The notes beneath the pieces are model-generated. The model worked only from the letters and a program-made list of their open reading frames with translations. It did no database searches and was not told the DNA's origin. A program made the position numbers and the translations under genes. DNA of 64,000 bases from Rhodoferax sp. OV413 (GTDB lineage Bacteria > Pseudomonadota > Gammaproteobacteria > Pseudomonadales > Pseudohongiellaceae): NCBI GenBank assembly GCA_943330915.2, contig CALQJO020000001.1, forward strand, positions 48,418-112,417, given 5' to 3'. Numbering within the stretch: position 1 is the stretch's first letter; the number at the start of each line of letters is the position of its first letter. Positions 1-64,000 of this stretch are shown here, piece by piece.

Positions 1-1079
1 TGTTCAATCTGGATCCCATTAAATGCAAGGATGATATCGTTATTGAGCACACCGGCCTGTTCTGCCGGACTGCCAGGTTGAACTTCATCTACAAACGCGC
101 CGCGTGGTCTGTCCAAACTGAATGCCTGGGCAAGCGCATTATCAACATCCTTTATCAAAACACCTAACAAGCCTCGACTGACAGCCCCGGTTTCTCTTAA
201 CTGTTCAACAACATTCAGTGCCATATTGCTGGGAATGGCAAACGAAATGCCATTTGATCCGCCGGTGCTGCTTAGGATCTGGGAGTTGATTCCGATGACT
301 TCTCCGTTCAGATTGAATAACGGTCCGCCTGAGTTTCCCTGATTGATTGCAACGTCTGTCTGTATAAATGAAACATAATTGGCAGGGCCGCGCGACGGAA
401 CGTTTCTGGATTTGGCGCTGACTATCCCTGCGGCTGCAGAGAATTCAAGTCCGAAAGGAGAGCCGATCGCCAGCACCCATTCGCCAACTCGTACCTGTTC
501 CGAGTCCCCGAATTTGACGGCGCGTAATCCGGTAGCATCAATCTTGATCAGCGCAACATCAGACAACTCATCACTGCCTATAATGTCAGCAGAATATTCA
601 CGACGGTCGGTCAGCGTTACGGTGATCGTGTCAGAATTCGCCACGACATGATGATTGGTGATGATGTAGCCATCCTCACTCATTATAAAACCTGAGCCAA
701 CGCCTCCTCTGGGGCGGGTCTGAGCGTCGGGATCTATGGGTAACCCGTCCGGTCTGAGTTGACGCAACAATTCTTCGATCTCGCCCTGTTGTGTGCCGGA
801 TGCAACCGGCACACGTTGAACCGTGGTGATGTTTACTATCGTGGCAGCGTTGTCTTGTACCAGATCGGCAAAATCCGGCAGGCCTCTTTGAGCAGACGCA
901 GGAGAAGACATCAGAAGCAATACCAACACCGAGAAAACAGGTGTGGGCAGAAATGCAGGAAGTGAACCGGCAAGCCGACCAATAACAGCGACAATTGATA
1001 AGCGTGAAGTGGGTGGGGAGACGGAGGTCAACGTCCTGTTTGGAAAGATTTTCAACAGGCAGGTCGATTTTATCAGCAT
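1..1079 (-). CDS. degP: DegP/MucD-type periplasmic serine endoprotease (3' end outside window)
   Basis: The gene is not in the ORF track because it runs off the left edge; I read it from the reverse complement. The start is an ATG at 1079 with GGAG eight bases upstream. About 45 residues of polar N-terminus precede a hydrophobic segment ending in SSPASAQRG, a plausible signal peptidase site. The mature part has the trypsin-like HtrA fold: TNHHVV (catalytic His), SDVALI (Asp) and QGNSGGPLF (Ser). A PDZ domain begins around FVDEVQPGSPAEQAG and is cut by the window edge. In this family the enzyme degrades misfolded envelope proteins in the periplasm. It follows rpoE-rseA, as mucD does in Pseudomonas, but without the rseB/mucB gene. 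The hairpin after rseA suggests that it may also have its own promoter. Confidence 0.93.
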   Translation of the reverse strand, partial: MLIKSTCLLKIFPNRTLTSVSPPTSRLSIVAVIGRLAGSLPAFLPTPVFSVLVLLLMSSPASAQRGLPDFADLVQDNAATIVNITTVQRVPVASGTQQGEIEELLRQLRPDGLPIDPDAQTRPRGGVGSGFIMSEDGYIITNHHVVANSDTITVTLTDRREYSADIIGSDELSDVALIKIDATGLRAVKFGDSEQVRVGEWVLAIGSPFGLEFSAAAGIVSAKSRNVPSRGPANYVSFIQTDVAINQGNSGGPLFNLNGEVIGINSQILSSTGGSNGISFAIPSNMALNVVEQLRETGAVSRGLLGVLIKDVDNALAQAFSLDRPRGAFVDEVQPGSPAEQAGVLNNDIILAFNGIQIE

Positions 1080-1189
1080 TCTGTTTTCTCCAGATTGGAT
1101 GACAGAGACAGATGGTTGCCTGAAAGCCGGTCAACCAAATAGAGATGCTGATAAACATACCTCGTTGAACGCATTCATTCAACGGTTGT

Positions 1190-1221
1190 AAAAAATATGA
1201 CTATATTCAGTAAATATAGTC
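1190..1221 (-). terminator. AT-rich hairpin plus T-tract after rseA
   Basis: A perfect 9-bp inverted repeat (GACTATATT / AATATAGTC, 5-nt loop) lies just past the rseA stop. On the minus strand it is followed by ATATTTTTT. The form is that of an intrinsic terminator, but the stem has only two G-C pairs, so it may be weak and act as an attenuator between rseA and degP. Confidence 0.5.
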
Positions 1222-1226
1222 TGGGT

Positions 1227-1940
1227 TCAGGGGGTGTCGCGCCGTACCTCTTCGATCAACTCGAGATCTGACACAGGCCTCAGCATGGAAGACTCATCCA
1301 ATATATTAAATGGTACCGGGACGTCACTTCGGCGGGGGATGGAGACACTTCTGATGTAGTTATTCAACCGCTGTTGAGCTTCCTCATCAACTGCAACCTG
1401 AACATTTTGCCTTTCAGTCATGTCAGGTGTTGTTTGCTCAGTTGTTGCGGTTGAGCTAGCGATATCAGGTTGAACGCCAGATGGGGTTAACACAGACTGC
1501 ATCCCTACAAACACCGCCAGTGCTACTGACGCTGCGATAGCCAAGCGTGCCATATCCCGATGCCATGGTTTGATGGTTTTCCTGGCTGCAGTGTGCAAAT
1601 TTTGCCGATCTGTAACTTGCAGTGGTTGCTGATGAACCTCCATCATGATGCGATCAAGCAAGGCACCTGAATTCTTGTTCGTCAAAGAGAGTGATGCGGT
1701 GCGCATATCAAGTGGTTCTGCATCAAACGTTGCGCGCGCAAGATTATATCTTTCCCACGTCATTCGCAGTTCCGGCGATGCAGCAACCCGAGATAACAAC
1801 CTTCGCAACTCAAATTCACCAAGCTCCCCATCCATAAGCGCCGACAATGCCTCTTCGTCAGTCAAGGACAGGTTCCGGTTATCGCCATTCATCGTGTCTG
1901 AATCCTTCTGTGCTGTTCTATTCTGCTCTTTCTGATTCAT
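1227..1940 (-). CDS. rseA: RseA/MucA-type anti-sigma-E factor
   Basis: This 237-residue protein has an N-terminal anti-sigma domain (SLTDEEALSALMDGELGEFE, about residues 25-44) that in this family binds RpoE. A single membrane segment (LAIAASVALAVFVGMQSVL, about 132-150) separates it from a periplasmic C-terminus. The topology is that of RseA, an inner-membrane protein cleaved by DegS and RseP on envelope stress to release sigma-E. The start at 1940 has GAGG seven bases upstream; an internal ATG (MNGDNR) is less well placed. It lies 126 bp downstream of rpoE on the same strand. No rseB follows; the next gene is the DegP-type protease. Confidence 0.9.
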   Translation of the reverse strand: MNQKEQNRTAQKDSDTMNGDNRNLSLTDEEALSALMDGELGEFELRRLLSRVAASPELRMTWERYNLARATFDAEPLDMRTASLSLTNKNSGALLDRIMMEVHQQPLQVTDRQNLHTAARKTIKPWHRDMARLAIAASVALAVFVGMQSVLTPSGVQPDIASSTATTEQTTPDMTERQNVQVAVDEEAQQRLNNYIRSVSIPRRSDVPVPFNILDESSMLRPVSDLELIEEVRRDTP

Positions 1941-2066
1941 GCAGTTACCTCATTAGGGATTTGCATTTTCTGACTGACTTAAAACTAAACTTGAAATCAT
2001 GACAGTGATAGGACAGCTGATTCTGTTTCAAGTTCCCCTGAATCGGAAAAAAGCACAGCTCCAGGC

Positions 2067-2645
2067 TCATGGATTCATCGCTTCTTTTATACACTTGTCG
2101 ATTGCCTCTCTTGCCCGAAATATACGAGACCGCACCGTGCCAACGGGGCAATCCATAATCTCGGTAATATCTTCATAGCTGAGGCCTGAGAATTCACGCA
2201 GTGTGAATGCCGTTCTTAGCTCTTCAGGCAGATTATCAATGGCTTTGTTGATAATTCGTTGCAGATCTTCCTTTTCCATTGTTGCATCGGGTGTTTCGAC
2301 ATCGCGCAAGGTACTGGTGTCATCAATCAGTTCCGCATCATCCATATCGACATCAGTACTGGGTGGTCTTCTGCCTCGTGATACCAGATAGTTCTTGGCG
2401 GTATTAACCGCTATGCGATAAAGCCATGTATAGAAAGCGCTCTCCCCCCTGAAGCTGGGCAATGCCCGATAAGCCTTGAGAAATGCTTCCTGAGCGACAT
2501 CCTCAGCCTCGTGCGGGTCTTTGACAAAGCGACTTATCAAGCCCAGTACCTTGTGCTGATAACGCAACACAAGCAGGGTAAAAGCTCTGGAATCGTTCTG
2601 TAGTACTCGCTCTACCAGTTGATTGTCGGTATCCGTGCTTTTCAT
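2067..2645 (-). CDS. rpoE: RNA polymerase sigma-E (ECF) factor
   Basis: The 192 residues have the two-domain ECF layout. Region 2 (about 20-90) includes the helix around FVKDPHEAEDVAQEAFLKAY and the WLYRIAVNTAKNYL promoter-melting segment. Region 4 (about 130-185) includes LPEELRTAFTLREFSGLSYEDI and a VGTVRSR helix-turn-helix. Length and sequence match RpoE/AlgU. It directs transcription of envelope-stress genes and is held inactive by the downstream RseA. No clear Shine-Dalgarno precedes the ATG. A candidate sigma-E promoter lies about 80 bp upstream, which would make the gene self-activating. Confidence 0.97.
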   Translation of the reverse strand: MKSTDTDNQLVERVLQNDSRAFTLLVLRYQHKVLGLISRFVKDPHEAEDVAQEAFLKAYRALPSFRGESAFYTWLYRIAVNTAKNYLVSRGRRPPSTDVDMDDAELIDDTSTLRDVETPDATMEKEDLQRIINKAIDNLPEELRTAFTLREFSGLSYEDITEIMDCPVGTVRSRIFRAREAIDKCIKEAMNP

Positions 2646-2724
2646 ACAATGATGACTGACTACCTGTTGAAACGTTTTACAGCGGTGACCTGATAATCAA
2701 GCAGATCGCAGGATATGAATATGA

Positions 2725-2751
2725 TTGGAGAGTCTATAGAATTCTGGGTTC
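2725..2751 (-). promoter_or_regulatory. candidate sigma-E promoter of rpoE-rseA
   Basis: On the minus strand, GAACCC (-35 like, consensus GGAACTT) is followed by exactly 16 bases and then TCCAA (-10 like, consensus TCTGA). The -35 core GAAC and the spacing fit; the -10 is a partial match. Its placement before rpoE fits the autoregulation known for this regulon. It also lies immediately upstream of divergent nadB. Confidence 0.5.
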
Positions 2752-2761
2752 TTCTACCACA

Positions 2762-4402
2762 ATGGATACAGCTACCTTGTTCGACTTTGACATCCTGATT
2801 ATTGGCAGCGGTGCAGCAGGCTTGAGTCTTGCGTTAAAAACGGCTGAATTTGCCAAAGTTGCGGTGTTGAGCAAGGGTACTCTGAGTCAGGGCGCAACTT
2901 ACTGGGCTCAAGGTGGTATTGCCGCGGTACTCGATGAAAGCGACAGTATTGATGCTCATATTGCAGATACCCTGGACTCAGGTGCGGGACTTTGCCATGA
3001 GGAGATTGTTAGGCACATTGTTGAGCACAGTCAGCAAGCTATTCAATGGCTGGTAGAGCAAGGTGTGCCCTTCACCGTTTTGACGCCGGAGGAAGCTGGG
3101 TCAGGCCCTGCGTCGATGCCATTAAATCGCGACAATCTGAAGCCTCTTCACCTCACTCAGGAAGGTGGCCATAGTCATCGCAGAATTATTCATGCAACCG
3201 ACGCCACTGGCCGGGCTGTCTTTGAAACACTGAAATACAGAGCTCTGCAAACGCCGGGTATAACACTGTTTGAAAACAGATTGGCGATTGATCTGATTAC
3301 GTCCGAGAAACTCGGGTTGCCGGGGAAAACCTGCGTTGGTGCTTACGTCTTCAACCCTGACAGTGACAAAGTTGAAGTTTTCAAGGCACGCTTTGTGATA
3401 CTGGCCTGTGGCGGCGCCAGCAAAGCATATCTGTACACAACTAATCCAGACAGTGCTACGGGTGACGGTATCGCAATGGCGTGGCGAGCTGGCTGCCGTG
3501 TGGCCAATATGGAATTCAACCAGTTTCACCCAACCTGCCTGTATCACCCACATGCCAAGTCATTTTTGATTACTGAGGCCTTGCGCGGCGAAGGTGCAAC
3601 GCTTGAGTTGCCCGATGGCAGTCGGTTTATGCCGGAATTTGATGCGCGGGCGGAGTTGGCACCGCGGGACATCGTGGCGCGTGCGATTGATCATGAAATG
3701 AAGCGTCTGGGTTGTGACTGTGTCTATCTCAATATTTCGCATCAGCCAGCGGCATTTATAAAAGAGCATTTCCCTACTATTTATGCGCGTTGTCTTGAGT
3801 ATGGTATCGACATTACTCTGGATCGTATTCCAGTGGTACCCGCTGCCCACTATACCTGCGGCGGAGTGATGGTTGATAAGTGTGGCAGAACCGATATTAG
3901 CAACCTGTATGCCATTGGCGAGACCAGCTTTACAGGATTGCACGGCGCCAATCGTATGGCAAGTAACTCACTTCTTGAGTGTTTTGTGCTGGCATTTGGT
4001 GCGGCCGAGGATATCTATTCGCGGCTTGATTACATTGAGAAAGTGCCGGTCAGTATTCCAGACTGGGATGAAAGCCGCGTAACCCGCTCTCAGGAAGAAG
4101 TGGTTGTGGCGCATAACTGGGATGAGTTGAGACGGGTGATGTGGGACTTTGTTGGCATTGTGCGCAGTGATAGCCGATTGTTAAGGGCCAGCAAACGCAT
4201 CGATCTGCTGGAGCAGGAAATCTCTTTCCATTATCGTCACTATCTGATCAGTCGTGATTCTCTGGAGTTAAGAAATCTGGTGCTGGTTGCTAAGCTGATT
4301 GTGGACTGTGCGCTGTTGCGTAAAGAAAGCCGCGGTCTGCACTTTAATATTGACTACCCCGATCTTAGTGATGTTGCTACCGATACGATCCTTAGACCCT
4401 GA
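2762..4402 (+). CDS. nadB: L-aspartate oxidase
   Basis: This 546-residue flavoprotein catalyses the first step of de novo NAD synthesis, L-aspartate to iminoaspartate, handing its product to quinolinate synthase NadA. The FAD-binding motif [13 protein letters not shown] is near residue 13. Family signatures include [11 protein letters not shown] (about 48), [34 protein letters not shown] and [15 protein letters not shown]. The C-terminal helical domain is complete. It is divergent from rpoE, an arrangement common in gammaproteobacteria. The ATG at 2762 agrees with the family N-terminus but lacks an obvious Shine-Dalgarno. It converges on ygfX with a 30-bp gap. Confidence 0.97.
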
Positions 4403-4432
4403 AGTGGGTTTTATGGATAGATGTTGCTGCGA

Positions 4433-4909
4433 TTATTTGACGGATTTGGCTTGGCGATGAGGCTTTCGGCGATACTGACCCGCAGATAAAAAGCAGCGGA
4501 TTCGACGTTGGTCTTCATGACTGCAAGAGTCAGGCAGAATAATCAGCGTGTGTCTGTTGCCTGCAGTCCTGAATTCAAGGACTTGAATCCACCAGAGACA
4601 ATAGAAATGAGTCAGCTCTGCTTTAAGCCAGCGCCCATTGCTAAGTTTCAGTGCCATTAACGGTTGCCCGGAGTTTTGCTCGATATCGGTATCGATATCA
4701 GTATCGTTGTCAGTGTCACAGGTAAATCCGCGAACCCAAGGCTGCCAGATTGACCAGCCAAACCCCTGAAGGCACGTCAGCATCAGCAATCCTGCCATCG
4801 ATGGCAGTGTGATGTTTGAAATCATTATTGCGTAAAAAACGCCAGCCATGACCAGCGCACGCAGCGCCATCAAATATCGGGATTGTGAAAAGTGGATATC
4901 CATATCCAT
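4433..4909 (-). CDS. ygfX: YgfX family inner-membrane protein
   Basis: The 158-residue protein has two hydrophobic helices near the N-terminus (about 11-32 and 36-55) and a hydrophilic C-terminus that includes GRWLKAELTHFYCLWWIQVL, resembling the YgfX/CptA family. In E. coli YgfX is encoded with SdhE and has been described as the partner of a toxin-antitoxin-like pair acting on cytoskeletal proteins; that role is contested. It starts nine bases after sdhE stops. An odd Asp-Thr repeat (DTDNDTDIDTDIE, about 65-77) is encoded by near-identical GATAYC units, which is unusual for this family. Confidence 0.75.
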   Translation of the reverse strand: MDMDIHFSQSRYLMALRALVMAGVFYAIMISNITLPSMAGLLMLTCLQGFGWSIWQPWVRGFTCDTDNDTDIDTDIEQNSGQPLMALKLSNGRWLKAELTHFYCLWWIQVLEFRTAGNRHTLIILPDSCSHEDQRRIRCFLSAGQYRRKPHRQAKSVK

Positions 4910-4918
4910 GGTGATTGC

Positions 4919-5188
4919 TCAATGTGGTCTAGCGACGCCCGAAACAGCGAACTCACGTATTTTTGCGATGATAATTTGCATTTCTTTATCCGGATGCTGG
5001 ACGCGCTCTACTAGGCAGGCAAATAAATCCTGATCTTCTTCTGTCAGCAAACGTTCATAACGTTTGTGATCAGTATCATCTAGTTCCGGTAACTTTTTCT
5101 CTGCAAAAGGCAGAAGCAGAATATCCAGCTCCCACATACCGCGGCGACTATGCCAGAGCATTTTTTTGTAGGTGATATCTGATACCAT
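4919..5188 (-). CDS. sdhE: SdhE FAD assembly factor
   Basis: This 89-residue protein contains the diagnostic RRGMWELD motif near residue 15 (the RGxxE signature) and the YERLLTEEDQDLFACL helix of the SdhE/YgfY family. It promotes covalent flavinylation of succinate dehydrogenase and fumarate reductase. It is followed by ygfX and is divergent from ygfZ, the standard gammaproteobacterial arrangement. The 82-bp gap to ygfZ must hold both promoters. Confidence 0.94.
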   Translation of the reverse strand: MVSDITYKKMLWHSRRGMWELDILLLPFAEKKLPELDDTDHKRYERLLTEEDQDLFACLVERVQHPDKEMQIIIAKIREFAVSGVARPH

Positions 5189-5270
5189 AAAGGCTCCTCA
5201 ACAGGCGGCATTTTTTGCTACCTCAGCCTCCTTATACTAACTCATAATCCGCTTTGAATCCGGAATAACT

Positions 5271-6197
5271 ATGACGACAATCATTGATACAGATACAGCT
5301 GTTGTCGACACCGGTGCCTGGTTTTTGACATTGGATTCCATGGCAATCACTGAAGTAAATGGCGAAGACAGCAAACGCTTTTTACAAGGACAGCTCAGTT
5401 GTAACCTGCTGAAACTCAGCGAAGGGAATACTCTCAGGGGCGTATTGTGTAACCTCAAAGGGCGGGTTATCGCCGATGTCAGAGTACTTTCCGGCGACAA
5501 TGCAGTATTGTTGATATCGCGTAGCGATCTACAGGAAAAAATTCTTACGACTTTGAATAAGTACCGGGTGTTTTTCAAAACATCATTGCGAGCAACCGGG
5601 ACGCAGTATTGTGTTTACGGTATAGGTGGCGTCAATCTTGCTGCTACCGTCAATGCATTAGGAATTTCTTTGCCCGACATTGCTGACAGTTGCGTTCGGG
5701 TTAAGGGCATAACATTGATCAGTATGCCGATGTCCTCTTTGTATGCTCTCCCCCGTTTTTTGTTGGTCTTCGAGCGTGGCTCAGAGCAGTCACAAGCGCT
5801 TTGGCAAACCCTGCGTTCCTTGCTCGAAAGCGTGCCGGAGTCTATGTGGACAATGGCAGATATCAGAACAGGCCAGGCACATCCTGACCTGAGTCAGTCT
5901 GAAGTGTTTACACCACAGCTGCTGAACTACGACATCAATGGCGCAATCGACTTTAAAAAGGGTTGTTACACAGGACAAGAAATTGTCGCGCGTATGTTTT
6001 ATAAAGCCGACGCAAAACGCAGGCTTTATTATATGAACACCAAGCTTGTGCCAGGCTCTGACGAGAGTGAAGGTGTGTGTGCTCCGGCAGACGATGTTGT
6101 CAAGTCAGTGAGTTATGCAGATGGCAGCATTGAGAGTCTGGTAATCCTCAATCGTGAGCAGGCTGAGCAGATGAATCACGTATTCAGTTTCGAGTGA
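5271..6197 (+). CDS. ygfZ: YgfZ folate-binding Fe-S/tRNA-modification factor
   Basis: This 308-residue protein is related to the GcvT aminomethyltransferase fold. The N-terminal part contains FLQGQLSCNLLKL and the GRVIADVRV stretch. The hallmark KGCYTGQEIVARMFY, with its conserved cysteine, lies around residue 232. YgfZ uses tetrahydrofolate to support Fe-S enzymes such as MiaB. Its position opposite sdhE-ygfX is conserved. Length is slightly below the 326 residues of the E. coli protein. It converges on the M48 protease gene with only 12 bp between stops. Confidence 0.93.
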   Translation: MTTIIDTDTAVVDTGAWFLTLDSMAITEVNGEDSKRFLQGQLSCNLLKLSEGNTLRGVLCNLKGRVIADVRVLSGDNAVLLISRSDLQEKILTTLNKYRVFFKTSLRATGTQYCVYGIGGVNLAATVNALGISLPDIADSCVRVKGITLISMPMSSLYALPRFLLVFERGSEQSQALWQTLRSLLESVPESMWTMADIRTGQAHPDLSQSEVFTPQLLNYDINGAIDFKKGCYTGQEIVARMFYKADAKRRLYYMNTKLVPGSDESEGVCAPADDVVKSVSYADGSIESLVILNREQAEQMNHVFSFE

Positions 6198-6209
6198 TTC
6201 ACTGCATGA

Positions 6210-8060
6210 TCAAAATTTGGCTGGCAACGGGCACCCCAATATTTCTGATGTCGTGCGCATTAATTCGTTTTCGGTGACCGTCACACCATTGTCGTGGTAA
6301 ACACAGAGCAACATTGCGTTGAGCAATTGCCTCTTGTCAGCGTAGGTGAGCGATTTCAGTTGAATGGCTGACAACTGGAAACTTGAAAGGGTCAATTGAT
6401 CTGCCGGTATCAACTCAAGTTCTTTGGTATGCAGTGCATTTGCAGCAGAGTTGAATGCGAGTTCAGCATCAACGCCCGATAAACCGCCGCTGAAGGTCAA
6501 AACTGATAGAAAGACACTGAGGTTTTTTTGTTGGTCGCTCAGACTTGTCTGCACTGACAGATGAACCTGAGCATTAAAATCAAGCATCCTGTCCAAATGA
6601 TTGCTTGCCAACTGGAATATCAACCAAGAGTGCAAGTCAGGTCGGGGATCCGTCTCTATCAGTTTGCTCCAAACCGCTCGGATCTGTTTGTATTGCTGGA
6701 CTGTCAGTTGCCTTAGTGTGCCAAGGCACAAACTGATCAACGCAAGTCGATGTGCGGGTTCTATCACAGCTTGACTGCGGAAAAGGCTGGCGGCTTCCGC
6801 GGCAAGGGTTGGGCTGATAACTGCTAACCTTTGTTCAATAACGCTGTCACCTGAAGGTGCTGACTCAATATCCTGCCTGAGCATCAGGATACAGATAATT
6901 GCCGATGCGCCCAGAGCCTCCCTGGCAACGCGCTGGTACTCAGCAGGCATTTCCTGCAGCACATGCCTTGCCTGGTTGATGTCCTCTTCATTCGCAGTGC
7001 CCGCCCTGCTGACAGCAAATCCGGCGGCCACCAGGGGAGACATATTCGACTCTTGTACTGGGGTTGTTGCGCTGAATTCTCCGCTCCATTCAGGATCCAG
7101 AGCTTCAATACGTTGCTGCAGCGGTGGATGAGTGGCAAACAAAGCATTGAATCGATGTTTAACGCCTTCGCTGAACAAGGCATGACTAATTTGCGTGGCT
7201 GCAGGATTGTCCAAAAAGTGATTGCCGGTATCAACGCCGATACGTTTGAGAGCCCCCGCTATACCAGCAGGATTTCGGGTGTATTGCACAGCCGATGCAT
7301 CGGCAAGAAATTCACGTTGTCGACTGACAGCTGACTTGATCAGACCTCCAAAAAACGATCCTGATGCGCCGATCACGACCAATCCAATCCCAAAAAACGC
7401 CACGGTTGCGTTATTGTTGTTTCGCCGGGATGATGATGCGGCACGCAGCAGATAATGACCCATTATCCCTAGCACCATAATGCCGTGTAGCAAGCCAATC
7501 AATCTCAGGTTAAGTCGCATATCACCATGCAGGATGTGACTGAACTCGTGTGCAATGACCCCTTGGAGTTCGTCCCTGTTAAGCTTTTCAATGGCCCCGC
7601 GCGTGACCCCAATGACAGCATCTGCACTGGAATGTCCGGCAGCAAAAGCATTTATAGACACTTCCTCCATGATATAAACAGGCGGCACGGCAGTGCCCGA
7701 TGCGATGGCCATTTCTTCCACGACATTCAACAGCTTTTGTTCATCCACTGACTTTGGTGTTATCAACAGACGCGCATTCATCATTTGAGCAACAGCATCA
7801 CCCCCTTGTCTCAGACTGAATGTTTTAAACACACTGCTGACAACAACAACCAGCAATACCGCAAGGCTTACGGCTGCATACAGTCCCGGTTCCTTGGGGG
7901 TGAATAAAGGCCCAACCTCGGTATAGGTGCCAGAGATACTAAAAACGAGGTAGAGCAACAGATTGGTTAAAACCAGCAAACTCAGCAACGATAGTACAAA
8001 CAGAAACACCAGATGCCGTGTGCGGCGTCTGGCAAGGTCTTGGGCTTTGAAAAAATCCAT
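6210..8060 (-). CDS. M48-family membrane metalloprotease with large C-terminal extension
   Basis: The 616-residue protein has two N-terminal membrane helices (about 17-40 and 58-80). The zinc site HEFSHILHGD lies near residue 166, a further hydrophobic pair is at about 192-240, and the third zinc ligand is in REFLADASAVQ near 250, followed by THPPLQQRIEAL. This is the HtpX-like M48 architecture. About 290 residues follow that HtpX (about 290 residues in total) lacks; they look helical and soluble and I recognise no domain. It is directly downstream of lemA, a pairing widespread in bacteria. Substrate unknown; protein quality control at the inner membrane is the likely role. Confidence 0.88.
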   Translation of the reverse strand: MDFFKAQDLARRRTRHLVFLFVLSLLSLLVLTNLLLYLVFSISGTYTEVGPLFTPKEPGLYAAVSLAVLLVVVVSSVFKTFSLRQGGDAVAQMMNARLLITPKSVDEQKLLNVVEEMAIASGTAVPPVYIMEEVSINAFAAGHSSADAVIGVTRGAIEKLNRDELQGVIAHEFSHILHGDMRLNLRLIGLLHGIMVLGIMGHYLLRAASSSRRNNNNATVAFFGIGLVVIGASGSFFGGLIKSAVSRQREFLADASAVQYTRNPAGIAGALKRIGVDTGNHFLDNPAATQISHALFSEGVKHRFNALFATHPPLQQRIEALDPEWSGEFSATTPVQESNMSPLVAAGFAVSRAGTANEEDINQARHVLQEMPAEYQRVAREALGASAIICILMLRQDIESAPSGDSVIEQRLAVISPTLAAEAASLFRSQAVIEPAHRLALISLCLGTLRQLTVQQYKQIRAVWSKLIETDPRPDLHSWLIFQLASNHLDRMLDFNAQVHLSVQTSLSDQQKNLSVFLSVLTFSGGLSGVDAELAFNSAANALHTKELELIPADQLTLSSFQLSAIQLKSLTYADKRQLLNAMLLCVYHDNGVTVTENELMRTTSEILGCPLPAKF

Positions 8061-8095
8061 GAGTCCGGGCTTCCGGCAGTCAATCAGATAGGTGA

Positions 8096-8692
8096 CTAAA
8101 AGCTGACTTTAGGTGCAGCCTGAATCTCAGCAGAATCTGCAAATTCAAGCAGTCCAGCGTCAGAGCCGTGACCAAATGCAGCAGCGAATACCACAGGCGG
8201 AAAACTCTGGCGGTAGGTGTTGTAGTTCATAACCTGATCGTTGTAAGCCTGCCGTGCAAAAGCAACTTTGTTCTCAGTCGATGTCAGTTCTTCGCTCAAC
8301 TGCATCATGTTCTGATTGGCTTTCAGATCCGGATAAGCTTCCATCACTACGCTCAGTCTGCCCAAAGCGCCGGCCAGTATGCCCTCTTGTCCTGCCAGTG
8401 CTGACATCGCAGCGGGGTCGCCAGGATTTGCCGACGCTGCACCAAGGCCTTGGGCTGCTGCGTTACGTGCCTGAATGACTGCTTCGAGCGTGTCGCGCTC
8501 ATGAGACATATAGGCTTTGGCTGTTTCGACCAGATTGGGGATCAGGTCGTAGCGACGCTTAAGCTGAACTTCAATTTGCGCAAAAGCATTCTGAAAGCGG
8601 TTACGAAGGCTGACCAGTTGGTTATAAATACTGATCAAGTAGATGGCGAGAATGACGATTAAAAACAACAAAACGATAGCAAAGATACCCAT
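8096..8692 (-). CDS. lemA: LemA family protein
   Basis: This 198-residue protein has one N-terminal membrane anchor (FAIVLLFLIVILAIYLISIY). A long helical domain follows with the family signatures RFQNAFAQIEVQLKRRYDLIPNLVE and STENKVAFARQAYNDQVMNYN, ending in a short tail after FPPVVFAAAFG. LemA proteins are inner-membrane proteins with a helical bundle facing outward; their biochemical role is unsettled. It is 35 bp upstream of the M48 protease gene and surely in the same operon. Confidence 0.95.
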   Translation of the reverse strand: MGIFAIVLLFLIVILAIYLISIYNQLVSLRNRFQNAFAQIEVQLKRRYDLIPNLVETAKAYMSHERDTLEAVIQARNAAAQGLGAASANPGDPAAMSALAGQEGILAGALGRLSVVMEAYPDLKANQNMMQLSEELTSTENKVAFARQAYNDQVMNYNTYRQSFPPVVFAAAFGHGSDAGLLEFADSAEIQAAPKVSF

Positions 8693-9086
8693 TTGACACC
8701 GACTCCCTTGTCAATTTGCCACCTGCGCTGCGCCTGACCGCAGCAGCAAGTGGCGCTGCATCACGAATGCCGCTCTTAGAGATCTTCGCGGCGTTGATTA
8801 AGGGCGCGCGTGTCACTGCCAGAGCTGGCATGAGCAGGGGCGGCCATTGCTTCAGTGTATTTTGTTTGCAAGGTATTGAGCAAGCGCGAGACTGTTTCGG
8901 GCGATCCGGTGTTCGTCGCCAGAAAATCAAACACAACAGGCACGACATGGATATGGTTATTGATTGAATGCGGACTACTCCATTGGATACGCTGATAAAG
9001 TGTAACCCAGCCACTGGTTTGCGTTAGAGAACGCCGTTGTTTCAGTAAAGTGACGCTCTACATCGTCAGATGGCTGGCTCTGTGGA
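8693..9086. other. 394-bp interval between lemA and selO without a confident gene
   Basis: No ORF with a credible start and Shine-Dalgarno is visible. On the minus strand two adjacent frames read like protein: one ends in FSNANQWLGYTLSAYPME and a stop near 8975; the next frame reads VFDFLATNTGSPETVSRLL and runs to a TAA at 8776-8778, with only GTG (8943) as an in-frame conventional start. This could be a frameshifted small gene or chance. The lemA promoter should also lie here. The track ORFs in this interval (8716-8967 plus, 8622-9014 minus) look like shadows. Confidence 0.35.
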
Positions 9087-10703
9087 TCAGGAACTGCAGG
9101 ACAACATTGAACAGCCTGCCTTGTTTACGGCCCACTCAGGTCTTTTTAAACCTGCATAGGCATCAGCAGATGATTGTTGGTGATAAGGCTTTTCAAGCAC
9201 CTTAAGCAGTTTTGTGAAGACATGGATGTCCCCTGCTTCGGCTGCATCGATGGCTTGCTGCGCCAGATAATTTCTTGGCACATAGGCGGGGTTGACACTG
9301 TTCATCATACTCTTTCGTTGCGTGTGCAATGCAGATTCCGACAATAAACAACGACGATAGAGCGCCTCCCAATCCTGATAAGCCTGAGCGATTGATGGTT
9401 GTGATTGTTTGTTGTCGTAAAAAGCCGCATCTACGATTTTGTGAACGTTGCTCTGTGCATCCTCAGGTTTAAACTCAGATAACGAACGGAAGAACAAGGT
9501 CATATCCGTGGGTTGCAGGCATAGTAATTTTTTCAAAGCTTCTATCAGCTCTGCCGGACAGTTAATTGGGTGTTGAAAGCCAAGTTTTTGACTCATCATC
9601 ACCGAGAATTCAACGTCATACGCAGATGGCAACTTAGCAAGAATGGATTGCAATGACTCAGCATCCTGCACAACCGGGTAGATTGCGTTTGCCAACTGAT
9701 ACAGATTCCAGCGCGCAATTGCCGGCTGGTTTCCAAACCTGTAACGTCGATTGGCAGCATCTGTCGTGTTCGGTGTCCAGTCGGGGTTGTAATCATCTAT
9801 CCATCCGTAAGGGCCATAATCGATAGTAAGGCCCAAGACAGACATGTTGTCAGTATTCATTACCCCATGCACAAAACCTACGCGCATCCAATGAACTATC
9901 ATGCTCTGCGTCAGTCTGCACACTTGCTGAAACCAATCGAGATAAACATCTGTCAGTGAGGAGTCTGAGCCTGCCAGGCGCACACGTTCTGACAGATCCT
10001 CCCTGTCGGTAACAACCACAAAGTCAAGCAGGCGTCGCAGTAGATGGTTATCACCTCTTGACGCGGGTAACTCAAAATTTCCAAAACGGACAAAAGAAGG
10101 CGCCACCCGGCATACAATAGCGCCTGGTTCCGCCCTTGGATTGCCGTCATAAAACATATCCCGTACAACCTTGTCGCCCGTGGATACCAAGCTCAAGGCT
10201 CTCGTTGTTGGTACCCCAAGGTGGAACATGGCCTCACTGCACAGGTATTCGCGCAGTGATGACCGAAGCACTGCCCTGCCATCAGCGTGCCTTGAGTAGG
10301 GAGTACCTCCGGCGCCCTTTAACTGCAGTGTGAAATGTTTATTGTGTGCGGTTGAAATCTCGCCCAGATTAATCGCCCGCCCGTCGCCCAGTTGACCTGC
10401 CCAGTTTCCAAACTGATGTCCGCCATAGACCATTGCAAATGGATCCATGCCCGGCAGCAAGGTATTGCCGCTTAATACCTTCACCAGTGCTGCCTTATCG
10501 CCAAGTAGCGGTCGCAGACCTAGCTCGCAGGCCAGTTCTTCGTTAAATGACAATAACTCGGGGTTGCTGGTTCTGGCGGGTTTTACTCTTGAATAGGCAG
10601 CACCTTGCACCTGCCGACAATAGTTATCTTCTATCTTGTCGGCAGGCAATTCGCGGGTGAATCGATTAACAAACGCAGGAGCTTCGGTGTGCGTAAGTGG
10701 CAT
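9087..10703 (-). CDS. selO: SelO (YdiU) protein adenylyltransferase pseudokinase
   Basis: The 538-residue protein carries the SelO signatures MVYGGHQFGNWAGQLGDGRA (about 88-107) and LKGAGGTPYSRHADGRAVLRSS (about 129-150), and VHGVMNTDNMSVLGLTIDYGP, corresponding to the catalytic and metal-binding loops of the inverted kinase fold. SelO transfers AMP from ATP to Ser, Thr or Tyr of target proteins and is linked to redox stress. The C-terminus ends MLSCSS; the penultimate region is where selenocysteine sits in some eukaryotes, here ordinary Cys. Its ATG overlaps the thiolase stop (TAATG), so the two are co-translated. Confidence 0.95.
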   Translation of the reverse strand: MPLTHTEAPAFVNRFTRELPADKIEDNYCRQVQGAAYSRVKPARTSNPELLSFNEELACELGLRPLLGDKAALVKVLSGNTLLPGMDPFAMVYGGHQFGNWAGQLGDGRAINLGEISTAHNKHFTLQLKGAGGTPYSRHADGRAVLRSSLREYLCSEAMFHLGVPTTRALSLVSTGDKVVRDMFYDGNPRAEPGAIVCRVAPSFVRFGNFELPASRGDNHLLRRLLDFVVVTDREDLSERVRLAGSDSSLTDVYLDWFQQVCRLTQSMIVHWMRVGFVHGVMNTDNMSVLGLTIDYGPYGWIDDYNPDWTPNTTDAANRRYRFGNQPAIARWNLYQLANAIYPVVQDAESLQSILAKLPSAYDVEFSVMMSQKLGFQHPINCPAELIEALKKLLCLQPTDMTLFFRSLSEFKPEDAQSNVHKIVDAAFYDNKQSQPSIAQAYQDWEALYRRCLLSESALHTQRKSMMNSVNPAYVPRNYLAQQAIDAAEAGDIHVFTKLLKVLEKPYHQQSSADAYAGLKRPEWAVNKAGCSMLSCSS

Positions 10704-11890
10704 TACCAGTCCGGTCCATCGAGACGTTCAATCAACGTAGCATTGGCTGTGCCGCCGCCCTCGCAGATTGCAATCAGTCCAAAACGGGCTTCACGCCGCT
10801 CCAGCTCATGCAGCAGGCTGGTCACCAGCTTGGCCCCGGTAGCACCAAGGGGATGGCCCAGTGCTTGTGCACCACCGTTCACATTTAATCGGCGAAGATC
10901 AGCGCCTAGTGCTTTGGCCCATGCCAGCGGTACTGATCCGAATGCTTCATTGACCTCATACAGATCGATATCGTCGATGGTCAGATTGGCTTTCTCCAGC
11001 AATTTTTCTGTTGCAGGTATCGGCCCCTCAAGCATGATCTGCGGATCAGAACCTACAACGACCAGCGTGTGAATACGTGCTCTTACGGGTAAATTGTATT
11101 TCTCAATTGCCCGGCGATTAGCAATCAGCACGGCAGCTGCGCCATCGCTGATCTGGCTGGCAGTGCCCGCCGTGATGACGCCGCCTTCGAATAGAGTTTT
11201 TAGCCCTTGCATAGCCTCAAGACTGGCTTCGTAGCGGATTCCTTCGTCAACAGCATGGGTATCCACGCTGCCATCAGCACGTGTTATCTCAACTGGGACA
11301 ATCTCCCGCAGAAAATATCCTTCACGGGTTGCGGCTGCTGCACGTTGATGGCTGAGCACGCCAAATTTGTCGAGCTCTTTACGTGTGATGTGATACTTCT
11401 GCGCGAGTAATTCGGCGCCACTAAATTGACTGAATTCAATGCCGGGATAAAGCTCATCAAGTCTTTCGCCTCGCGGCACCCCACGCCCAAGCGGTTTTGA
11501 ATCATTGATGTTGGAGCCAATCGGCACGAGGCTCATGCACTCCACGCCTCCACAGATAACCAGATCCTGAGTGCCGGACATGACTGCCTGGGCTCCAAAG
11601 TGCACGGCCTGCAACGACGACCCGCACTGGCGGTCTATAGTGACGCCTGGGACTGAGATGTCGAGGCGTGAAGCTAAAGAGACGTTACGCGCAAGATTGC
11701 CAGCTTGTGCACCTACCTGACTGACGCAACCAAAAATGACATCGTCAACAGCATCATTCGGCAAGGCTGTCCGATCAAGAATTTCGTCTACCACTGCAGC
11801 ACCAAGATCTATCGGATGAATAGCACTTAAACTGCCATTCTTCTTGCCGCAGGCGGTTCTGACTGCCGCTACGATATAGGCCTCTGGCAT
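10703..11890 (-). CDS. thiolase family acetyl-CoA acyltransferase
   Basis: This 395-residue protein has the thiolase layout. The nucleophile is in DRQCGSSLQ (about residue 89), followed by NEAFGSVPLAW (about 315), the GHPLGATGA loop near 350 and the second cysteine in ICEGGGTANATLIE near 380. Such enzymes condense or cleave acyl-CoA thioesters. The AICEGGG variant and overall sequence resemble the acetyl-CoA C-acetyltransferase branch used in fatty acid or steroid breakdown rather than FadA, but I cannot fix the substrate. No beta-oxidation partner is adjacent. It leads the thiolase-selO pair. Confidence 0.9.
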   Translation of the reverse strand: MPEAYIVAAVRTACGKKNGSLSAIHPIDLGAAVVDEILDRTALPNDAVDDVIFGCVSQVGAQAGNLARNVSLASRLDISVPGVTIDRQCGSSLQAVHFGAQAVMSGTQDLVICGGVECMSLVPIGSNINDSKPLGRGVPRGERLDELYPGIEFSQFSGAELLAQKYHITRKELDKFGVLSHQRAAAATREGYFLREIVPVEITRADGSVDTHAVDEGIRYEASLEAMQGLKTLFEGGVITAGTASQISDGAAAVLIANRRAIEKYNLPVRARIHTLVVVGSDPQIMLEGPIPATEKLLEKANLTIDDIDLYEVNEAFGSVPLAWAKALGADLRRLNVNGGAQALGHPLGATGAKLVTSLLHELERREARFGLIAICEGGGTANATLIERLDGPDW

Positions 11891-11928
11891 GACTCACTCT
11901 CCTTTGATATTGATGTTAGAGTTTAAAA

Positions 11929-12429
11929 CTAAACGATATGACCTACCCATCGTCCGGCGAGTGTTACCCCAGCCCAAAGCAACAACGAAACAATTCCTGA
12001 CCATTTCAACATGACAGGAAAATTTTCTGGCTGAATATCTGCCAGACGATACCTGGTCGTCTGCCAGTGAAACATCACCATGTTTAAGGCTGCCAATACC
12101 ATCAGCAGCATCTTCCACTGAAACGCCGGATTCAACATGTGTGCACTTGCGCGGGTGATGAACAACGCGATACCGGTTATACAGGCAACCACAAAGGATG
12201 CCCATATCCAGGGTAAAAAATCTTTGCAAAGATCTTTAATCGAGTATCGATTGGCAGCCACGCCTGCAGCTCTCAAGTCCAGCATCAGCAGAGCGCCTAG
12301 CATAAAGCTGATAGCCAGCACATGCAGGGAGTTAATCAGCGGAAACCACCACGTCGCGCCAATCTGCTCTGCCAGAGGAAGGTACTCAAGGGAAAGCCAG
12401 AATTCATGTGTAAGGACAGCGTTGATCAT
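11929..12429 (-). CDS. multi-pass membrane protein, DUF6644-like (copy 2)
   Basis: This 166-residue protein has four predicted membrane helices. Its features include NSLHVLAISFMLGALLMLDLRAAG near residue 33 with a His inside the membrane, ASFVVACITGIALFI, PAFQWKMLLMVLAALNMVMFH and a C-terminal AGVTLAGRWVGHIV. The pattern matches a family of small uncharacterised membrane proteins that I believe is DUF6644, reminiscent of di-haem cytochrome b561-like four-helix proteins. It is four bases downstream of a paralogue, so the two probably form one unit. No function is known; the designation is from memory. Confidence 0.7.
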   Translation of the reverse strand: MINAVLTHEFWLSLEYLPLAEQIGATWWFPLINSLHVLAISFMLGALLMLDLRAAGVAANRYSIKDLCKDFLPWIWASFVVACITGIALFITRASAHMLNPAFQWKMLLMVLAALNMVMFHWQTTRYRLADIQPENFPVMLKWSGIVSLLLWAGVTLAGRWVGHIV

Positions 12430-12433
12430 GAGT

Positions 12434-13066
12434 CTACTCTGGCCAGAAAATATAATCTGAATAAGCTATCCACCGCCCTGCAAGCGCTGTTATCACCCAG
12501 CCACTCATTACAACGGCTGCCAACAGCTTGGTTGGCAATCGGATAGTGTTGGTTTTTAACTCAGAACTGTATTTCCACAACCAGAAACTGGCGAAGATTG
12601 TCAGCAGAAATGCCACAGTTTTGATTGTAAAAATCGGGTTGTAAATGTAGCGCTGTGGTCGGGCAAGAAAAAACAATGCGCCGCTGATAAACATGACAGG
12701 GATAGCAGAAAAAAACCACGGGAACAACCGCTGAGCCATCTCATAAGGATCCTGCCGATTCGCAGCCAACCCTAGTATTCGCAAACACAAAAACACCATA
12801 GACCCAACAATCACAGCGACGCCTAGTAGATGTATCGTTTGCACAACAGGCGGTAAACCCGGAACTGAACGAAGCAAATTATCGCTGAATTCCCGTAATG
12901 GGCTATTACTGAAAAAGTCGCTGAGGCTACCGGCGATATCAGGCAAAAAAGGCTCTGTATCTGGCAACTGATTATTCTTGTTATTGCTGACAATATCCGA
13001 CACAGGTTTCACATTTTTTAAAGATGACACAGTGGAAAACTCTAGGTGAGTGTCTGTGTTGCTCAC
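12434..13066 (-). CDS. multi-pass membrane protein, DUF6644-like with polar N-terminus (copy 1)
   Basis: The 210-residue protein begins with about 65 polar residues. Four helices follow that parallel the downstream gene: QTIHLLGVAVIVGSMVFLCLRILGLAANR, PWFFSAIPVMFISGALFFLA, NPIFTIKTVAFLLTIFASFWLW and the C-terminal VVMSGWVITALAGRWIAYSD. Shared elements with the neighbour are the intramembrane His, the LRxxGLAANR turn, NP-F--K and AGRW, so this is a tandem duplication or heterodimer. The apparent start is GTG at 13066 with no clear Shine-Dalgarno, so the true start could be downstream. Confidence 0.7.
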   Translation of the reverse strand: MSNTDTHLEFSTVSSLKNVKPVSDIVSNNKNNQLPDTEPFLPDIAGSLSDFFSNSPLREFSDNLLRSVPGLPPVVQTIHLLGVAVIVGSMVFLCLRILGLAANRQDPYEMAQRLFPWFFSAIPVMFISGALFFLARPQRYIYNPIFTIKTVAFLLTIFASFWLWKYSSELKTNTIRLPTKLLAAVVMSGWVITALAGRWIAYSDYIFWPE

Positions 13067-13188
13067 CTGAATCTAACGAGAGTTTACGCCTGATGATGCT
13101 TGAAAACCATACTGCTTGTTTTACATGGCGAGAGTAAGTTCGGCGCTGAAAATGTCAGGACCTGAAATGGTCAATCGGCTTATTTTAT

Positions 13189-13221
13189 TAAAAATAAAAA
13201 AGGCCCTCGAGAGAGAGCCTT
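13189..13221 (-). terminator. intrinsic terminator of tRNA-Pro
   Basis: On the minus strand AAGGCTCTC-TCTC-GAGGGCCTT forms a 9-bp stem with one G-T pair, followed by TTTTTATTTTT. It lies about 40 bases beyond the tRNA 3' end. Confidence 0.8.
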
Positions 13222-13262
13222 ATGTTGTGAGGTTTGCAGCAAGAATCATACAACAGCAAATT

Positions 13263-13339
13263 TGGTCGGAACGGCAGGATTTGAACCTGCGACCCCCACA
13301 CCCCCAGTGTGGTGCGCTACCAGACTGCGCTACGCCCCG
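13263..13339 (-). tRNA. tRNA-Pro (anticodon GGG)
   Basis: The 77-nt minus-strand sequence folds as a cloverleaf: acceptor CGGGGCG pairs with CGTTCCG (two G-U pairs), with D-arm GCGCAGTCTGGTAGCGC. The anticodon stem CCACA/TGTGG has loop CTGGGGG, giving anticodon GGG; the T-arm contains GGTTCAAATCC. CCA is encoded. The gene has its own promoter and terminator. Confidence 0.97.
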
Positions 13340-13353
13340 AAACAAGAGCCGGC

Positions 13354-13381
13354 ATTATACTTGCCTTGCCTGTGCTTGCAA
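13354..13381 (-). promoter_or_regulatory. promoter of tRNA-Pro
   Basis: On the minus strand, TTGCAA, a 16-bp spacer and a perfect TATAAT are followed by a GC-rich discriminator (GCCGGC), typical of stable RNA promoters. The -10 ends 14 bases before the tRNA 5' end. Confidence 0.7.
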
Positions 13382-13437
13382 GTCCCTTGCGGATTAGCTT
13401 TGTGTTTTGCATCAAGTACGTGTGTTTATGATTGCAA

Positions 13438-13473
13438 GAAAAAAAGGTGGTCGGACAGATTACCCGACCACCT
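13438..13473 (-). terminator. intrinsic terminator of the TonB-dependent receptor gene
   Basis: AGGTGGTCGG and CCGACCACCT form a perfect 10-bp GC-rich stem with a 9-nt loop. On the minus strand it is followed by seven Ts, 28 bases after the receptor stop codon. The other side reads CTGTTTTCTT, so weak bidirectional action is possible. Confidence 0.85.
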
Positions 13474-13500
13474 CTGTTTTCTTAAAGGTAACGCTTCAGA

Positions 13501-16437
13501 TTACATCTCGAAGGTTACACGACCGTACAGCATGCGACCGGTTGGGTCATAAAGAATTGACTCCATGCCGCCGAGCATTGGGACTTTTTGCGGCATTCTG
13601 TCAAAAAGGTTACGGGCACCCAGCGTAAAGCTCAGCTCGCCGCCCAATGCTTCGAGGCCACGATAGTTGTAGCTGGCGTCGAAGATCGAAGAGGCTTTCA
13701 GTACATCTACATTGCGATAGTTGCTGAATGGCAAGCGCGCCTGATAGTCAAACTTGTTTGCATCAAACAGAACATCATCTATGTAACGACCGGTTAAGTT
13801 TGCGCTGTGCCGGTCACGTGACCAGCCAAGACTGACGTTAGCTTTAACTCGAGGTATCGGAGGAACCGCACCAGTCAAGTCATTCTGCAATCCTGCTGCT
13901 TCAACTATCGGGCGATCAGGTCGCAGTTGGTAAGAGTAACTATCAACGTAGGTTGCATCCATGGCAAGGCTGAACATGCCAAAGTCCGCGACCGAGAAGC
14001 GATAGCTCCACTTAAGATCGTACGCCTCCACCAACATTTTTGACGCATTACTGGATCCACTCAGAATACGGTCAATTTGATCCAGTCCAGCCGGGTTGCG
14101 CTGAATACGTTTGTCCGATCGCGGGTCATTGACCCATTGCTGAACAAGATCCAATGGCGGTTTGGCTGTGGCCGTATAGTTTAATGCCTGACGGAAATTG
14201 AAGAAATCTGTCGCCAAAACGTCTGCAGTTGTTGAGCTCACAATGCGATCAACGAAATCAGTTTTACTGTAATCAATAGAAATACTCATGTTTTCTATCA
14301 AGTCCAGATCAAAACCCAACGACAGCGTGTCTGCAGATTCGGGAACCAGATCAGGGTTGCCTTGTGAACAGTTAGCCGTAAAAGCTGCAAAAGTTGTAAA
14401 TGGGTCTGAAACGTTGGTTAATCCGCAGGATTGAGGAGCATTCAGTTCTCCCAAGCTCGGCGCAATGAAAGAAGAACCAGCGCTGGCGCGCAGCGTCAGT
14501 CTGTCCATTGGGGTATAAACCAGGCCGTACTTGGGGTCAGTTGAGCTTTGACCTGTGCTGTAAGATTCATCACGGACTGCCAATTGCAATTCAAGATTGC
14601 TCAGCAGCGGCGCAGACACTTCAACAAAGTATGCATCAACGCTTCGGCCGTCGCTGGTTGGGAACAGACGGGTACCGATAAACACATCACCCGTCAAGCT
14701 GTGCAGGCTGGGGATGTTGTTAAAACGATCCGAACGACGCTGATATCCCACTGCGGCAGCAACTGGACCACCCGGCAGTTCAAATCCGCCCAACGGCACT
14801 TCACCATTGAGGACCAGATCAATAGTCTGCAGTTTGTCGGTGTCGTTGACTCGGTTTGTTGTGTAAACCGTAGAGTCAGCAACAGCCTGTGTGTTCAGTA
14901 CTGCGGGCGATGTTGCAACAAAGGGGTTAAAGCAGGAACTGCGATCTTTAAGTACGTCACAGTTCAAACCACGCTGCAGAGCTCCGAGGCTGAAGTTGCT
15001 GGCTACGCTTTTATCAAGTTGGTATGCAAACATATAGTTTGCTGAACCCCGCCATCCCTCGATAAACGGAACAGCAAATTCGGCTTTGATCGCCTGCCGG
15101 ATACCGCGTACATAAGTTTCGCCTTCCAGAGAGCCGTCATCGGCTAACTGCGTTGGCAATGTGCCCTGTTTGCCCCATGGACGCCAGGAGTTAAAGGTCA
15201 CGTCTTCATTAAATGGGATGCCCGTTGCATCAATGATAACGGCACCACGTGCATCGCGATCTGGCAGGCCATCGCGGTTCTGATCGCGGGCAAACAAGGG
15301 TGCTCCGGCTGAGTTAACTGCTCTGAACGGGTTGCCCGGCAGTTCGCCACGGACTGTTGGCAATTCTGACACACGACCACCGGGGTTGGATGCTGAGCCG
15401 CGCGGATAGGCACGACGTGCGAACACGCTGGTCTGTGAACTGATGCTGAAATCAGAGCTCACATCATAGGACAGGTTCAGGAATGCAGTGCCTGAGTCCT
15501 GAGCAGTACGGAAATCCCAGAATTCACCATAGTCGTACCAGCAACGCGTACCACCCGTGGCACCAGTCTGGTTGAACAGGAAACCGTTAGGGTTAGAACC
15601 TTCCACAGTCGGGTCATTTCTGACTGCGCCGCAACCCGGATCCGGGCGGACAGTCGTTTGCACAACACCAGCTGCATTGCGGACCAGGTTGCCCGCAGCA
15701 TCACGTCGTGGCACGTTGTAGTTGCCTGGATTGGATGTTGAGGATGAGGTTAACCCTGCATTCATCTGGTCTGGACGATCACGCATGCGCAGACGTCCGT
15801 TTGTTCGGTAGTCAGCTGCGAACACCACGTTGAGACCACTGATCTCGGTGCCGCCCAGGAAGCTGAGTTGTGAATCTTTGTAGTCACCGCGGGAATCGCC
15901 CTGCTGGTAAACCTCGACTTTTACGCCATCGTAGGAGGTGCGTGGAACAAAGTTCACAACGCCAGCTACTGCCTGTGAGCCGTACAGTGCCGCGGCTCCG
16001 TCAGTCACGATGTCGAGTCGCTGAATCGCAATCTGTGGCAAGAAGGTATTGACGTTGGTGCCAATCACGCGCATACCGTCAACGAGGTTAAGGGTGGCAC
16101 CAGCCCCCAGTCCTCGCAGGTTTATAGATGTAGTCGTACTGGAAGCGCCAGTCAATGAGTTCTGGGTAATTGTAGAACCCTGGTTAAAACTCAGATTGTG
16201 AATAACGTCACCCATGTTTGGCGTACCCGCCAGCGCGATATCCTCTGCGCCGATTTGGGTGATGGGAGATGCAGCACGGAAACCTTCGGTACGTCGGATA
16301 AAGGAGCCGGTAACAACAACCTCTTCAACTTCCGGGGTGTCCTGTGCGATAGCTGCGCCTGAAGGGATCAGCAACGCTGCAGCGATTGCAGCGGACAGGA
16401 GATTAGCTCTGTAATTGATAGCAGATTTGGATTTCAT
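13501..16437 (-). CDS. TonB-dependent outer-membrane receptor
   Basis: The 978-residue protein begins with a signal peptide (LLSAAIAAALLIPSGAAIAQ) followed by the TonB box EVEEVVVTGSFIRR. A plug domain (about 50-170) contains SINLRGLGAGATLNLVDG and DGAAALYGSQAVAGVVNFV. The rest is a 22-strand beta-barrel ending RVTFEM; the usual terminal aromatic is replaced by Met. The sequence belongs to the large plug-carboxylate/oligomer receptor group common in marine gammaproteobacteria; the substrate cannot be told. No TonB, transporter or degradation genes are adjacent. GAGG sits seven bases before the ATG. The leader has a short GCTGTG/CACAGC hairpin. Confidence 0.93.
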   Translation of the reverse strand: MKSKSAINYRANLLSAAIAAALLIPSGAAIAQDTPEVEEVVVTGSFIRRTEGFRAASPITQIGAEDIALAGTPNMGDVIHNLSFNQGSTITQNSLTGASSTTTSINLRGLGAGATLNLVDGMRVIGTNVNTFLPQIAIQRLDIVTDGAAALYGSQAVAGVVNFVPRTSYDGVKVEVYQQGDSRGDYKDSQLSFLGGTEISGLNVVFAADYRTNGRLRMRDRPDQMNAGLTSSSTSNPGNYNVPRRDAAGNLVRNAAGVVQTTVRPDPGCGAVRNDPTVEGSNPNGFLFNQTGATGGTRCWYDYGEFWDFRTAQDSGTAFLNLSYDVSSDFSISSQTSVFARRAYPRGSASNPGGRVSELPTVRGELPGNPFRAVNSAGAPLFARDQNRDGLPDRDARGAVIIDATGIPFNEDVTFNSWRPWGKQGTLPTQLADDGSLEGETYVRGIRQAIKAEFAVPFIEGWRGSANYMFAYQLDKSVASNFSLGALQRGLNCDVLKDRSSCFNPFVATSPAVLNTQAVADSTVYTTNRVNDTDKLQTIDLVLNGEVPLGGFELPGGPVAAAVGYQRRSDRFNNIPSLHSLTGDVFIGTRLFPTSDGRSVDAYFVEVSAPLLSNLELQLAVRDESYSTGQSSTDPKYGLVYTPMDRLTLRASAGSSFIAPSLGELNAPQSCGLTNVSDPFTTFAAFTANCSQGNPDLVPESADTLSLGFDLDLIENMSISIDYSKTDFVDRIVSSTTADVLATDFFNFRQALNYTATAKPPLDLVQQWVNDPRSDKRIQRNPAGLDQIDRILSGSSNASKMLVEAYDLKWSYRFSVADFGMFSLAMDATYVDSYSYQLRPDRPIVEAAGLQNDLTGAVPPIPRVKANVSLGWSRDRHSANLTGRYIDDVLFDANKFDYQARLPFSNYRNVDVLKASSIFDASYNYRGLEALGGELSFTLGARNLFDRMPQKVPMLGGMESILYDPTGRMLYGRVTFEM

Positions 16438-16730
16438 CCATAGACCTCTAGATGTTTCTTATGTTTTTGGGTCGGCTGTGCAGGAGTGACACAGCGTCAT
16501 TTTTGCTTAAATGCGTGGGTGCATACTTCTTAAGCAATGATTCATCTATATTTCCCCGATAAATCAGTGGCGGAATATATCATTGTGATTGGTACAGTAA
16601 AGCTGATTTGCCAGAAATGTCTTTCAAATTAAAGTGCGATCGTTCGAATAATACTGCTGGCGTGGCTGGCGTGGTGGTCAAGGCGAGTGAATGAGATAAA
16701 CAAATAGCGAGAAGAATCCTGCCGGACAGT

Positions 16731-17102
16731 TCAAAGCATTTTGAGCACAGACTCTATCTCGGCAATCATCGAGCGGATGTCATTGCCTTCAACTGCAGCA
16801 GTCGTCGTAATATTTGCAGCAGGTAGCTCTTGAGTACTACTCATGCGTTGACGCGCGCCTCCGATCGTAAACCCCTGCTCATATAACAAAGATTTGATCT
16901 GGCGGATAAGAAGTACGTCTTCTCGCTGATAATAGCGGCGGTTACCGCGTCTTTTTACGGGTTTCAACTGAGGGAATTCCTGCTCCCAATAACGCAGCAC
17001 GTGCGGTTTTACAGAGCACAATTCTCCTACTTCGCCAATTGTAAAGTAGCGTTTGGCGGGAATCGGGGGTAAGTCCTTGTTACTGTTGCTGGGTTCCAGC
17101 AT
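16731..17102 (-). CDS. MerR-family transcriptional regulator
   Basis: This 123-residue protein has a winged-helix MerR DNA-binding domain. It includes [28 protein letters not shown] (about 19-46), the wing [13 protein letters not shown] and [23 protein letters not shown]. The remaining 40 residues lack an effector domain. It matches the conserved MerR-like gene that follows ihfA in Pseudomonas and relatives. Its start overlaps the ihfA 3' end by 23 bases, indicating translational coupling. Target unknown. Confidence 0.9.
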
Positions 17103-17391
17103 ATTTTTCTACTCGAGCTTTCAGCTTCTGGCCAGGGCGAAATGTAACGACCCGACGTGCCTTAATTGGAATTTCTTCTCCGGTCTTGGGGTTGCGCCCG
17201 GGGCGTTGTTTCTTGTCGCGAAGATCGAAGTTGCCAAAACCGGAGAGCTTTACCTGCTCATTAGCCTCAAGCGCTTGTCGGATTTCTTCAAAGAACTGCT
17301 CTACCAGTTCTTTGGCTTCGCGTTTATTCACGCCAAGTTCATCAAACAAACGTTCAGCCATTTCCGCTTTTGTCAGCGCGCCCTTATCCAT
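17080..17391 (-). CDS. ihfA: integration host factor subunit alpha
   Basis: IHF-alpha forms a heterodimer with IHF-beta, encoded at 32225-32512, and bends DNA sharply in replication, recombination and transcription. The beta-arm sequence [27 protein letters not shown] is typical, as is [27 protein letters not shown] prefer the ATG at 17391 ([13 protein letters not shown] seven bases upstream) over the track's TTG at 17397. It follows pheT by two bases. Confidence 0.96.
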
Positions 17392-17393
17392 GC

Positions 17394-19793
17394 TCAATTC
17401 CTTAACTTTGCATTAAATTTGACTTCCAGGCCTTTGACACAACGCTCAATTATGGAATTGATGTCGTCGTCACCTAGAGTGCGTGAAGGATGTTGCCAGG
17501 TCAAGCCCAGTGCCATACTTTTTTTCTCGAAACCTATAGCATCGTCTTGATAAACATCAAATATTCTAAGCGAAGTAAGGTGTTCTCCCGCCAACGCTTG
17601 TAATTCGCTCCTGATAGCCTGCGCCGGGACGTGCCTGTCAATCAAAACAGCCAGGTCTCTGGAGACCTCAGGAAACCGGGAAAGTGCTTTGAATGCCGGT
17701 TTTCGTGAGTTCATTACTGCTGCCAGTTCAATCTCAAACAGGAATGTTTTGTCATTCAGGTCAAGCGCACGCTGCAAAACTGGAGACAGTGCTCCTATCC
17801 AGCCTACCGGCAGCCCGGACTTGAGGATTCGAGCACATTGGCCGTCATGAAGTGCCGGGTGCTTCTGTGCCTCAAAGGCAAACTTGTCATGTTCGCCGCT
17901 CAGGGAAAGTATTGTTTCTACATCCCCTTTTGCATCGTAGAAATCAGCAGCATCGCGACCTTGAGACCAGTCGGCCGGCAGGCGGCTACCATAAATAAGC
18001 CCGCCCAACATATCAGGCTGGTTGATCAGATCCCCGGAAGGCAGGAATATCTGGCCCGTTTCAAACAATCTGACCCGGGCCTGTTGGCGATTAACATTGT
18101 AACGTAAGGTCTGGATTAGCCCCGCCCACAAGCTTGTCCGCATCACCGCCATTTCTGCTGAAATTGGGTTTTGAAGAGGAACTGGCAGCAGGTCTGGTCT
18201 CAGCATTGCCATCAGTGAGGGTTCAACGAAGCTATAGGTGATAACTTGTTGATATCCCAGAGTTACAAGCCTTTCGCGAAGTCTCTCTGGGCTCACAGAG
18301 CCTTCAGGGCTTGGCGAAAGATTCATACGTACCAAGGGCTTGGTAACAGGCAGTTGATCATATCCGTAGACGCGCGCCAATTCCTCGATAAGATCTGCTT
18401 CTATGCTGATATCAAATCGGTGCGAAGGGATTACAAATTGAAGACTTGTATCAGTTGAAGATTGAAGAACCAGTCCTAATCTATTGAGTATATTGATAAT
18501 GTCAGTCCTGCTCATGATCATTCCGAGCAATCGATTAACATTATCAATTTCCAGTTTCACTGATTTTTTTGTAGGTACCGTGTGTTCACACACAATCACT
18601 GGTCCAGCATCCCCACCAACTATCTGCAATAAAAGCTGAGTCGCGCGCTCAATCGCTTGCAATTGCAAGTCGCTATCAACACCTCTTTCGTATCGATGAG
18701 ATGAATCTGTATGCAATCCGTAACGTCGGGCCCTGCCAGCGATTGCTAACGGGTCAAACCACGCACACTCAAGAAAAATATGTTTGGTGTCAGAGTTTAC
18801 GCCACTGTGCTTTCCGCCCATGATGCCGGCCAGAGCCAAAGGGCCTTGCTGATCGGTGATCAGAAGAGTGTCTGGTTGGACTTCAATTTGTTTGCCATCT
18901 AACAGGACAATTTTTTCACCGGCCTCGGCCATGCGTACATTGATGCCGCCGTTTAACTGGCTCAAATCGAACGCATGCATTGGTTGACCAAGCTCAAGCA
19001 ATATATAGTTGGTTACATCAACGACAGGATCAATACTTCTGAGACCGCATCGCCGCAGTTTTTCCTGCATCCACAGCGGTGTCTCCACATTGATATCAAT
19101 GCCTTTTATAACACGGCCAATATATCTCGGGCATTGCTCTGCAGCGGTGAGTTGTACCGCAAAGACATCATCAATAGTGGGTTGTACTGCTTCGATTACA
19201 GGTTCACAAAAATCCAGATTGTTAAGCGCGGAAATTTCGCGCGCCAGTCCTCTAATACTCAGACAATCCCCTCGATTAGGGGTCAGGTCCATTTCGTAAA
19301 ACATATCATCCAGCTGCAAGAATTCCCGTACGGACTTGCCGACCGGGGCATCTGCTGGCAATTCAAACAAGCCGTCAGACTTCTCAGCCAGACCAAGTTC
19401 CTGTGCAGAGCACAGCATTCCAAATGATTCAACACCACGTAATTTGGCTTTTTTGATCGCAAAGGAAGATGAGACGCCTGGCTCTGATGAAACAACCGGC
19501 AGTTGAGCACCAATGCGTGCATACGGAACCTTTAAACCGCTGCGAACGTTGGCGGCACCACAAACAACTTGCAGCACTTCTTCGCCGTCAAACACCTCAC
19601 ATACCCTCAATTTATCGGCATCCGGGTGCTGAACCACGTTGACAACTTCGGCGACAATTACACCTGCAAACTGCGCTGCAACAGGTCCATGCGCATCGAC
19701 TTCCAGCCCGGCCATCGTCAATTGACTGATAAGTGCCTCTGGCTCAAGGTCAAAATCAACCCACTCACGTATCCATTGTTGTGTAAAAATCAT
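17394..19793 (-). CDS. pheT: phenylalanyl-tRNA synthetase beta subunit
   Basis: The 799-residue subunit has an N-terminal tRNA-binding domain ([18 protein letters not shown], about 50-67) and the B3/B4 editing region including [19 protein letters not shown]. The B5 domain follows, then the core and the C-terminal anticodon-binding domain ([20 protein letters not shown] to [19 protein letters not shown]). It forms an alpha2-beta2 enzyme with PheS that charges tRNA-Phe. Length is standard. It lies 77 bp after pheS. Confidence 0.97.
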
Positions 19794-19870
19794 GCTTCGT
19801 TGCTCTTACTGTCTACTCATGGCTTTTCATTACTTTATAAATCAAAAATTTAATGCATTTCTACCGATCG

Positions 19871-20899
<1,029 letters not shown>

Positions 20900-20916
20900 T
20901 CAATCCGTTAAATGCA

Positions 20917-20955
20917 CAGAGCCGGCTCAGGTGTTGAACACCCGAACCGGCTCTG
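20917..20955 (-). promoter_or_regulatory. 19-bp imperfect hairpin between rplT and pheS
   Basis: CAGAGCCGGTTCGGGTGTT and AACACCTGAGCCGGCTCTG pair over 19 positions with two non-Watson-Crick positions and a one-base centre. No T-tract follows on the minus strand, so it is not a classical terminator. In E. coli the same interval carries the pheM leader and attenuator; here I see no Phe-rich leader peptide. Confidence 0.6.
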
Positions 20956-20969
20956 CAAAAAGTAACACT

Positions 20970-21329
20970 TTATTGTGCCAGGCTGGCTTTTGCCTGATTT
21001 ACCAATGCAGCGAATGCTGCTTTGTCATGCACAGCCAGATCTGCCATTACGCGACGGTCAACACCGATATTGGCCTTTTTCAATCCAGCGATCAGCTGGC
21101 TGTAGGTCATACCGTTAGCGCGTGACTGCGCGTTTATACGGGTAATCCACAATGAGCGGAAAACTCGCTTTTTGGCTCGACGGTCACGATAGGCATACTG
21201 ACCTGCCTTGATGACCGCCTGAAAGGCAACACGATACACACGACTGCGCGCGCCGTAGTAACCTTTAGCCTGCTTTAGAATCTTTTTGTGACGACGACGT
21301 GCCGTTACACCGCGTTTTACTCGTGCCAT
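20970..21329 (-). CDS. rplT: 50S ribosomal protein L20
   Basis: This 119-residue basic protein contains the invariant [30 protein letters not shown]-terminus, [20 protein letters not shown] and [21 protein letters not shown]. It binds 23S rRNA early in 50S assembly. In E. coli L20 represses its own operon by binding the rpmI-rplT leader. It is 27 bp downstream of rpmI. Confidence 0.98.
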
Positions 21330-21356
21330 ATTGCTCTCCTCTGACTAACCTGATTA

Positions 21357-21551
21357 TTAATTAACGCGCATCATGCGATCGATCATCGGTTTATCACAGG
21401 CTGCAACCAGTGAAGTACCGCGTAATTGACGCTTACGCTTGGTGGTCATTTTGGTGAGAATATGGCTCTTGTTTGCACTTTTGCATTTCCAGCCGGAAGC
21501 TGTTTTTTTGAAACGCTTGGATGCACCGCTATGGGTTTTCATCTTGCTCAT
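21357..21551 (-). CDS. rpmI: 50S ribosomal protein L35
   Basis: This 64-residue protein matches the L35 signatures [19 protein letters not shown] and [17 protein letters not shown]. It lies between infC and rplT as usual. The rest is ordinary for the family. Confidence 0.97.
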
Positions 21552-21622
21552 TTGTCTTACGACTCCGCATTTAGCGCCATCACTGGCGATAGTGTTTAGA
21601 TTTTAAAAAAAGCTGACACCCG

Positions 21623-22162
21623 TCAGACTTTTTTCTTCTTCGCAGGAGACAGAACCATCACGATCTGCCTACCTTCCATCTTGGGTTCTTGCTCAATAAC
21701 ACCGTAATCTTCAAGATCCTTGCCGATACGTTGTACGAGCTCAAGTCCAAGATGCTGATGGGCTAATTCCCGGCCGCGAAATCTTAACGATATCTTGGCT
21801 TTGTCCCCATCAGTAAGGAAACGTATCAGGTTGCGTAGTTTTACCTGATAATCCCCCTCTTCCGTCCCTGGTCGAAACTTGATTTCTTTCAGCTGTGTTT
21901 TGCGCTGCTTTTTCTTGTTGGCAGCCTTTTGCTTTTTCAGATCAAAAATGTGCTTGCCGTAATCCATGATTTTGCAGACCGGTGGCTCAGCCTCCGGGGC
22001 AATCATCACCAGATCAAGCTTGGCTTCACTGGCGGCAGCTCGCGCTTCCTCGATGGTCACTACGCCTTTTTGCTCGCCATCTGCTAATACCAGGCGAACT
22101 TCGGGTGAATCAATGTGCTCGTTAATGACCGGTTTTTTGGAACTGCTCTTCATATTCGACAG
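21623..22162 (-). CDS. infC: translation initiation factor IF-3 (probable CTG start)
   Basis: IF3 prevents premature subunit joining and proofreads start codons. The N-domain has [17 protein letters not shown] and [17 protein letters not shown]; the C-domain has [24 protein letters not shown] and [16 protein letters not shown], ending [11 protein letters not shown]. The track starts at ATG 22153, but GGAG at 22171-22174 is 17 bases away from it. An in-frame CTG at 22160-22162 is eight bases from the GGAG. infC typically uses a rare start codon so that IF3 limits its own synthesis, so I choose CTG. It sits between thrS and rpmI. Confidence 0.96.
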
Positions 22163-22204
22163 CGTATTCTCTCCTGCTTAAATTATAAAATTTGCCTGAT
22201 CAAC

Positions 22205-24133
22205 CTATGACTGATGCGCGGCAGATCGTCCAAATCGTGAAATATCATCTGCCAGAAAACTGGCAAAGGCATCGATTGACATGATGCCAAGGTCGTTTCC
22301 TTCCCGGGTGCGTACAGAAACTTCCCCATTCTCCAGTTCCCTGTCACCCGCAACGAGCAGGAAAGGAATCTTCTGGATAGAATGCTCGCGGATTTTAAAG
22401 CCGATCTTCTCATTTCTCAAGTCCGCACTGACCCGAAAGCCCTTTCCTGCCAGTATTTTACGAACTTTTTCACAATATTCGGCTTGTTTGTCGGTGATAT
22501 TCATCACAACAACCTGATCGGGTGATAGCCAAGCAGGAAGTGCTCCCGCGTAATGTTCGATCAAGACACCAATAAATCGCTCAAATGAGCCAAGAATTGC
22601 CCGATGAAGCATGACCGGGACTTTCCTGTTGCCGTCTTCGGCGACGTATTGAGCACCCAGTCGTTCTGGCATCGAAAAGTCTACCTGGATAGTGCCGCAT
22701 TGCTGCACCCGCCCCATACAGTCCTTCAATGAAAATTCGATTTTGGGACCATAAAACGCGCCTTCTCCTGGCAATAATTCCCAGGCGAGGCCACTATTAT
22801 TCAGGGCCTGACGTAAAGAACCCTCTGCTCTGTCCCACATTTCCTCAGAGCCAACTCGCTTGGCTGGGCGGGTCGACAGACGAAGTATAATTTCATCAAA
22901 ACCAAAGTCACGGTATACACCAAACAAAAGTTTCATGAATGCCGCTACTTCGTCTTGTATAGCTTCTTCAGCACAGAATATATGCGCATCATCCTGAGTG
23001 AAGCTGCGCACCCGCATCAATCCATGCATTGATCCTGATGGTTCGAATCGATGGCAAGAGCCGAATTCTGCCAGGCGCAAGGGCAAATCCCTGTAACTCT
23101 TAAGGCCCTGATTAAAGACCTGAATATGGCAAGGACAGTTCATTGGCTTAATAGCATACATGCGGTTTTCAGAAGCAACGCTGAACATCTGATCAGCAAA
23201 TTTATCCGCGTGACCAGAGCGTTCCCAAAGTGAGTAGTCTACCAACTGAGGTGTGCGTATCTCTTGGTAGCCGTTTTCATTCTGCACTTTTTGCATGTAA
23301 TGCTGAATGACCTGGTAAATAGTCCATCCGCGTGGATGCCAGAAAACCATCCCGGGAGCTTCTTCCTGAAAATGGAAAAGATCCAGTTTCTTACCAATTT
23401 TGCGGTGATCGCGCTTTTGCTGCTCTTCAAGCCTGAACAGATAATCTGCAAGGGCTTTTTTGTCACCCCACGCTGTTCCATGAATGCGCTGCAACATTTC
23501 ATTGTTGGAATCGCCACGCCAGTATGCGCCCGCGACTGACGTCAATTTAAACGCTTTGAACTTTCCTGTGTTCGGCACATGTGGCCCGCGACAAAGGTCT
23601 ATAAAATCACCCTGTCGATAAAACGAAAGCTGTTCGTCGCCCGGAATGCCTTTAATGATTTCGACTTTATACTTCTCGCCCATTTTTTCAAACATGGCAA
23701 CGGCGTCGTCACGGCTCATCAGTTCACGTTTAACAGGCAGGTTTTCTTTTACAATGTCCTGCATTACAGCTTCAATTTTCTCGAGATCTTCCGCTGTGAA
23801 GGCTCTTTCATACGCAAAGTCATAAAAAAAACCATCTTCGACTACCGGTCCGATTGTCACCTGCGCAGTTGGGAAGAGTCGTTGGACAGCCTGTGCCATC
23901 AAATGTGCACAAGAGTGACGAATGACTTCAAGGCCTTCAGTGTCGCGCTCGGTGATGATCGCGAGATGAGCATCAGTATCGATTAAGCAGGAGGTGTCGA
24001 CCAGTTGTCCATCTACCCGGCCCGCAAGGGCTGCTTTCGCAAGGCCTGAACCAATGGATTCAGCAACTTCAAATACAGTCACTGGCCGATCAAATTGTCG
24101 TTGACTACCGTCGGGAAGAGTAATTGAAGGCAT
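22205..24133 (-). CDS. thrS: threonyl-tRNA synthetase
   Basis: The 642-residue class II synthetase has a TGS domain ([20 protein letters not shown]) and the N2 editing domain with [12 protein letters not shown] (about 73) and the Cys of [12 protein letters not shown]. In the catalytic core [10 protein letters not shown] supplies a zinc cysteine, and FRFEPSG-type motif 2 appears as [17 protein letters not shown]. The C-terminal anticodon-binding domain follows. It charges tRNA-Thr and leads the infC-rpmI-rplT-pheST-ihfA cluster. tRNA-Val lies upstream on the same strand. Confidence 0.98.
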
Positions 24134-24240
24134 AGCGGTCGCGGTTCGTTTGATATGAGATGAATGAAGCCTGACTTACAAGGCATTTATGAAAAACAAT
24201 CGGATTGCGGATTGATGCAGAATACCACTTATTAATTTAG

Positions 24241-24317
<77 letters not shown>

Positions 24318-24404
24318 GTTTCAATTTCTACTTAGTAACAGGCAAATCTTTAAATAAATCCTGATTTTAAACAGGATCAGACCACCGCTTCCGAAAGAAT
24401 ATCG

Positions 24405-24433
24405 ATTATAGGGGCAGCCAGAAAAAACTACAA
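24405..24433 (-). promoter_or_regulatory. candidate promoter of tRNA-Val
   Basis: On the minus strand, TTGTAG, a 17-bp spacer and TATAAT lie just after the uvrB stop and about 90 bases before the tRNA. A small ATCCTG/CAGGAT hairpin (24358-24377) would fall in the leader. Confidence 0.5.
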
Positions 24434-24470
24434 GAGAATGGCTGTGACGATGACCATCAAGATAATCACT

Positions 24471-26507
24471 CTAACCGGAATTAATCAGATCAATTTTCAG
24501 GGCGGCAACCTGATCACGTAAAACAGCAGCTTCTTCAAATTCAAGATTGCGCGCCATTTCAAGCATACGCTGTTCCAATTGTTTTATTTCATGGGCGAGT
24601 GACCTGACGTCTTTGTGAGATGTGGTACCGGATTTATAGTCCGCAGATTTTTCTGCTACTGATTTGCCTTTACGACGGTTTCGTGAGTCGTTGGCGGCAT
24701 CACCGTGGTGCGCTCCTTCCATTACATCTGAGACTGACTTATTGACTCCTGCCGGAGTAATGTTATTGACCATGTTAAAGCTTATCTGTACTTCCCGCCT
24801 CCGCTCAGATTCATTGATCGCACGTTGCATGGAACCCGTAATTCTATCGGCATACAAGATGGCTCTGCCGTTAAGGTTGCGCGCGGCTCTGCCGATGGTC
24901 TGAATCAGCGAGCGCTCGGAGCGCAAAAAACCTTCCTTGTCTGCATCCAGAATTGCTACCAGAGAGACCTCGGGGATGTCTAACCCTTCCCTGAGCAGAT
25001 TTATGCCAACCAAGACATCAAACTGACCCAGCCTCAAATCTCGAATGATCTCCGAACGCTCAATTGTATCTATATCTGAATGTAAGTATCTGACGCGTAT
25101 CTCATGATCCATCAGATAATCTGTCAAATCTTCAGCCATTCGTTTTGTAAGCACGGTGACAAGCACCCTTTCATGACGGGCAGTGATCAGACGAACTTCT
25201 GATAACAGGTCGTCTACCTGTGTACCAGCAGGACGAATTTCCAGTATTGGATCTAGTAATCCGGTTGGGCGCACGAGCTGTCTGACGGTTTGTCCGGCGC
25301 GTTCAAGTTCATAGGGGCCAGGAGTTGCAGAGACAAAAATCAACTGTGAGGTCAGTGACTCCCATTCCTCAAATCTCAATGGTCTGTTATCAAGGGCTGA
25401 AGGTAAACGAAAGCCATACTCAACCAGTGTTTCTTTTCGTGAGCGATCTCCTTTGAACATAGCGCCAATCTGCGGAACCGACACGTGAGATTCATCCACT
25501 ATTACTATGGAGTCCGGTGGCAAGTAATCAAATAGCGTAGGTGGAGCTTGACCTGGGTCGCGACCAGACAAATAGCGTGAATAGTTTTCTATACCATTGC
25601 AGTAACCGAGTTCAGACATCATTTCTATGTCGAAACGAGTTCTTTGAGCAAGACGCTGCGCCTCTACAAGCCGATGGTGTTGTTCGAGATACAGAACTCT
25701 GTCATTGAGTTCAATTTTTATGTCTTCGAGTGCGTCGAGAATTTTTTCGCGCGGAGTCACATAATGTGATTTTGGGAAAATGGTCAGACGCGGCACTTTG
25801 CGTATGACTTCGCCATTAAGCGGGTCAAAAAATGATAGTGCCTCAATCTCGTCATCAAACAGTTCGATGCGGATGGCATGCCTTTCTGAATCTGCAGGGT
25901 AAACATCAATAACATCGCCTCTCACCCGATACGTGGCCCTTTGCAGTTCCATGTCATTTCTGCTGTATTGCATATCAGCAAGTCTTCGAAGAATGTAGCG
26001 CTGATCAATTTTGTCGCCCCGATCGAGGTGCAAGACCATTTTCAGGTATGAGCCCGGATCGCCTAGCCCGTAAATAGCCGATACAGTTGCCACGACTATG
26101 ACATCGCGTCTTTCCAACAGCGCTTTGGTAGCTGACAAACGCATCTGTTCGATATGCTCATTAATAGATGCATCCTTTTCTATGTAAAGATCTGAGGAAG
26201 GAACATACGCTTCTGGCTGGTAGTAATCGTAGTAAGACACAAAATACTCAACAGCGTTATCAGGAAAAAACTCTCTGAATTCGCCATAAAGCTGTGCTGC
26301 CAAGGTTTTGTTTGGCGCCATTACCAAAGCCGGTCGCTGTGTCTGTGCAATCACATTCGCGATTGTGAAGGTTTTTCCCGAGCCAGTCACACCCAGAAGA
26401 ATCTGAGAGTGTAGCCCCTCATCCAAGCCCTCAATCAATTGTGCTATCGCATTGGGCTGATCACCCGCAGGGAGGAAGTTCGCATGCATTTTAAATGGTA
26501 TGTTCAT
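24471..26507 (-). CDS. uvrB: UvrABC system protein B
   Basis: The 678-residue nucleotide-excision repair helicase has Walker [10 protein letters not shown] near residue 39 and the beta-hairpin region [41 protein letters not shown] is the DEAD-like box. Helicase motifs V and VI are in [14 protein letters not shown] and QTIGRAARN. The C-terminal UVR domain ([23 protein letters not shown]) binds UvrC. About 60 residues of polar linker precede the UVR domain. It loads on damaged DNA with UvrA. I saw no convincing LexA box upstream. Confidence 0.98.
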
Positions 26508-26595
26508 GGTCGTAAGTATACTGCCCGGAAGACATTTTTTTTTATTGCAGCATTTTTCGCCTAGGTAAAAGCATCAAAAAGTTGCTGATCAAAGG

Positions 26596-26624
26596 TTGAC
26601 CAGTATGACAAATGTCATTATGAT
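26596..26624 (+). promoter_or_regulatory. promoter of tRNA-Asn
   Basis: TTGACC, a 17-bp spacer and TATGAT are followed by a GC-rich discriminator (ACGCGTCC). A 14-bp inverted repeat, ATGACA-AA-TGTCAT, fills most of the spacer. The tRNA begins 40 bases past the -10. Confidence 0.7.
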
Positions 26625-26663
26625 ACGCGTCCTGTTGGGGCCAACCAAATTGGCCAACGTTAC

Positions 26664-26738
26664 TGCCCAATAGCTCAATGGTAGAGTAATCGACTGTTAA
26701 TCGATTGGTTCCTGGTTCGAGTCCAGGTTGGGCAGCCA
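26664..26738 (+). tRNA. tRNA-Asn (anticodon GTT)
   Basis: The 75-nt cloverleaf has acceptor TGCCCAA pairing with TTGGGCA and D-arm GCTCAATGGTAGAGT. The anticodon stem ATCGA/TCGAT has loop CTGTTAA, giving anticodon GTT; the T-arm contains GGTTCGAGTCC. G discriminator and encoded CCA. Confidence 0.97.
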
Positions 26739-26925
26739 AATTTTTCCTCTGTTTTAATTCCCCGTATTTAAAATGCACGCGTGTTTCCGGAACGCCAAAA
26801 CATTGATCAGGTTTTGGATTATACAATTATGCGTGGCATTAACTGATTCGTGTTCAGTATCTGTTAAAGTATCAGCCCGCATCATACTCGGTGTTTACCC
26901 CCCAATAATGTCAAGGAGATTGTTT

Positions 26926-27492
26926 ATGTTTAAGTCTTTGTTAGCAGCGATTTTGGTTGCTGTCAGCATGGTTGGCTATGCGGCTGAAAATGCGAATCCT
27001 GTTGTTGTCATGGAAACCAGCCAAGGCACTGTGGTTATTGAGCTTTGGGCTGATGAGGCGCCAATCACAGTTGAGAATTTTCTGCGATATGTGGATAACA
27101 AATTGTATGACAATCTAACATTTCACAGAGTAATTCCAGGTTTTATGATTCAAGGCGGCGGTTACAATACTGAATTTGTAGAAATGTCAGGTTATGCACC
27201 TATCAAAAATGAGGCTTCTCCTACGCTTGAAAATGATCGGGGAACTTTGGCAATGGCACGCACCAATGTTGTTGATAGCGCAACCAGTCAGTTTTTTATC
27301 AATTTGGTAGATAACGATTTCCTGAATCAGCGAGGAACCTCAGCTCAGGACTTCGGTTACGCCGTATTCGGCCGAGTCATAGAGGGAATGGATATTGTTG
27401 ATGCTATTGCCGCCTCGCCTACGGCAAACGCGCGTCAGCACCAGAATGTTCCGGTCGAGCCTGTAATGATTCTGTCTATGACCAGAAGGTAG
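26926..27492 (+). CDS. periplasmic cyclophilin-type peptidyl-prolyl isomerase
   Basis: The track ORF starts too early. ATG 26926 has AAGGAG six bases upstream and opens a signal peptide (MFKSLLAAILVAVSMVGYAAE), giving 188 residues. The cyclophilin core has VVIELWADEAPITVENFLRY, the catalytic-arginine motif FHRVIPGFMIQGG, and SQFFINLVDN. It resembles E. coli PpiA, which speeds cis-trans proline isomerisation in the periplasm. It stands alone after tRNA-Asn and converges on the wbpM-like gene. A second exported cyclophilin is encoded at 49862-50464. Confidence 0.93.
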   Translation: MFKSLLAAILVAVSMVGYAAENANPVVVMETSQGTVVIELWADEAPITVENFLRYVDNKLYDNLTFHRVIPGFMIQGGGYNTEFVEMSGYAPIKNEASPTLENDRGTLAMARTNVVDSATSQFFINLVDNDFLNQRGTSAQDFGYAVFGRVIEGMDIVDAIAASPTANARQHQNVPVEPVMILSMTRR

Positions 27493-27508
27493 CTTGTCAG
27501 GTAATTGA

Positions 27509-29506
27509 TCAGCGTTTATGGAGCGGTGTGACTTTGGTGGCGGCAACCTTGTTTTGCGGATGGTTGACTGAGTTAGATGTTGCTGAAGTTACACCTGTGC
27601 CGCTTGTATTGGGCCAGAACAGATCATCTTTAAGCGATTCAGGATTAAAACCGTCAACTGCACGAATCAGTAGTTGACGTATGGTTTCAAGATCCAGCCG
27701 TTTGCATGCAGACTCAAGTTCGACAAGCATGGGTTGAAGATCGCTCCACGGCAAAAAATCCTCTTCTGCACGCATGATCTTTGGGTGCTCTGTCCCTGTG
27801 ACAGATTCGCCTATCAATAATTCCTCAAAGAGCTTTTCACCGGGTCTAAGTCCGGTATATTCAATTGAGATGTGTCCTTCGTATGACTTTTCATCTTTGA
27901 TGTTGTAACCCATCAAATGAATCATTTTGCGTGCCAGATCCACAATTTTAATTGGCTCATGCATATCCAGCACAAACACATCGCCACCACTTGCCATTGA
28001 CCCTGCCTGAATCACCAACTGCGCGGCTTCCTGAACTGTCATAAAGTAACGTGTAACTTCAGGGTGAGTTACTGTCACCGGCCCGCCCTGACTAATCTGT
28101 TTGCGGAACAAAGGCACTACTGAACCGGACGAGCCAAGAACATTGCCAAATCTCACCATACTAAAACATGTGCCACCTTTCTGAGCTGCCAAGGCCTGAA
28201 GCACTTGCTCCGCAAATCTTTTTGTTGCGCCCATCACATTGGTTGGACGTACGGCCTTGTCAGTTGAAATAAGTACAAAATTTTCGACTTGACACTTATT
28301 GGCTGCCAGAGCAGCAACAGCCGTACCAAGCGTATTGTTAAAGGCGCCTTCTATGACATTCCTCTCAACCATTGGTACTTGCTTATATGCGGCCGCATGA
28401 TAGACGGTCTTTACCTTGAATTTTTGCAGGATTACTTCCAGAAGATTCTGGTTACAGGTGTTACCCAGAACTGCAACAATGTCAGTTTCAAAGTCAGACT
28501 TACCTTGTAAAGCGTCTCTCAGTGTCTGCAGTTCACGCTCGATGTCATACAATCCAAACTCAAAGCTGTCGAGGACTACCAATTTTGCAGGCCTGAGGCC
28601 AAGAATTTGTCTACAAAGCTCTGAGCCAATAGATCCGGCTGCTCCAGTTACCATAACTGACTTGCCTGTGATACAGGCACTCATCAGCTCTGGATCCGGA
28701 GGAACAATATCGCGGCCCAACAAGTCCTCGATATCAATATCTCTAACTTCGTCAACATGGAATTTTCCCGTGCGCATATCAAACAGTTCGGGCACAGTCT
28801 TGACGTGAACCGGCAGGTGCTCGAGTTTATTGAGGATTTCCTTTCTTTCAGCATGGCTGGCTGAGGGAATGGCAAGCAGGATTTGTGTGACGGAGAAAGT
28901 TTTGATCAGCTCTGATAGAGCGGAAGGGGTATAAACTCGGATGCCATGGACAATACTGCCAACAATATGTCGGCTGTCATCCACAAAGGCAACGGGCAAA
29001 TACTGGTTGCCACTTTGCAAGGCAACCACTAGCTGCATGCCAGAACTTCCGGCCCCGTAGATAATCACGGGTTGTTTTGGTCGAAAATTTTCAATCAGAC
29101 TCTGGAGGGCAAGTTTAGCGACAAATCGGCTTCCCCCGACAAAAACAAGCGAGATCATCCAGTATATAGGGACTGTTGCATGATTGAGCAACTCTGGTGA
29201 GAGAATTAGATAATATACGCCGCCGAACAACACTGCGGCGACTGTGATTCCCTGAATAACAATAAATCCGGACTGACCACCCATATAGAGCAGGATAGTT
29301 CGGTACAAACCGATGCGGTAAAAGACCAATACACTGATCAGAATGGCTAGAGCGCTAAAGCCGAGGACTTGATCAAGTTTGTCTTCGACGCTTATGCCCA
29401 GCATGTTGAGTGACAACCAGGCTGCCAGAGCGAGCATCAAGATATCCGCCACCATCAACAGCACTTGCTTGACATTACGAGACAGTGGGATGGTATAGGG
29501 ATTCAT
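27509..29506 (-). CDS. wbpM: WbpM/CapD-type nucleoside-diphosphate-sugar 4,6-dehydratase
   Basis: The protein has four N-terminal membrane helices (VLLMVADILMLALAAWLSLNML onward), a cytoplasmic Rossmann-like segment (VIIYGAGSSGMQLVVAL) and a C-terminal SDR domain. That domain has VTGAAGSIGSELCRQILGL, ISTDKAVRPTNVMGATKRFAEQ and GLRPGEKLFEELL. Family members convert UDP-GlcNAc to a 4-keto-6-deoxy sugar for surface polysaccharide. The track start at 29671 overlaps the upstream gene; I choose ATG 29506 (MNPYTIPL), with AGGA before tandem ATGs at 29509/29506. It follows the WecA/WbpL-like transferase by 26 bp. Confidence 0.9.
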   Translation of the reverse strand: MNPYTIPLSRNVKQVLLMVADILMLALAAWLSLNMLGISVEDKLDQVLGFSALAILISVLVFYRIGLYRTILLYMGGQSGFIVIQGITVAAVLFGGVYYLILSPELLNHATVPIYWMISLVFVGGSRFVAKLALQSLIENFRPKQPVIIYGAGSSGMQLVVALQSGNQYLPVAFVDDSRHIVGSIVHGIRVYTPSALSELIKTFSVTQILLAIPSASHAERKEILNKLEHLPVHVKTVPELFDMRTGKFHVDEVRDIDIEDLLGRDIVPPDPELMSACITGKSVMVTGAAGSIGSELCRQILGLRPAKLVVLDSFEFGLYDIERELQTLRDALQGKSDFETDIVAVLGNTCNQNLLEVILQKFKVKTVYHAAAYKQVPMVERNVIEGAFNNTLGTAVAALAANKCQVENFVLISTDKAVRPTNVMGATKRFAEQVLQALAAQKGGTCFSMVRFGNVLGSSGSVVPLFRKQISQGGPVTVTHPEVTRYFMTVQEAAQLVIQAGSMASGGDVFVLDMHEPIKIVDLARKMIHLMGYNIKDEKSYEGHISIEYTGLRPGEKLFEELLIGESVTGTEHPKIMRAEEDFLPWSDLQPMLVELESACKRLDLETIRQLLIRAVDGFNPESLKDDLFWPNTSGTGVTSATSNSVNHPQNKVAATKVTPLHKR

Positions 29507-29532
29507 CATTATTCCTGTGCGGCGATCAGCTC

Positions 29533-30549
29533 TTATCCTTTTATTGGGGCATTTGGTCGGCCTGCTCCCAGCAACGCTGCTATTGCCATCAATGGTACTA
29601 CACCAACGATAGTCAGATACACCCCATTCTGGGGGTACACCACTGCAAGCCATGACATGGGCAGAAGCCATATCAGGTTAACAAGTGCATAAATAAAAAC
29701 TACTTTAGAGTGGCTGCCAGTTCGTCTGGATAGATGCTGATAGGCGTGCAGATTATGACCCTCTGTCACTCGCTGTCCTGACAGCGCCCGTCTAATCAAA
29801 GTAAAGGTTGTATCAGCAATAAACGCTCCCATCAGTAGCACCCAGACCCACACAGAAAGCGTGCCTTCGAAATGCGCAACAAGCGCAACCAATCCGATAA
29901 AAAATCCGAGGAAAGTACTTCCGACATCACCCATAAACAAGCGCGCTGGAGGCAAATTCAGCAGCAGAAAACCCAGGCAAGCAACAAACAGGCCCGCACA
30001 AACCCACGCCAGATCAGTTTGTTGATAAAACAACATCAGGCACGCTGCCCCGCTGACGAACAGCGCTTGAGTCGCGGCCAGACTGTCAATTCCATCCATA
30101 AAATTGTACAAGTTTAATAGCCAGACCAATGCCAACATCAGGATCAAAGATTGCAGAAATGCAGGCACAAGTAACCATCCACTGAAAAATGGCTCCGGTA
30201 CCGGACCCAATAAAACAAGTGCTATAAATGCTGCTAACAAATGTGCAGGTAATCTCACACTTACGGGCAGACCGCGCAGATCATCTATAAATCCGGTGAT
30301 TGCAACGGGTGTTGCGCAAAGCAATACAGCAAAAACACGCACTTCTATTGTGCCGTTCCATACCAGAAATCCTGCAAAGATGTTGACAGCGATTACGATG
30401 GCAAAACCTCCTCCTCGCGGAGTCGGTACATGATGTGCTGAACGTGCCACTGGCATATCTAGCAAGCGCGAGTTAACACGGCGGCTGATCAATAAACTGA
30501 TAGAAAAGGAAATTAAAAAAATTGCGGTTAACGCTAACCCGTAAAGCAT
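29533..30549 (-). CDS. WecA/WbpL-family undecaprenyl-phosphate sugar-phosphate transferase
   Basis: This polytopic protein of about 338 residues belongs to the MraY/WecA superfamily: RSAHHVPTPRGGGFAIV (about residue 40), GFIDDLRGLPVSVRLPAHL, NLYNFMDGID (catalytic Asp), LFMGDVGSTFLGF and a HAYQHLSRR-type basic loop. Enzymes of this kind transfer a sugar-1-phosphate to undecaprenyl phosphate and start O-antigen or capsule synthesis. I choose ATG 30549, preceded by GGACGG, rather than the track's GTG 30564. With wbpM it is all that remains of a polysaccharide locus at this position. An 11-bp inverted repeat lies just upstream. Confidence 0.9.
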   Translation of the reverse strand: MLYGLALTAIFLISFSISLLISRRVNSRLLDMPVARSAHHVPTPRGGGFAIVIAVNIFAGFLVWNGTIEVRVFAVLLCATPVAITGFIDDLRGLPVSVRLPAHLLAAFIALVLLGPVPEPFFSGWLLVPAFLQSLILMLALVWLLNLYNFMDGIDSLAATQALFVSGAACLMLFYQQTDLAWVCAGLFVACLGFLLLNLPPARLFMGDVGSTFLGFFIGLVALVAHFEGTLSVWVWVLLMGAFIADTTFTLIRRALSGQRVTEGHNLHAYQHLSRRTGSHSKVVFIYALVNLIWLLPMSWLAVVYPQNGVYLTIVGVVPLMAIAALLGAGRPNAPIKG

Positions 30550-30574
30550 ACACCGTCCGTACACGCAGCCAAGA

Positions 30575-30610
30575 TTGTAGAATGGAGCTTATAAAGGCCC
30601 CATTCTACAA
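30575..30610. repeat. 11-bp perfect inverted repeat upstream of the WecA/WbpL-like gene
   Basis: TTGTAGAATGG and CCATTCTACAA flank a 14-nt loop between comEA and the transferase gene. Neither strand has a T-tract after the stem, so it is a stable hairpin or operator rather than a standard terminator. Confidence 0.65.
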
Positions 30611-30629
30611 CATAGAACTCAACGCTGGT

Positions 30630-31013
30630 TCATTCAGTTATGGTGCTTAAAAGAATTCGGCTTCTATTCCGCTCAAGTGTAGCTTTGCCAATTCCGCGAA
30701 CATTCTGCAACTCATCAACAGTTTTGAAATCGCCGTTTTGCTCACGGTACACAATAATTTCCTGAGCTTTTGCCATACCGATACCATCCAATGCCAGAGC
30801 TAACGTTTCTGCATCTGCTGTGTTGATGTTTACACGATTGTCTGGTTGAATTTCTGCAGGTGCTTGCTCAGCACTGGTTTGCGCTTGCGCGAATACAGAT
30901 GTTGGAGAAGCGAGTAGCGCTAGACTACTGCTGGCCATCAGTACAAATACACCTGATCTGATAAGTTTGCTGAAGTTTTCTTTATGTCCGTTAAGTCCGT
31001 TGTAGTACAACAT
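30630..31013 (-). CDS. ComEA-type helix-hairpin-helix protein
   Basis: The protein has about 127 residues from ATG 31013 (GGAG six bases upstream). An N-terminal membrane segment or signal peptide (SGVFVLMASSSLALLASPTSVFAQA) precedes a tandem helix-hairpin-helix domain: VNINTADAETLALALDGIGMAKAQEIIVYREQ and LQNVRGIGKATLERNRSRI. This is the DNA-binding module of ComEA, which captures incoming DNA in the periplasm in transformable bacteria. A gene of this type sits next to wbpM in Pseudomonas too, so the linkage is old. Competence itself cannot be inferred. Confidence 0.9.
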   Translation of the reverse strand: MLYYNGLNGHKENFSKLIRSGVFVLMASSSLALLASPTSVFAQAQTSAEQAPAEIQPDNRVNINTADAETLALALDGIGMAKAQEIIVYREQNGDFKTVDELQNVRGIGKATLERNRSRILLSTITE

Positions 31014-31113
31014 TGGAAGCTCCTTTTCCATTAATCAAGTTAGTGGCCCGGGGTCACCAGGCAGTTGGTTTTGAATGCTACAAAGCAGAACAACCTTGTC
31101 TGCTCATTTGGTT

Positions 31114-31830
31114 TTAGCATAAACCAATGCCGATGCCAGAAATTTCACTCTGGATTTGATGTATTTTTTCAGTGGGATTGGGCGATTGTGTTATTGGGCG
31201 ACCAATAACCAGATAGTTGCTGCCTGAAAGGATCGCTTCCTTTGGTGTGACGATTCTCTTCTGATCCTGTGCATCGTCTCCTACAGGCCTGATACCAGGC
31301 GTTACCAAGACAAAACTATCACTCAAGAGTCGCCGAATAGAGCTGGCCTCTGCGGCTGAGCACACAACGCCATCCATCCCACTTTGCTGAGCCAGCGATG
31401 CAAGGCGCAATACCTGCTCGCCTGTGCTTCGCTGTACTCCCTGTTCTTCAAGGTCTTCGCTGGTCTGACTGGTCAGTACGGTAACAGCTACCAGTATCGG
31501 CTTATGCTCCGACTCATCGACGGCTGTTCGCGCAGCTCTCATCATTGTTGAGCCGCCTAATGAGTGGATGGTAAGCATCCATACCTCCAAGTCGCAAGCC
31601 GATTTGACCGCTTTGTAGACGGTATTGGGTATATCGTGAAATTTAAGATCAAGAAAAACATCAAAGCCCTTTTTCTGAAGTTTTTTTACAATCTTGGGGC
31701 CGTAGGATGTAAACAGCTCCTTACCAATTTTTAGTCTGCATTCGTCGGGGTTCAACTTGTCGATAAAAGAAAAGACTTTTTTCTGATCATCCATATCCAG
31801 CGCGATAATTATTCGATTCTGATCGTGCAT
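31114..31830 (-). CDS. pyrF: orotidine 5'-phosphate decarboxylase
   Basis: The 238-residue TIM-barrel enzyme makes UMP in the last step of de novo pyrimidine synthesis. It has IIALDMDDQKKV at the first strand, the catalytic DLKFHDIPNTV (about 62-72), TIHSLGGSTMM and the phosphate-binding LVTPGIRPVGDDAQDQKRI with YLVIGRPIT. It follows lapA by 14 bp, as in related genomes. Confidence 0.97.
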   Translation of the reverse strand: MHDQNRIIIALDMDDQKKVFSFIDKLNPDECRLKIGKELFTSYGPKIVKKLQKKGFDVFLDLKFHDIPNTVYKAVKSACDLEVWMLTIHSLGGSTMMRAARTAVDESEHKPILVAVTVLTSQTSEDLEEQGVQRSTGEQVLRLASLAQQSGMDGVVCSAAEASSIRRLLSDSFVLVTPGIRPVGDDAQDQKRIVTPKEAILSGSNYLVIGRPITQSPNPTEKIHQIQSEISGIGIGLC

Positions 31831-31844
31831 AAACTTTTCTCCAC

Positions 31845-32135
31845 TCAGTACTTTTCTGCGCTGTTAAATTTTGGTCGTTGTTGTAACTCTTTTTCAAGTT
31901 GGCGGATGCGCAAATTAGATTTCAAATTGCCAATAAAGCCAGCACCAAGAGTCAGTCCAAACAATGCACCCAATCCGAATGAGCTTACTAACCATACCGA
32001 AAGAGGACGTGCATCCAGTGTGAAAAGTCCAAAAGTAAGTGAGACTGCGACATTATTCCAAAGAGAGAAGCTTGCAGTCATCAATACAACCAGCAGAAGT
32101 AGCAGAATGATTGCCCAGCGTTTTAGCGTTTTCAT
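31845..32135 (-). CDS. lapA: LapA/YciS-type inner-membrane protein
   Basis: This 96-residue protein has two membrane helices (WAIILLLLLVVLMTASFSLWNN and VWLVSSFGLGALFGLTLGAGFIG) and a short C-terminal coiled segment (RIRQLEKELQQRP). That is the LapA domain layout. In E. coli LapA works with LapB in controlling LpxC and lipopolysaccharide level. No lapB follows here; pyrF does. A terminator upstream separates it from ihfB. Confidence 0.88.
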   Translation of the reverse strand: MKTLKRWAIILLLLLVVLMTASFSLWNNVAVSLTFGLFTLDARPLSVWLVSSFGLGALFGLTLGAGFIGNLKSNLRIRQLEKELQQRPKFNSAEKY

Positions 32136-32154
32136 AATCTGATACCAGTTGAAT

Positions 32155-32195
32155 TAAAAAAGCAAAACGGCGTTATCCTTTCGAATACGCCGTTT
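32155..32195 (-). terminator. intrinsic terminator after ihfB
   Basis: On the minus strand AAACGGCGT and ACGCCGTTT form a 9-bp stem with a 13-nt loop, followed by TGCTTTTTT. It lies about 30 bases past the ihfB stop. Confidence 0.8.
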
Positions 32196-32224
32196 GGAGG
32201 ATAACTGCTTTAAGTACTGCCTGA

Positions 32225-32512
32225 TTATTCTACCGTATCATTCACCCGGTCACGTAATTCCTTGCCTGGTTTAAAGTGTGGAACGAATTTTCCACTGAGC
32301 GTGACAGGCGAACCGGTTTTTGGATTTCGCCCGACACGCGGTACCCGATAATGTAATGAGAAACTGCCAAAGCCCCTGATTTCAATTCGGCCACCGTCAG
32401 ACAAAGATTCAGACATATATTCGATAATCGACTTTACAGCAAACTCGCAGTCCTTGGAGGACAGCTGAGACTGCTTTGCGGCAATTCGTTCTATAAGTTC
32501 AGACTTCGTCAT
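32225..32512 (-). CDS. ihfB: integration host factor subunit beta
   Basis: This 95-residue DNA-bending subunit starts [14 protein letters not shown] and has the IHF-beta arm sequence [31 protein letters not shown]. The [13 protein letters not shown] ending marks it as beta rather than alpha or HU. It pairs with IhfA. It follows rpsA by 56 bp, the classic rpsA-ihfB linkage. Confidence 0.97.
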
Positions 32513-32568
32513 AACGGTATCCTTATTGCTTTAAATTGACTTTGGCGTTACCTGCACCTATACCCGGT

Positions 32569-34245
32569 TTATTTCTTGTCCATCTGCGCTTTTATGAGAT
32601 CGCCAATGGTTGTTGGGCCTGATGATGGTGCTTCCTGATTCTTATGGTCCTGAATCGCGGCTTTTTCATCATCGATTTCAATTGCTTTAACAGACAGGCC
32701 CAACACACGGTTTTTTCTGTCAACACTGATGACTTTCACTTCTATCTGGTCGCCAATGTTCAGTGCGTTACGTGCATCTTCTATTTTCTCGCGACTGATC
32801 TCTGACGCGCGAAGTACGCCCTCAACACCATTTCCGAGATTCACAGTTGCCGCTTTTGCATCTACTTCTGACACAACACCCTTTACAACACTGCCTTTCT
32901 CGAATTCACCAACGTAGTTAGAGAACGGATCCTCAGAAAGCTGTTTGATACCCAGGGAGATGCGCTCACGCTCAGGATCAATAGACAGAATAACAGTCTC
33001 AATTTCATCACCTTTCTTGTATGCGCGAACAGCTTCTTCGCCATTCTCATCCCATGAAATATCAGAAAGATGGACTAGGCCGTCGATGTTACCATCCAGC
33101 CCGATGAATATGCCAAAGTCCGTGATGGACTTGATGCTGCCAGAAATTTTGTCGCCTTTTTTGAACTGCTCGGCAAAACGATCCCATGGATTCTGGTAGC
33201 ACTGCTTTATACCCAAGGATATACGACGACGCTCTTCATCGATATCCAGAATCATCACTTCTACTTCATCGCCCAGTTGCACAATTTTTGATGGGTGGAC
33301 GTTTTTGTTAGTCCAATCCATCTCTGATACGTGAACCAGACCTTCAACACCTTCTTCCAGTTCGGCGAAGCAGCCATAGTCGGTCAGGTTGGTGACTCGG
33401 GCTTTCACTTTTGTGTTTTCAGGATAACGTGCTTTGATCTCAACCCACGGATCAGCGCCGAGTTGTTTAAGGCCGAGTGACACGCGGTTGCGATCACGGT
33501 CATACTTCAGTATTTTGACTTTGATTTCATCGCCAACATTTACGATCTCACTTGGATGCTTGATGCGCTTCCAAGACATGTCCGTTATGTGTAGCAGTCC
33601 GTCTACGCCGCCCAAGTCCACAAATGCGCCGTAGTCAGTAAGATTCTTGACCACGCCTTTAATAACAAGGCCTTCCTGCAGACTGGCAAGTAACTCATCA
33701 CGCTCTTCTGAGCTGACGGCTTCCAGCACTGCACGGCGTGATACCACAACGTTGTTGCGCTTCTGATCCAACTTGATCAGTTTGAATTCCAGCAACTGGC
33801 CTTCAAGGTGAGTAGTGTCACGTATTGGACGAACATCAACCAGTGAGCCAGGCAGGAACGCTCGAATATTATTAAGATCAACGGTAAAGCCGCCTTTGAC
33901 TTTGCCATTAATGATACCTTTGACAATCTCGTTTTTCTCGAAAGCTGATTCCAGATCCATCCAGGATTCTGCACGCTTGGCTTTTTCCCGCGACAAACGA
34001 GTTTCACCAAAACCGTCTTCAACAGTCTCAAGTGCTACCTTCACAACATCGCCAACAGACAACGAGAAACCACCATTCTCATCTAGGAATTGAATCTTAG
34101 GGATAACACCCTCTGATTTGAGGCCGGCATGGATTGTTACCCAGTCTGAATCTATATGAATCACAGTGCCATTGACTATTGCACCAGGGGTCATGTCAAC
34201 TTCGATCAGACTTTGTTCAAATAAATCAGCAAAATTTTCAGTCAT
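32569..34245 (-). CDS. rpsA: 30S ribosomal protein S1
   Basis: The 558-residue protein contains six S1 RNA-binding repeats, recognisable by recurring units such as [48 protein letters not shown] and [24 protein letters not shown]1 unwinds and anchors mRNA on the 30S subunit. The ATG has AGGA six to seven bases upstream. The 181-bp leader after cmk holds short GC-rich hairpins; in E. coli rpsA is autoregulated through its leader, and the same is possible here. Confidence 0.98.
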
Positions 34246-34426
34246 GTTTTTTCCTGTTAAATAAATTAAGCGGTTCTACAAGTCCGGGCCTTGATTTACA
34301 AGGGTAATCCGATTCAGTAACACCACTTCTATTCAACCGGGCACCAGCATCCCCGGGCTAATTAATAAAGCCAAGTAGCGGACATTGCTGGCTCCGCTAA
34401 AAGACTATTCTTCCCCTCATGGGGAG

Positions 34427-35137
34427 TCATTGAGACGTTTTCAAACTAATCAGGTTAAGGACAGTGAGCAGTACCTCTTCGATAGCCATTTGACTAGTAT
34501 CGATTATCACTGCATCAACTGCCGGTCGCAGTGGCGCAACAGTACGGTTGCTATCACGATCATCACGAGCTTGAATGTCCGCCAAAAGGTCGTAGAGCTT
34601 ACCATCAATACCCTTTGCAATCAACTGCTTATATCGGCGTTGTGCCCGCTCCTCTACGGAGGCTGTCAAAAACACTTTAACTGTAGCATCCGGGAAAACA
34701 ACTGTTCCCATGTCGCGACCGTCCGCGACCAGACCTGGTGCTTGGCGGAAGGCTTTTTGTCGTTGTAGAAGAGCAGTTCTGACCATTGGAAGTGCTGCCA
34801 CTGTCGAAGCTGCAGCCCCTGCCTGCTCTGTTCTTATCATATCCGAGACGTCCTTGTTAGCCAGCCAAACACTTTCGTCGTCGCCAATTCCAAATCTGAT
34901 ATCTAGTGAACCGGCTAGTTTAGCTAGCCCTGTTTCATCATTTAAATCAATGTGATGAATGCTACCTGACAGTGCCAAAATCCTGTAAAGAACTCCGCTA
35001 TCGAGGTAGTGCCATCCAAGTCGATGTGCGGCCAGTCGACTGATAGTGCCTTTGCCAGCGCCACCCGGGCCATCTATTGCCAGTACAGGGATTGTGGTTC
35101 CCGGTCTGATCTCGGATTTGTCAGCAGTCTCTTTCAC
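34427..35137 (-). CDS. cmk: cytidylate kinase
   Basis: This 236-residue enzyme phosphorylates CMP and dCMP. The P-loop is [22 protein letters not shown] (about 20-41), and the NMP-binding motif is in [25 protein letters not shown]. The start is GTG at 35137, overlapping the tyrA stop (GTGA), so translation is coupled. A 5-bp TCCCC/GGGGA hairpin lies just after the stop and may weakly terminate. Confidence 0.96.
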
Positions 35138-37002
35138 AAATCATCCTCTATGTTGGTCTTTTGAATCGAAAAGCCGAAACCGAGTCGTGAAAGGTCCATG
35201 AGGAGTCCGGGGAAAACGCCAGCCAGATCTCCGGTTTTCCCGATACGAAGAGGTTTTTTTGCACGTTGACCAATGGCGATAGCGGTCAGTGCTACGTGTG
35301 GGTCGGCATTACAATCAACAAATTCCTCATTCAGATCTTTGGGCACAACACAAAGAAGTTCACCATCAACAGAAACATCTGCGACCCATGATGCAACCAT
35401 TCCCAATCTGTTCAGCAATAATTCAATCCGATCCGATTCCAGTGAAATCATGCTGACACCAGAGGCCTGCGCTGCCACCGCGAAGACAAGTAGCAGTTCG
35501 TTTTCGTCAATCTCCAGATTCTTCAGGTCTATGCTCGCTGATCGCGGAGTAAAACTGTTGATTTCCAGTCCTGTCATCTCACCGGAGGGTTCTGCCTGCC
35601 ACTTTGCAGAGAATCCAAACTGTGCAAACGTCTCAAACAGGTCAAATCTATCAGCCGTAATGCCTGCAGGTCGATTGGCGAGTCCGCCAAGTTTGATCTG
35701 CGAGTTTTCTAGCGATATTGCCCCGAGTACAAAGAGCCCGCACACAAAATGATCAGCTGGCAACTGCAAGCTACCACGTGTGGCTGGCAGCCCTTGACCT
35801 TCTGAGCTGAAAGGATTTTGGATGTCGATACCATACACTCTTACGTAACCCGAATCGGGACCAACGATCAAGATATTGGCCTCTCGTAGGGACTTTAGAA
35901 GAGTCAGTACTTCAAAGTCTTCTGGTACGCCGGTTAGCTCAAAAACTCCTTGATGCCGTGCATGATGCAGGATGACATCAATCGCGAATGATGTCTTGGC
36001 AGCCGGTCTATAACTGCCGGCTAAAAGGGAGCCGGGGAATACTGAAATAACCTCAGGTATCTGTATAAAATTTGAATCTGGCTTATTGTTATCTTGATGA
36101 TTTATGGTGTCGGGCCGGAATCTTTTTATGAACTCGTCACGCATATACTTTGCGCGTGAAAAGTCATTTTGCATACCTTCACCATCACTGATCTTAAGCT
36201 TGTGTCGCATCTTTTGTAGTTCAGCAACATAGGCATCCAACACATTGATAGTGGCATTTTTATTGGCAATAAATATATCTCGCCACATTGCCGGTTCACT
36301 AGACGCGATGCGACTAAAATCAGCAAATCCTCCTGCGGCGTAATCAAAAACCTGCTGAGCTCGATCAGGCTGGCTGACCGAATCTACCAGCGTGTTAACC
36401 AGTGTATATGCCAGTAGGTGCGGCAAATGACTGGTGCCAGCGAGGACTACATCATGGCGTTCGGCGCTCATTCCATGAACATCAGCCCCGATTTTTTGCC
36501 AAAGGCTCATTACGGTATGAACAGCGTTACTGCTGTTTTCGATCAGCGGTGTCAGGATTACTTTTCGATTTCTGAACAGATCTGCCCGCGATGCGGAGTA
36601 ACCACTTTTCTCAGAGCCGGCAATTGGATGTCCCGGAACAATTCGATGGAGACTGTCTGGAAACAGCCTGCGTGCGTCAGCAGCAATATTGCCTTTTACG
36701 CTGGCAACATCGGTAATAATCGTATCGGATGCTACCAGATACTTCAGTTGCTCAAGAACGCCCCGCACGCTGAGGGTGGGCGTACAAATCACAATGATAT
36801 CCGCCTGTGGTGTGAGCACACTAAGGTCTGTTGAGCAGGCGTCAACGTTGCCATCATAAAGCGCTGATGCCAGAGCGATGCTGTCTTGGCCGTGCGCCAG
36901 AATACGTTTGCAGTGCTTTCCGCTAGCCAGACTTCGGGCGATCGAACCCCCGATTAGCCCCAGCCCTATGATCAAAACAGTTTTGTTTTCCAGTAAATTC
37001 AC
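35134..37002 (-). CDS. tyrA: prephenate dehydrogenase fused to a degenerate EPSP-synthase-like domain
   Basis: Residues 1-295 form a complete prephenate dehydrogenase: NAD motif [40 protein letters not shown] (catalytic His region), [15 protein letters not shown] and [21 protein letters not shown]. Residues about 310-622 align in order with EPSP synthase, as in the Pseudomonas TyrA-AroA fusion, but the domain is about 300 residues instead of about 430. The PGDKSISHR loop is replaced by [16 protein letters not shown], the SGT loop is absent, DEFP is DENEL and GDHRIAM is ADPHVAL; only ESDR survives. Dehydrogenase activity is likely; EPSP synthase activity is not. GTG start, 4-base overlap with pheA. 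Confidence 0.88.
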
Positions 37003-37880
37003 GATGATGTTTGGTTATGTTGCGCGCGAGGGTAGGAACCAAGTTTCTTAATTTTTACCACGCGATCAGCAAGTTCGGAGAAAACGTGACGCACGGAGTG
37101 ATCATCGATATGGCCTTCAAAATCTATAAAAAAAACATAGGACCAGAATCCGTCTCGTGCCGGGCGCGTCTCTATTCGGGTGAGGCTGACTTGATGGCGG
37201 TCGAACGGTTCGAGCAATCGAAACAAAGCACCAGGTTTATTTTCGGTGTATACAAGAATGGACGTTTTGTCGTAACCCGTCGAGATCGACGCCCGGCTAT
37301 CAGACAGAACCAGAAAGCGAGTGGTATTGTTTTTTCTGTCCTGAATACCTGTATGTACCACGTGTAGATTGTACTTGGTAGCCGCTAAAGTGCCTGCTAC
37401 GGCACCAATTGTCTCGTCGTGTGCCGCAAGACGTGCTGCCTCGGCATTGCTGCTTACCTCCGCCAGTTCTATGTCTGGAAAATATGAGCGCAACCAGAGG
37501 CGGCACTGAGCAAGTGATTGTTTATGCGAGACTATTTTCTTAATGTGTGAGATTTCCGTATTTTTTTGGATCAACAGATTATGTTCGATTGGCAGGTATA
37601 CTTCGCCTACAATTTGCAGAGAAGTGTCAATCAGGCAATCTTGCGTGTTATTTACAGCACCCTCGGTCGAATTTTCAACAGGTACTAATCCAAAATCTGC
37701 CTTTCCCGCCTCTACATCCAGAAATACATCATCAATCGTGTTCACACCGATACAGTTTGCCTGATTGACAGGTCCAAAGTATCGGTCAACAGCAGCATTG
37801 GAAAACGTTCCGGGTGGGCCCAGATAGACAATTCTTTTCTGGGTGACGTTACCCCCTGCGGCATTTGCGCCTTTAGTCAT
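36999..37880 (-). CDS. pheA: prephenate dehydratase without chorismate mutase domain
   Basis: The 293-residue protein has the dehydratase domain from [21 protein letters not shown] (about 16) through [30 protein letters not shown] and the catalytic [10 protein letters not shown] (about 194). The C-terminal ACT domain follows ([21 protein letters not shown] and [24 protein letters not shown]), which binds phenylalanine for feedback control. Gammaproteobacterial PheA normally carries an N-terminal chorismate mutase of about 90 residues; here only about 15 unrelated residues precede the dehydratase. It overlaps the gyrA 3' end by eight bases (ATGACTAA). Confidence 0.94.
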
Positions 37881-40530
37881 CCCGCGCCTCAGTGTCTTCC
37901 GGTTCGCCTATCTGAGTCTCGGTTTTAGTCAAATCCGCGCTGAACTGCTCATCACTTTGATCAAAAGCCGGCTCTTCGGCCTCCGCTACCGATTGCACAC
38001 CAACCAGCGCTTCATCGTTTTTCAATCTGATTAAACGCACACCTTGCGTATTGCGACTTAAAGTAGGTACTTCATCAACCCGGGTACGAACCATGGTGCC
38101 ACGGTCACTGATCAGCATTATCTGTTCGCCTTCGATCACCTGCACTGCTCCCACCAAGCGACCGTTACGCTCACTGGTTTGCATGGCGATAACGCCTTGC
38201 CCACCCCTGCCGTACACTGGGAATTCCGGAATTGTTGTCCGTTTTCCATAGCCGTTTTTACTGACCGTCAATACCTGCTTGCCTGCTTCAGGAATAATTA
38301 GAGCAATCATTTCATGCCCTTCAGCCAGCCTTATGCCGCGTACGCCTCGAGCTGTTCGGCCCATAGTGCGCACGTCGGATTCGAGGAAGCGCAGCACTTT
38401 GCCGCTGCTGCTAAATAGCATGATGTCTCGCTGACCATCAGTTAGTGCCGTTCCGATCAGTCGATCACCCTCGTCAAGTTCTATCGCCCGCAATCCCACG
38501 CTTCGTTGTCGGGAGAAATTCACCAAATCAGTTTTTTTGACAACTCCCTGAGCTGTTGCCATAAAAACATAGTTGCCTTCGGTATACTCTCGAATAGGCA
38601 ACATGCTGGTAATGCGCTCTCCTTCTTCCAGCGGCAAGATGTTGACCAATGGTCGGCCGCGAGCGGTTCGGCTCGCCAGCGGGATGTTGAATACCCGAAG
38701 CCAGTAAACTTTCCCCGCACTGCTGAAGCAGAGCAATGTGTCATGACTGCTGGCTATCAGCAGATGCTCGAGTTCATCTTCATCTTTCAGGGTCGCGGCA
38801 GCTCGCCCCATCCCTCCGCGGCGCTGTGCCTGGTAATCAGCCAACGGCTGGGATTTGGCATACCCAGCGCGGGAAATGGTTACTACCCTGTCCTCTTCCG
38901 GGATTAAGTCTTCGGTGCTCAAATCAAGCTGCGAGCCCACAATTTCTGTCTTGCGTTTATCGCCGTAGTTGCTTCGAACTTGATTCAACTCTTCTCGCAT
39001 GACTTCGAACAAACGTTCCTCACTGTTCAATATATGCAAAAATTCAGCAATTTGTCGCAATAAGTCTTTGTAATCATTTATTAACTTTTCATGCTCCAAG
39101 CCTGTCAGCCGGTGCAGTCTAAGGTCCAGAATCGCTTGAGCCTGGGCTGGCGACAGGAAATATTCCTGATCTTTGAGGCCGAATTCAAGAGGCAATTCTT
39201 CAGGACGACAGGTATCTGCCCCGGTTTCGCCGAGCATTGCCAGCAAGCTGGCGGAGTGCCAAGAACGAGCCAATAATTTTTCTTTGGCGTCTGCAGACGT
39301 CGGTGACTCTTTAATCAACTGGATGACTGCGTCGATGTTTGCCAGTGCTACAGCAAGTCCTTCTAGAATATGACCTTTTTCGCGAGCTTTACGGAGAAGA
39401 AAAACAGTTCTGCGTGTTACTACTTCCCTTCGGTGTCGGATAAAGGACTGCAATATCTGTTTCAGGTTTAGCAGTTTAGGCTGACCATCAACCAACGCTA
39501 CCATGTTGATGCCAAACACCGACTGCATCTGGGTTTGTGCGTACAGATTGTTGAGCACTACCTCGCCATTTTCACCACGGCGAAGTTCAATAACCACGCG
39601 CAAACCGTCTTTGTCGGACTCGTCGCGCAGTTCTGTAATTCCTTCGATTTTTTTCTCTTTGACCAGTTCGGCAATTTTTTCAACCAGACGAGCTTTGTTT
39701 AGTTGGTACGGTATCTCGGTGATTATGATGGTCTGTCTGCCGGTCTTTTCATCTTCAATCACCTCTGCACGGGCGCGCATGTAAACTCGCCCGCGCCCGG
39801 TTTTGTAAGCCTCAACAATGCCGGCGCGGCCGTTAATGATTGCCGCTGTCGGGAAGTCCGGACCTTTTACAAACTCCATCAATTCATCAATGCTGATATC
39901 TTCGTTGTCCATCAGCGCAAGGCAGGCATCGACGACCTCTGTCAGATTGTGAGGTGGTATATTCGTAGCCATACCTACCGCAATGCCGCTTGAACCATTC
40001 ACCAGCAAGTTGGGTATCTGCGTCGGAAATACATCGGGGATTTGCTCAGTGCCGTCATAGTTATCTGAAAAATCAACGGTTTCTTTGTCAAGATCGGCCA
40101 TCAAGTCATGGGCGATTTTTGCCATGCGTATTTCGGTGTAACGCATAGCTGCCGCGGCGTCACCATCAATAGAGCCAAAATTTCCTTGGCCATCAACCAG
40201 TGGATATCTCAATGAAAAGCTCTGAGCCATACGTACAATAGTGTCGTAAACAGCGGAATCACCGTGGGGGTGATATTTACCTATCACATCGCCTACGACC
40301 CTTGCAGACTTCTTGTAGGGTTTGTTCCAGTCATTAGATAGTACGTTCATTGCGAACAATACCCTTCTGTGCACTGGTTTCAGTCCGTCGCGGACATCAG
40401 GCAGGGCCCGACCGACAATGACGCTCATGGCATATGCGAGGTAAGACTCCCGCATTTCACTTTCAAGCGACACTGGAAGAATCTGTTTTGTTGGTTCCGT
40501 CATATTGTTTCCGTCATGCTGTTCCATCAT
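37873..40530 (-). CDS. gyrA: DNA gyrase subunit A
   Basis: The 885-residue subunit has the breakage-reunion core: [35 protein letters not shown], then [24 protein letters not shown] with Ser and Asp of the quinolone-resistance region in the wild-type state. The catalytic Tyr is in AMRYTEIRM. The C-terminal beta-pinwheel contains the GyrA box QRRGGMGR, identifying it as gyrase rather than ParC. An acidic tail closes the protein. It introduces negative supercoils together with GyrB. It heads the pheA-tyrA-cmk-rpsA series; serC, usually next, is missing. Confidence 0.98.
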
Positions 40531-40728
40531 TTTCTGCAGGTTGAAGGGCAGTAAATACTGCGATATTCAAGGGGGGTTAATGCCAAGTCTGCAGGTGCCG
40601 TAAAACGACGGGATTGTATCACAGAAGCCCTTCTCCGGACACTATAATCCAGATTGATATCAGTCTCCTGCCATGGGTTAATCTTGGTTATAATCGTCGC
40701 CCCTAAGTAGATTGGATGGAACTGCACA

Positions 40729-42063
40729 ATGAGCAATATTACCCCGGAAAAAGCAGATCTGCTGATACATGCCAGTTGGATAGTTCCCGGAAGCGTTGAA
40801 GATCTGGTCCTCGAAAATTCCTGTCTGGTGGTATCTGAAGGAAAAATTCGTGAAATTCTTGATAGTAGTGTTGTTTCGTCTCGTTACCAGGCTGAAAAAG
40901 AGATGCGTTTACCGGGCTACGCATTAATGTCCGGCCTGGTAAACACGCATGGTCATGCCGCCATGTCATTGTTTCGGGGTATTGCGGATGACCTGTCGCT
41001 GCATACTTGGCTTGAAGATCACATCTGGCCCATGGAGGCCAAATGGGTCAGTGAAGAATTTGTGTATCAAGGGACTCAGTTGGCAATAGCAGAAATGATC
41101 AGTTCTGGTACCACCTGCTTCGCGGATATGTATTTTTTCCCAGATGCCAGTGCCCGTGCTGCAACCGAAGCAGGCATTCGTGTTCAGTTAGCCACTCCGG
41201 TGATCGATTTCCCAAATCCCTGGTCAATCGATGCAGATGATGCAATCCAGAAAACTACCGTGCTGCACGATCAGTGGCGCAACAGTGAGCTTGTCAGCAC
41301 GGCTTTCGGACCACATGCTCCTTACAGCGTCACGGATGAACCTCTGAAAAAGATCGTCATGCTCTCCGAATTGCTGGATATTCCGATTCATATGCATGTA
41401 CATGAGACAGCATTCGAGGTGAGCGAGGCCCTGCGCACCCAAGGCAAGCGCCCAATAACACGTCTTGCGGAACTAGGGATGCTGAGTCCGCGATTTATCA
41501 GTGTCCATGCAACGCAACTTACTGACGATGAGATCAGGCTCCTGTCTGATTGTGGAGTATCGATTGCGCACTGCCCTGAATCAAATCTGAAACTGGCAAG
41601 CGGCTTTTGCCCGGTTGACAAGTTGATGCGTGCTGGCGTGAACGTCAGTCTTGGCACCGACGGAGCCGCCAGCAACAACGATCTGGATATGTTCTCCGAG
41701 ATGCGTACGGCGGCGATACTTGCCAAGGCCTGCAGCGGAGATGCTCAGGCATTGCCTGCCTACAAAGCATTGCAGATGGCCACGATTAACGGCGCAAAGG
41801 CTCTGGGGCTTGATCACCTGACCGGAACACTCGAGGCCGGTAAGCGAGCTGATGTTATAGCGATCAAACTTGATGAGTTAAATACTCAGCCAGTTCATAA
41901 CCCTGTCTCGCAATTGGTGTACAGCACCAAATCCAGCCAGGTTAAATATGTGTGGGTAAATGGAAAGCTGCTGCTGGATAACGGCGAATTGACAACTCTT
42001 GACAAGGAGACCCTTTTGCAAACAGCGCGGACATGGCAACAAAAATTGGGAACACCAGCATGA
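40729..42063 (+). CDS. mtaD: 5-methylthioadenosine/S-adenosylhomocysteine deaminase (TRZ/ATZ family)
   Basis: The 444-residue amidohydrolase carries metal ligands in LVNTHGHAAMSLFRG (about 66-80), HMHVHETAFEV (about 223), SVHATQL and the catalytic GTDGAASNNDLDMF (about 310). Pseudomonas has a homologue at the same position before ubiG, which deaminates methylthioadenosine; mtnA, its usual neighbour there, is absent. Two perfect TATAAT hexamers (40643-40648 and 40689-40694) lie in the divergent gap from gyrA, without clear -35 partners. Its TGA overlaps the ubiG ATG. Confidence 0.88.
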   Translation: MSNITPEKADLLIHASWIVPGSVEDLVLENSCLVVSEGKIREILDSSVVSSRYQAEKEMRLPGYALMSGLVNTHGHAAMSLFRGIADDLSLHTWLEDHIWPMEAKWVSEEFVYQGTQLAIAEMISSGTTCFADMYFFPDASARAATEAGIRVQLATPVIDFPNPWSIDADDAIQKTTVLHDQWRNSELVSTAFGPHAPYSVTDEPLKKIVMLSELLDIPIHMHVHETAFEVSEALRTQGKRPITRLAELGMLSPRFISVHATQLTDDEIRLLSDCGVSIAHCPESNLKLASGFCPVDKLMRAGVNVSLGTDGAASNNDLDMFSEMRTAAILAKACSGDAQALPAYKALQMATINGAKALGLDHLTGTLEAGKRADVIAIKLDELNTQPVHNPVSQLVYSTKSSQVKYVWVNGKLLLDNGELTTLDKETLLQTARTWQQKLGTPA

Positions 42064-42770
42064 GTAATTCTGGCAAAAATTTTGATGGCGCAGAGATCCG
42101 GAAGTTTGAGGCGCTTGCATCCCGATGGTGGGATGCAAGCAGTGAATTCAAGCCGTTACATGAGATCAATCCGTTACGAATGGGGTTCATCAGTTCCAAA
42201 CTGAATCCGGCTGGTAAACGGTGTTTGGATATTGGGTGCGGCGGCGGCATTCTCAGCGAAGCGTTGGCGCGTCAGGGTGCGCTGGTGACAGCAATTGATT
42301 TGGCCGAAGCTTCACTTGCGGTCGCGCGCCTGCATAATCTGGAGAGTCAATTGGACATCCGATATGAGAACATCAGTGCTGAGGATATGGCGCAGAGAGA
42401 GGCTGGCCAATACGACATGGTGACCTGCCTTGAGATGCTGGAGCATGTGCCTGATCCTCAGGCCATCGTTCAGGCTTGCTCCCATCTGCTCAAACCGGGT
42501 GGACACGTATTTTTTTCCACCATTAACCGCAATCCAAAAGCCTGGTTGTTTGCGATAGTCGGAGCGGAGTACATTCTGAACATTCTGCCGCGAGGCACCC
42601 ACGATTTTGCCAAATTTATCAAGCCGTCAGAACTGGCAAATTGGTGCCGGCACGCGCATCTGCAACTTGGTGAAATCAAGGGCATGGGCTACAACCTACT
42701 GACCAAGAGATACTCTCTGCAAAATAATGCTGATGTAAATTACTTGGTTCATTATACAAAACCATTTTAG
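42060..42770 (+). CDS. ubiG: ubiquinone biosynthesis O-methyltransferase
   Basis: UbiG performs both O-methylations in ubiquinone synthesis using S-adenosylmethionine. Signatures: EIRKFEALASRWWDASSEFKPLHEINPLRMGFI at the N-terminus, SAM motif I CLDIGCGGGILSEALARQGA (about 52-71), CLEMLEHVPDP, and FFSTINRNPKAWLFAIVGAEYIL. I choose ATG 42060 (MSNSGKNF), overlapping the mtaD stop, over the track's 42033, giving 236 residues. Confidence 0.96.
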   Translation: MSNSGKNFDGAEIRKFEALASRWWDASSEFKPLHEINPLRMGFISSKLNPAGKRCLDIGCGGGILSEALARQGALVTAIDLAEASLAVARLHNLESQLDIRYENISAEDMAQREAGQYDMVTCLEMLEHVPDPQAIVQACSHLLKPGGHVFFSTINRNPKAWLFAIVGAEYILNILPRGTHDFAKFIKPSELANWCRHAHLQLGEIKGMGYNLLTKRYSLQNNADVNYLVHYTKPF

Positions 42771-42814
42771 ATTAATAAGTTGCATCGTTTTGTTGATGTT
42801 CTTCGAGGTTTTGA

Positions 42815-43534
42815 TTGAGTCCAGTGAATAGTTCTATCTCATACACATGGCGCTTGTCAGATGAAGCATGTGTACTCTTTGACCTGGATGGGACCTTGGT
42901 GGATACCGCTGTGGATTTTGAACATGTGTTGCATTCCCTGTGTCTGGATGAGGGAGTTGCGGTGCCCTCTTCAGTATCTGTTCGCGCCACGGTATCCAGT
43001 GGTGCCAGAGCTTTACTGGGTCTTGCGTTTGATAACGATCCGGCGAATCCCCGTTTTGAGTCATTGTTGTTTGACTTGTTGGACCGCTATGAACAACAAA
43101 TAAAGTTAACGCGCTCAACCCTCTATCCGGGTATGGACAGACTCTTGCTGGAGTTGGAGCAGCGCGGAATTCCCTGGGGAGTTGTCACAAATAAACCAGA
43201 GCGATTTTCGAAACCCCTGTTGTGCTCATTGGAACTGCAGAGCCGCTGCAATGTCTTGGTGTGCCCAGACCATGTAACACACTCAAAGCCGCACCCTGAG
43301 CCTTTGCTGCTCGCTTGTGAGATTGTAAAGAGACAACCGGCCTGTAGTGTCTATGTGGGCGATCATCCGCGAGATATCATCGCGGGTAAGGCCGCCGGTA
43401 TGAGGACAATTGCCGCCGCTTATGGATACCTGCCTTTGCAACCTTGTATTTCTGAATGGGGCGCGGATCTTATTGTTAAAGACGTAAAACAAATCACATA
43501 TTCCTTCTGGCCAGATATCAAAATCTCCACGTAA
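42815..43534 (+). CDS. mupP: HAD phosphatase, probable N-acetylmuramic acid 6-phosphate phosphatase MupP
   Basis: The 239-residue HAD hydrolase has motif I VLFDLDGTLVDTAVDF (about 20-35), motif II GVVTNKP, and motifs III/IV in HSKPHPEPLLLAC and VYVGDHPRDIIAGKAAGMRTIA. By sequence alone it resembles phosphoglycolate phosphatase. Its place between ubiG and yciK matches Pseudomonas mupP, which acts in peptidoglycan recycling. The start appears to be TTG at 42815 with GAGG six bases upstream; an in-frame GTG lies nine bases later. Confidence 0.85.
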   Translation: MSPVNSSISYTWRLSDEACVLFDLDGTLVDTAVDFEHVLHSLCLDEGVAVPSSVSVRATVSSGARALLGLAFDNDPANPRFESLLFDLLDRYEQQIKLTRSTLYPGMDRLLLELEQRGIPWGVVTNKPERFSKPLLCSLELQSRCNVLVCPDHVTHSKPHPEPLLLACEIVKRQPACSVYVGDHPRDIIAGKAAGMRTIAAAYGYLPLQPCISEWGADLIVKDVKQITYSFWPDIKIST

Positions 43535-43549
43535 ATTTCAGGAACCCTT

Positions 43550-44308
43550 ATGTCTGCGAATATTGGCAACGCAAGTCTGTTAACCAACAGAATCATTCTG
43601 GTCACAGGTGCTGGTGATGGTATCGGGAGAGCTGTTGCCATGGCGCTTGCACGCGCCGGCGCCAGAGTTATTCTTGTTGGCAGGACTCAAAGCAAGCTTG
43701 AGCAGGTATATGACAGCATCATGGCTGAGCATCTTATTGAACCAGTTATTCATCCTATGGATCTTGCAAGCGCTGTTGCTGATGACTATGAAGTATTGGG
43801 CAAGAGCGTTACGGAGCAGTTTGGAAGACTTGACGGTCTGCTGCACAATGCTGGCCAACTGGGTACCTTGGGGCCCTTGCAGTATACGCTTCCAGAAAAC
43901 TGGATGAAAATCATGCAGGTCAATGTCAATGCTGCGTTTTTACTGACAAGAGCTTTGCTCCCTGCGCTGTTAGCATCAGCTGATGCCCGCGTGTTGTTTA
44001 CATCATCATCGGTGGGGCGCAAAGGTCGAGCTTATTGGGGAGCATATGCGGTAAGCAAATTTGCTGTCGAGGGCATGATGCAAGTCCTTGCTGATGAGCT
44101 TGAGAATACCAGTAACATCAAAGTCAATAGCGTGAATCCCGGTGCAACCCGCACAGTTATGCGGGCAGATGCCTATCCTGCTGAGAATCCGGCAACATTG
44201 CCGACCGCTGAATCACTAGTACCTGCTTATGTGTTTCTGCTGTCTTCACAGTCGGCTGACATTAATGGCCAGGCTATTGATATTCGTGAATTACTGGAGA
44301 AACTCTAA
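43550..44308 (+). CDS. yciK: YciK-type short-chain dehydrogenase/reductase
   Basis: The 252-residue SDR has the cofactor motif ILVTGAGDGIGRAVAMALARAG (about 16-37), LDGLLHNAGQLG (NAG motif near 97), catalytic Ser in VLFTSSSVGRKG, and YAVSKF (Tyr-Lys pair near 166-170), then VNPGATRT. Substrate unknown. It follows mupP by 15 bp in a conserved ubiG-mupP-yciK order. Confidence 0.93.
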   Translation: MSANIGNASLLTNRIILVTGAGDGIGRAVAMALARAGARVILVGRTQSKLEQVYDSIMAEHLIEPVIHPMDLASAVADDYEVLGKSVTEQFGRLDGLLHNAGQLGTLGPLQYTLPENWMKIMQVNVNAAFLLTRALLPALLASADARVLFTSSSVGRKGRAYWGAYAVSKFAVEGMMQVLADELENTSNIKVNSVNPGATRTVMRADAYPAENPATLPTAESLVPAYVFLLSSQSADINGQAIDIRELLEKL

Positions 44309-44331
44309 TTGGCTGCGTAACTAAAAACCGG

Positions 44332-44813
44332 ATGATCGCCCAGAATGACAATCTGGGAGAGCTGACCTTTTATCGTCACAAGCGCTCTAGTGAATATGAA
44401 CTTGATACCCCGGAGGCGCTGCTGTTTGCCCTGCTTTGTCCCATTCGTAATGCATTGTTTTATCAAAAGGTAATAGCAGCATCCTTGACCAACCCATTGA
44501 CAGAAGCCGGGAACCGCCAAAGGTTGTGCAGACAGTTCAGTCGGGAAGTCAGCGCAGTCTTACCAAGGGTGTAGCGATGGAAGGTTTGCACTACCACCAA
44601 GAAACACAGGATATGGACATCAGAGTCGGCAAATAATCCGCGCATAGCTTTGGATACTGGCTGTTGCACACTGATGAGTACCTAGGTGAAATCACATTTA
44701 AACGCAATCGCAGGTTTTCTGAGCAAGAGATGCAGTTCATGGAGTCGCTATTTCCATCGCTGATCAAGCCATTAGGCGAGAGACTCAAGTCTCAGCTGGG
44801 CGTGGAAGCCTGA
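44332..44813 (+). pseudogene. remnant of a GGDEF-type diguanylate cyclase gene
   Basis: Frame one (44332-44574) reads NLGELTFYRHKRSSEYELDT, CPIRNALFYQKVIAASL and NPLTEAGNRQRL, the last being a form of the DPLTGxGNR hallmark that opens GGDEF domains. It continues as FSREVSAVLPRV to a stop. After a frame change, 44577-44813 reads EGLHYHQETQDMDIRVGK, an in-frame TAA (44634-44636), then SAHSFGYWLLHTDEYLGEIT, FKRNRRFSEQEMQFM and SLIKPLGERLKSQLG. The two pieces repeat one sensor segment (LGE-TF-R--R-SE). No GGDEF catalytic domain remains. Related bacteria have an intact cyclase after yciK. Confidence 0.55.
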
Positions 44814-44862
44814 TCTGTTCGGAAAGGCTCAAGACCCGTCAGTCAGGCATCTCGGACAGCTA

Positions 44863-45675
44863 TTATGACTCGGAGCGTCGGGATGTGTGGCGCGTCGGTC
44901 TTTTCATAGCCGACGCAGACGGGGGCTCCATTCCAGCAGCTTCGTACAGCGTGATTATCTCCGGGGTTTTCATTTCGTAGAGTTGTCCTTTCTTAACTCT
45001 GCTGGGAATAAAAACCGGGCCGTACCGAACACGCTTGAGTCGGCTGACTTGCACGCCCTGCGACTCCCAGAGCTTACGAACTTCCCGGTTCCGACCTTCC
45101 ATGATCACCACGTGATACCAGCGATTGCGTCCCTCTCCGGCAAAAAACCTAACGTCTGTAAAACGACATAGATGTTCATCAATCATGACACCCTTGAGCA
45201 TGATCTTAAGCATGTCGTCGGTCACGTCTCCCATAATTCTGACTGCATACTCTCGATCAATGCCAGCCGATGGATGCATCAATTTGTTAGCCAATTCGCC
45301 ATCTGTGGTAAACAGCAAAAGCCCGCTGGTATTAAAATCCAGCCTGCCCACAGCAACCCAGCGCCCATGCTTGATCATGGGTAGATGATCGTAAACCGAT
45401 GGCCTGCCTTCCGGATCGCGCCTGGAGCAAATTTCGTTCTCCGGTTTGTTGTAGATCAGCACTCGCGGCACAACAGCATCGGGGCTGGCGTTAGCGACTT
45501 TCTTGCCATCCACAACCAAGCTGTCCTCAGCGCCTGCCCGGTCACCCAGGGTGGCGGTTTTGCCATTGATCTTTACCCGGCCTTGAGTTATCCAGTTTTC
45601 CATTTCACGGCGCGAGCCAAAACCGGCTCTGGCTAATACTTTCTGAATTTTTTCGTCCTGCACTGCATCAGTCAT
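44863..45675 (-). CDS. rluB: 23S rRNA pseudouridine synthase RluB
   Basis: Starting at ATG 45675 (MTDAVQDEK), which overlaps the scpB stop by eight bases, the protein has 270 residues. An S4 RNA-binding domain (KIQKVLARAGFGSRREMENWI) precedes the RsuA/RluB catalytic domain with the Asp motif GRLDFNTSGLLLFTTDGELAN. Further motifs are YAVRIMG, NRWYHVVIMEGRNREVRKLWESQG and LKRVRYGPVF. It makes pseudouridine in helix 89 of 23S rRNA in E. coli. The C-terminus is a basic tail. The track's earlier start lies inside scpB. Confidence 0.94.
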   Translation of the reverse strand: MTDAVQDEKIQKVLARAGFGSRREMENWITQGRVKINGKTATLGDRAGAEDSLVVDGKKVANASPDAVVPRVLIYNKPENEICSRRDPEGRPSVYDHLPMIKHGRWVAVGRLDFNTSGLLLFTTDGELANKLMHPSAGIDREYAVRIMGDVTDDMLKIMLKGVMIDEHLCRFTDVRFFAGEGRNRWYHVVIMEGRNREVRKLWESQGVQVSRLKRVRYGPVFIPSRVKKGQLYEMKTPEIITLYEAAGMEPPSASAMKRPTRHTSRRSES

Positions 45676-46480
45676 TGGTTTTTTCTCTGTGGTATCCCAG
45701 AATCTCATCGAGAGGTCTTTTTGCGAGTGCCATGGCTTCATCTTCATCCAGAAGTCCGCTTTGTACAAATTCGGTATCATCATGTAACTCAGGCCGAACA
45801 TCGGGTTCTTCTGGCAAAATCAATACTCTCCCGGCAAGGCTTTCACCCAGATCAAGTTCGGGATTGAGCTGATCAAGATCGCGTATCTCCGCGAGCGGCG
45901 GCAATTCCTGCAAACTTTTAAGATTAAAATAATCAAGAAACTGGCGTGTTGTTGCGAACATTGCTGGCCGGCCGGGTACATCGCGGTGGCCAACGATTCG
46001 CACCCATTCCCTGTCAAGCAATGTCCTGATGATAGTCGAGCTTACGGCTACTCCGCGGATTTCTTCGATATCACCACGAGTAATCGGCTGCCGATAAGCA
46101 ATCAACCCCAGAGTTTCAAGCAGTGCTCGAGTGTATCGCTGCGGCTTTTCTTCCGACAATCTGGAAATCCAGGGGCTTAAATGCTGACGCACCTGAAAGC
46201 GAAACCCCGAGGCAACTTCCTTCATCTCAAATCCACGCGACTGACAATCGGTCTGTATTTCATGCAGCGCTGCACGAATGCTCTCAGAATCCGGCCTTTC
46301 CGCTTCGATAAAAACATCACTCAAAGCCGCAATAGTCATCGGTCTGCCTGCCGCCAGTAACACACCCTCCAGGATCTGACGCAGAAGTTGATCATCAATA
46401 GTCCGGGCTTCATAGGTAATGGCTTCAAATGCTTCTTCAATACCGTCGGAATCCTGTTTTTCAAGGTTATGTTCTGTCAT
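45668..46480 (-). CDS. scpB: segregation and condensation protein B
   Basis: This 270-residue winged-helix protein contains LRQILEGVLLAAGRPMTI, FRFQVRQHLSPWISRLSEEKPQRYTRALLETLGLIAYRQPITRGDIEEIRGV and IVGHRDVPGRPAMFATTRQFLDYF, the ScpB hallmarks. It is a dimeric kleisin-associated subunit of the SMC-ScpAB condensin. It overlaps scpA by four bases and rluB by eight, so all three are translationally coupled. The acidic C-terminal tail of about 60 residues is variable in the family. Confidence 0.95.
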   Translation of the reverse strand: MTEHNLEKQDSDGIEEAFEAITYEARTIDDQLLRQILEGVLLAAGRPMTIAALSDVFIEAERPDSESIRAALHEIQTDCQSRGFEMKEVASGFRFQVRQHLSPWISRLSEEKPQRYTRALLETLGLIAYRQPITRGDIEEIRGVAVSSTIIRTLLDREWVRIVGHRDVPGRPAMFATTRQFLDYFNLKSLQELPPLAEIRDLDQLNPELDLGESLAGRVLILPEEPDVRPELHDDTEFVQSGLLDEDEAMALAKRPLDEILGYHREKTND

Positions 46481-47334
46481 TCGACACCTATAGCCGACTG
46501 GCTGCGCGCTTTGATGTGTATTGGTGCAAAGGGTTCGCTTTGTACGATATCCACCAAGGCGTCTTTGATGAGTTCCATGACCGCAAGAAATGTGACCACA
46601 ACCCCAAGACGCCCTTCTTCTCTCATTAACAACGATACCAGCGGTACAAAGCGTTCAGTTGATAGTCTTACCAGAATCTCAGCCATTTTCTCCCGTGTAG
46701 ATAGGGTTTCGCGTTGAATCTGATGATGCTCAAACATATCCGCTCTACGCAATGCCCCAGCCAGTGCCGCCAGAATTTCCTGTAGTTCTACTATAGGGTC
46801 GGGCGTGTGTCTCTCAAGCAGCGGTTCCTGCGCGCGTGCGAGATAGATATCGCGTTCAAGTCTGGGCAGTAAATCAATGTCCTCTGCAGCTTTTTTATAG
46901 CGTTCATATTCCTGCAAGCGACGAATCAGTTGTGCTCTGGGATCGTCTTCCTCTTCCTCATCCATACTGCTTCTGGGCAGCAACATTCTGGACTTGATTT
47001 CAGCCAGCATGGCCGCCATCACCAGATACTCTGCCGCTAACTCAAACTGATGTGACTCCATCAGATCAACATAAGCCATGTATTGTTCAGTGATAACCGA
47101 GACATCAATATCAAGGATATCAATATTCTGGCGCTTGATTAGATAAAGCAGCAAATCCAGCGGCCCTTCAAATGCCTCCAGAAATACTTCCAGTGCATCC
47201 GGGGGTATGTACAAATCATGAGGCAGCTGCGTCACGGCCTTGCCGGCAATGAAGGCAAACGGCATCTCATGCTGCGCGACCACTAAGTCTGCAGTATTGA
47301 TGTTTGTCTCCGGTAGTTGGACTCTTTCGCTCAT
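46477..47334 (-). CDS. scpA: segregation and condensation protein A
   Basis: The 285-residue kleisin has LEAFEGPLDLLLYLIKRQNIDILDIDVSVITEQYMAYVDLM (about 50-92) and AAEYLVMAAMLAEIKSRMLLP at the N-terminus that binds the SMC neck. An acidic linker and a C-terminal winged helix follow (VVTFLAVMELIKDALVDIVQSEPFAPI). It bridges SMC heads in chromosome compaction. No smc gene is in the window. Confidence 0.95.
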   Translation of the reverse strand: MSERVQLPETNINTADLVVAQHEMPFAFIAGKAVTQLPHDLYIPPDALEVFLEAFEGPLDLLLYLIKRQNIDILDIDVSVITEQYMAYVDLMESHQFELAAEYLVMAAMLAEIKSRMLLPRSSMDEEEEDDPRAQLIRRLQEYERYKKAAEDIDLLPRLERDIYLARAQEPLLERHTPDPIVELQEILAALAGALRRADMFEHHQIQRETLSTREKMAEILVRLSTERFVPLVSLLMREEGRLGVVVTFLAVMELIKDALVDIVQSEPFAPIHIKARSQSAIGVE

Positions 47335-47374
47335 CAGGACTTACCTGTCTGGTTGTCTATCGTTCATCAAAAAA

Positions 47375-48631
47375 TCATCTATAGTTCAAACCCATCGCTG
47401 CCCTCACCTCGGTGAGGGTTTCAACAGCATGCGACCTTGCGCGCTCACTGCCTTTGATCAGAATATTGCGTACTTCACCAGGATCCTGCTGATACTGAGC
47501 ACCGCGTTTCTGCATAGGCTCCAACTCGGCAACCACGGCATCGATCAGTGGCTTTTTACACGTCAGGCATCCAATCCCTGCGCTACGACAACCTTGTTGG
47601 ACCCAGTTTTTGGTGTCGGTATTTGAATAGACTTCATGAAGTTGCCAAACGGGACAGTTTTCGGGGTTACCGGCATCACTGAGCCGGATACGTGCAGGGT
47701 CCGTAGGCATGGTATTGATTTTTTTGATTAACCCGTCCACCGGTTCACGCAGCGATATCGTATTGCCGTACGACTTGGACATTTTCTGCCCGTCGAGTCC
47801 AGGCATCTTGGCAGCGGGTGTCAACAGAGCCTGCGGTTCAGCAAGAATCACTTTGCCACTGCCTTCCAGATAACCCATGACTCGTTCTCTGTCACTCAGC
47901 GACAGATTTTGTTGTTCTCTGATCAGTGTCTGTCCCTGGGCCAAGGCTTGATGATCGCCTTGCTGCTGAAAAGCTGTTCTGAGCAACAGAATATCTTTAG
48001 CTGCCTTTTTACCCATTTTTTTTATGGCAGCCAGTGCAAGCTGCTCATGATCAGCTTCGCGTCCGTACAGGTGGTTAAAGCGCCTTGCTATCTCACGGGT
48101 CAGTTCAACATGAGCAACCTGATCCGCCCCTACGGGCACAAAACCTGCCCGATAAATTAGAATGTCAGCACTCTGCAATAAGGGGTACCCCAGAAACCCG
48201 TAAGTTTCCAGATCTTTGTCTCTTAACTTGTCCTGTTGGTCTTTATAGCTTGGCACACGCTCTAACCAGCCAAGCGGCGTCATCATCGACAACAACAAAT
48301 GCAGCTCAGCATGTTCAGGGACACTTGACTGGATAAACAATGTCGCCTTTTCAGGATCAACACCGGCTGCAAGCCAGTCAATCACCATATTCATGACGCT
48401 TTCTTCGATGACACTGGGTGTTGCATAGTGCGTTGTCAATGCATGCCAATCGGCAACAAAATAGAAACTCTGATATTCATTCTGCAGTTGAACCCAATTC
48501 TTTAAGACACCGTGATAATGACCAAGGTGCAGAAGACCGGTAGGTCTCATACCTGATAACACACGCTTTTGTGAATCAACTGTAGACAAACCCTTATCCT
48601 CTCTTTTTGATGTTGGTGTTGACGATTGCAT
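47375..48631 (-). CDS. trpS: tryptophanyl-tRNA synthetase
   Basis: The 418-residue class I synthetase has the HIGH motif as TGLLHLGHYHGVLKNW (about 32-47), the Trp-binding AGFVPVGADQVAHVELTREIARRFN and the KMSKS motif in GLDGQKMSKSYGNTISL. A C-terminal CLTCKKPLIDAV segment follows. It is longer than the E. coli enzyme (334) because of an insertion of about 70 residues before KMSKS, as in Pseudomonas. It begins the trpS-scpA-scpB-rluB run. Confidence 0.97.
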   Translation of the reverse strand: MQSSTPTSKREDKGLSTVDSQKRVLSGMRPTGLLHLGHYHGVLKNWVQLQNEYQSFYFVADWHALTTHYATPSVIEESVMNMVIDWLAAGVDPEKATLFIQSSVPEHAELHLLLSMMTPLGWLERVPSYKDQQDKLRDKDLETYGFLGYPLLQSADILIYRAGFVPVGADQVAHVELTREIARRFNHLYGREADHEQLALAAIKKMGKKAAKDILLLRTAFQQQGDHQALAQGQTLIREQQNLSLSDRERVMGYLEGSGKVILAEPQALLTPAAKMPGLDGQKMSKSYGNTISLREPVDGLIKKINTMPTDPARIRLSDAGNPENCPVWQLHEVYSNTDTKNWVQQGCRSAGIGCLTCKKPLIDAVVAELEPMQKRGAQYQQDPGEVRNILIKGSERARSHAVETLTEVRAAMGLNYR

Positions 48632-48761
48632 TTGCTAAGAATGCGAACAGGGATGTCCCGTTTCTAGCAAAATTCAGTGCAGGTATTATTGCACAACTGA
48701 TCTTGACTGATGGCGTTTAAAATATTTTCGCGATGGCACTTAACCCAAACTGGAGATGTAT

Positions 48762-49382
48762 CTATTGAAACGGAGTTGGGTCGCCGAGACCGATACGAAT
48801 TACAACGGGGATGCCGTCTACCAGATCGACTACTGTTGAGGGTTCAAGACCGCAAGATCCGCTATCGATAATAAGGTCAACTTGTTTATCCAGAATATCT
48901 TCGATTTCATAGATATCCGAGAGCGGTTGATCATCGCCTGGCATAATCAGACTGGTGCTCATCAGCGGCTCTCCCACCGCATCCAGCAGGGCCCTGCTCA
49001 CCGGGTGTGCAGGCACCCTGAGGCCTATAGTCTTTCTTTTTGGATGCATAAGCCGTCTTGGCACGTCCGCTGTCGCTTCGAGAATAAATGTGTATGGACC
49101 GGGTGTGTATGCTTTGAGCAGTCTATAGGCGCTGTTGCTGACTTTGGCATAGGTTGCAATTGCAGATAAGTCGGCGCACATCAGTGTGAGGTTGTGTTTG
49201 TCATTTAATTGTCTGATGCGGCGAATTCGCTCGAGAGCATTCTTGTCACCCATATGGCAGGCGAATGCGTAGGTTGAGTCCGTTGGGTACACGATGACTC
49301 CGCCATCCAAGAGGCATTGTGCTGCCTGCCGAATCAATCGGGATTCAGGGTTCTGCGGATGTATAACAAGCGTTTGAGCCAT
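48762..49382 (-). CDS. yciO: YciO/Sua5/YrdC family protein
   Basis: The 206-residue protein has the YrdC fold: GGVIVYPTDSTYAFACHMGDKNALERIRRIR (about 27-57), LLKAYTPGPYTFILEA, KRKTIGLRVPAHPVSRALL and STVVDLVDGIPVVIRIGLGD. The context upstream of trpS-scpAB points to YciO rather than TsaC. YrdC relatives make threonylcarbamoyl-AMP for tRNA t6A; the role of YciO itself is less certain. Confidence 0.9.
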   Translation of the reverse strand: MAQTLVIHPQNPESRLIRQAAQCLLDGGVIVYPTDSTYAFACHMGDKNALERIRRIRQLNDKHNLTLMCADLSAIATYAKVSNSAYRLLKAYTPGPYTFILEATADVPRRLMHPKRKTIGLRVPAHPVSRALLDAVGEPLMSTSLIMPGDDQPLSDIYEIEDILDKQVDLIIDSGSCGLEPSTVVDLVDGIPVVIRIGLGDPTPFQ

Positions 49383-49549
49383 GCGCGTGACTTTAAAAGC
49401 AGTGAAGACAGAATTGCCAAAGAATAACGTTGAGAGCGGTCTACGAGGCGGCGGACAATATCAGGACAATGTGGGATTGTCGACCTATAGGATTCGTTGT
49501 ATTTTGCCAAGCTCGATTATACAAACATGTCTTGAGTTTAGGAGTCCCG

Positions 49550-49849
49550 ATGTTTTACGCCATAATCAGTGAAGATGTTCAAAATAGCCTTCCACTGCGT
49601 CTGCCCTCGCGCCCCCAGCATCTGGCGCGACTTGAAGTGTTGCAGCAGGAAGGCAGGCTGCTGCTTGCAGGCCCCTTTCCTGCAATTGATTCAGACAGTC
49701 CAGGAGATGCCGGATTCACAGGCAGCTTGATCGTCGCGGCGTTTGACTCATTGGAAGCTGCTTGTACCTGGGCTGATGCGGATCCTTATAGGGCGGCTGG
49801 CGTTTACAAACATGTGACAGTCAAGCCGTTCAAAAGGGTTTTGCCCTGA
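49550..49849 (+). CDS. yciI: YciI family protein
   Basis: The track ORF (49430 or 49381 starts) is too long; ATG 49550 has GGAG five bases upstream and gives 99 residues. [39 protein letters not shown] and [23 protein letters not shown] match the small ferredoxin-like YciI family, with the conserved His and Asp. Function is unsettled. The usual partner yciB is absent. It converges on the cyclophilin gene. Confidence 0.92.
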
Positions 49850-49861
49850 CCCGAACTTTTC

Positions 49862-50464
49862 TCAGGGAATTGGCGCGGGTCTTAGCCCCGGGAAATTTTC
49901 ATCCAGTGCTGCATTCCATCGCGCCAGATCCTCGGCTTTTTGTGTCCACAGATCAGATATGTCACCTGTTATGACGATACTTTGAATCCGATCGCCACGT
50001 CGAATTTGATTAACGACTTGCATACCGCTGGTTACCACGCCAAACACTGAGTGAATACCATCAAGATGCGGCGTTGCAACATGTGTGATAAAAAACTGGC
50101 TGCCATCTGTACCTGGACCTGCGTTGGCAGTGGAGATCACTCCGGGTCTGTTATGTCTCAGATTAGTCTCACCGGCAAAGCGGTAACCCGGGCTGCCGGT
50201 GCCATCTCCTTCAGGGTCTCCGCCCTGGATCATAAAGCGGTTTTCAACCCGGTGAAATGTCAATCCGTCGTAGAAACCTCTGTGAGATAGATTCACAAAA
50301 TTTGCAACGCTGGTCGGTGCTGCCTGTTGATTCAGCTCCAGTATAATTTCTCCCTTGTTCGTTATAATCAGTGCTGTCAGTGATTGTGCAGCCGCACTCG
50401 GCGTGCTGAAGATAAACGTCAGTAAAAGATAGCTGCCCAGTATCACTTTGGGGAAAATACTCAT
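49862..50464 (-). CDS. exported cyclophilin-type peptidyl-prolyl isomerase
   Basis: This 200-residue protein begins with a signal peptide (ILGSYLLLTFIFSTPSAAAQS). The cyclophilin core contains GEIILELNQQAAPTSVANFVNL, the catalytic FHRVENRFMIQGGDPEGDGTGSPGYRF and SQFFITHVATPHLDGIHSVFG. The GDPxGxGTGGPGY-type insertion places it near bacterial PpiB-like cyclophilins with an added export signal. It is distinct in sequence from the cyclophilin at 26926. Likely periplasmic folding helper. Confidence 0.92.
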   Translation of the reverse strand: MSIFPKVILGSYLLLTFIFSTPSAAAQSLTALIITNKGEIILELNQQAAPTSVANFVNLSHRGFYDGLTFHRVENRFMIQGGDPEGDGTGSPGYRFAGETNLRHNRPGVISTANAGPGTDGSQFFITHVATPHLDGIHSVFGVVTSGMQVVNQIRRGDRIQSIVITGDISDLWTQKAEDLARWNAALDENFPGLRPAPIP

Positions 50465-50540
50465 AAGCTTTATGCCTTGAAAAATGTCAAATTGAAATTC
50501 CTGTTCAAGTCTAACGATAAGTCTGTGTACCAGCTTTATG

Positions 50541-51311
50541 TTAACTATCCTTAAGAAAAAGTGTTACTGGGGCATGGTCAGAAAAAAATTGATCAGTATG
50601 GATAGTGACGTCCACTACTTTGGATGACAGGTCTGGTGTAATCACCGGATAGTCCAGTCGCCATCCCACATTGTTGTTTCGAGCCTGCCCTCTGTTCGAC
50701 CACCAACTGTATTGATCTGGTTGTTGATTGACTAGCCTGAAAGCATCAACGTATCCGGTCTCATAAAACAGCCGGTCAAGCCACGCGCGTTCTTCCGGCA
50801 AAAAACCAGGATTTTTCTGATTAGCTTTCCAGTTTTTCAGATCGACGGCCTTGTGGCACATATTCCAGTCGCCGCAAATAACAAAACTTCGACCGCTGTT
50901 TCTCAAGTGCAGCAGATGCAGATAAAACTTCTCCAGAAACTGTAACTTGATCTGTTGCCGTTCATTACTGCTCGAACCAGATGGCATATACAGCGAAATG
51001 ACACTTAACTGATCAAAATCAGCCTGAAGATACCGGCCTTCGAGGTCTGCGATGTCCCACCCAAAACCTTTGGTTACAAGATCGGGCCTGCGTTTGGAAA
51101 AAATTGCAGTTCCAGAGTAGCCTTTTTTTTCAGCGTCAAAAAAATAACGGTGATAGTTGTCAGGAGAAAAGACTGTATCTGATAACTGAGACTCATGAGC
51201 TTTGGTTTCCTGGAGGCAAAGAACGTCAGGCGATTGCAGTGCCATCCAGTTAAAGAAACCTTTACGGGCTGCTGAGCGTATCCCGTTGCAATTGAGCGAG
51301 CTTATCAGCAT
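50541..51311 (-). CDS. xthA: exodeoxyribonuclease III family AP endonuclease
   Basis: The 256-residue EEP-superfamily nuclease has SSLNCNGIRSAARKGFFNWM at the N-terminus, the metal ligand Glu in LCLQETKAHESQL, GYSGTAIFSKRRPD, FVICGDWNMCHKAVDLKNW, and the C-terminal WRLDYPVITPDL and FSDHAPVTLFL motifs. It cleaves at abasic sites and trims 3' ends in base-excision repair. It is divergent from the small-peptide gene downstream. Confidence 0.93.
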   Translation of the reverse strand: MLISSLNCNGIRSAARKGFFNWMALQSPDVLCLQETKAHESQLSDTVFSPDNYHRYFFDAEKKGYSGTAIFSKRRPDLVTKGFGWDIADLEGRYLQADFDQLSVISLYMPSGSSSNERQQIKLQFLEKFYLHLLHLRNSGRSFVICGDWNMCHKAVDLKNWKANQKNPGFLPEERAWLDRLFYETGYVDAFRLVNQQPDQYSWWSNRGQARNNNVGWRLDYPVITPDLSSKVVDVTIHTDQFFSDHAPVTLFLKDS

Positions 51312-51347
51312 TTTTATTGATGACTCTATTTCAGGATTGCCAAAAAT

Positions 51348-51478
51348 TGTTACCTAGCGATGTTGTTCAAGGTTTGCGTGGGTTGTTTTGGATCGTTTTG
51401 TCGTAATAATGTTACTTTTTATCGTCTAATTGTGCATTTCTGAAAATAAGTGTTACCTTTATGCCCGTGTAGTGTTAC
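51348..51478 (+). repeat. four TGTTAC direct repeats in the xthA/peptide intergenic region
   Basis: TGTTAC occurs at 51348, 51410, 51451 and 51473, with GTTAC again at 51489. The intervals of 62, 41 and 22 bases are close to 6, 4 and 2 helical turns, so all sites would lie on one DNA face. This looks like a binding-site array for a regulator of the peptide gene or of xthA. Nothing else was found in 51312-51561. Confidence 0.4.
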
Positions 51479-51561
51479 GATGCGCAGCGTTACCGAGGCC
51501 CACAAAGCTTTGTGTATCAACCAAGCCAAGAATACGTTTAAAACCCACAAGGAGATAGAAC

Positions 51562-51663
51562 ATGAGCGAATTAATCATCAGTGCAAGAGCTGCACTTGTC
51601 ACAGCAGCAATCGTAACAGCATCAGTCGCTGTACCAGTGTTGACCATATTGGCAGCCAATTAA
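51562..51663 (+). CDS. 33-residue single-helix membrane peptide (unannotated small gene)
   Basis: The ORF is too short for the track. ATG 51562 has AAGGAG seven bases upstream, the strongest Shine-Dalgarno in this interval. The peptide starts MSELIISARA and continues as a hydrophobic Ala/Val/Leu/Ile/Thr helix (about residues 8-31) ending LTILAAN, with no Lys and one Arg. I do not recognise a family. It has its own 530-bp interval between xthA and moaB, a hairpin 12 bases after the stop (GCAAGCCT/AGGCTTGC, 51676-51702) and a strong terminator at 51806. A membrane-acting small protein or toxin-like peptide are possibilities only. Confidence 0.6.
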   Translation: MSELIISARAALVTAAIVTASVAVPVLTILAAN

Positions 51664-51805
51664 TTCTTTGACCTCGCAAGCCTGATCTTTTGAGAGGCTT
51701 GCTGTCTGAAATCGGGTAGTCGCTTGACGATACCCCGATCCGGGGCGTAATGATCAGTAACACTGCATTGGCCTTGAGTTTTTAATCCCCGCACAGATGG
51801 TTCAT

Positions 51806-51848
51806 TTCAGCCTCGCCAGATTGATTTGGCGAGGCTGAAGTTTTCTAT
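51806..51848 (+). terminator. intrinsic terminator after the small-peptide gene
   Basis: TTCAGCCTCGCCA and TGGCGAGGCTGAA form a perfect 13-bp stem with an 8-nt loop, followed on the plus strand by GTTTTCTATTC. It lies 140 bases past the peptide stop and touches the moaB 3' end from the other strand. The minus strand lacks a T-tract here. Confidence 0.8.
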
Positions 51849-52354
51849 TCTAGCTTTTTAAGCTTGTCGACAAAATTGCAGGGTTTATGTCGGCTATCCA
51901 GTTGGTGGGAAATGATACCTTCCCAGGCCGTTCTGCAAGCACCAGTTGAACCCGGAACACAGAAAACAATCGTCTGGTTACTCAAGCCTGCAAAGGCTCT
52001 GGACTGAATAGTTGAACTGCCGATCTCTGCATGCGACAGATAACGGAATGTTTCACCAAATCCGTCAATACTCGAGTCAAGCAAAGGCGTTACAGATCTG
52101 ACTGTGTTATCGCGATGCGTAAAACCTGTACCGCCCGTTAATAGGATCGCTTGAACCTGATCATTGGCCACACACGTTGCAACCAGAGCACGAAGCTTGT
52201 AGGTATCGTCTTTGACAATATACTTGTTGACTACTATGTGTCCTGCCGCAAGCAATTGCTCAACTAGGTATCTACCGGAGCTGTCCGTCTCCTCCGTGCG
52301 GGTATCGGATACAGTTATAACCACCGCGTTTACTGGGATGAATCCATTACTCAT
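51845..52354 (-). CDS. moaB: molybdenum cofactor biosynthesis protein B
   Basis: The 169-residue MoaB/Mog fold protein has VVITVSDTRTEETDSSGRYLVEQL (about 11-34), the catalytic AILLTGGTGFTHRDNTVRSVTPLLD and FRYLSHAEIGSSTIQSRAFAG. MoaB/Mog proteins adenylylate molybdopterin; the exact step for MoaB varies. It follows moaA by nine bases. No other moa or moe genes are present. Confidence 0.94.
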   Translation of the reverse strand: MSNGFIPVNAVVITVSDTRTEETDSSGRYLVEQLLAAGHIVVNKYIVKDDTYKLRALVATCVANDQVQAILLTGGTGFTHRDNTVRSVTPLLDSSIDGFGETFRYLSHAEIGSSTIQSRAFAGLSNQTIVFCVPGSTGACRTAWEGIISHQLDSRHKPCNFVDKLKKLE

Positions 52355-52363
52355 AAGTGACTG

Positions 52364-53449
52364 TCAGCCTCCGGTCATGTTCATAAGACGAACGGGTTGT
52401 GCATAATCACTTTCATAAAAGTGATGTCGTTCCGGTTTTAAATCCATCGCGGCAACAATAGCTCGTTTGAGTTCTACAGAGACTGGATTCTCTTCAGAAA
52501 ATTCAAGTTGAGCCAGCTCATCTTTAAGCAGATATTGCTGGTTGTCTGCCCGCAGAATTTGCCTGAGGTCTGAGGAGTGTTCGTTGCCAAGACATAGTAG
52601 CAATCTTCCTTCCACTGTCATTCTGACTCGATTGCAATCTGCGCAAAAGTTATGAGACATCGGAGAAATGAATCCAATTTTGCTGCGCTGTCCCGGAATA
52701 CTGAAGTAACGAGAAGGTCCTGCGGTGCTTTCAGATGTGCTTTGCAAGGCATAATGAAGACTGATTTGCTCTTTTACCCAATCATTGCTGCATACAGTTT
52801 CTTCTCGCAGATGATCAGACGCTTGCCCCAACGGCATTTCTTCGATGAACGCGATATCGAGTCCACGCTCAACGGCGAAGTCAGTCAAGGCTAAAACCTC
52901 ATCATCGTTATAGCCTTTCATGATGACAGCATTCAGTCGGATGCGGTCGAAACTGCATTGGCGCGCAGCTTCAATCCCTGCCAGCACCTTGTCCAGGCGA
53001 CCTACACGTGTAATTCTCTTGAATCTTTCTGCATCGAGACTGTCGATGCTGATGTTGATGCGATTGACCCCGGCATCGCGTAGCGGTGCAGCTAACTGCT
53101 CAAGCTGCGAGCCATTGGTCGTAATCAATAACTCGCGCAACGCGGGCAAACGTCCCAATGCACGGACAAGTGCCATGACATTGTTTCGTACAAGTGGTTC
53201 GCCCCCAGTCAGGCGCAAACGAGTTACCCCGAGTTCAGTAAAGGCTCTGCCTACCTGGTATATCTCTTCAAGTGTCAGTACGTCCTTTCGCGGAAGAAAG
53301 GTCATTTCTTCCGTCATGCAGTACACGCATCTGAAATCGCAACGGTCAGTGACGGACAGGCGGACGTAGTCGATATGCCGGCCGAATTTGTCGATCAACT
53401 TTGTTGAAGATGCTGGTGACATTGATAGGTTGTTCTTAACTGTTTTCAT
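52364..53449 (-). CDS. moaA: GTP 3',8-cyclase MoaA
   Basis: The 361-residue radical-SAM enzyme starts molybdenum cofactor synthesis from GTP. The N-terminal Fe-S motif CDFRCVYC is near residues 37-44, and LRLTGGEPLVRNNV follows. The second Fe-S cluster is in MSHNFCADCNRVRMTVEGRLLLCLG, and the C-terminal GG that reaches into the active site is present (NMTGG). It lies 20 bp downstream of ccmI. An alternative start is the internal MSPASS. Confidence 0.96.
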   Translation of the reverse strand: MKTVKNNLSMSPASSTKLIDKFGRHIDYVRLSVTDRCDFRCVYCMTEEMTFLPRKDVLTLEEIYQVGRAFTELGVTRLRLTGGEPLVRNNVMALVRALGRLPALRELLITTNGSQLEQLAAPLRDAGVNRINISIDSLDAERFKRITRVGRLDKVLAGIEAARQCSFDRIRLNAVIMKGYNDDEVLALTDFAVERGLDIAFIEEMPLGQASDHLREETVCSNDWVKEQISLHYALQSTSESTAGPSRYFSIPGQRSKIGFISPMSHNFCADCNRVRMTVEGRLLLCLGNEHSSDLRQILRADNQQYLLKDELAQLEFSEENPVSVELKRAIVAAMDLKPERHHFYESDYAQPVRLMNMTGG

Positions 53450-53469
53450 GCTTGTAGTCTGAAATTGTG

Positions 53470-54735
53470 TCAGGGCACCATATCACGAATCATTAGTTGC
53501 AGCCGAACCGGCGTTTCACTCTGTTGCAGTGAAACTGACTCAGACCTGACCTGATAGTCGCCGGGTTGCACATCAGCTGAACCACTTAAAGATATTGTTG
53601 CGACCACAGATACACTTTGAGCAGAAGATAAGTTGAATGGCCCAACAGCATCACTGTCAGACAAACTCACGATCGCAGGCAAATCCCCAATGGACAAAAA
53701 TTTTGCCGCCAATGGAGGGCCGCCACCTGTAGCCTGCTGGGCAGATATAAACACGCGGGTTTCTGCGGGTAGCGTCAACTCAGGTGCAATTGCCAGGCTG
53801 ATTTCTATTTTTGCGGCCTGATTCATTGCATCCGGGTTGGATTGCTCATCCGCAGTCGGGGCTCCCAACATGTCTTGTGCCTGCGCAATAACAGAGCGCA
53901 AAAAGGCAGCATCTTCTTCGTCAGGCCCCATGTTCAAAAGTCGCTGCCAATAGGTAATTGCAGCTTGGAAATCCTGATTTACAAACGCGTCAGCACCCAA
54001 TAACTGCAGAATAGCAGGTTCATCCGGATTGAGGCGCTGCGCCTGGGAAACAATTACGCGTACTTCCTCAGTCATCTGCTGTTCAGAAATGATGTACTTG
54101 GCTTGCGCATACTGCCCTAGAACAACCGCCTGATCTGCAGGATTGTCGATAAATTGCGCGGCTCTTTCAAAAAACATCGCCGCTTCAGGCATTTGTCCGA
54201 GTGATACCAAGTGTCGCGCGATAAAATAAAGTGCCCAGCCATTTTCCGGGTCTTGTTCTACGATGGCACCCAGTTCAAAAATCTGGTCTCTGATTAGCAC
54301 AGGGTCATCACCAGCAACCCGGCTTTGTTCTATGATCCGGGCAAGGGCGAGATCATTCCTGAAACCCCAAGTCTCATAGAGGTAGTAACTCAGTGGCAAG
54401 GTGAGCGCGACAGCAAGCATTGGAATCAGCTTTACAGGTGACTTAAGCGTCAAGCCGCTGTGTGAATGACTATCCTGCTTGTCTGTTTCATCATTAACGT
54501 CGCTGAGCAGTGTTCTTTCCAGTTCGGCCTTAAGACTTGTGTATTGCTCCGTGTCTAGCAATCCTTCTTTGAGATCTTGCTCAATTTCTTTGGCACGTTC
54601 CTGAAATATAATCAGATTCGCCGCATTTCGGGCCGTCAACCCAACTTGAATACTTGAAGTGTTATGGCGGATGACAGGCACCAATACAAAAAGAACAGCC
54701 AGCACCACCAAGAGCAGACTTAGAATCCAGAACAA
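53470..54735 (-). CDS. ccmI: cytochrome c maturation protein CcmI
   Basis: The 421-residue protein starts with a membrane helix (FWILSLLLVVLAVLFVLVPVI) and the CcmI segment LIIFQERAKEIEQDLKEGLLDTEQYTSLKAELERTLL. A second helix lies near residue 105. A TPR-rich periplasmic domain follows (about 130-280, including GWALYFIARHLVSLGQMPEAAMFFERA). The last 110 residues form a beta-rich domain. It is the apocytochrome c chaperone presenting substrate to CcmFH. Confidence 0.93.
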   Translation of the reverse strand: MFWILSLLLVVLAVLFVLVPVIRHNTSSIQVGLTARNAANLIIFQERAKEIEQDLKEGLLDTEQYTSLKAELERTLLSDVNDETDKQDSHSHSGLTLKSPVKLIPMLAVALTLPLSYYLYETWGFRNDLALARIIEQSRVAGDDPVLIRDQIFELGAIVEQDPENGWALYFIARHLVSLGQMPEAAMFFERAAQFIDNPADQAVVLGQYAQAKYIISEQQMTEEVRVIVSQAQRLNPDEPAILQLLGADAFVNQDFQAAITYWQRLLNMGPDEEDAAFLRSVIAQAQDMLGAPTADEQSNPDAMNQAAKIEISLAIAPELTLPAETRVFISAQQATGGGPPLAAKFLSIGDLPAIVSLSDSDAVGPFNLSSAQSVSVVATISLSGSADVQPGDYQVRSESVSLQQSETPVRLQLMIRDMVP

Positions 54736-54739
54736 ATTA

Positions 54740-55312
54740 TCACCTTCCAGTATTATCTTGATTGTGTGCAGAGTCGTCGTGTTCAGCCAATAAACGATTT
54801 AAACGTTTACGCTCTTCATCACTGATAACAATGTCTGCAACTGCATAAGTGTCTTGGTTGATCGGGGCGCCAGCTTCAGCCCGATTGTGATTGGATTTTT
54901 TCACACCGCTGTTTCTGATGATGTTCCGCGCAACCCAGACTCCGGCAAGCAGAAACACTAATGGACCAAACCAGAGCAATAAAGTCTTCGCGGTCAATCT
55001 GGGGCGGTAGAGGATAAAATCACCGTAGCGGGCCAGCATGAACTCTTCAATCTGAGCATCGGTCTGACCTTCCATGATCATGCGATAGATTTCACGGCGC
55101 AGATCAGAGGCAACACCCCCGGGAGAGCTGCTGAGATTAGCGTTCTGGCACATTGGACAACGAAAATCGTTGGACAGTTGGCGATATCGTTGTTCCTGCT
55201 CTGGAGTTTCAAAGTCAAAAACATCAATCTGAGCGTGCGCCTTCCCAGGTTTAACAACAGTAAGGAACATAAAAATAAGGGTCACAACAAAGAGCCTCAT
55301 GGACAGGTTCAT
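54740..55312 (-). CDS. ccmH: cytochrome c maturation protein CcmH
   Basis: This 190-residue protein has a signal/anchor, then the redox motif FRCPMCQNANLSSSPGGVASDLRREIYRMI (CxxC near residues 52-55). FMLARYGDFILYRPRLTAKTLLLWFGPLVFLLAG follows, giving a C-terminal anchor. It reduces apocytochrome cysteines before haem ligation. The ATG overlaps the ccmG stop by four bases. Confidence 0.95.
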   Translation of the reverse strand: MNLSMRLFVVTLIFMFLTVVKPGKAHAQIDVFDFETPEQEQRYRQLSNDFRCPMCQNANLSSSPGGVASDLRREIYRMIMEGQTDAQIEEFMLARYGDFILYRPRLTAKTLLLWFGPLVFLLAGVWVARNIIRNSGVKKSNHNRAEAGAPINQDTYAVADIVISDEERKRLNRLLAEHDDSAHNQDNTGR

Positions 55313-55851
55313 AAGTTGCCACCGGCTCGCACTGCAGCGATAGCGGGCATAATTTCATCTTCCCATATCCGGTAGTTGATCACGCCAATGTGCTTAAAAC
55401 GAATAACGCGATCAGCATCGACCAGAAATGTTTCAGGAGCACCATAAACGCCGAGATCGATGCCGTACCGGCCGGTGTCGTCAATGATGTTAAGTTCAAA
55501 TGGATTGCCATTCAGTTCAAGCCAGTCCCGTGCCGCTTCATCGCGGTCTTTATAGTTCAAGCCGATAATCGGAATGACATTCTGCTCCTTGGCCGCCATA
55601 AAAATCGGATTTTCCTGCAGGCACGGCAAGCAGTAACTGCCCCAGATATTCAGAATAAAGGGGCCATCTGGCAGATCGGCTGCACTGACTAACTGGTCTC
55701 CCAGCTCAAGTGATCGCAATTGAAATTCTGGCAGTGGTCTGTCGATTAACACCGAGGGCAATGTGCGTGAGTCCATATAAAGGCCACGCCACATGAATAC
55801 CGCGAGCACCATAAAAATGATGACAGGCAGGAATAGCTTTAAGTTATTCAT
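55309..55851 (-). CDS. ccmG: thiol:disulfide interchange protein CcmG/DsbE
   Basis: The 180-residue membrane-anchored thioredoxin-fold protein contains ILNIWGSYCLPCLQENPIFMAA, where the active CxxC (CLPC) is preceded by Tyr instead of the usual Trp. It also has YGAPETFLVDADRVIRFKHIG with the cis-Pro region. It relays electrons from DsbD/CcdA to CcmH and apocytochromes. It overlaps ccmF and ccmH by four bases each. Confidence 0.95.
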   Translation of the reverse strand: MNNLKLFLPVIIFMVLAVFMWRGLYMDSRTLPSVLIDRPLPEFQLRSLELGDQLVSAADLPDGPFILNIWGSYCLPCLQENPIFMAAKEQNVIPIIGLNYKDRDEAARDWLELNGNPFELNIIDDTGRYGIDLGVYGAPETFLVDADRVIRFKHIGVINYRIWEDEIMPAIAAVRAGGNL

Positions 55852-57890
55852 GCGCCGGAACCTCCGGTATCCATGCCTGATGTCATAGCGGGCGAAGTCT
55901 TGCTGTTGTCGGCAACTGGACCAGCCATCCTGGCGAGTTTTTGTGCTTGCTTGACCTTGAATTGACGGTAACGTTTATCCGAGGCGGCCAATATTCCACC
56001 GAAGGCGATAAAAATAGTGCCGATCCACACCCAGCGAACAAAGGGTTTCACATACACTGTCATAGACCAGGCGCCGTTCTCGCGCTGGTCACCTAGCGTG
56101 GTAAACAGATCCCGCAGGAAGCGTCCGTCTATACCCATATGTGATGTGGGAGTGCCGCTGGCTGTGTATAGTCGCTTCTGAGGATATAGATTCTTATAGA
56201 ACTCGCCGCCTCTGGAAACAACAACAACAGCCTCGTCTGCGATAAAGTTGGGACCCTGGACGGGGCGTGTGCCCTCAAATCTGAAGTTGTAAGCACCCAG
56301 ATCAGTACTCTCACCTGCCTGCAGCAAAACACTGCGTTCTATGCTGTAAATTGAGCTCAGGCAAGCGCCCGCCATTGTTATCACAAATCCGAAATGAGCT
56401 AGTGTCATGCCCAAATAACTTAAGGGCAAACTGCGCAGTCCCGCAACAATGGTTGGCTTATTGGCGATTTTGCTGCGGATATCTTTCAGCATGGAAAAGA
56501 TAATCCAGAATGCAAGGATTGTTGTTGCAATGACGCCCAAGGGAAGCTCAAGCGTCAACAGCACCGGTATCAGGACTCCCAGCACAACCGCTGCTATCGC
56601 TACTTTAGCTAACTGAGTGCGCAAGTGTTCAGGAGACGTTTTTTTCCACCGGCTGATCGGCCCTACAGCCATGAGCGCTGCAAGGATAGCCATCAGAGGG
56701 AAAAATATGGCATTAAAGTAAGGAGGCCCCACTGAAATGAGCTCTCCGCCTGTCATGGCCTGATAAACAATTGGGTACAGGGTGCCCAGCAAGATAGCTG
56801 CGCTTGCCACCACCAGAATCAGATTGTTTGAGAGCAGAAACACTTCCCTTGAAAGACTGCCGAATCCAAACTCACTTCTCAGGCTCGGTGCACGGACAGC
56901 GTACAGTATCAATGACGCGCCAATGATCAGGGCCAGAAAAACCAAAATGTACACTCCGCGAGTCGGATCTGTTGCAAATGCATGGACGGAGGTCAACAAA
57001 CCAGAGCGCGTAATGAAGGTGCCCAGCAAACTTGAGGCGAATGCCATGATTGCCAGCAACACAGTCCAACTCTTGAATACACCGCGCTTTTCAGTGGCAG
57101 CCAACGAGTGGATCATCGCTGCGCCAAGCAGCCAGGTAATCATTGGGGGATTTTCAACCGGATCCCACGCCCACCATCCGCCCCAGCCGAGTTCGTAGTA
57201 TGCCCACCAGGACCCAAGAGACAGCCCCAGTGTCAAAATTGCCCACGCTGCATTGGCCCAGGGTCTGCACCATCGAGCCCATGCTGCATCCAGGCGGCCG
57301 CTTATCAAAGCAGCGATAGCAAATGCAAAAACAACCGAGAATCCGACATATCCCATGTAAAGTGACGGTGGATGAATGATAAACGCAAAGTCCTGAAGTG
57401 CTGCGTTCAGGTCAGCGCCATCTTCGGGTGACAGCGGCAATACCCGATCAAATGGGTTTGAGGTGGCCAACATAAAAAGAATATAGCCTACACAAAGCAT
57501 ACCCATCACAGATAACACGCGCGCCACAAACTCATCAGGCATGGCCTTGCTGAAAATACAAACGGCCAACATCCAACCGCCCAGCATCCATGTCCAGAAC
57601 AAGAATGATCCTTCATGACCGCCCCACACGGCGGTAATTTTGTAGTAAATGGGCAGCATGGTGTTCGAATGATTCGCAACAAACTGCACCGAGAAGTCGT
57701 CGGCCACAAAGCTGTAACCTAGGATCAGCAGGCTGATGCTCAGAAACACAAAAACCCCTGCGGTCAGAGGTCTGGCCAGATTGATCCATAGTAAATTGCC
57801 GCGCTCTGCTCCTGCCATCGGGATCACAGACAACAGGATACTGAGCAAAAATGCGAGGATTAGTGCAAAATTTCCCAATTCAGGAATCAT
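55848..57890 (-). CDS. ccmF: haem lyase subunit CcmF
   Basis: The 680-residue polytopic protein has the tryptophan-rich WWD domain WWAYYELGWGGWWAWDPVEN followed by PPMITWLLGAAMIHSLAATEKRG, where related proteins usually have ASFMPWL. The early KITAVWGGHEGSFLFWTWML and DFAFIIHPPSLYMGYVGF supply haem-ligand histidines. It attaches haem to apocytochrome c with CcmH and CcmI. A 60-residue polar tail after the last helix is longer than I expect. Confidence 0.96.
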   Translation of the reverse strand: MIPELGNFALILAFLLSILLSVIPMAGAERGNLLWINLARPLTAGVFVFLSISLLILGYSFVADDFSVQFVANHSNTMLPIYYKITAVWGGHEGSFLFWTWMLGGWMLAVCIFSKAMPDEFVARVLSVMGMLCVGYILFMLATSNPFDRVLPLSPEDGADLNAALQDFAFIIHPPSLYMGYVGFSVVFAFAIAALISGRLDAAWARWCRPWANAAWAILTLGLSLGSWWAYYELGWGGWWAWDPVENPPMITWLLGAAMIHSLAATEKRGVFKSWTVLLAIMAFASSLLGTFITRSGLLTSVHAFATDPTRGVYILVFLALIIGASLILYAVRAPSLRSEFGFGSLSREVFLLSNNLILVVASAAILLGTLYPIVYQAMTGGELISVGPPYFNAIFFPLMAILAALMAVGPISRWKKTSPEHLRTQLAKVAIAAVVLGVLIPVLLTLELPLGVIATTILAFWIIFSMLKDIRSKIANKPTIVAGLRSLPLSYLGMTLAHFGFVITMAGACLSSIYSIERSVLLQAGESTDLGAYNFRFEGTRPVQGPNFIADEAVVVVSRGGEFYKNLYPQKRLYTASGTPTSHMGIDGRFLRDLFTTLGDQRENGAWSMTVYVKPFVRWVWIGTIFIAFGGILAASDKRYRQFKVKQAQKLARMAGPVADNSKTSPAMTSGMDTGGSGA

Positions 57891-58345
57891 CGCATGGCTC
57901 CCGGAGGCATTCCGGTCGTGTTGCCTGCAGCGTCTAACGCAGCCTTCACTTCTACCGACATATAGTTTTCATCGTGTTTGGCCAGAACGCGAGACGCGAT
58001 GAATGTGCCATCGGGTGACATGGAGCCTTCGGCGACAATACCCTGACCTTCACGGAACAGGTCAGGCAGGATTCCGGCGTAATGAACGCGCACGTCGTGA
58101 TTATAGTCTGTCGTAATAAAGCTGACTTCGAGGATGTCCTGATCGTGCTCAACAGAGCCTTCTTTAACCATTCCGCCAACCCGTATGCGCTGTCCGGGTG
58201 TGACCTCGCCTGCAGCGACCTGAGTCGGTGTGAAAAACAGATCGATATTGTTACTCAGTGCGAACAGGGACAGACCAATAGCGGTTCCAAGTCCGGCTGC
58301 AATAAAAATAATAATTCCCAGCTTCTTGCGACGATGTGGTTTCAT
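57887..58345 (-). CDS. ccmE: haem chaperone CcmE
   Basis: The 152-residue protein has a basic N-terminus (MKPHRRKKLGIII), one membrane helix and an OB-fold periplasmic domain. The covalent haem-binding motif VLAKHDENY (His and Tyr near residues 125-129) is intact. It carries haem from CcmC to CcmF. It overlaps ccmF by four bases. Confidence 0.96.
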   Translation of the reverse strand: MKPHRRKKLGIIIFIAAGLGTAIGLSLFALSNNIDLFFTPTQVAAGEVTPGQRIRVGGMVKEGSVEHDQDILEVSFITTDYNHDVRVHYAGILPDLFREGQGIVAEGSMSPDGTFIASRVLAKHDENYMSVEVKAALDAAGNTTGMPPGAMR

Positions 58346-58402
58346 AACAATTCCCGTATTTACAGCACAGTTTGTAGGGCGTTGATATTGATATTGCCTA
58401 AG

Positions 58403-58618
58403 CTAATTTTGGGTTTTGGTCTTAGATGACAACTCTTCGTCACGCGCAGCGCGTCGCTTCTGTTCAAGTAAAAAGTGACGTCTGACCATTCTAGGTTGCA
58501 GCAGATTGTAGCTGATAAAAACTGCAAACAGCAGATAAACCGCCCATATGTGAAAGGTATAGACCCCGCCCATTTGCAGGAATTCAGACAGACTGGAAAA
58601 CTGAAACTCAAACATCAT
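58403..58618 (-). CDS. ccmD: haem exporter small subunit CcmD
   Basis: The 71-residue single-pass protein reads FLQMGGVYTFHIWAVYLLFAVFISYNLLQPRM and ends in a charged tail (RRHFLLEQKRRAARDEEL), the CcmD pattern. It helps release holo-CcmE from CcmABC. The overlapping track ORF at 58360-58611 is a shadow. Confidence 0.92.
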   Translation of the reverse strand: MMFEFQFSSLSEFLQMGGVYTFHIWAVYLLFAVFISYNLLQPRMVRRHFLLEQKRRAARDEELSSKTKTQN

Positions 58619-58630
58619 TTAACTCCTGTC

Positions 58631-59380
58631 TCAAACGTTCTTTTCCCGCGTAACCAGATCTATGACCCATTGAGATCGGCGTTCACGCTGCAAAATTTCA
58701 TTTCTGGTGCGCAAAATCAGTGCAATCGCAAAAAATACATAAACAGCGGAGATCATAACCAACAAAGGAACCCAGACTTCCGGAGGGTTGGGAGCGACTG
58801 GATCGATAGAAAAGTTGCTAGCTGGCTGATGTAAGGTGTTCCACCATTCGACGGAGTACTTGATGATGGGGACGTTTATCGCTCCTACAATGGCCAGTAC
58901 AGCGCATGCTTTTGCTGCAGCATCCGGACTGTCTATCGCCGATCGTAAAGCAATAACACCGATAAACAGGAAAAATTGAATCAGCAGTGAAGTCAGTCGA
59001 GCATCCCATGCCCACCAGGTGCCCCAAATCTGATCTCCCCAGATCGCTCCTGTCGCCAGTGCCAGGCCGGTAAACCAGGCGCCAATCGGAGCTACACTTT
59101 GTGCAACCATATCAGCGAGTTTCATTTTCCAGACCAGTGTGATGGTGCCAGCGACCGCCATCAAAGGGAAACACGCCAGAGAAATACTGGCCACAGGAAC
59201 GTGGATGTACATGATGCGAATGGTCTGTCCTTGCTGGTAATCTTCTGGCACGATCAACAGTGCCCAGAAAAGTCCAACAGACATCAGTATCAGCATCGAT
59301 ACATACAGCCATGGTAACCACTTGTCCGACAGTTCATAAAACCAACGCGGAGAGCCCAGCTTTGCAAACCACAACCACAT
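58631..59380 (-). CDS. ccmC: haem-handling protein CcmC
   Basis: From ATG 59380 (MWLWFAKLG) the protein has 249 residues and six membrane helices. The WWD motif WGDQIWGTWWAWDARLTSLLIQF lies near residue 115, and histidine ligands are in YIHVPVASISL and the later YSVEWWNTLHQPAS. It loads haem onto CcmE. The track's extra N-terminal 13 residues are unlikely. Confidence 0.95.
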   Translation of the reverse strand: MWLWFAKLGSPRWFYELSDKWLPWLYVSMLILMSVGLFWALLIVPEDYQQGQTIRIMYIHVPVASISLACFPLMAVAGTITLVWKMKLADMVAQSVAPIGAWFTGLALATGAIWGDQIWGTWWAWDARLTSLLIQFFLFIGVIALRSAIDSPDAAAKACAVLAIVGAINVPIIKYSVEWWNTLHQPASNFSIDPVAPNPPEVWVPLLVMISAVYVFFAIALILRTRNEILQRERRSQWVIDLVTREKNV

Positions 59381-59452
59381 AATCTGTTCCCGTTTTTTGG
59401 ATGACTGAAGGATGGGCAAAGTAGCACTGCCCTGCCCTTGACTCTTGGATTT

Positions 59453-60163
59453 TTAGTTTACGCTTATTCGCAAGGCCGCTGCTGAGGCCAAAGGTGCCAT
59501 CGTTAGTGCCAGCGCAAGTATAGCGCCTAAAAGAGCGAAATGGCTGCTAACGGGCAATCCAAACATGACGTCCGTCACTGCTTTGGCACCAATTATAAGA
59601 ACGGGCGTTGATAGCGGCAAAACAATCACCGCCAGAATGAGACCTCTGCTGCCTAGGCCAACAGTGAGCGCAACTCCAATGGAGCCGAACAGGCTCAACA
59701 CCGGTGTGCCGATCAACAAGGTGAGCACCATGGTCCAGTAAGCTTCTGATGGCAGGTAAAGCATGTAGGCCAGCAGGGGCGACAAAATCACCACCGGCAG
59801 TCCACTGATTAGCCAGTGAGCTATATTCTTGGCCAGCACCAGAAAATACAGCGGCTGCGGTGACAGCAGTAACTGTTCAAGCGAACCATCTTCATAATCT
59901 GCACGGTAAAGATTATCCAGTGACAGCATGGAAGCCAGTAACGCTGAGACCCAGACAACTCCCGCAGACACGCTGCTCAGTTCAACCGGATCAGGGCTGA
60001 TTCCCAGAGGAAACAGGCTCACCACAATCAGGAAAAACATGATTGGATTCAGCAAATCATTTCTGCGTTTCAGTGCGATGATTAGGTCGCGCCTGAGTGT
60101 GGCGCAGAATGCAGACCAGGTGCTCACACCTTTGAGGCCTTGAATTTCGCGAGCGTCGTTCAT
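59453..60163 (-). CDS. ccmB: haem exporter membrane protein CcmB
   Basis: The 236-residue protein has six membrane helices. LSLDNLYRADYEDGSLEQLLLSPQPLYFLVLAKNIAHWL and LPLSTPVLIIGAKAV are typical CcmB sequences. It is the permease partner of CcmA. It overlaps ccmA by four bases (ATGA), but 72 bp separate it from ccmC. Confidence 0.95.
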   Translation of the reverse strand: MNDAREIQGLKGVSTWSAFCATLRRDLIIALKRRNDLLNPIMFFLIVVSLFPLGISPDPVELSSVSAGVVWVSALLASMLSLDNLYRADYEDGSLEQLLLSPQPLYFLVLAKNIAHWLISGLPVVILSPLLAYMLYLPSEAYWTMVLTLLIGTPVLSLFGSIGVALTVGLGSRGLILAVIVLPLSTPVLIIGAKAVTDVMFGLPVSSHFALLGAILALALTMAPLASAAALRISVN

Positions 60164-60828
60164 GAATTGATCCTCTGTTGATCAAGGTCCAGCGCTCGTG
60201 CTCTGCAGTTGACACTCAGCGGGTGATGCGTGGTCAAGATTACCGCCCCGCCAGTGCTTACATGTTCTGCTAACAGGTTTTCCAGGTTCTTCACGCCGTG
60301 GATATCCAGTGTGGTAAACGGTTCGTCGAGTATCCAGACACTGGCTTTACTGATCAACAGGCGCGCCAACGCAACTCTCTGTGTCTGGCCGGCTGATAGG
60401 TTTCTGCAGGGTATGTCTTCGTAGGCGCGCAGACCAAGTCGGCCCAGCGCTTCCACAATTTGACTGTCATCAGCCGGCGCTTGCAGCGACGCGCTCCAAC
60501 GCAGATTCTCCCGAGGTGTCAGTATCCGGTTGACCCCCGCGCGATGACCTGTATAGATCATGGACGCGAGAAAGTCTTCGCGAACGTCTGCAACTGGCTC
60601 ACCTTTCCAGAGTATTGCTCCGCTAAAGTCCTCGTTCAACCCACAAACAATGCGTAACAGGCTGGTTTTTCCGCTGCCGTTACTGCCTTTGACCTGGACG
60701 AGTTCACCCCCCGCTACCTCGAAATGAAGGTCAGAAAACAAAATCCGCTCATCTCGCTCACAGAACAAGGCTTGAGCCTGAATTAACAGTGGGGAATCTG
60801 TTGCCGGACTTTGTAGGGAGGTTGGCAC
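60160..60828 (-). CDS. ccmA: ABC transporter ATP-binding protein CcmA
   Basis: This 222-residue ATPase has Walker A KGSNGSGKTSLLRIVCGL (about 49-66), signature NLSAGQTQRVALARLL and Walker B VWILDEPFTTLD, then the switch His in ILTTHHPL. ATP hydrolysis by CcmAB releases haem-loaded CcmE. It is the first gene of the leftward ccmABCDEFGHI-moaAB run; the promoter should lie in 60829-60987, where I see no clear hexamers. Confidence 0.95.
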   Translation of the reverse strand: MPTSLQSPATDSPLLIQAQALFCERDERILFSDLHFEVAGGELVQVKGSNGSGKTSLLRIVCGLNEDFSGAILWKGEPVADVREDFLASMIYTGHRAGVNRILTPRENLRWSASLQAPADDSQIVEALGRLGLRAYEDIPCRNLSAGQTQRVALARLLISKASVWILDEPFTTLDIHGVKNLENLLAEHVSTGGAVILTTHHPLSVNCRARALDLDQQRINS

Positions 60829-60987
60829 TGTATTGTGATCTGCTGCGCGTCTGTTAGGTTAGTCGGTTTTCAAACGATGCCGATTATACCCACAAAGCGC
60901 AGCGAAAATCCCATGCCTTCAGGAAGACTTCATGATGCCGCGAGTTGCCCGGCACAGAGACAAAGGTGCTGTTATGTGAACCTTCAG

Positions 60988-61557
60988 TTAAACCCGCGGC
61001 GGGGTTACGCCCGTCTGTCCCATGTATTTGCCGTTGCGCTGTTTGTAAGTCATTTCGCACTGTTCATCAGATTGATAAAACAGCATCTGGGCAACACCTT
61101 CATTGGCATATATTTTTGCAGGCAACGGCGTGGTATTTGAAAACTCCAGCGTTACATGGCCTTCCCACTCAGGCTCAAGCGGGGTGACATTCACAATGAT
61201 GCCGCAGCGAGCATAGGTTGACTTGCCAAGACACACGGTCAACACATCACTCGGAATGCGGAAATACTCCACGGTCCTCGCCAGCGCAAAGGAGTTAGGC
61301 GGAATGATGCAGTATGGTTCATTGATGGTCACAAAACTGCTTTCATCAAAGTTTTTGGGATCGACCACATTGCTGGTGTGCACGTTGGTGAAAATCTTGA
61401 ATTCGGTCGCACAACGCACGTCATAACCATAACTTGAGGTGCCATACGAAATCACTTTCCCACCATTGACATAACGTACCTGGCCGGGCTCAAACGGCTC
61501 GATCATGCCGTGCTCCATTGCCATAGTGCGAATCCACTTGTCTGACTTGATGCTCAT
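60988..61557 (-). CDS. dcd: dCTP deaminase
   Basis: The 189-residue enzyme converts dCTP to dUTP for thymidylate synthesis. [88 protein letters not shown] and the C-terminal [12 protein letters not shown] lid are all present. I choose ATG 61557 over 61575. It often neighbours metG and apbC; apbC is absent here. Confidence 0.97.
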
Positions 61558-61622
61558 AGTCGTTCTATTCTCCAATTCCGGGCTATTGCAGGCCGGCGGG
61601 CAAAGCGCGAATCATACGCTGA

Positions 61623-63149
61623 TCAGGGTTGTCCGGCCAACTCTTCAACGTCAAACAGCCCGTCAGAGCTTGCAGAGGGAATACGGTATTGATCGAGAAT
61701 GGCGGCCTCGGATGAGACGGCCTGATCATGATCTACAACCATCTGATATCCCGATTCCCCGCGGAAAACCACAAAATCTTCACCGTTGTCCCTCAGTTGT
61801 CTGCTGAACTGATAAAAATCCTGTACAGCAACGCCATTGACTGAATCCACTATCCAGTTTCTGACATCGTGGTACCCAAGGTTGACATCGGCAGGCAATA
61901 CCTGCAGTGCAACAACCACTTCGCGTTTCTCAGGCGAGCTCCATTGGCTGCGGGCATGCAGCAGATTCACCGGTGCAGTCCGGGTCCAGTCCGGCCCCCA
62001 GCGTTTGATCAGGTTCATGTTGACTGGCACAAACAAGATGCCGCCGTAAATGTAGTACTCCGGCAACGAGTCAAACTGCTCTCCTCTGACCAGACTGTAA
62101 CTGGCCTGTCTGCGCTGAGCAGTCAGTGTCAGATCAAGCACCTGACCTTGACGGGCGATCTGCAGGGAAACTTCATCTCCGATCTGTTTCAGATCGATGG
62201 CATGTTTGTAGTTAGTTTGCAACGAGCGGCCGAGACTTATCGAGCTGTCGCCAGCGACTTTATAACGATCGATACTCAAGAGAACATCGTTCTCGCGCAA
62301 AATGCCATCGGCTGGCGAGTCCTCAAACACCTTGATGACCAGCACACCATTCTGGTCCGGACTTAATCCATAGGCCGCTTTGGCAGCGGGGCTTTCCAAA
62401 TCCTGCGTGCGGAACCCTAGGTCAGGAAAACCGTCGTACTGACCGTTTGATGCATCCGTCAACATATGCCGGACGATATCCGGAGGTACAAAATACCCCA
62501 GTGCTTCAGTACGTCCGCCACCGCCAGACTGCATCACTACGCCAGCAATCTTGCCGTCCACAATCACCGGGCCGCCGCTGTTGCCAGGGTTAATCGCCGC
62601 ATCTATCTGACCTGCCAACAGGAATTCGCCAGAGTGCGCATAGACCTGTTGTTCAACCCGGGACAAAATGCCCTTGGTGATACTCAGTGTGCGACCACCC
62701 ACCGGGTATCCAAACACAAACACTTCGGTGTTAGGTTCCGGCAGATCACCAATTTCCAGCGCCGGCGTGTCCTCAAAAAAGGACTCATCATCAACAACTA
62801 TCAATGCCAGATCGGAGGCGTGCGATATAAATTCAACCCGGGCCTGATAACGTTCGGCATCATTGTGTTTCTGTACCTGCACATAACTGGCGTCAGCAAC
62901 AACATGTGCATTGGTCAGAATACGACGATCGCTGATCACTGCCCCCGAGCCACTGCTCTGGCTCGGGTTCATCAGTCGCCAGGGCGTAAAATAATCTGGC
63001 GCTGCGGAGGTGGTATAAATTTTTATGATGGAGCTTTCGATGTCCCTCAATGATTCGTCCAACTGCGCCTGTGTGCCGCTGGATAAAATCAGGCAAATAC
63101 TTAACATGGCAAATTGCCGGAACCGCGTGGCAGCACGTGCATTGATCAT
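61623..63149 (-). CDS. Deg9-like serine protease with two PDZ-type modules
   Basis: ATG 63149 (MINARAATRFRQF, AGGAG seven bases upstream) gives 508 residues with a signal peptide (FAMLSICLILSSGTQAQ). The trypsin-like domain has TNAHVVAD, SDLALIVVDD and NPGNSGGPVIVDG. A PDZ domain follows (SPAAKAAYGLSPDQNGVLVIKVFEDSPADGIL). The C-terminal 170 residues include YYIYGGILFVPVN, LQVLPADVNLGYHDV and ILDQYRIPSASSDGL, which recall the second PDZ module of plant Deg9 rather than DegP/DegQ. Likely periplasmic; substrate unknown. Confidence 0.88.
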   Translation of the reverse strand: MINARAATRFRQFAMLSICLILSSGTQAQLDESLRDIESSIIKIYTTSAAPDYFTPWRLMNPSQSSGSGAVISDRRILTNAHVVADASYVQVQKHNDAERYQARVEFISHASDLALIVVDDESFFEDTPALEIGDLPEPNTEVFVFGYPVGGRTLSITKGILSRVEQQVYAHSGEFLLAGQIDAAINPGNSGGPVIVDGKIAGVVMQSGGGGRTEALGYFVPPDIVRHMLTDASNGQYDGFPDLGFRTQDLESPAAKAAYGLSPDQNGVLVIKVFEDSPADGILRENDVLLSIDRYKVAGDSSISLGRSLQTNYKHAIDLKQIGDEVSLQIARQGQVLDLTLTAQRRQASYSLVRGEQFDSLPEYYIYGGILFVPVNMNLIKRWGPDWTRTAPVNLLHARSQWSSPEKREVVVALQVLPADVNLGYHDVRNWIVDSVNGVAVQDFYQFSRQLRDNGEDFVVFRGESGYQMVVDHDQAVSSEAAILDQYRIPSASSDGLFDVEELAGQP

Positions 63150-63263
63150 CTGAAATCTCCTGTTGCAAGTGTTTGGAGTGGTCTGCTGAGCGATTGATGA
63201 CCGAGTTAACCTGACAAATCGTCCTGCCGTCAATCAATCCTGTCAGCTAGCCGGTGTTGATAT

Positions 63264-64000
63264 TCAAATAATCCTCATGCCTGGTTTTGCCCCCTGATCA
63301 GGGCTCAACAGCCAGATATCTTTGCCCCCGGGCCCTGCCGCCAGAACCATGCCCTCAGACATCCCGAATTTCATTTTGCGCGGTTTCAGGTTGGCGACCA
63401 TCACTGTTAAACGACCTTTGAGTTCTTCTGGTTGATAGGCTGACCGGATACCCGAAAAAACATTGCGCCGCACCGGCTGCCCTTGGGCATCAGCACCCAG
63501 ATCCAGAGTCAGTTGCAACAACTTGTCAGCGCCCTCTACAAAGGCAGCTTCAACAATCAAGGCAACTCTGAGATCCAACTTTGCGAAGTCCGTATAATCG
63601 ATTTCGTCAATGACCGGCTCGTTGACCAGCGGTGATTCGATGACGGGGATTGATGGCTCTGCCGCGGTTTTCTGGTTGTTTTTCTCAACATCGGCAGCGG
63701 CCTCTGCCAACATGGCGTCCACAGACGCTTGTTCGATACGTGTCATCAATGCCTCAAAATGATTGATCTTGTGGGACAGCAAAACTTCGCTGGCACAATT
63801 CCAGCGGAGCGCCGGGACATTCAGGAATTTTTCTGCTTTGACAGCCATGGCAGGCAATACGGGTTTCAGATAGGTCATCAGCAAGCGGAACAAATTAATG
63901 CCCGTTGTACAGATCGCCTGAACCTGTGGGTCGTGGGGATTCTGTTTCGCCAGCGTCCAGGGTGCTTGCTCGGCAATGTACTGATTGGCTTTGTCGGCCA
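63264..64000 (-). CDS. metG: methionyl-tRNA synthetase, C-terminal part (5' end outside window)
   Basis: The ORF continues past the right edge: the codons beyond the track start read [17 protein letters not shown] and [19 protein letters not shown], the helical anticodon-binding region of MetG. A linker of about 60 residues ([16 protein letters not shown]) precedes the C-terminal EMAP-II-like tRNA-binding domain. That domain includes [69 protein letters not shown] and PGMRII. The enzyme charges tRNA-Met; the C-terminal domain mediates dimerisation. The catalytic half lies outside. Confidence 0.96.

Follow-up and report, generated by a model that had tools for sequence, protein, structure and literature searches.

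The window (the whole 64,000-nt stretch of DNA that was analysed) contains a small gene, ORF1, on the forward strand between xthA and moaB, both of which are encoded on the opposite strand (Table 1). An earlier note on this DNA had pointed out its ribosome-binding site (RBS), the 33-codon frame, an 8-bp hairpin, a CCCCG/CGGGG hairpin and a 13-bp terminator, and we confirmed all of them where the note had put them. Its estimate of an RNA of ∼300 nt is corrected here to about 355–360 nt on account of the predicted start site. The promoter boxes, a second short ORF (ORF2) and the conservation of the locus were absent from that description. The RNA from 51480 to 51850 folds with a z-score of −3.4 relative to dinucleotide shuffles.

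Table 1. Features of the xthA–moaB intergenic locus and its flanks, in window coordinates.
Feature	Position	Strand	Remarks
xthA (exodeoxyribonuclease III)	50541..51311	−	divergent neighbour of ORF1
Distal TGTTAC box	51348..51353	+	GTTAC density in 51312–51561
Upstream TGTTAC box	51410..51415	+	∼40 bp before the −35 box; conserved in genus alignment; upstream GTTAC in 60/94 family promoters
TGTTAC box over −35 region	51451..51456	+	family promoter pattern
Extended −10 TGTTACGAT	51473..51481	+	TG + TACGAT (51476–51481); kept in all peptide-only genus loci
GC-rich discriminator GCGCAGC	51482..51488	+	start site predicted about 51488–51489
5′ stem-loop	51491..51516	+	predicted fold; stem common in family leaders
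RBS AAGGAG	51549..51554	+	7 nt upstream of ATG at 51562; kept in 14/14 genus loci
ORF1, 33 codons, MSELIISARAALVTAAIVTASVAVPVLTILAAN	51562..51663	+	33-aa single-pass membrane protein (conservation, selection, hydropathy, AlphaFold2)
Hairpin H1, GCAAGCCT/AGGCTTGC	51676..51702	+	perfect 8 bp; 12 nt past ORF1 stop
Hairpin H2, ATCGGG/CCCGAT	51711..51739	+	shares 51734–51737 with H3
Hairpin H3, CCCCG-ATC-CGGGG	51733..51745	+	would cover the GGGG ahead of ORF2
ORF2, 11 codons, MISNTALALSF	51750..51785	+	same frame in five Pseudohongiella genomes; putatively translated
Rho-independent terminator and U-rich tract	51804..51849	+	hairpin 51804–51841: 13-bp core without mismatch; 17 pairs counting G-U
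moaB	51845..52354	−	convergent neighbour of ORF1

The close relatives of the window genome are Pseudohongiella species. The ORF1 peptide is present in 14 of 15 Pseudohongiella genomes with 84–100% identity, at the same locus each time and always with AAGGAG; the sole genome without a peptide match is 72% complete. The peptide is 100% identical between Pseudohongiella species in which the identity of xthA falls to 77% and that of moaB to 86–87%. Codon-based counts give dN/dS values of 0.063, 0.078 and 0.136 for ORF1 in genera g1, g5 and g4, respectively, and of about 0.9 or more for shifted frames of the same DNA. The low dN/dS and the conservation rule out a chance ORF. Strong support for the small membrane protein suggested by the earlier note comes from the purifying selection, constant length and hydropathy of the peptide and from the conservation of its RBS and locus; we regard it as nearly certain that 51562–51663 is a real, family-wide gene for such a protein.

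A profile built from 25 members and run on 136 genomes of the family found a match in 118 of them, including 85/92 of the better genomes, in single copy with one exception. The promoter pattern TGTTAC-N15-18-TGTTACNAT, searched in 137 family genomes with the reversed pattern as a control, matches 104, almost always once each, and the control far fewer. The pattern is followed, in nearly all cases, by a short ORF for a membrane peptide, which runs convergently to moaB. The homologues are 33–44 aa long: 33 in g1 and g5, 37 in g4 (for example MSKALKKARPIVEATLVSVALVAAALAVPAAIVYAAI, compared with which the g1/g5 form is four residues shorter), 34–38 in g2 and g8, and 38–44 in g3. Since the gene is near-universal, occurs once per genome in the same place and is preceded by the same unusual promoter, it is probably a core component of the cell rather than a stray toxin.

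We re-examined 12 family genomes scored as lacking the gene. Four of them carry moaB, and three of these four have the promoter and a divergent ORF, while in the fourth the contig stops inside moaB. The remaining eight (G133, G095, G129, G020, G087, G153, G061 and G006) lack a moaB match as well as the small gene, so that their locus is either lost or unassembled. Loss of the ORF between persisting flanks, which the earlier note had named as a sign against the gene, was thus not what the negative scores meant: the intact loci among them held divergent copies. Some individual loci deviate from the common layout. In G121 a second copy (L146) keeps the promoter and has a decayed ORF, and may be MAG contamination; the second copy in G083 (L248) is an ORF without the promoter; and ORF1 of L167 (G111) is apparently broken by an extra C in a homopolymer, likely an assembly error.

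Outside the family, the profile gave only weak, unconvincing matches over 195 genomes of the order and 321 of the class, the best of them inside long ORFs. The viral contigs of IMG/VR contain no relative, and we dropped the idea of spread on viruses on these grounds. Neither Pfam, NCBIfam and PADLOC nor the PDB chains returned a significant match to the peptide family, and we found no literature on small proteins in Pseudohongiella. Judged by the libraries and papers searched, this appears to be a previously unnamed family of small single-pass membrane proteins; the peptide may be on record as an unlabelled 'hypothetical protein'. With 33–44 aa, a single copy per genome across a marine bacterial family and no entry in Pfam or NCBIfam, it is a clear example of a core gene that the usual libraries miss for its shortness.

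The maximal Kyte–Doolittle hydropathy over 19 residues is 2.32 for ORF1 and at least 1.87 for all 81 distinct homologues. The peptide has the size (<∼50 aa) and the one hydrophobic helix of a small single-pass membrane protein, and AlphaFold2 predicts a single helix over residues 3–32 with a pLDDT of 94.7. A proline is present in 81/81 distinct sequences and is followed by 8 or 9 residues in 79 of them; a divergent member outside this set (G058), read by eye, apparently lacks it. The C-terminal helix is charge-free: only one of the 81 sequences has a charged residue within its last 20 positions. By the positive-inside rule, the many lysines at the start of the g4 form hint at a cytoplasmic N-terminus.

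The region upstream of ORF1 is the densest place for GTTAC in the whole window: five copies between 51312 and 51561 (at 51349, 51411, 51452, 51474 and 51489) amount to 20 per kb, versus 0.8 per kb window-wide. The invariant TGTTACnAT, which is TGTTACYAT in most members of the family, reads as an extended −10 element and is preceded, across a spacer of 15–17 nt, by a further TGTTAC. Because the promoter pattern search selects its own boxes, we re-judged box conservation on loci found by the peptide alone. All such loci of g1 and g5 have the TGTTAC boxes, and most other loci have them in slightly altered form. Given the poor −35 region, a putative activator acting on the TGTTAC boxes is plausible. 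The RstA box TACATNTNGTTACA includes GTTACA (PMC4117788), as do proposed OmpR boxes (PMC9861516), which gives them a likeness to the boxes found here; the spacing, however, is mostly 21–23 and ∼40 bp here, whereas the usual tandem spacing of OmpR/RstA-type boxes is ∼10 bp. In g2 and g8 (L070, L073, L076–L080) an inverted copy in the promoter spacer forms palindromes resembling TGTTACC-N5-6-GGTAACA. A regulon defined by the palindrome TGTTACC-N-GGTAACA was rejected: the motif lies inside this promoter in two genera and otherwise yields scattered single matches, with no common regulon.

Downstream of the −10 element, the consensus discriminator of 94 family promoters starts with CGC (80–83%), followed by CC and GTT. 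Comparable discriminators are seen in the genus's own rRNA promoters, CATAAT-GCGCGCCC and TATAAT-ACGCGGCC. The promoter has the GC-rich discriminator expected under growth-rate (ppGpp) control. The rRNA operons of the genus (L254–L263) have two promoters with GC-rich discriminators. Of 93 family leaders, 64 begin with a 5′-terminal stem of at least 4 bp, where shuffles would lead one to expect 32. The stems have 54 different sequences, an indication that the 5′ structure is conserved.

Unlike ORF1 and the promoter, the structured region 3′ of ORF1 differs from genus to genus. In the window, H2 and H3 are mutually exclusive because they have bases 51734–51737 in common, and ORF2 has a weak GGGG RBS, which H3 would cover. 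In g4, the largest genus (loci L121–L173), a second ORF of 10–12 codons lies ∼20 nt past ORF1; it has an ATG start and an RBS enclosed in a hairpin. In 33/34 loci the stop codon of this ORF2 falls 0–2 nt short of the terminator stem, even though its ATG lies anywhere from 34 to 39 nt away from that stem; the other two frames have no such stop placement. The dN/dS of the g4 ORF2 is about 0.9, which rules it out as a constrained peptide, and its translation, if any, therefore matters by position. The Pseudohongiella ORF2 has a dN/dS of 0.39 over four genomes, too few to judge. The stop-abuts-stem rule of g4 fails in the window, where the ORF2 stop sits 18 nt before the terminator, and in g5 and part of g1 the second ORF extends into the terminator hairpin. 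We tentatively suggest, as a possible but doubtful reading, a core gene of two ORFs, with ORF1 encoding the membrane subunit and ORF2 being an unconstrained micro-ORF that would place the ribosome's end at the terminator hairpin, controlling termination or mRNA stability. The ORF2–terminator arrangement of the relatives is the most unusual part of the locus; if ORF2 is indeed translated for its position alone, it would represent an unusual coupling of translation to transcription termination.

The motif ACCCG-N2-4-GGAYGG stands just before the terminator in the Pseudohongiella loci (L001–L014), in different reading frames; its position corresponds to 51786–51803 in the window, where it is degenerate, as it is in the nearest relative. 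Loci of g2, g3 and g8 (L070–L080 and L114–L118) have no second ORF and carry C-rich stretches (CCCCCC) in their 3′ UTRs, possibly sRNA-like loops.

Our proposal as a whole, to which we give somewhat better than even credence, is a core single-pass inner-membrane protein whose proline-bent helix packs on a larger membrane protein, expressed from a growth-linked promoter and followed by an ORF2 that serves by position. ORF1 would be the Pseudohongiella form of this family-wide, putatively inner-membrane protein. Sigma-70 transcription would proceed from the extended −10 with a weak −35, with an activator bound to the TGTTAC boxes and the rRNA-like discriminator providing growth-rate (ppGpp-type) control, so that expression would keep step with growth. 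The short, proline-bent helix may pack against a larger membrane protein and tune or stabilise it, the peptide acting as a small accessory subunit, neither pore nor toxin. Where ORF2 is present, its translation would have a ribosome terminate at the terminator hairpin. Both the partner and the regulator are open to direct tests, thanks to the near-invariant proline and the unique promoter.

The partner packing is modelled on AcrZ, the small single-helix partner of the E. coli AcrB efflux pump. AcrZ is encoded away from its partner, and its helix is bent at a proline. The bend matters for partner binding: a two-hybrid assay showed that the P16A substitution abolishes the interaction with AcrB (PMC7267776). 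The two proteins differ in several respects: we found no sequence similarity between them (no significant Pfam or NCBIfam model match to the peptide), the proline lies near the C-terminus here, and the N-terminus of AcrZ is periplasmic, likely the opposite of the topology suggested by the g4 form.

Taken alone, the strong conservation would also fit an effect of the peptide on the lipid bilayer. The peptide might act on the membrane itself, through a regulated, non-lethal lowering of the proton-motive force, as reported for the 27-aa YohP of E. coli. YohP belongs to the same size class and consists of a single hydrophobic helix; many gammaproteobacteria have it at a conserved locus, and it reduces the membrane potential but does not kill (PMC12719787). 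However, constraint to the level of 100% identity and a near-invariant proline exceed the needs of a generic helix, and with its rRNA-like discriminator the promoter is predicted to be active during growth, in contrast to YohP, which is induced in stationary phase (PMC12719787). We consider this reading unlikely, though it is the main rival of the accessory subunit.

The earlier note had also raised a dual-function RNA, in which the mRNA encodes the protein and its 3′ part acts as, or is processed into, a regulatory RNA. This is compatible with the accessory-subunit proposal and would suit the long, structured 3′ region, the stable fold of the RNA, the frame-independent motif ahead of the terminator in Pseudohongiella and the C-rich stretches that three other genera have in their 3′ UTRs. 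A small protein accompanied by UTR-derived sRNAs is known from CcaF1–CcsR of Rhodobacter, which resembles our locus in having a small protein gene followed by structured RNA, and the C-rich stretches of some genera add to the likeness. CcaF1, on the other hand, is a DUF1127 RNA-binding protein rather than a membrane helix. Whereas ORF1 and the promoter are conserved from genus to genus, the 3′ region is not: its conserved elements, the second ORF and the pre-terminator motif, are genus-specific, and none is common to the whole family. A search of known RNA families gave no Rfam match for the RNA. We give a regulatory role of the 3′ part a low but real probability.

A type I toxin of the Hok, Ldr, Ibs or TisB kind with an antisense antitoxin, as the earlier note had suggested, would share the length class, the hydrophobic peptide and the structured mRNA. 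This suggestion is not supported. The gene is a single-copy core gene, near-universal and syntenic in the family, under strong purifying selection (dN/dS about 0.06–0.14), has no match to known families in Pfam, NCBIfam or PADLOC, and has no viral-contig relative. We found no antisense partner at the locus: the minus strand has one weak promoter-like site, a count no higher than in shuffles, and no antisense Rfam family was found there. A toxin is accordingly very unlikely. A leader peptide or attenuator, which the short ORFs adjoining a terminator might bring to mind, can be given next to no weight: no same-strand gene follows, a leader peptide for moaB is ruled out since moaB is convergent, and ORF1 is constrained as a protein.
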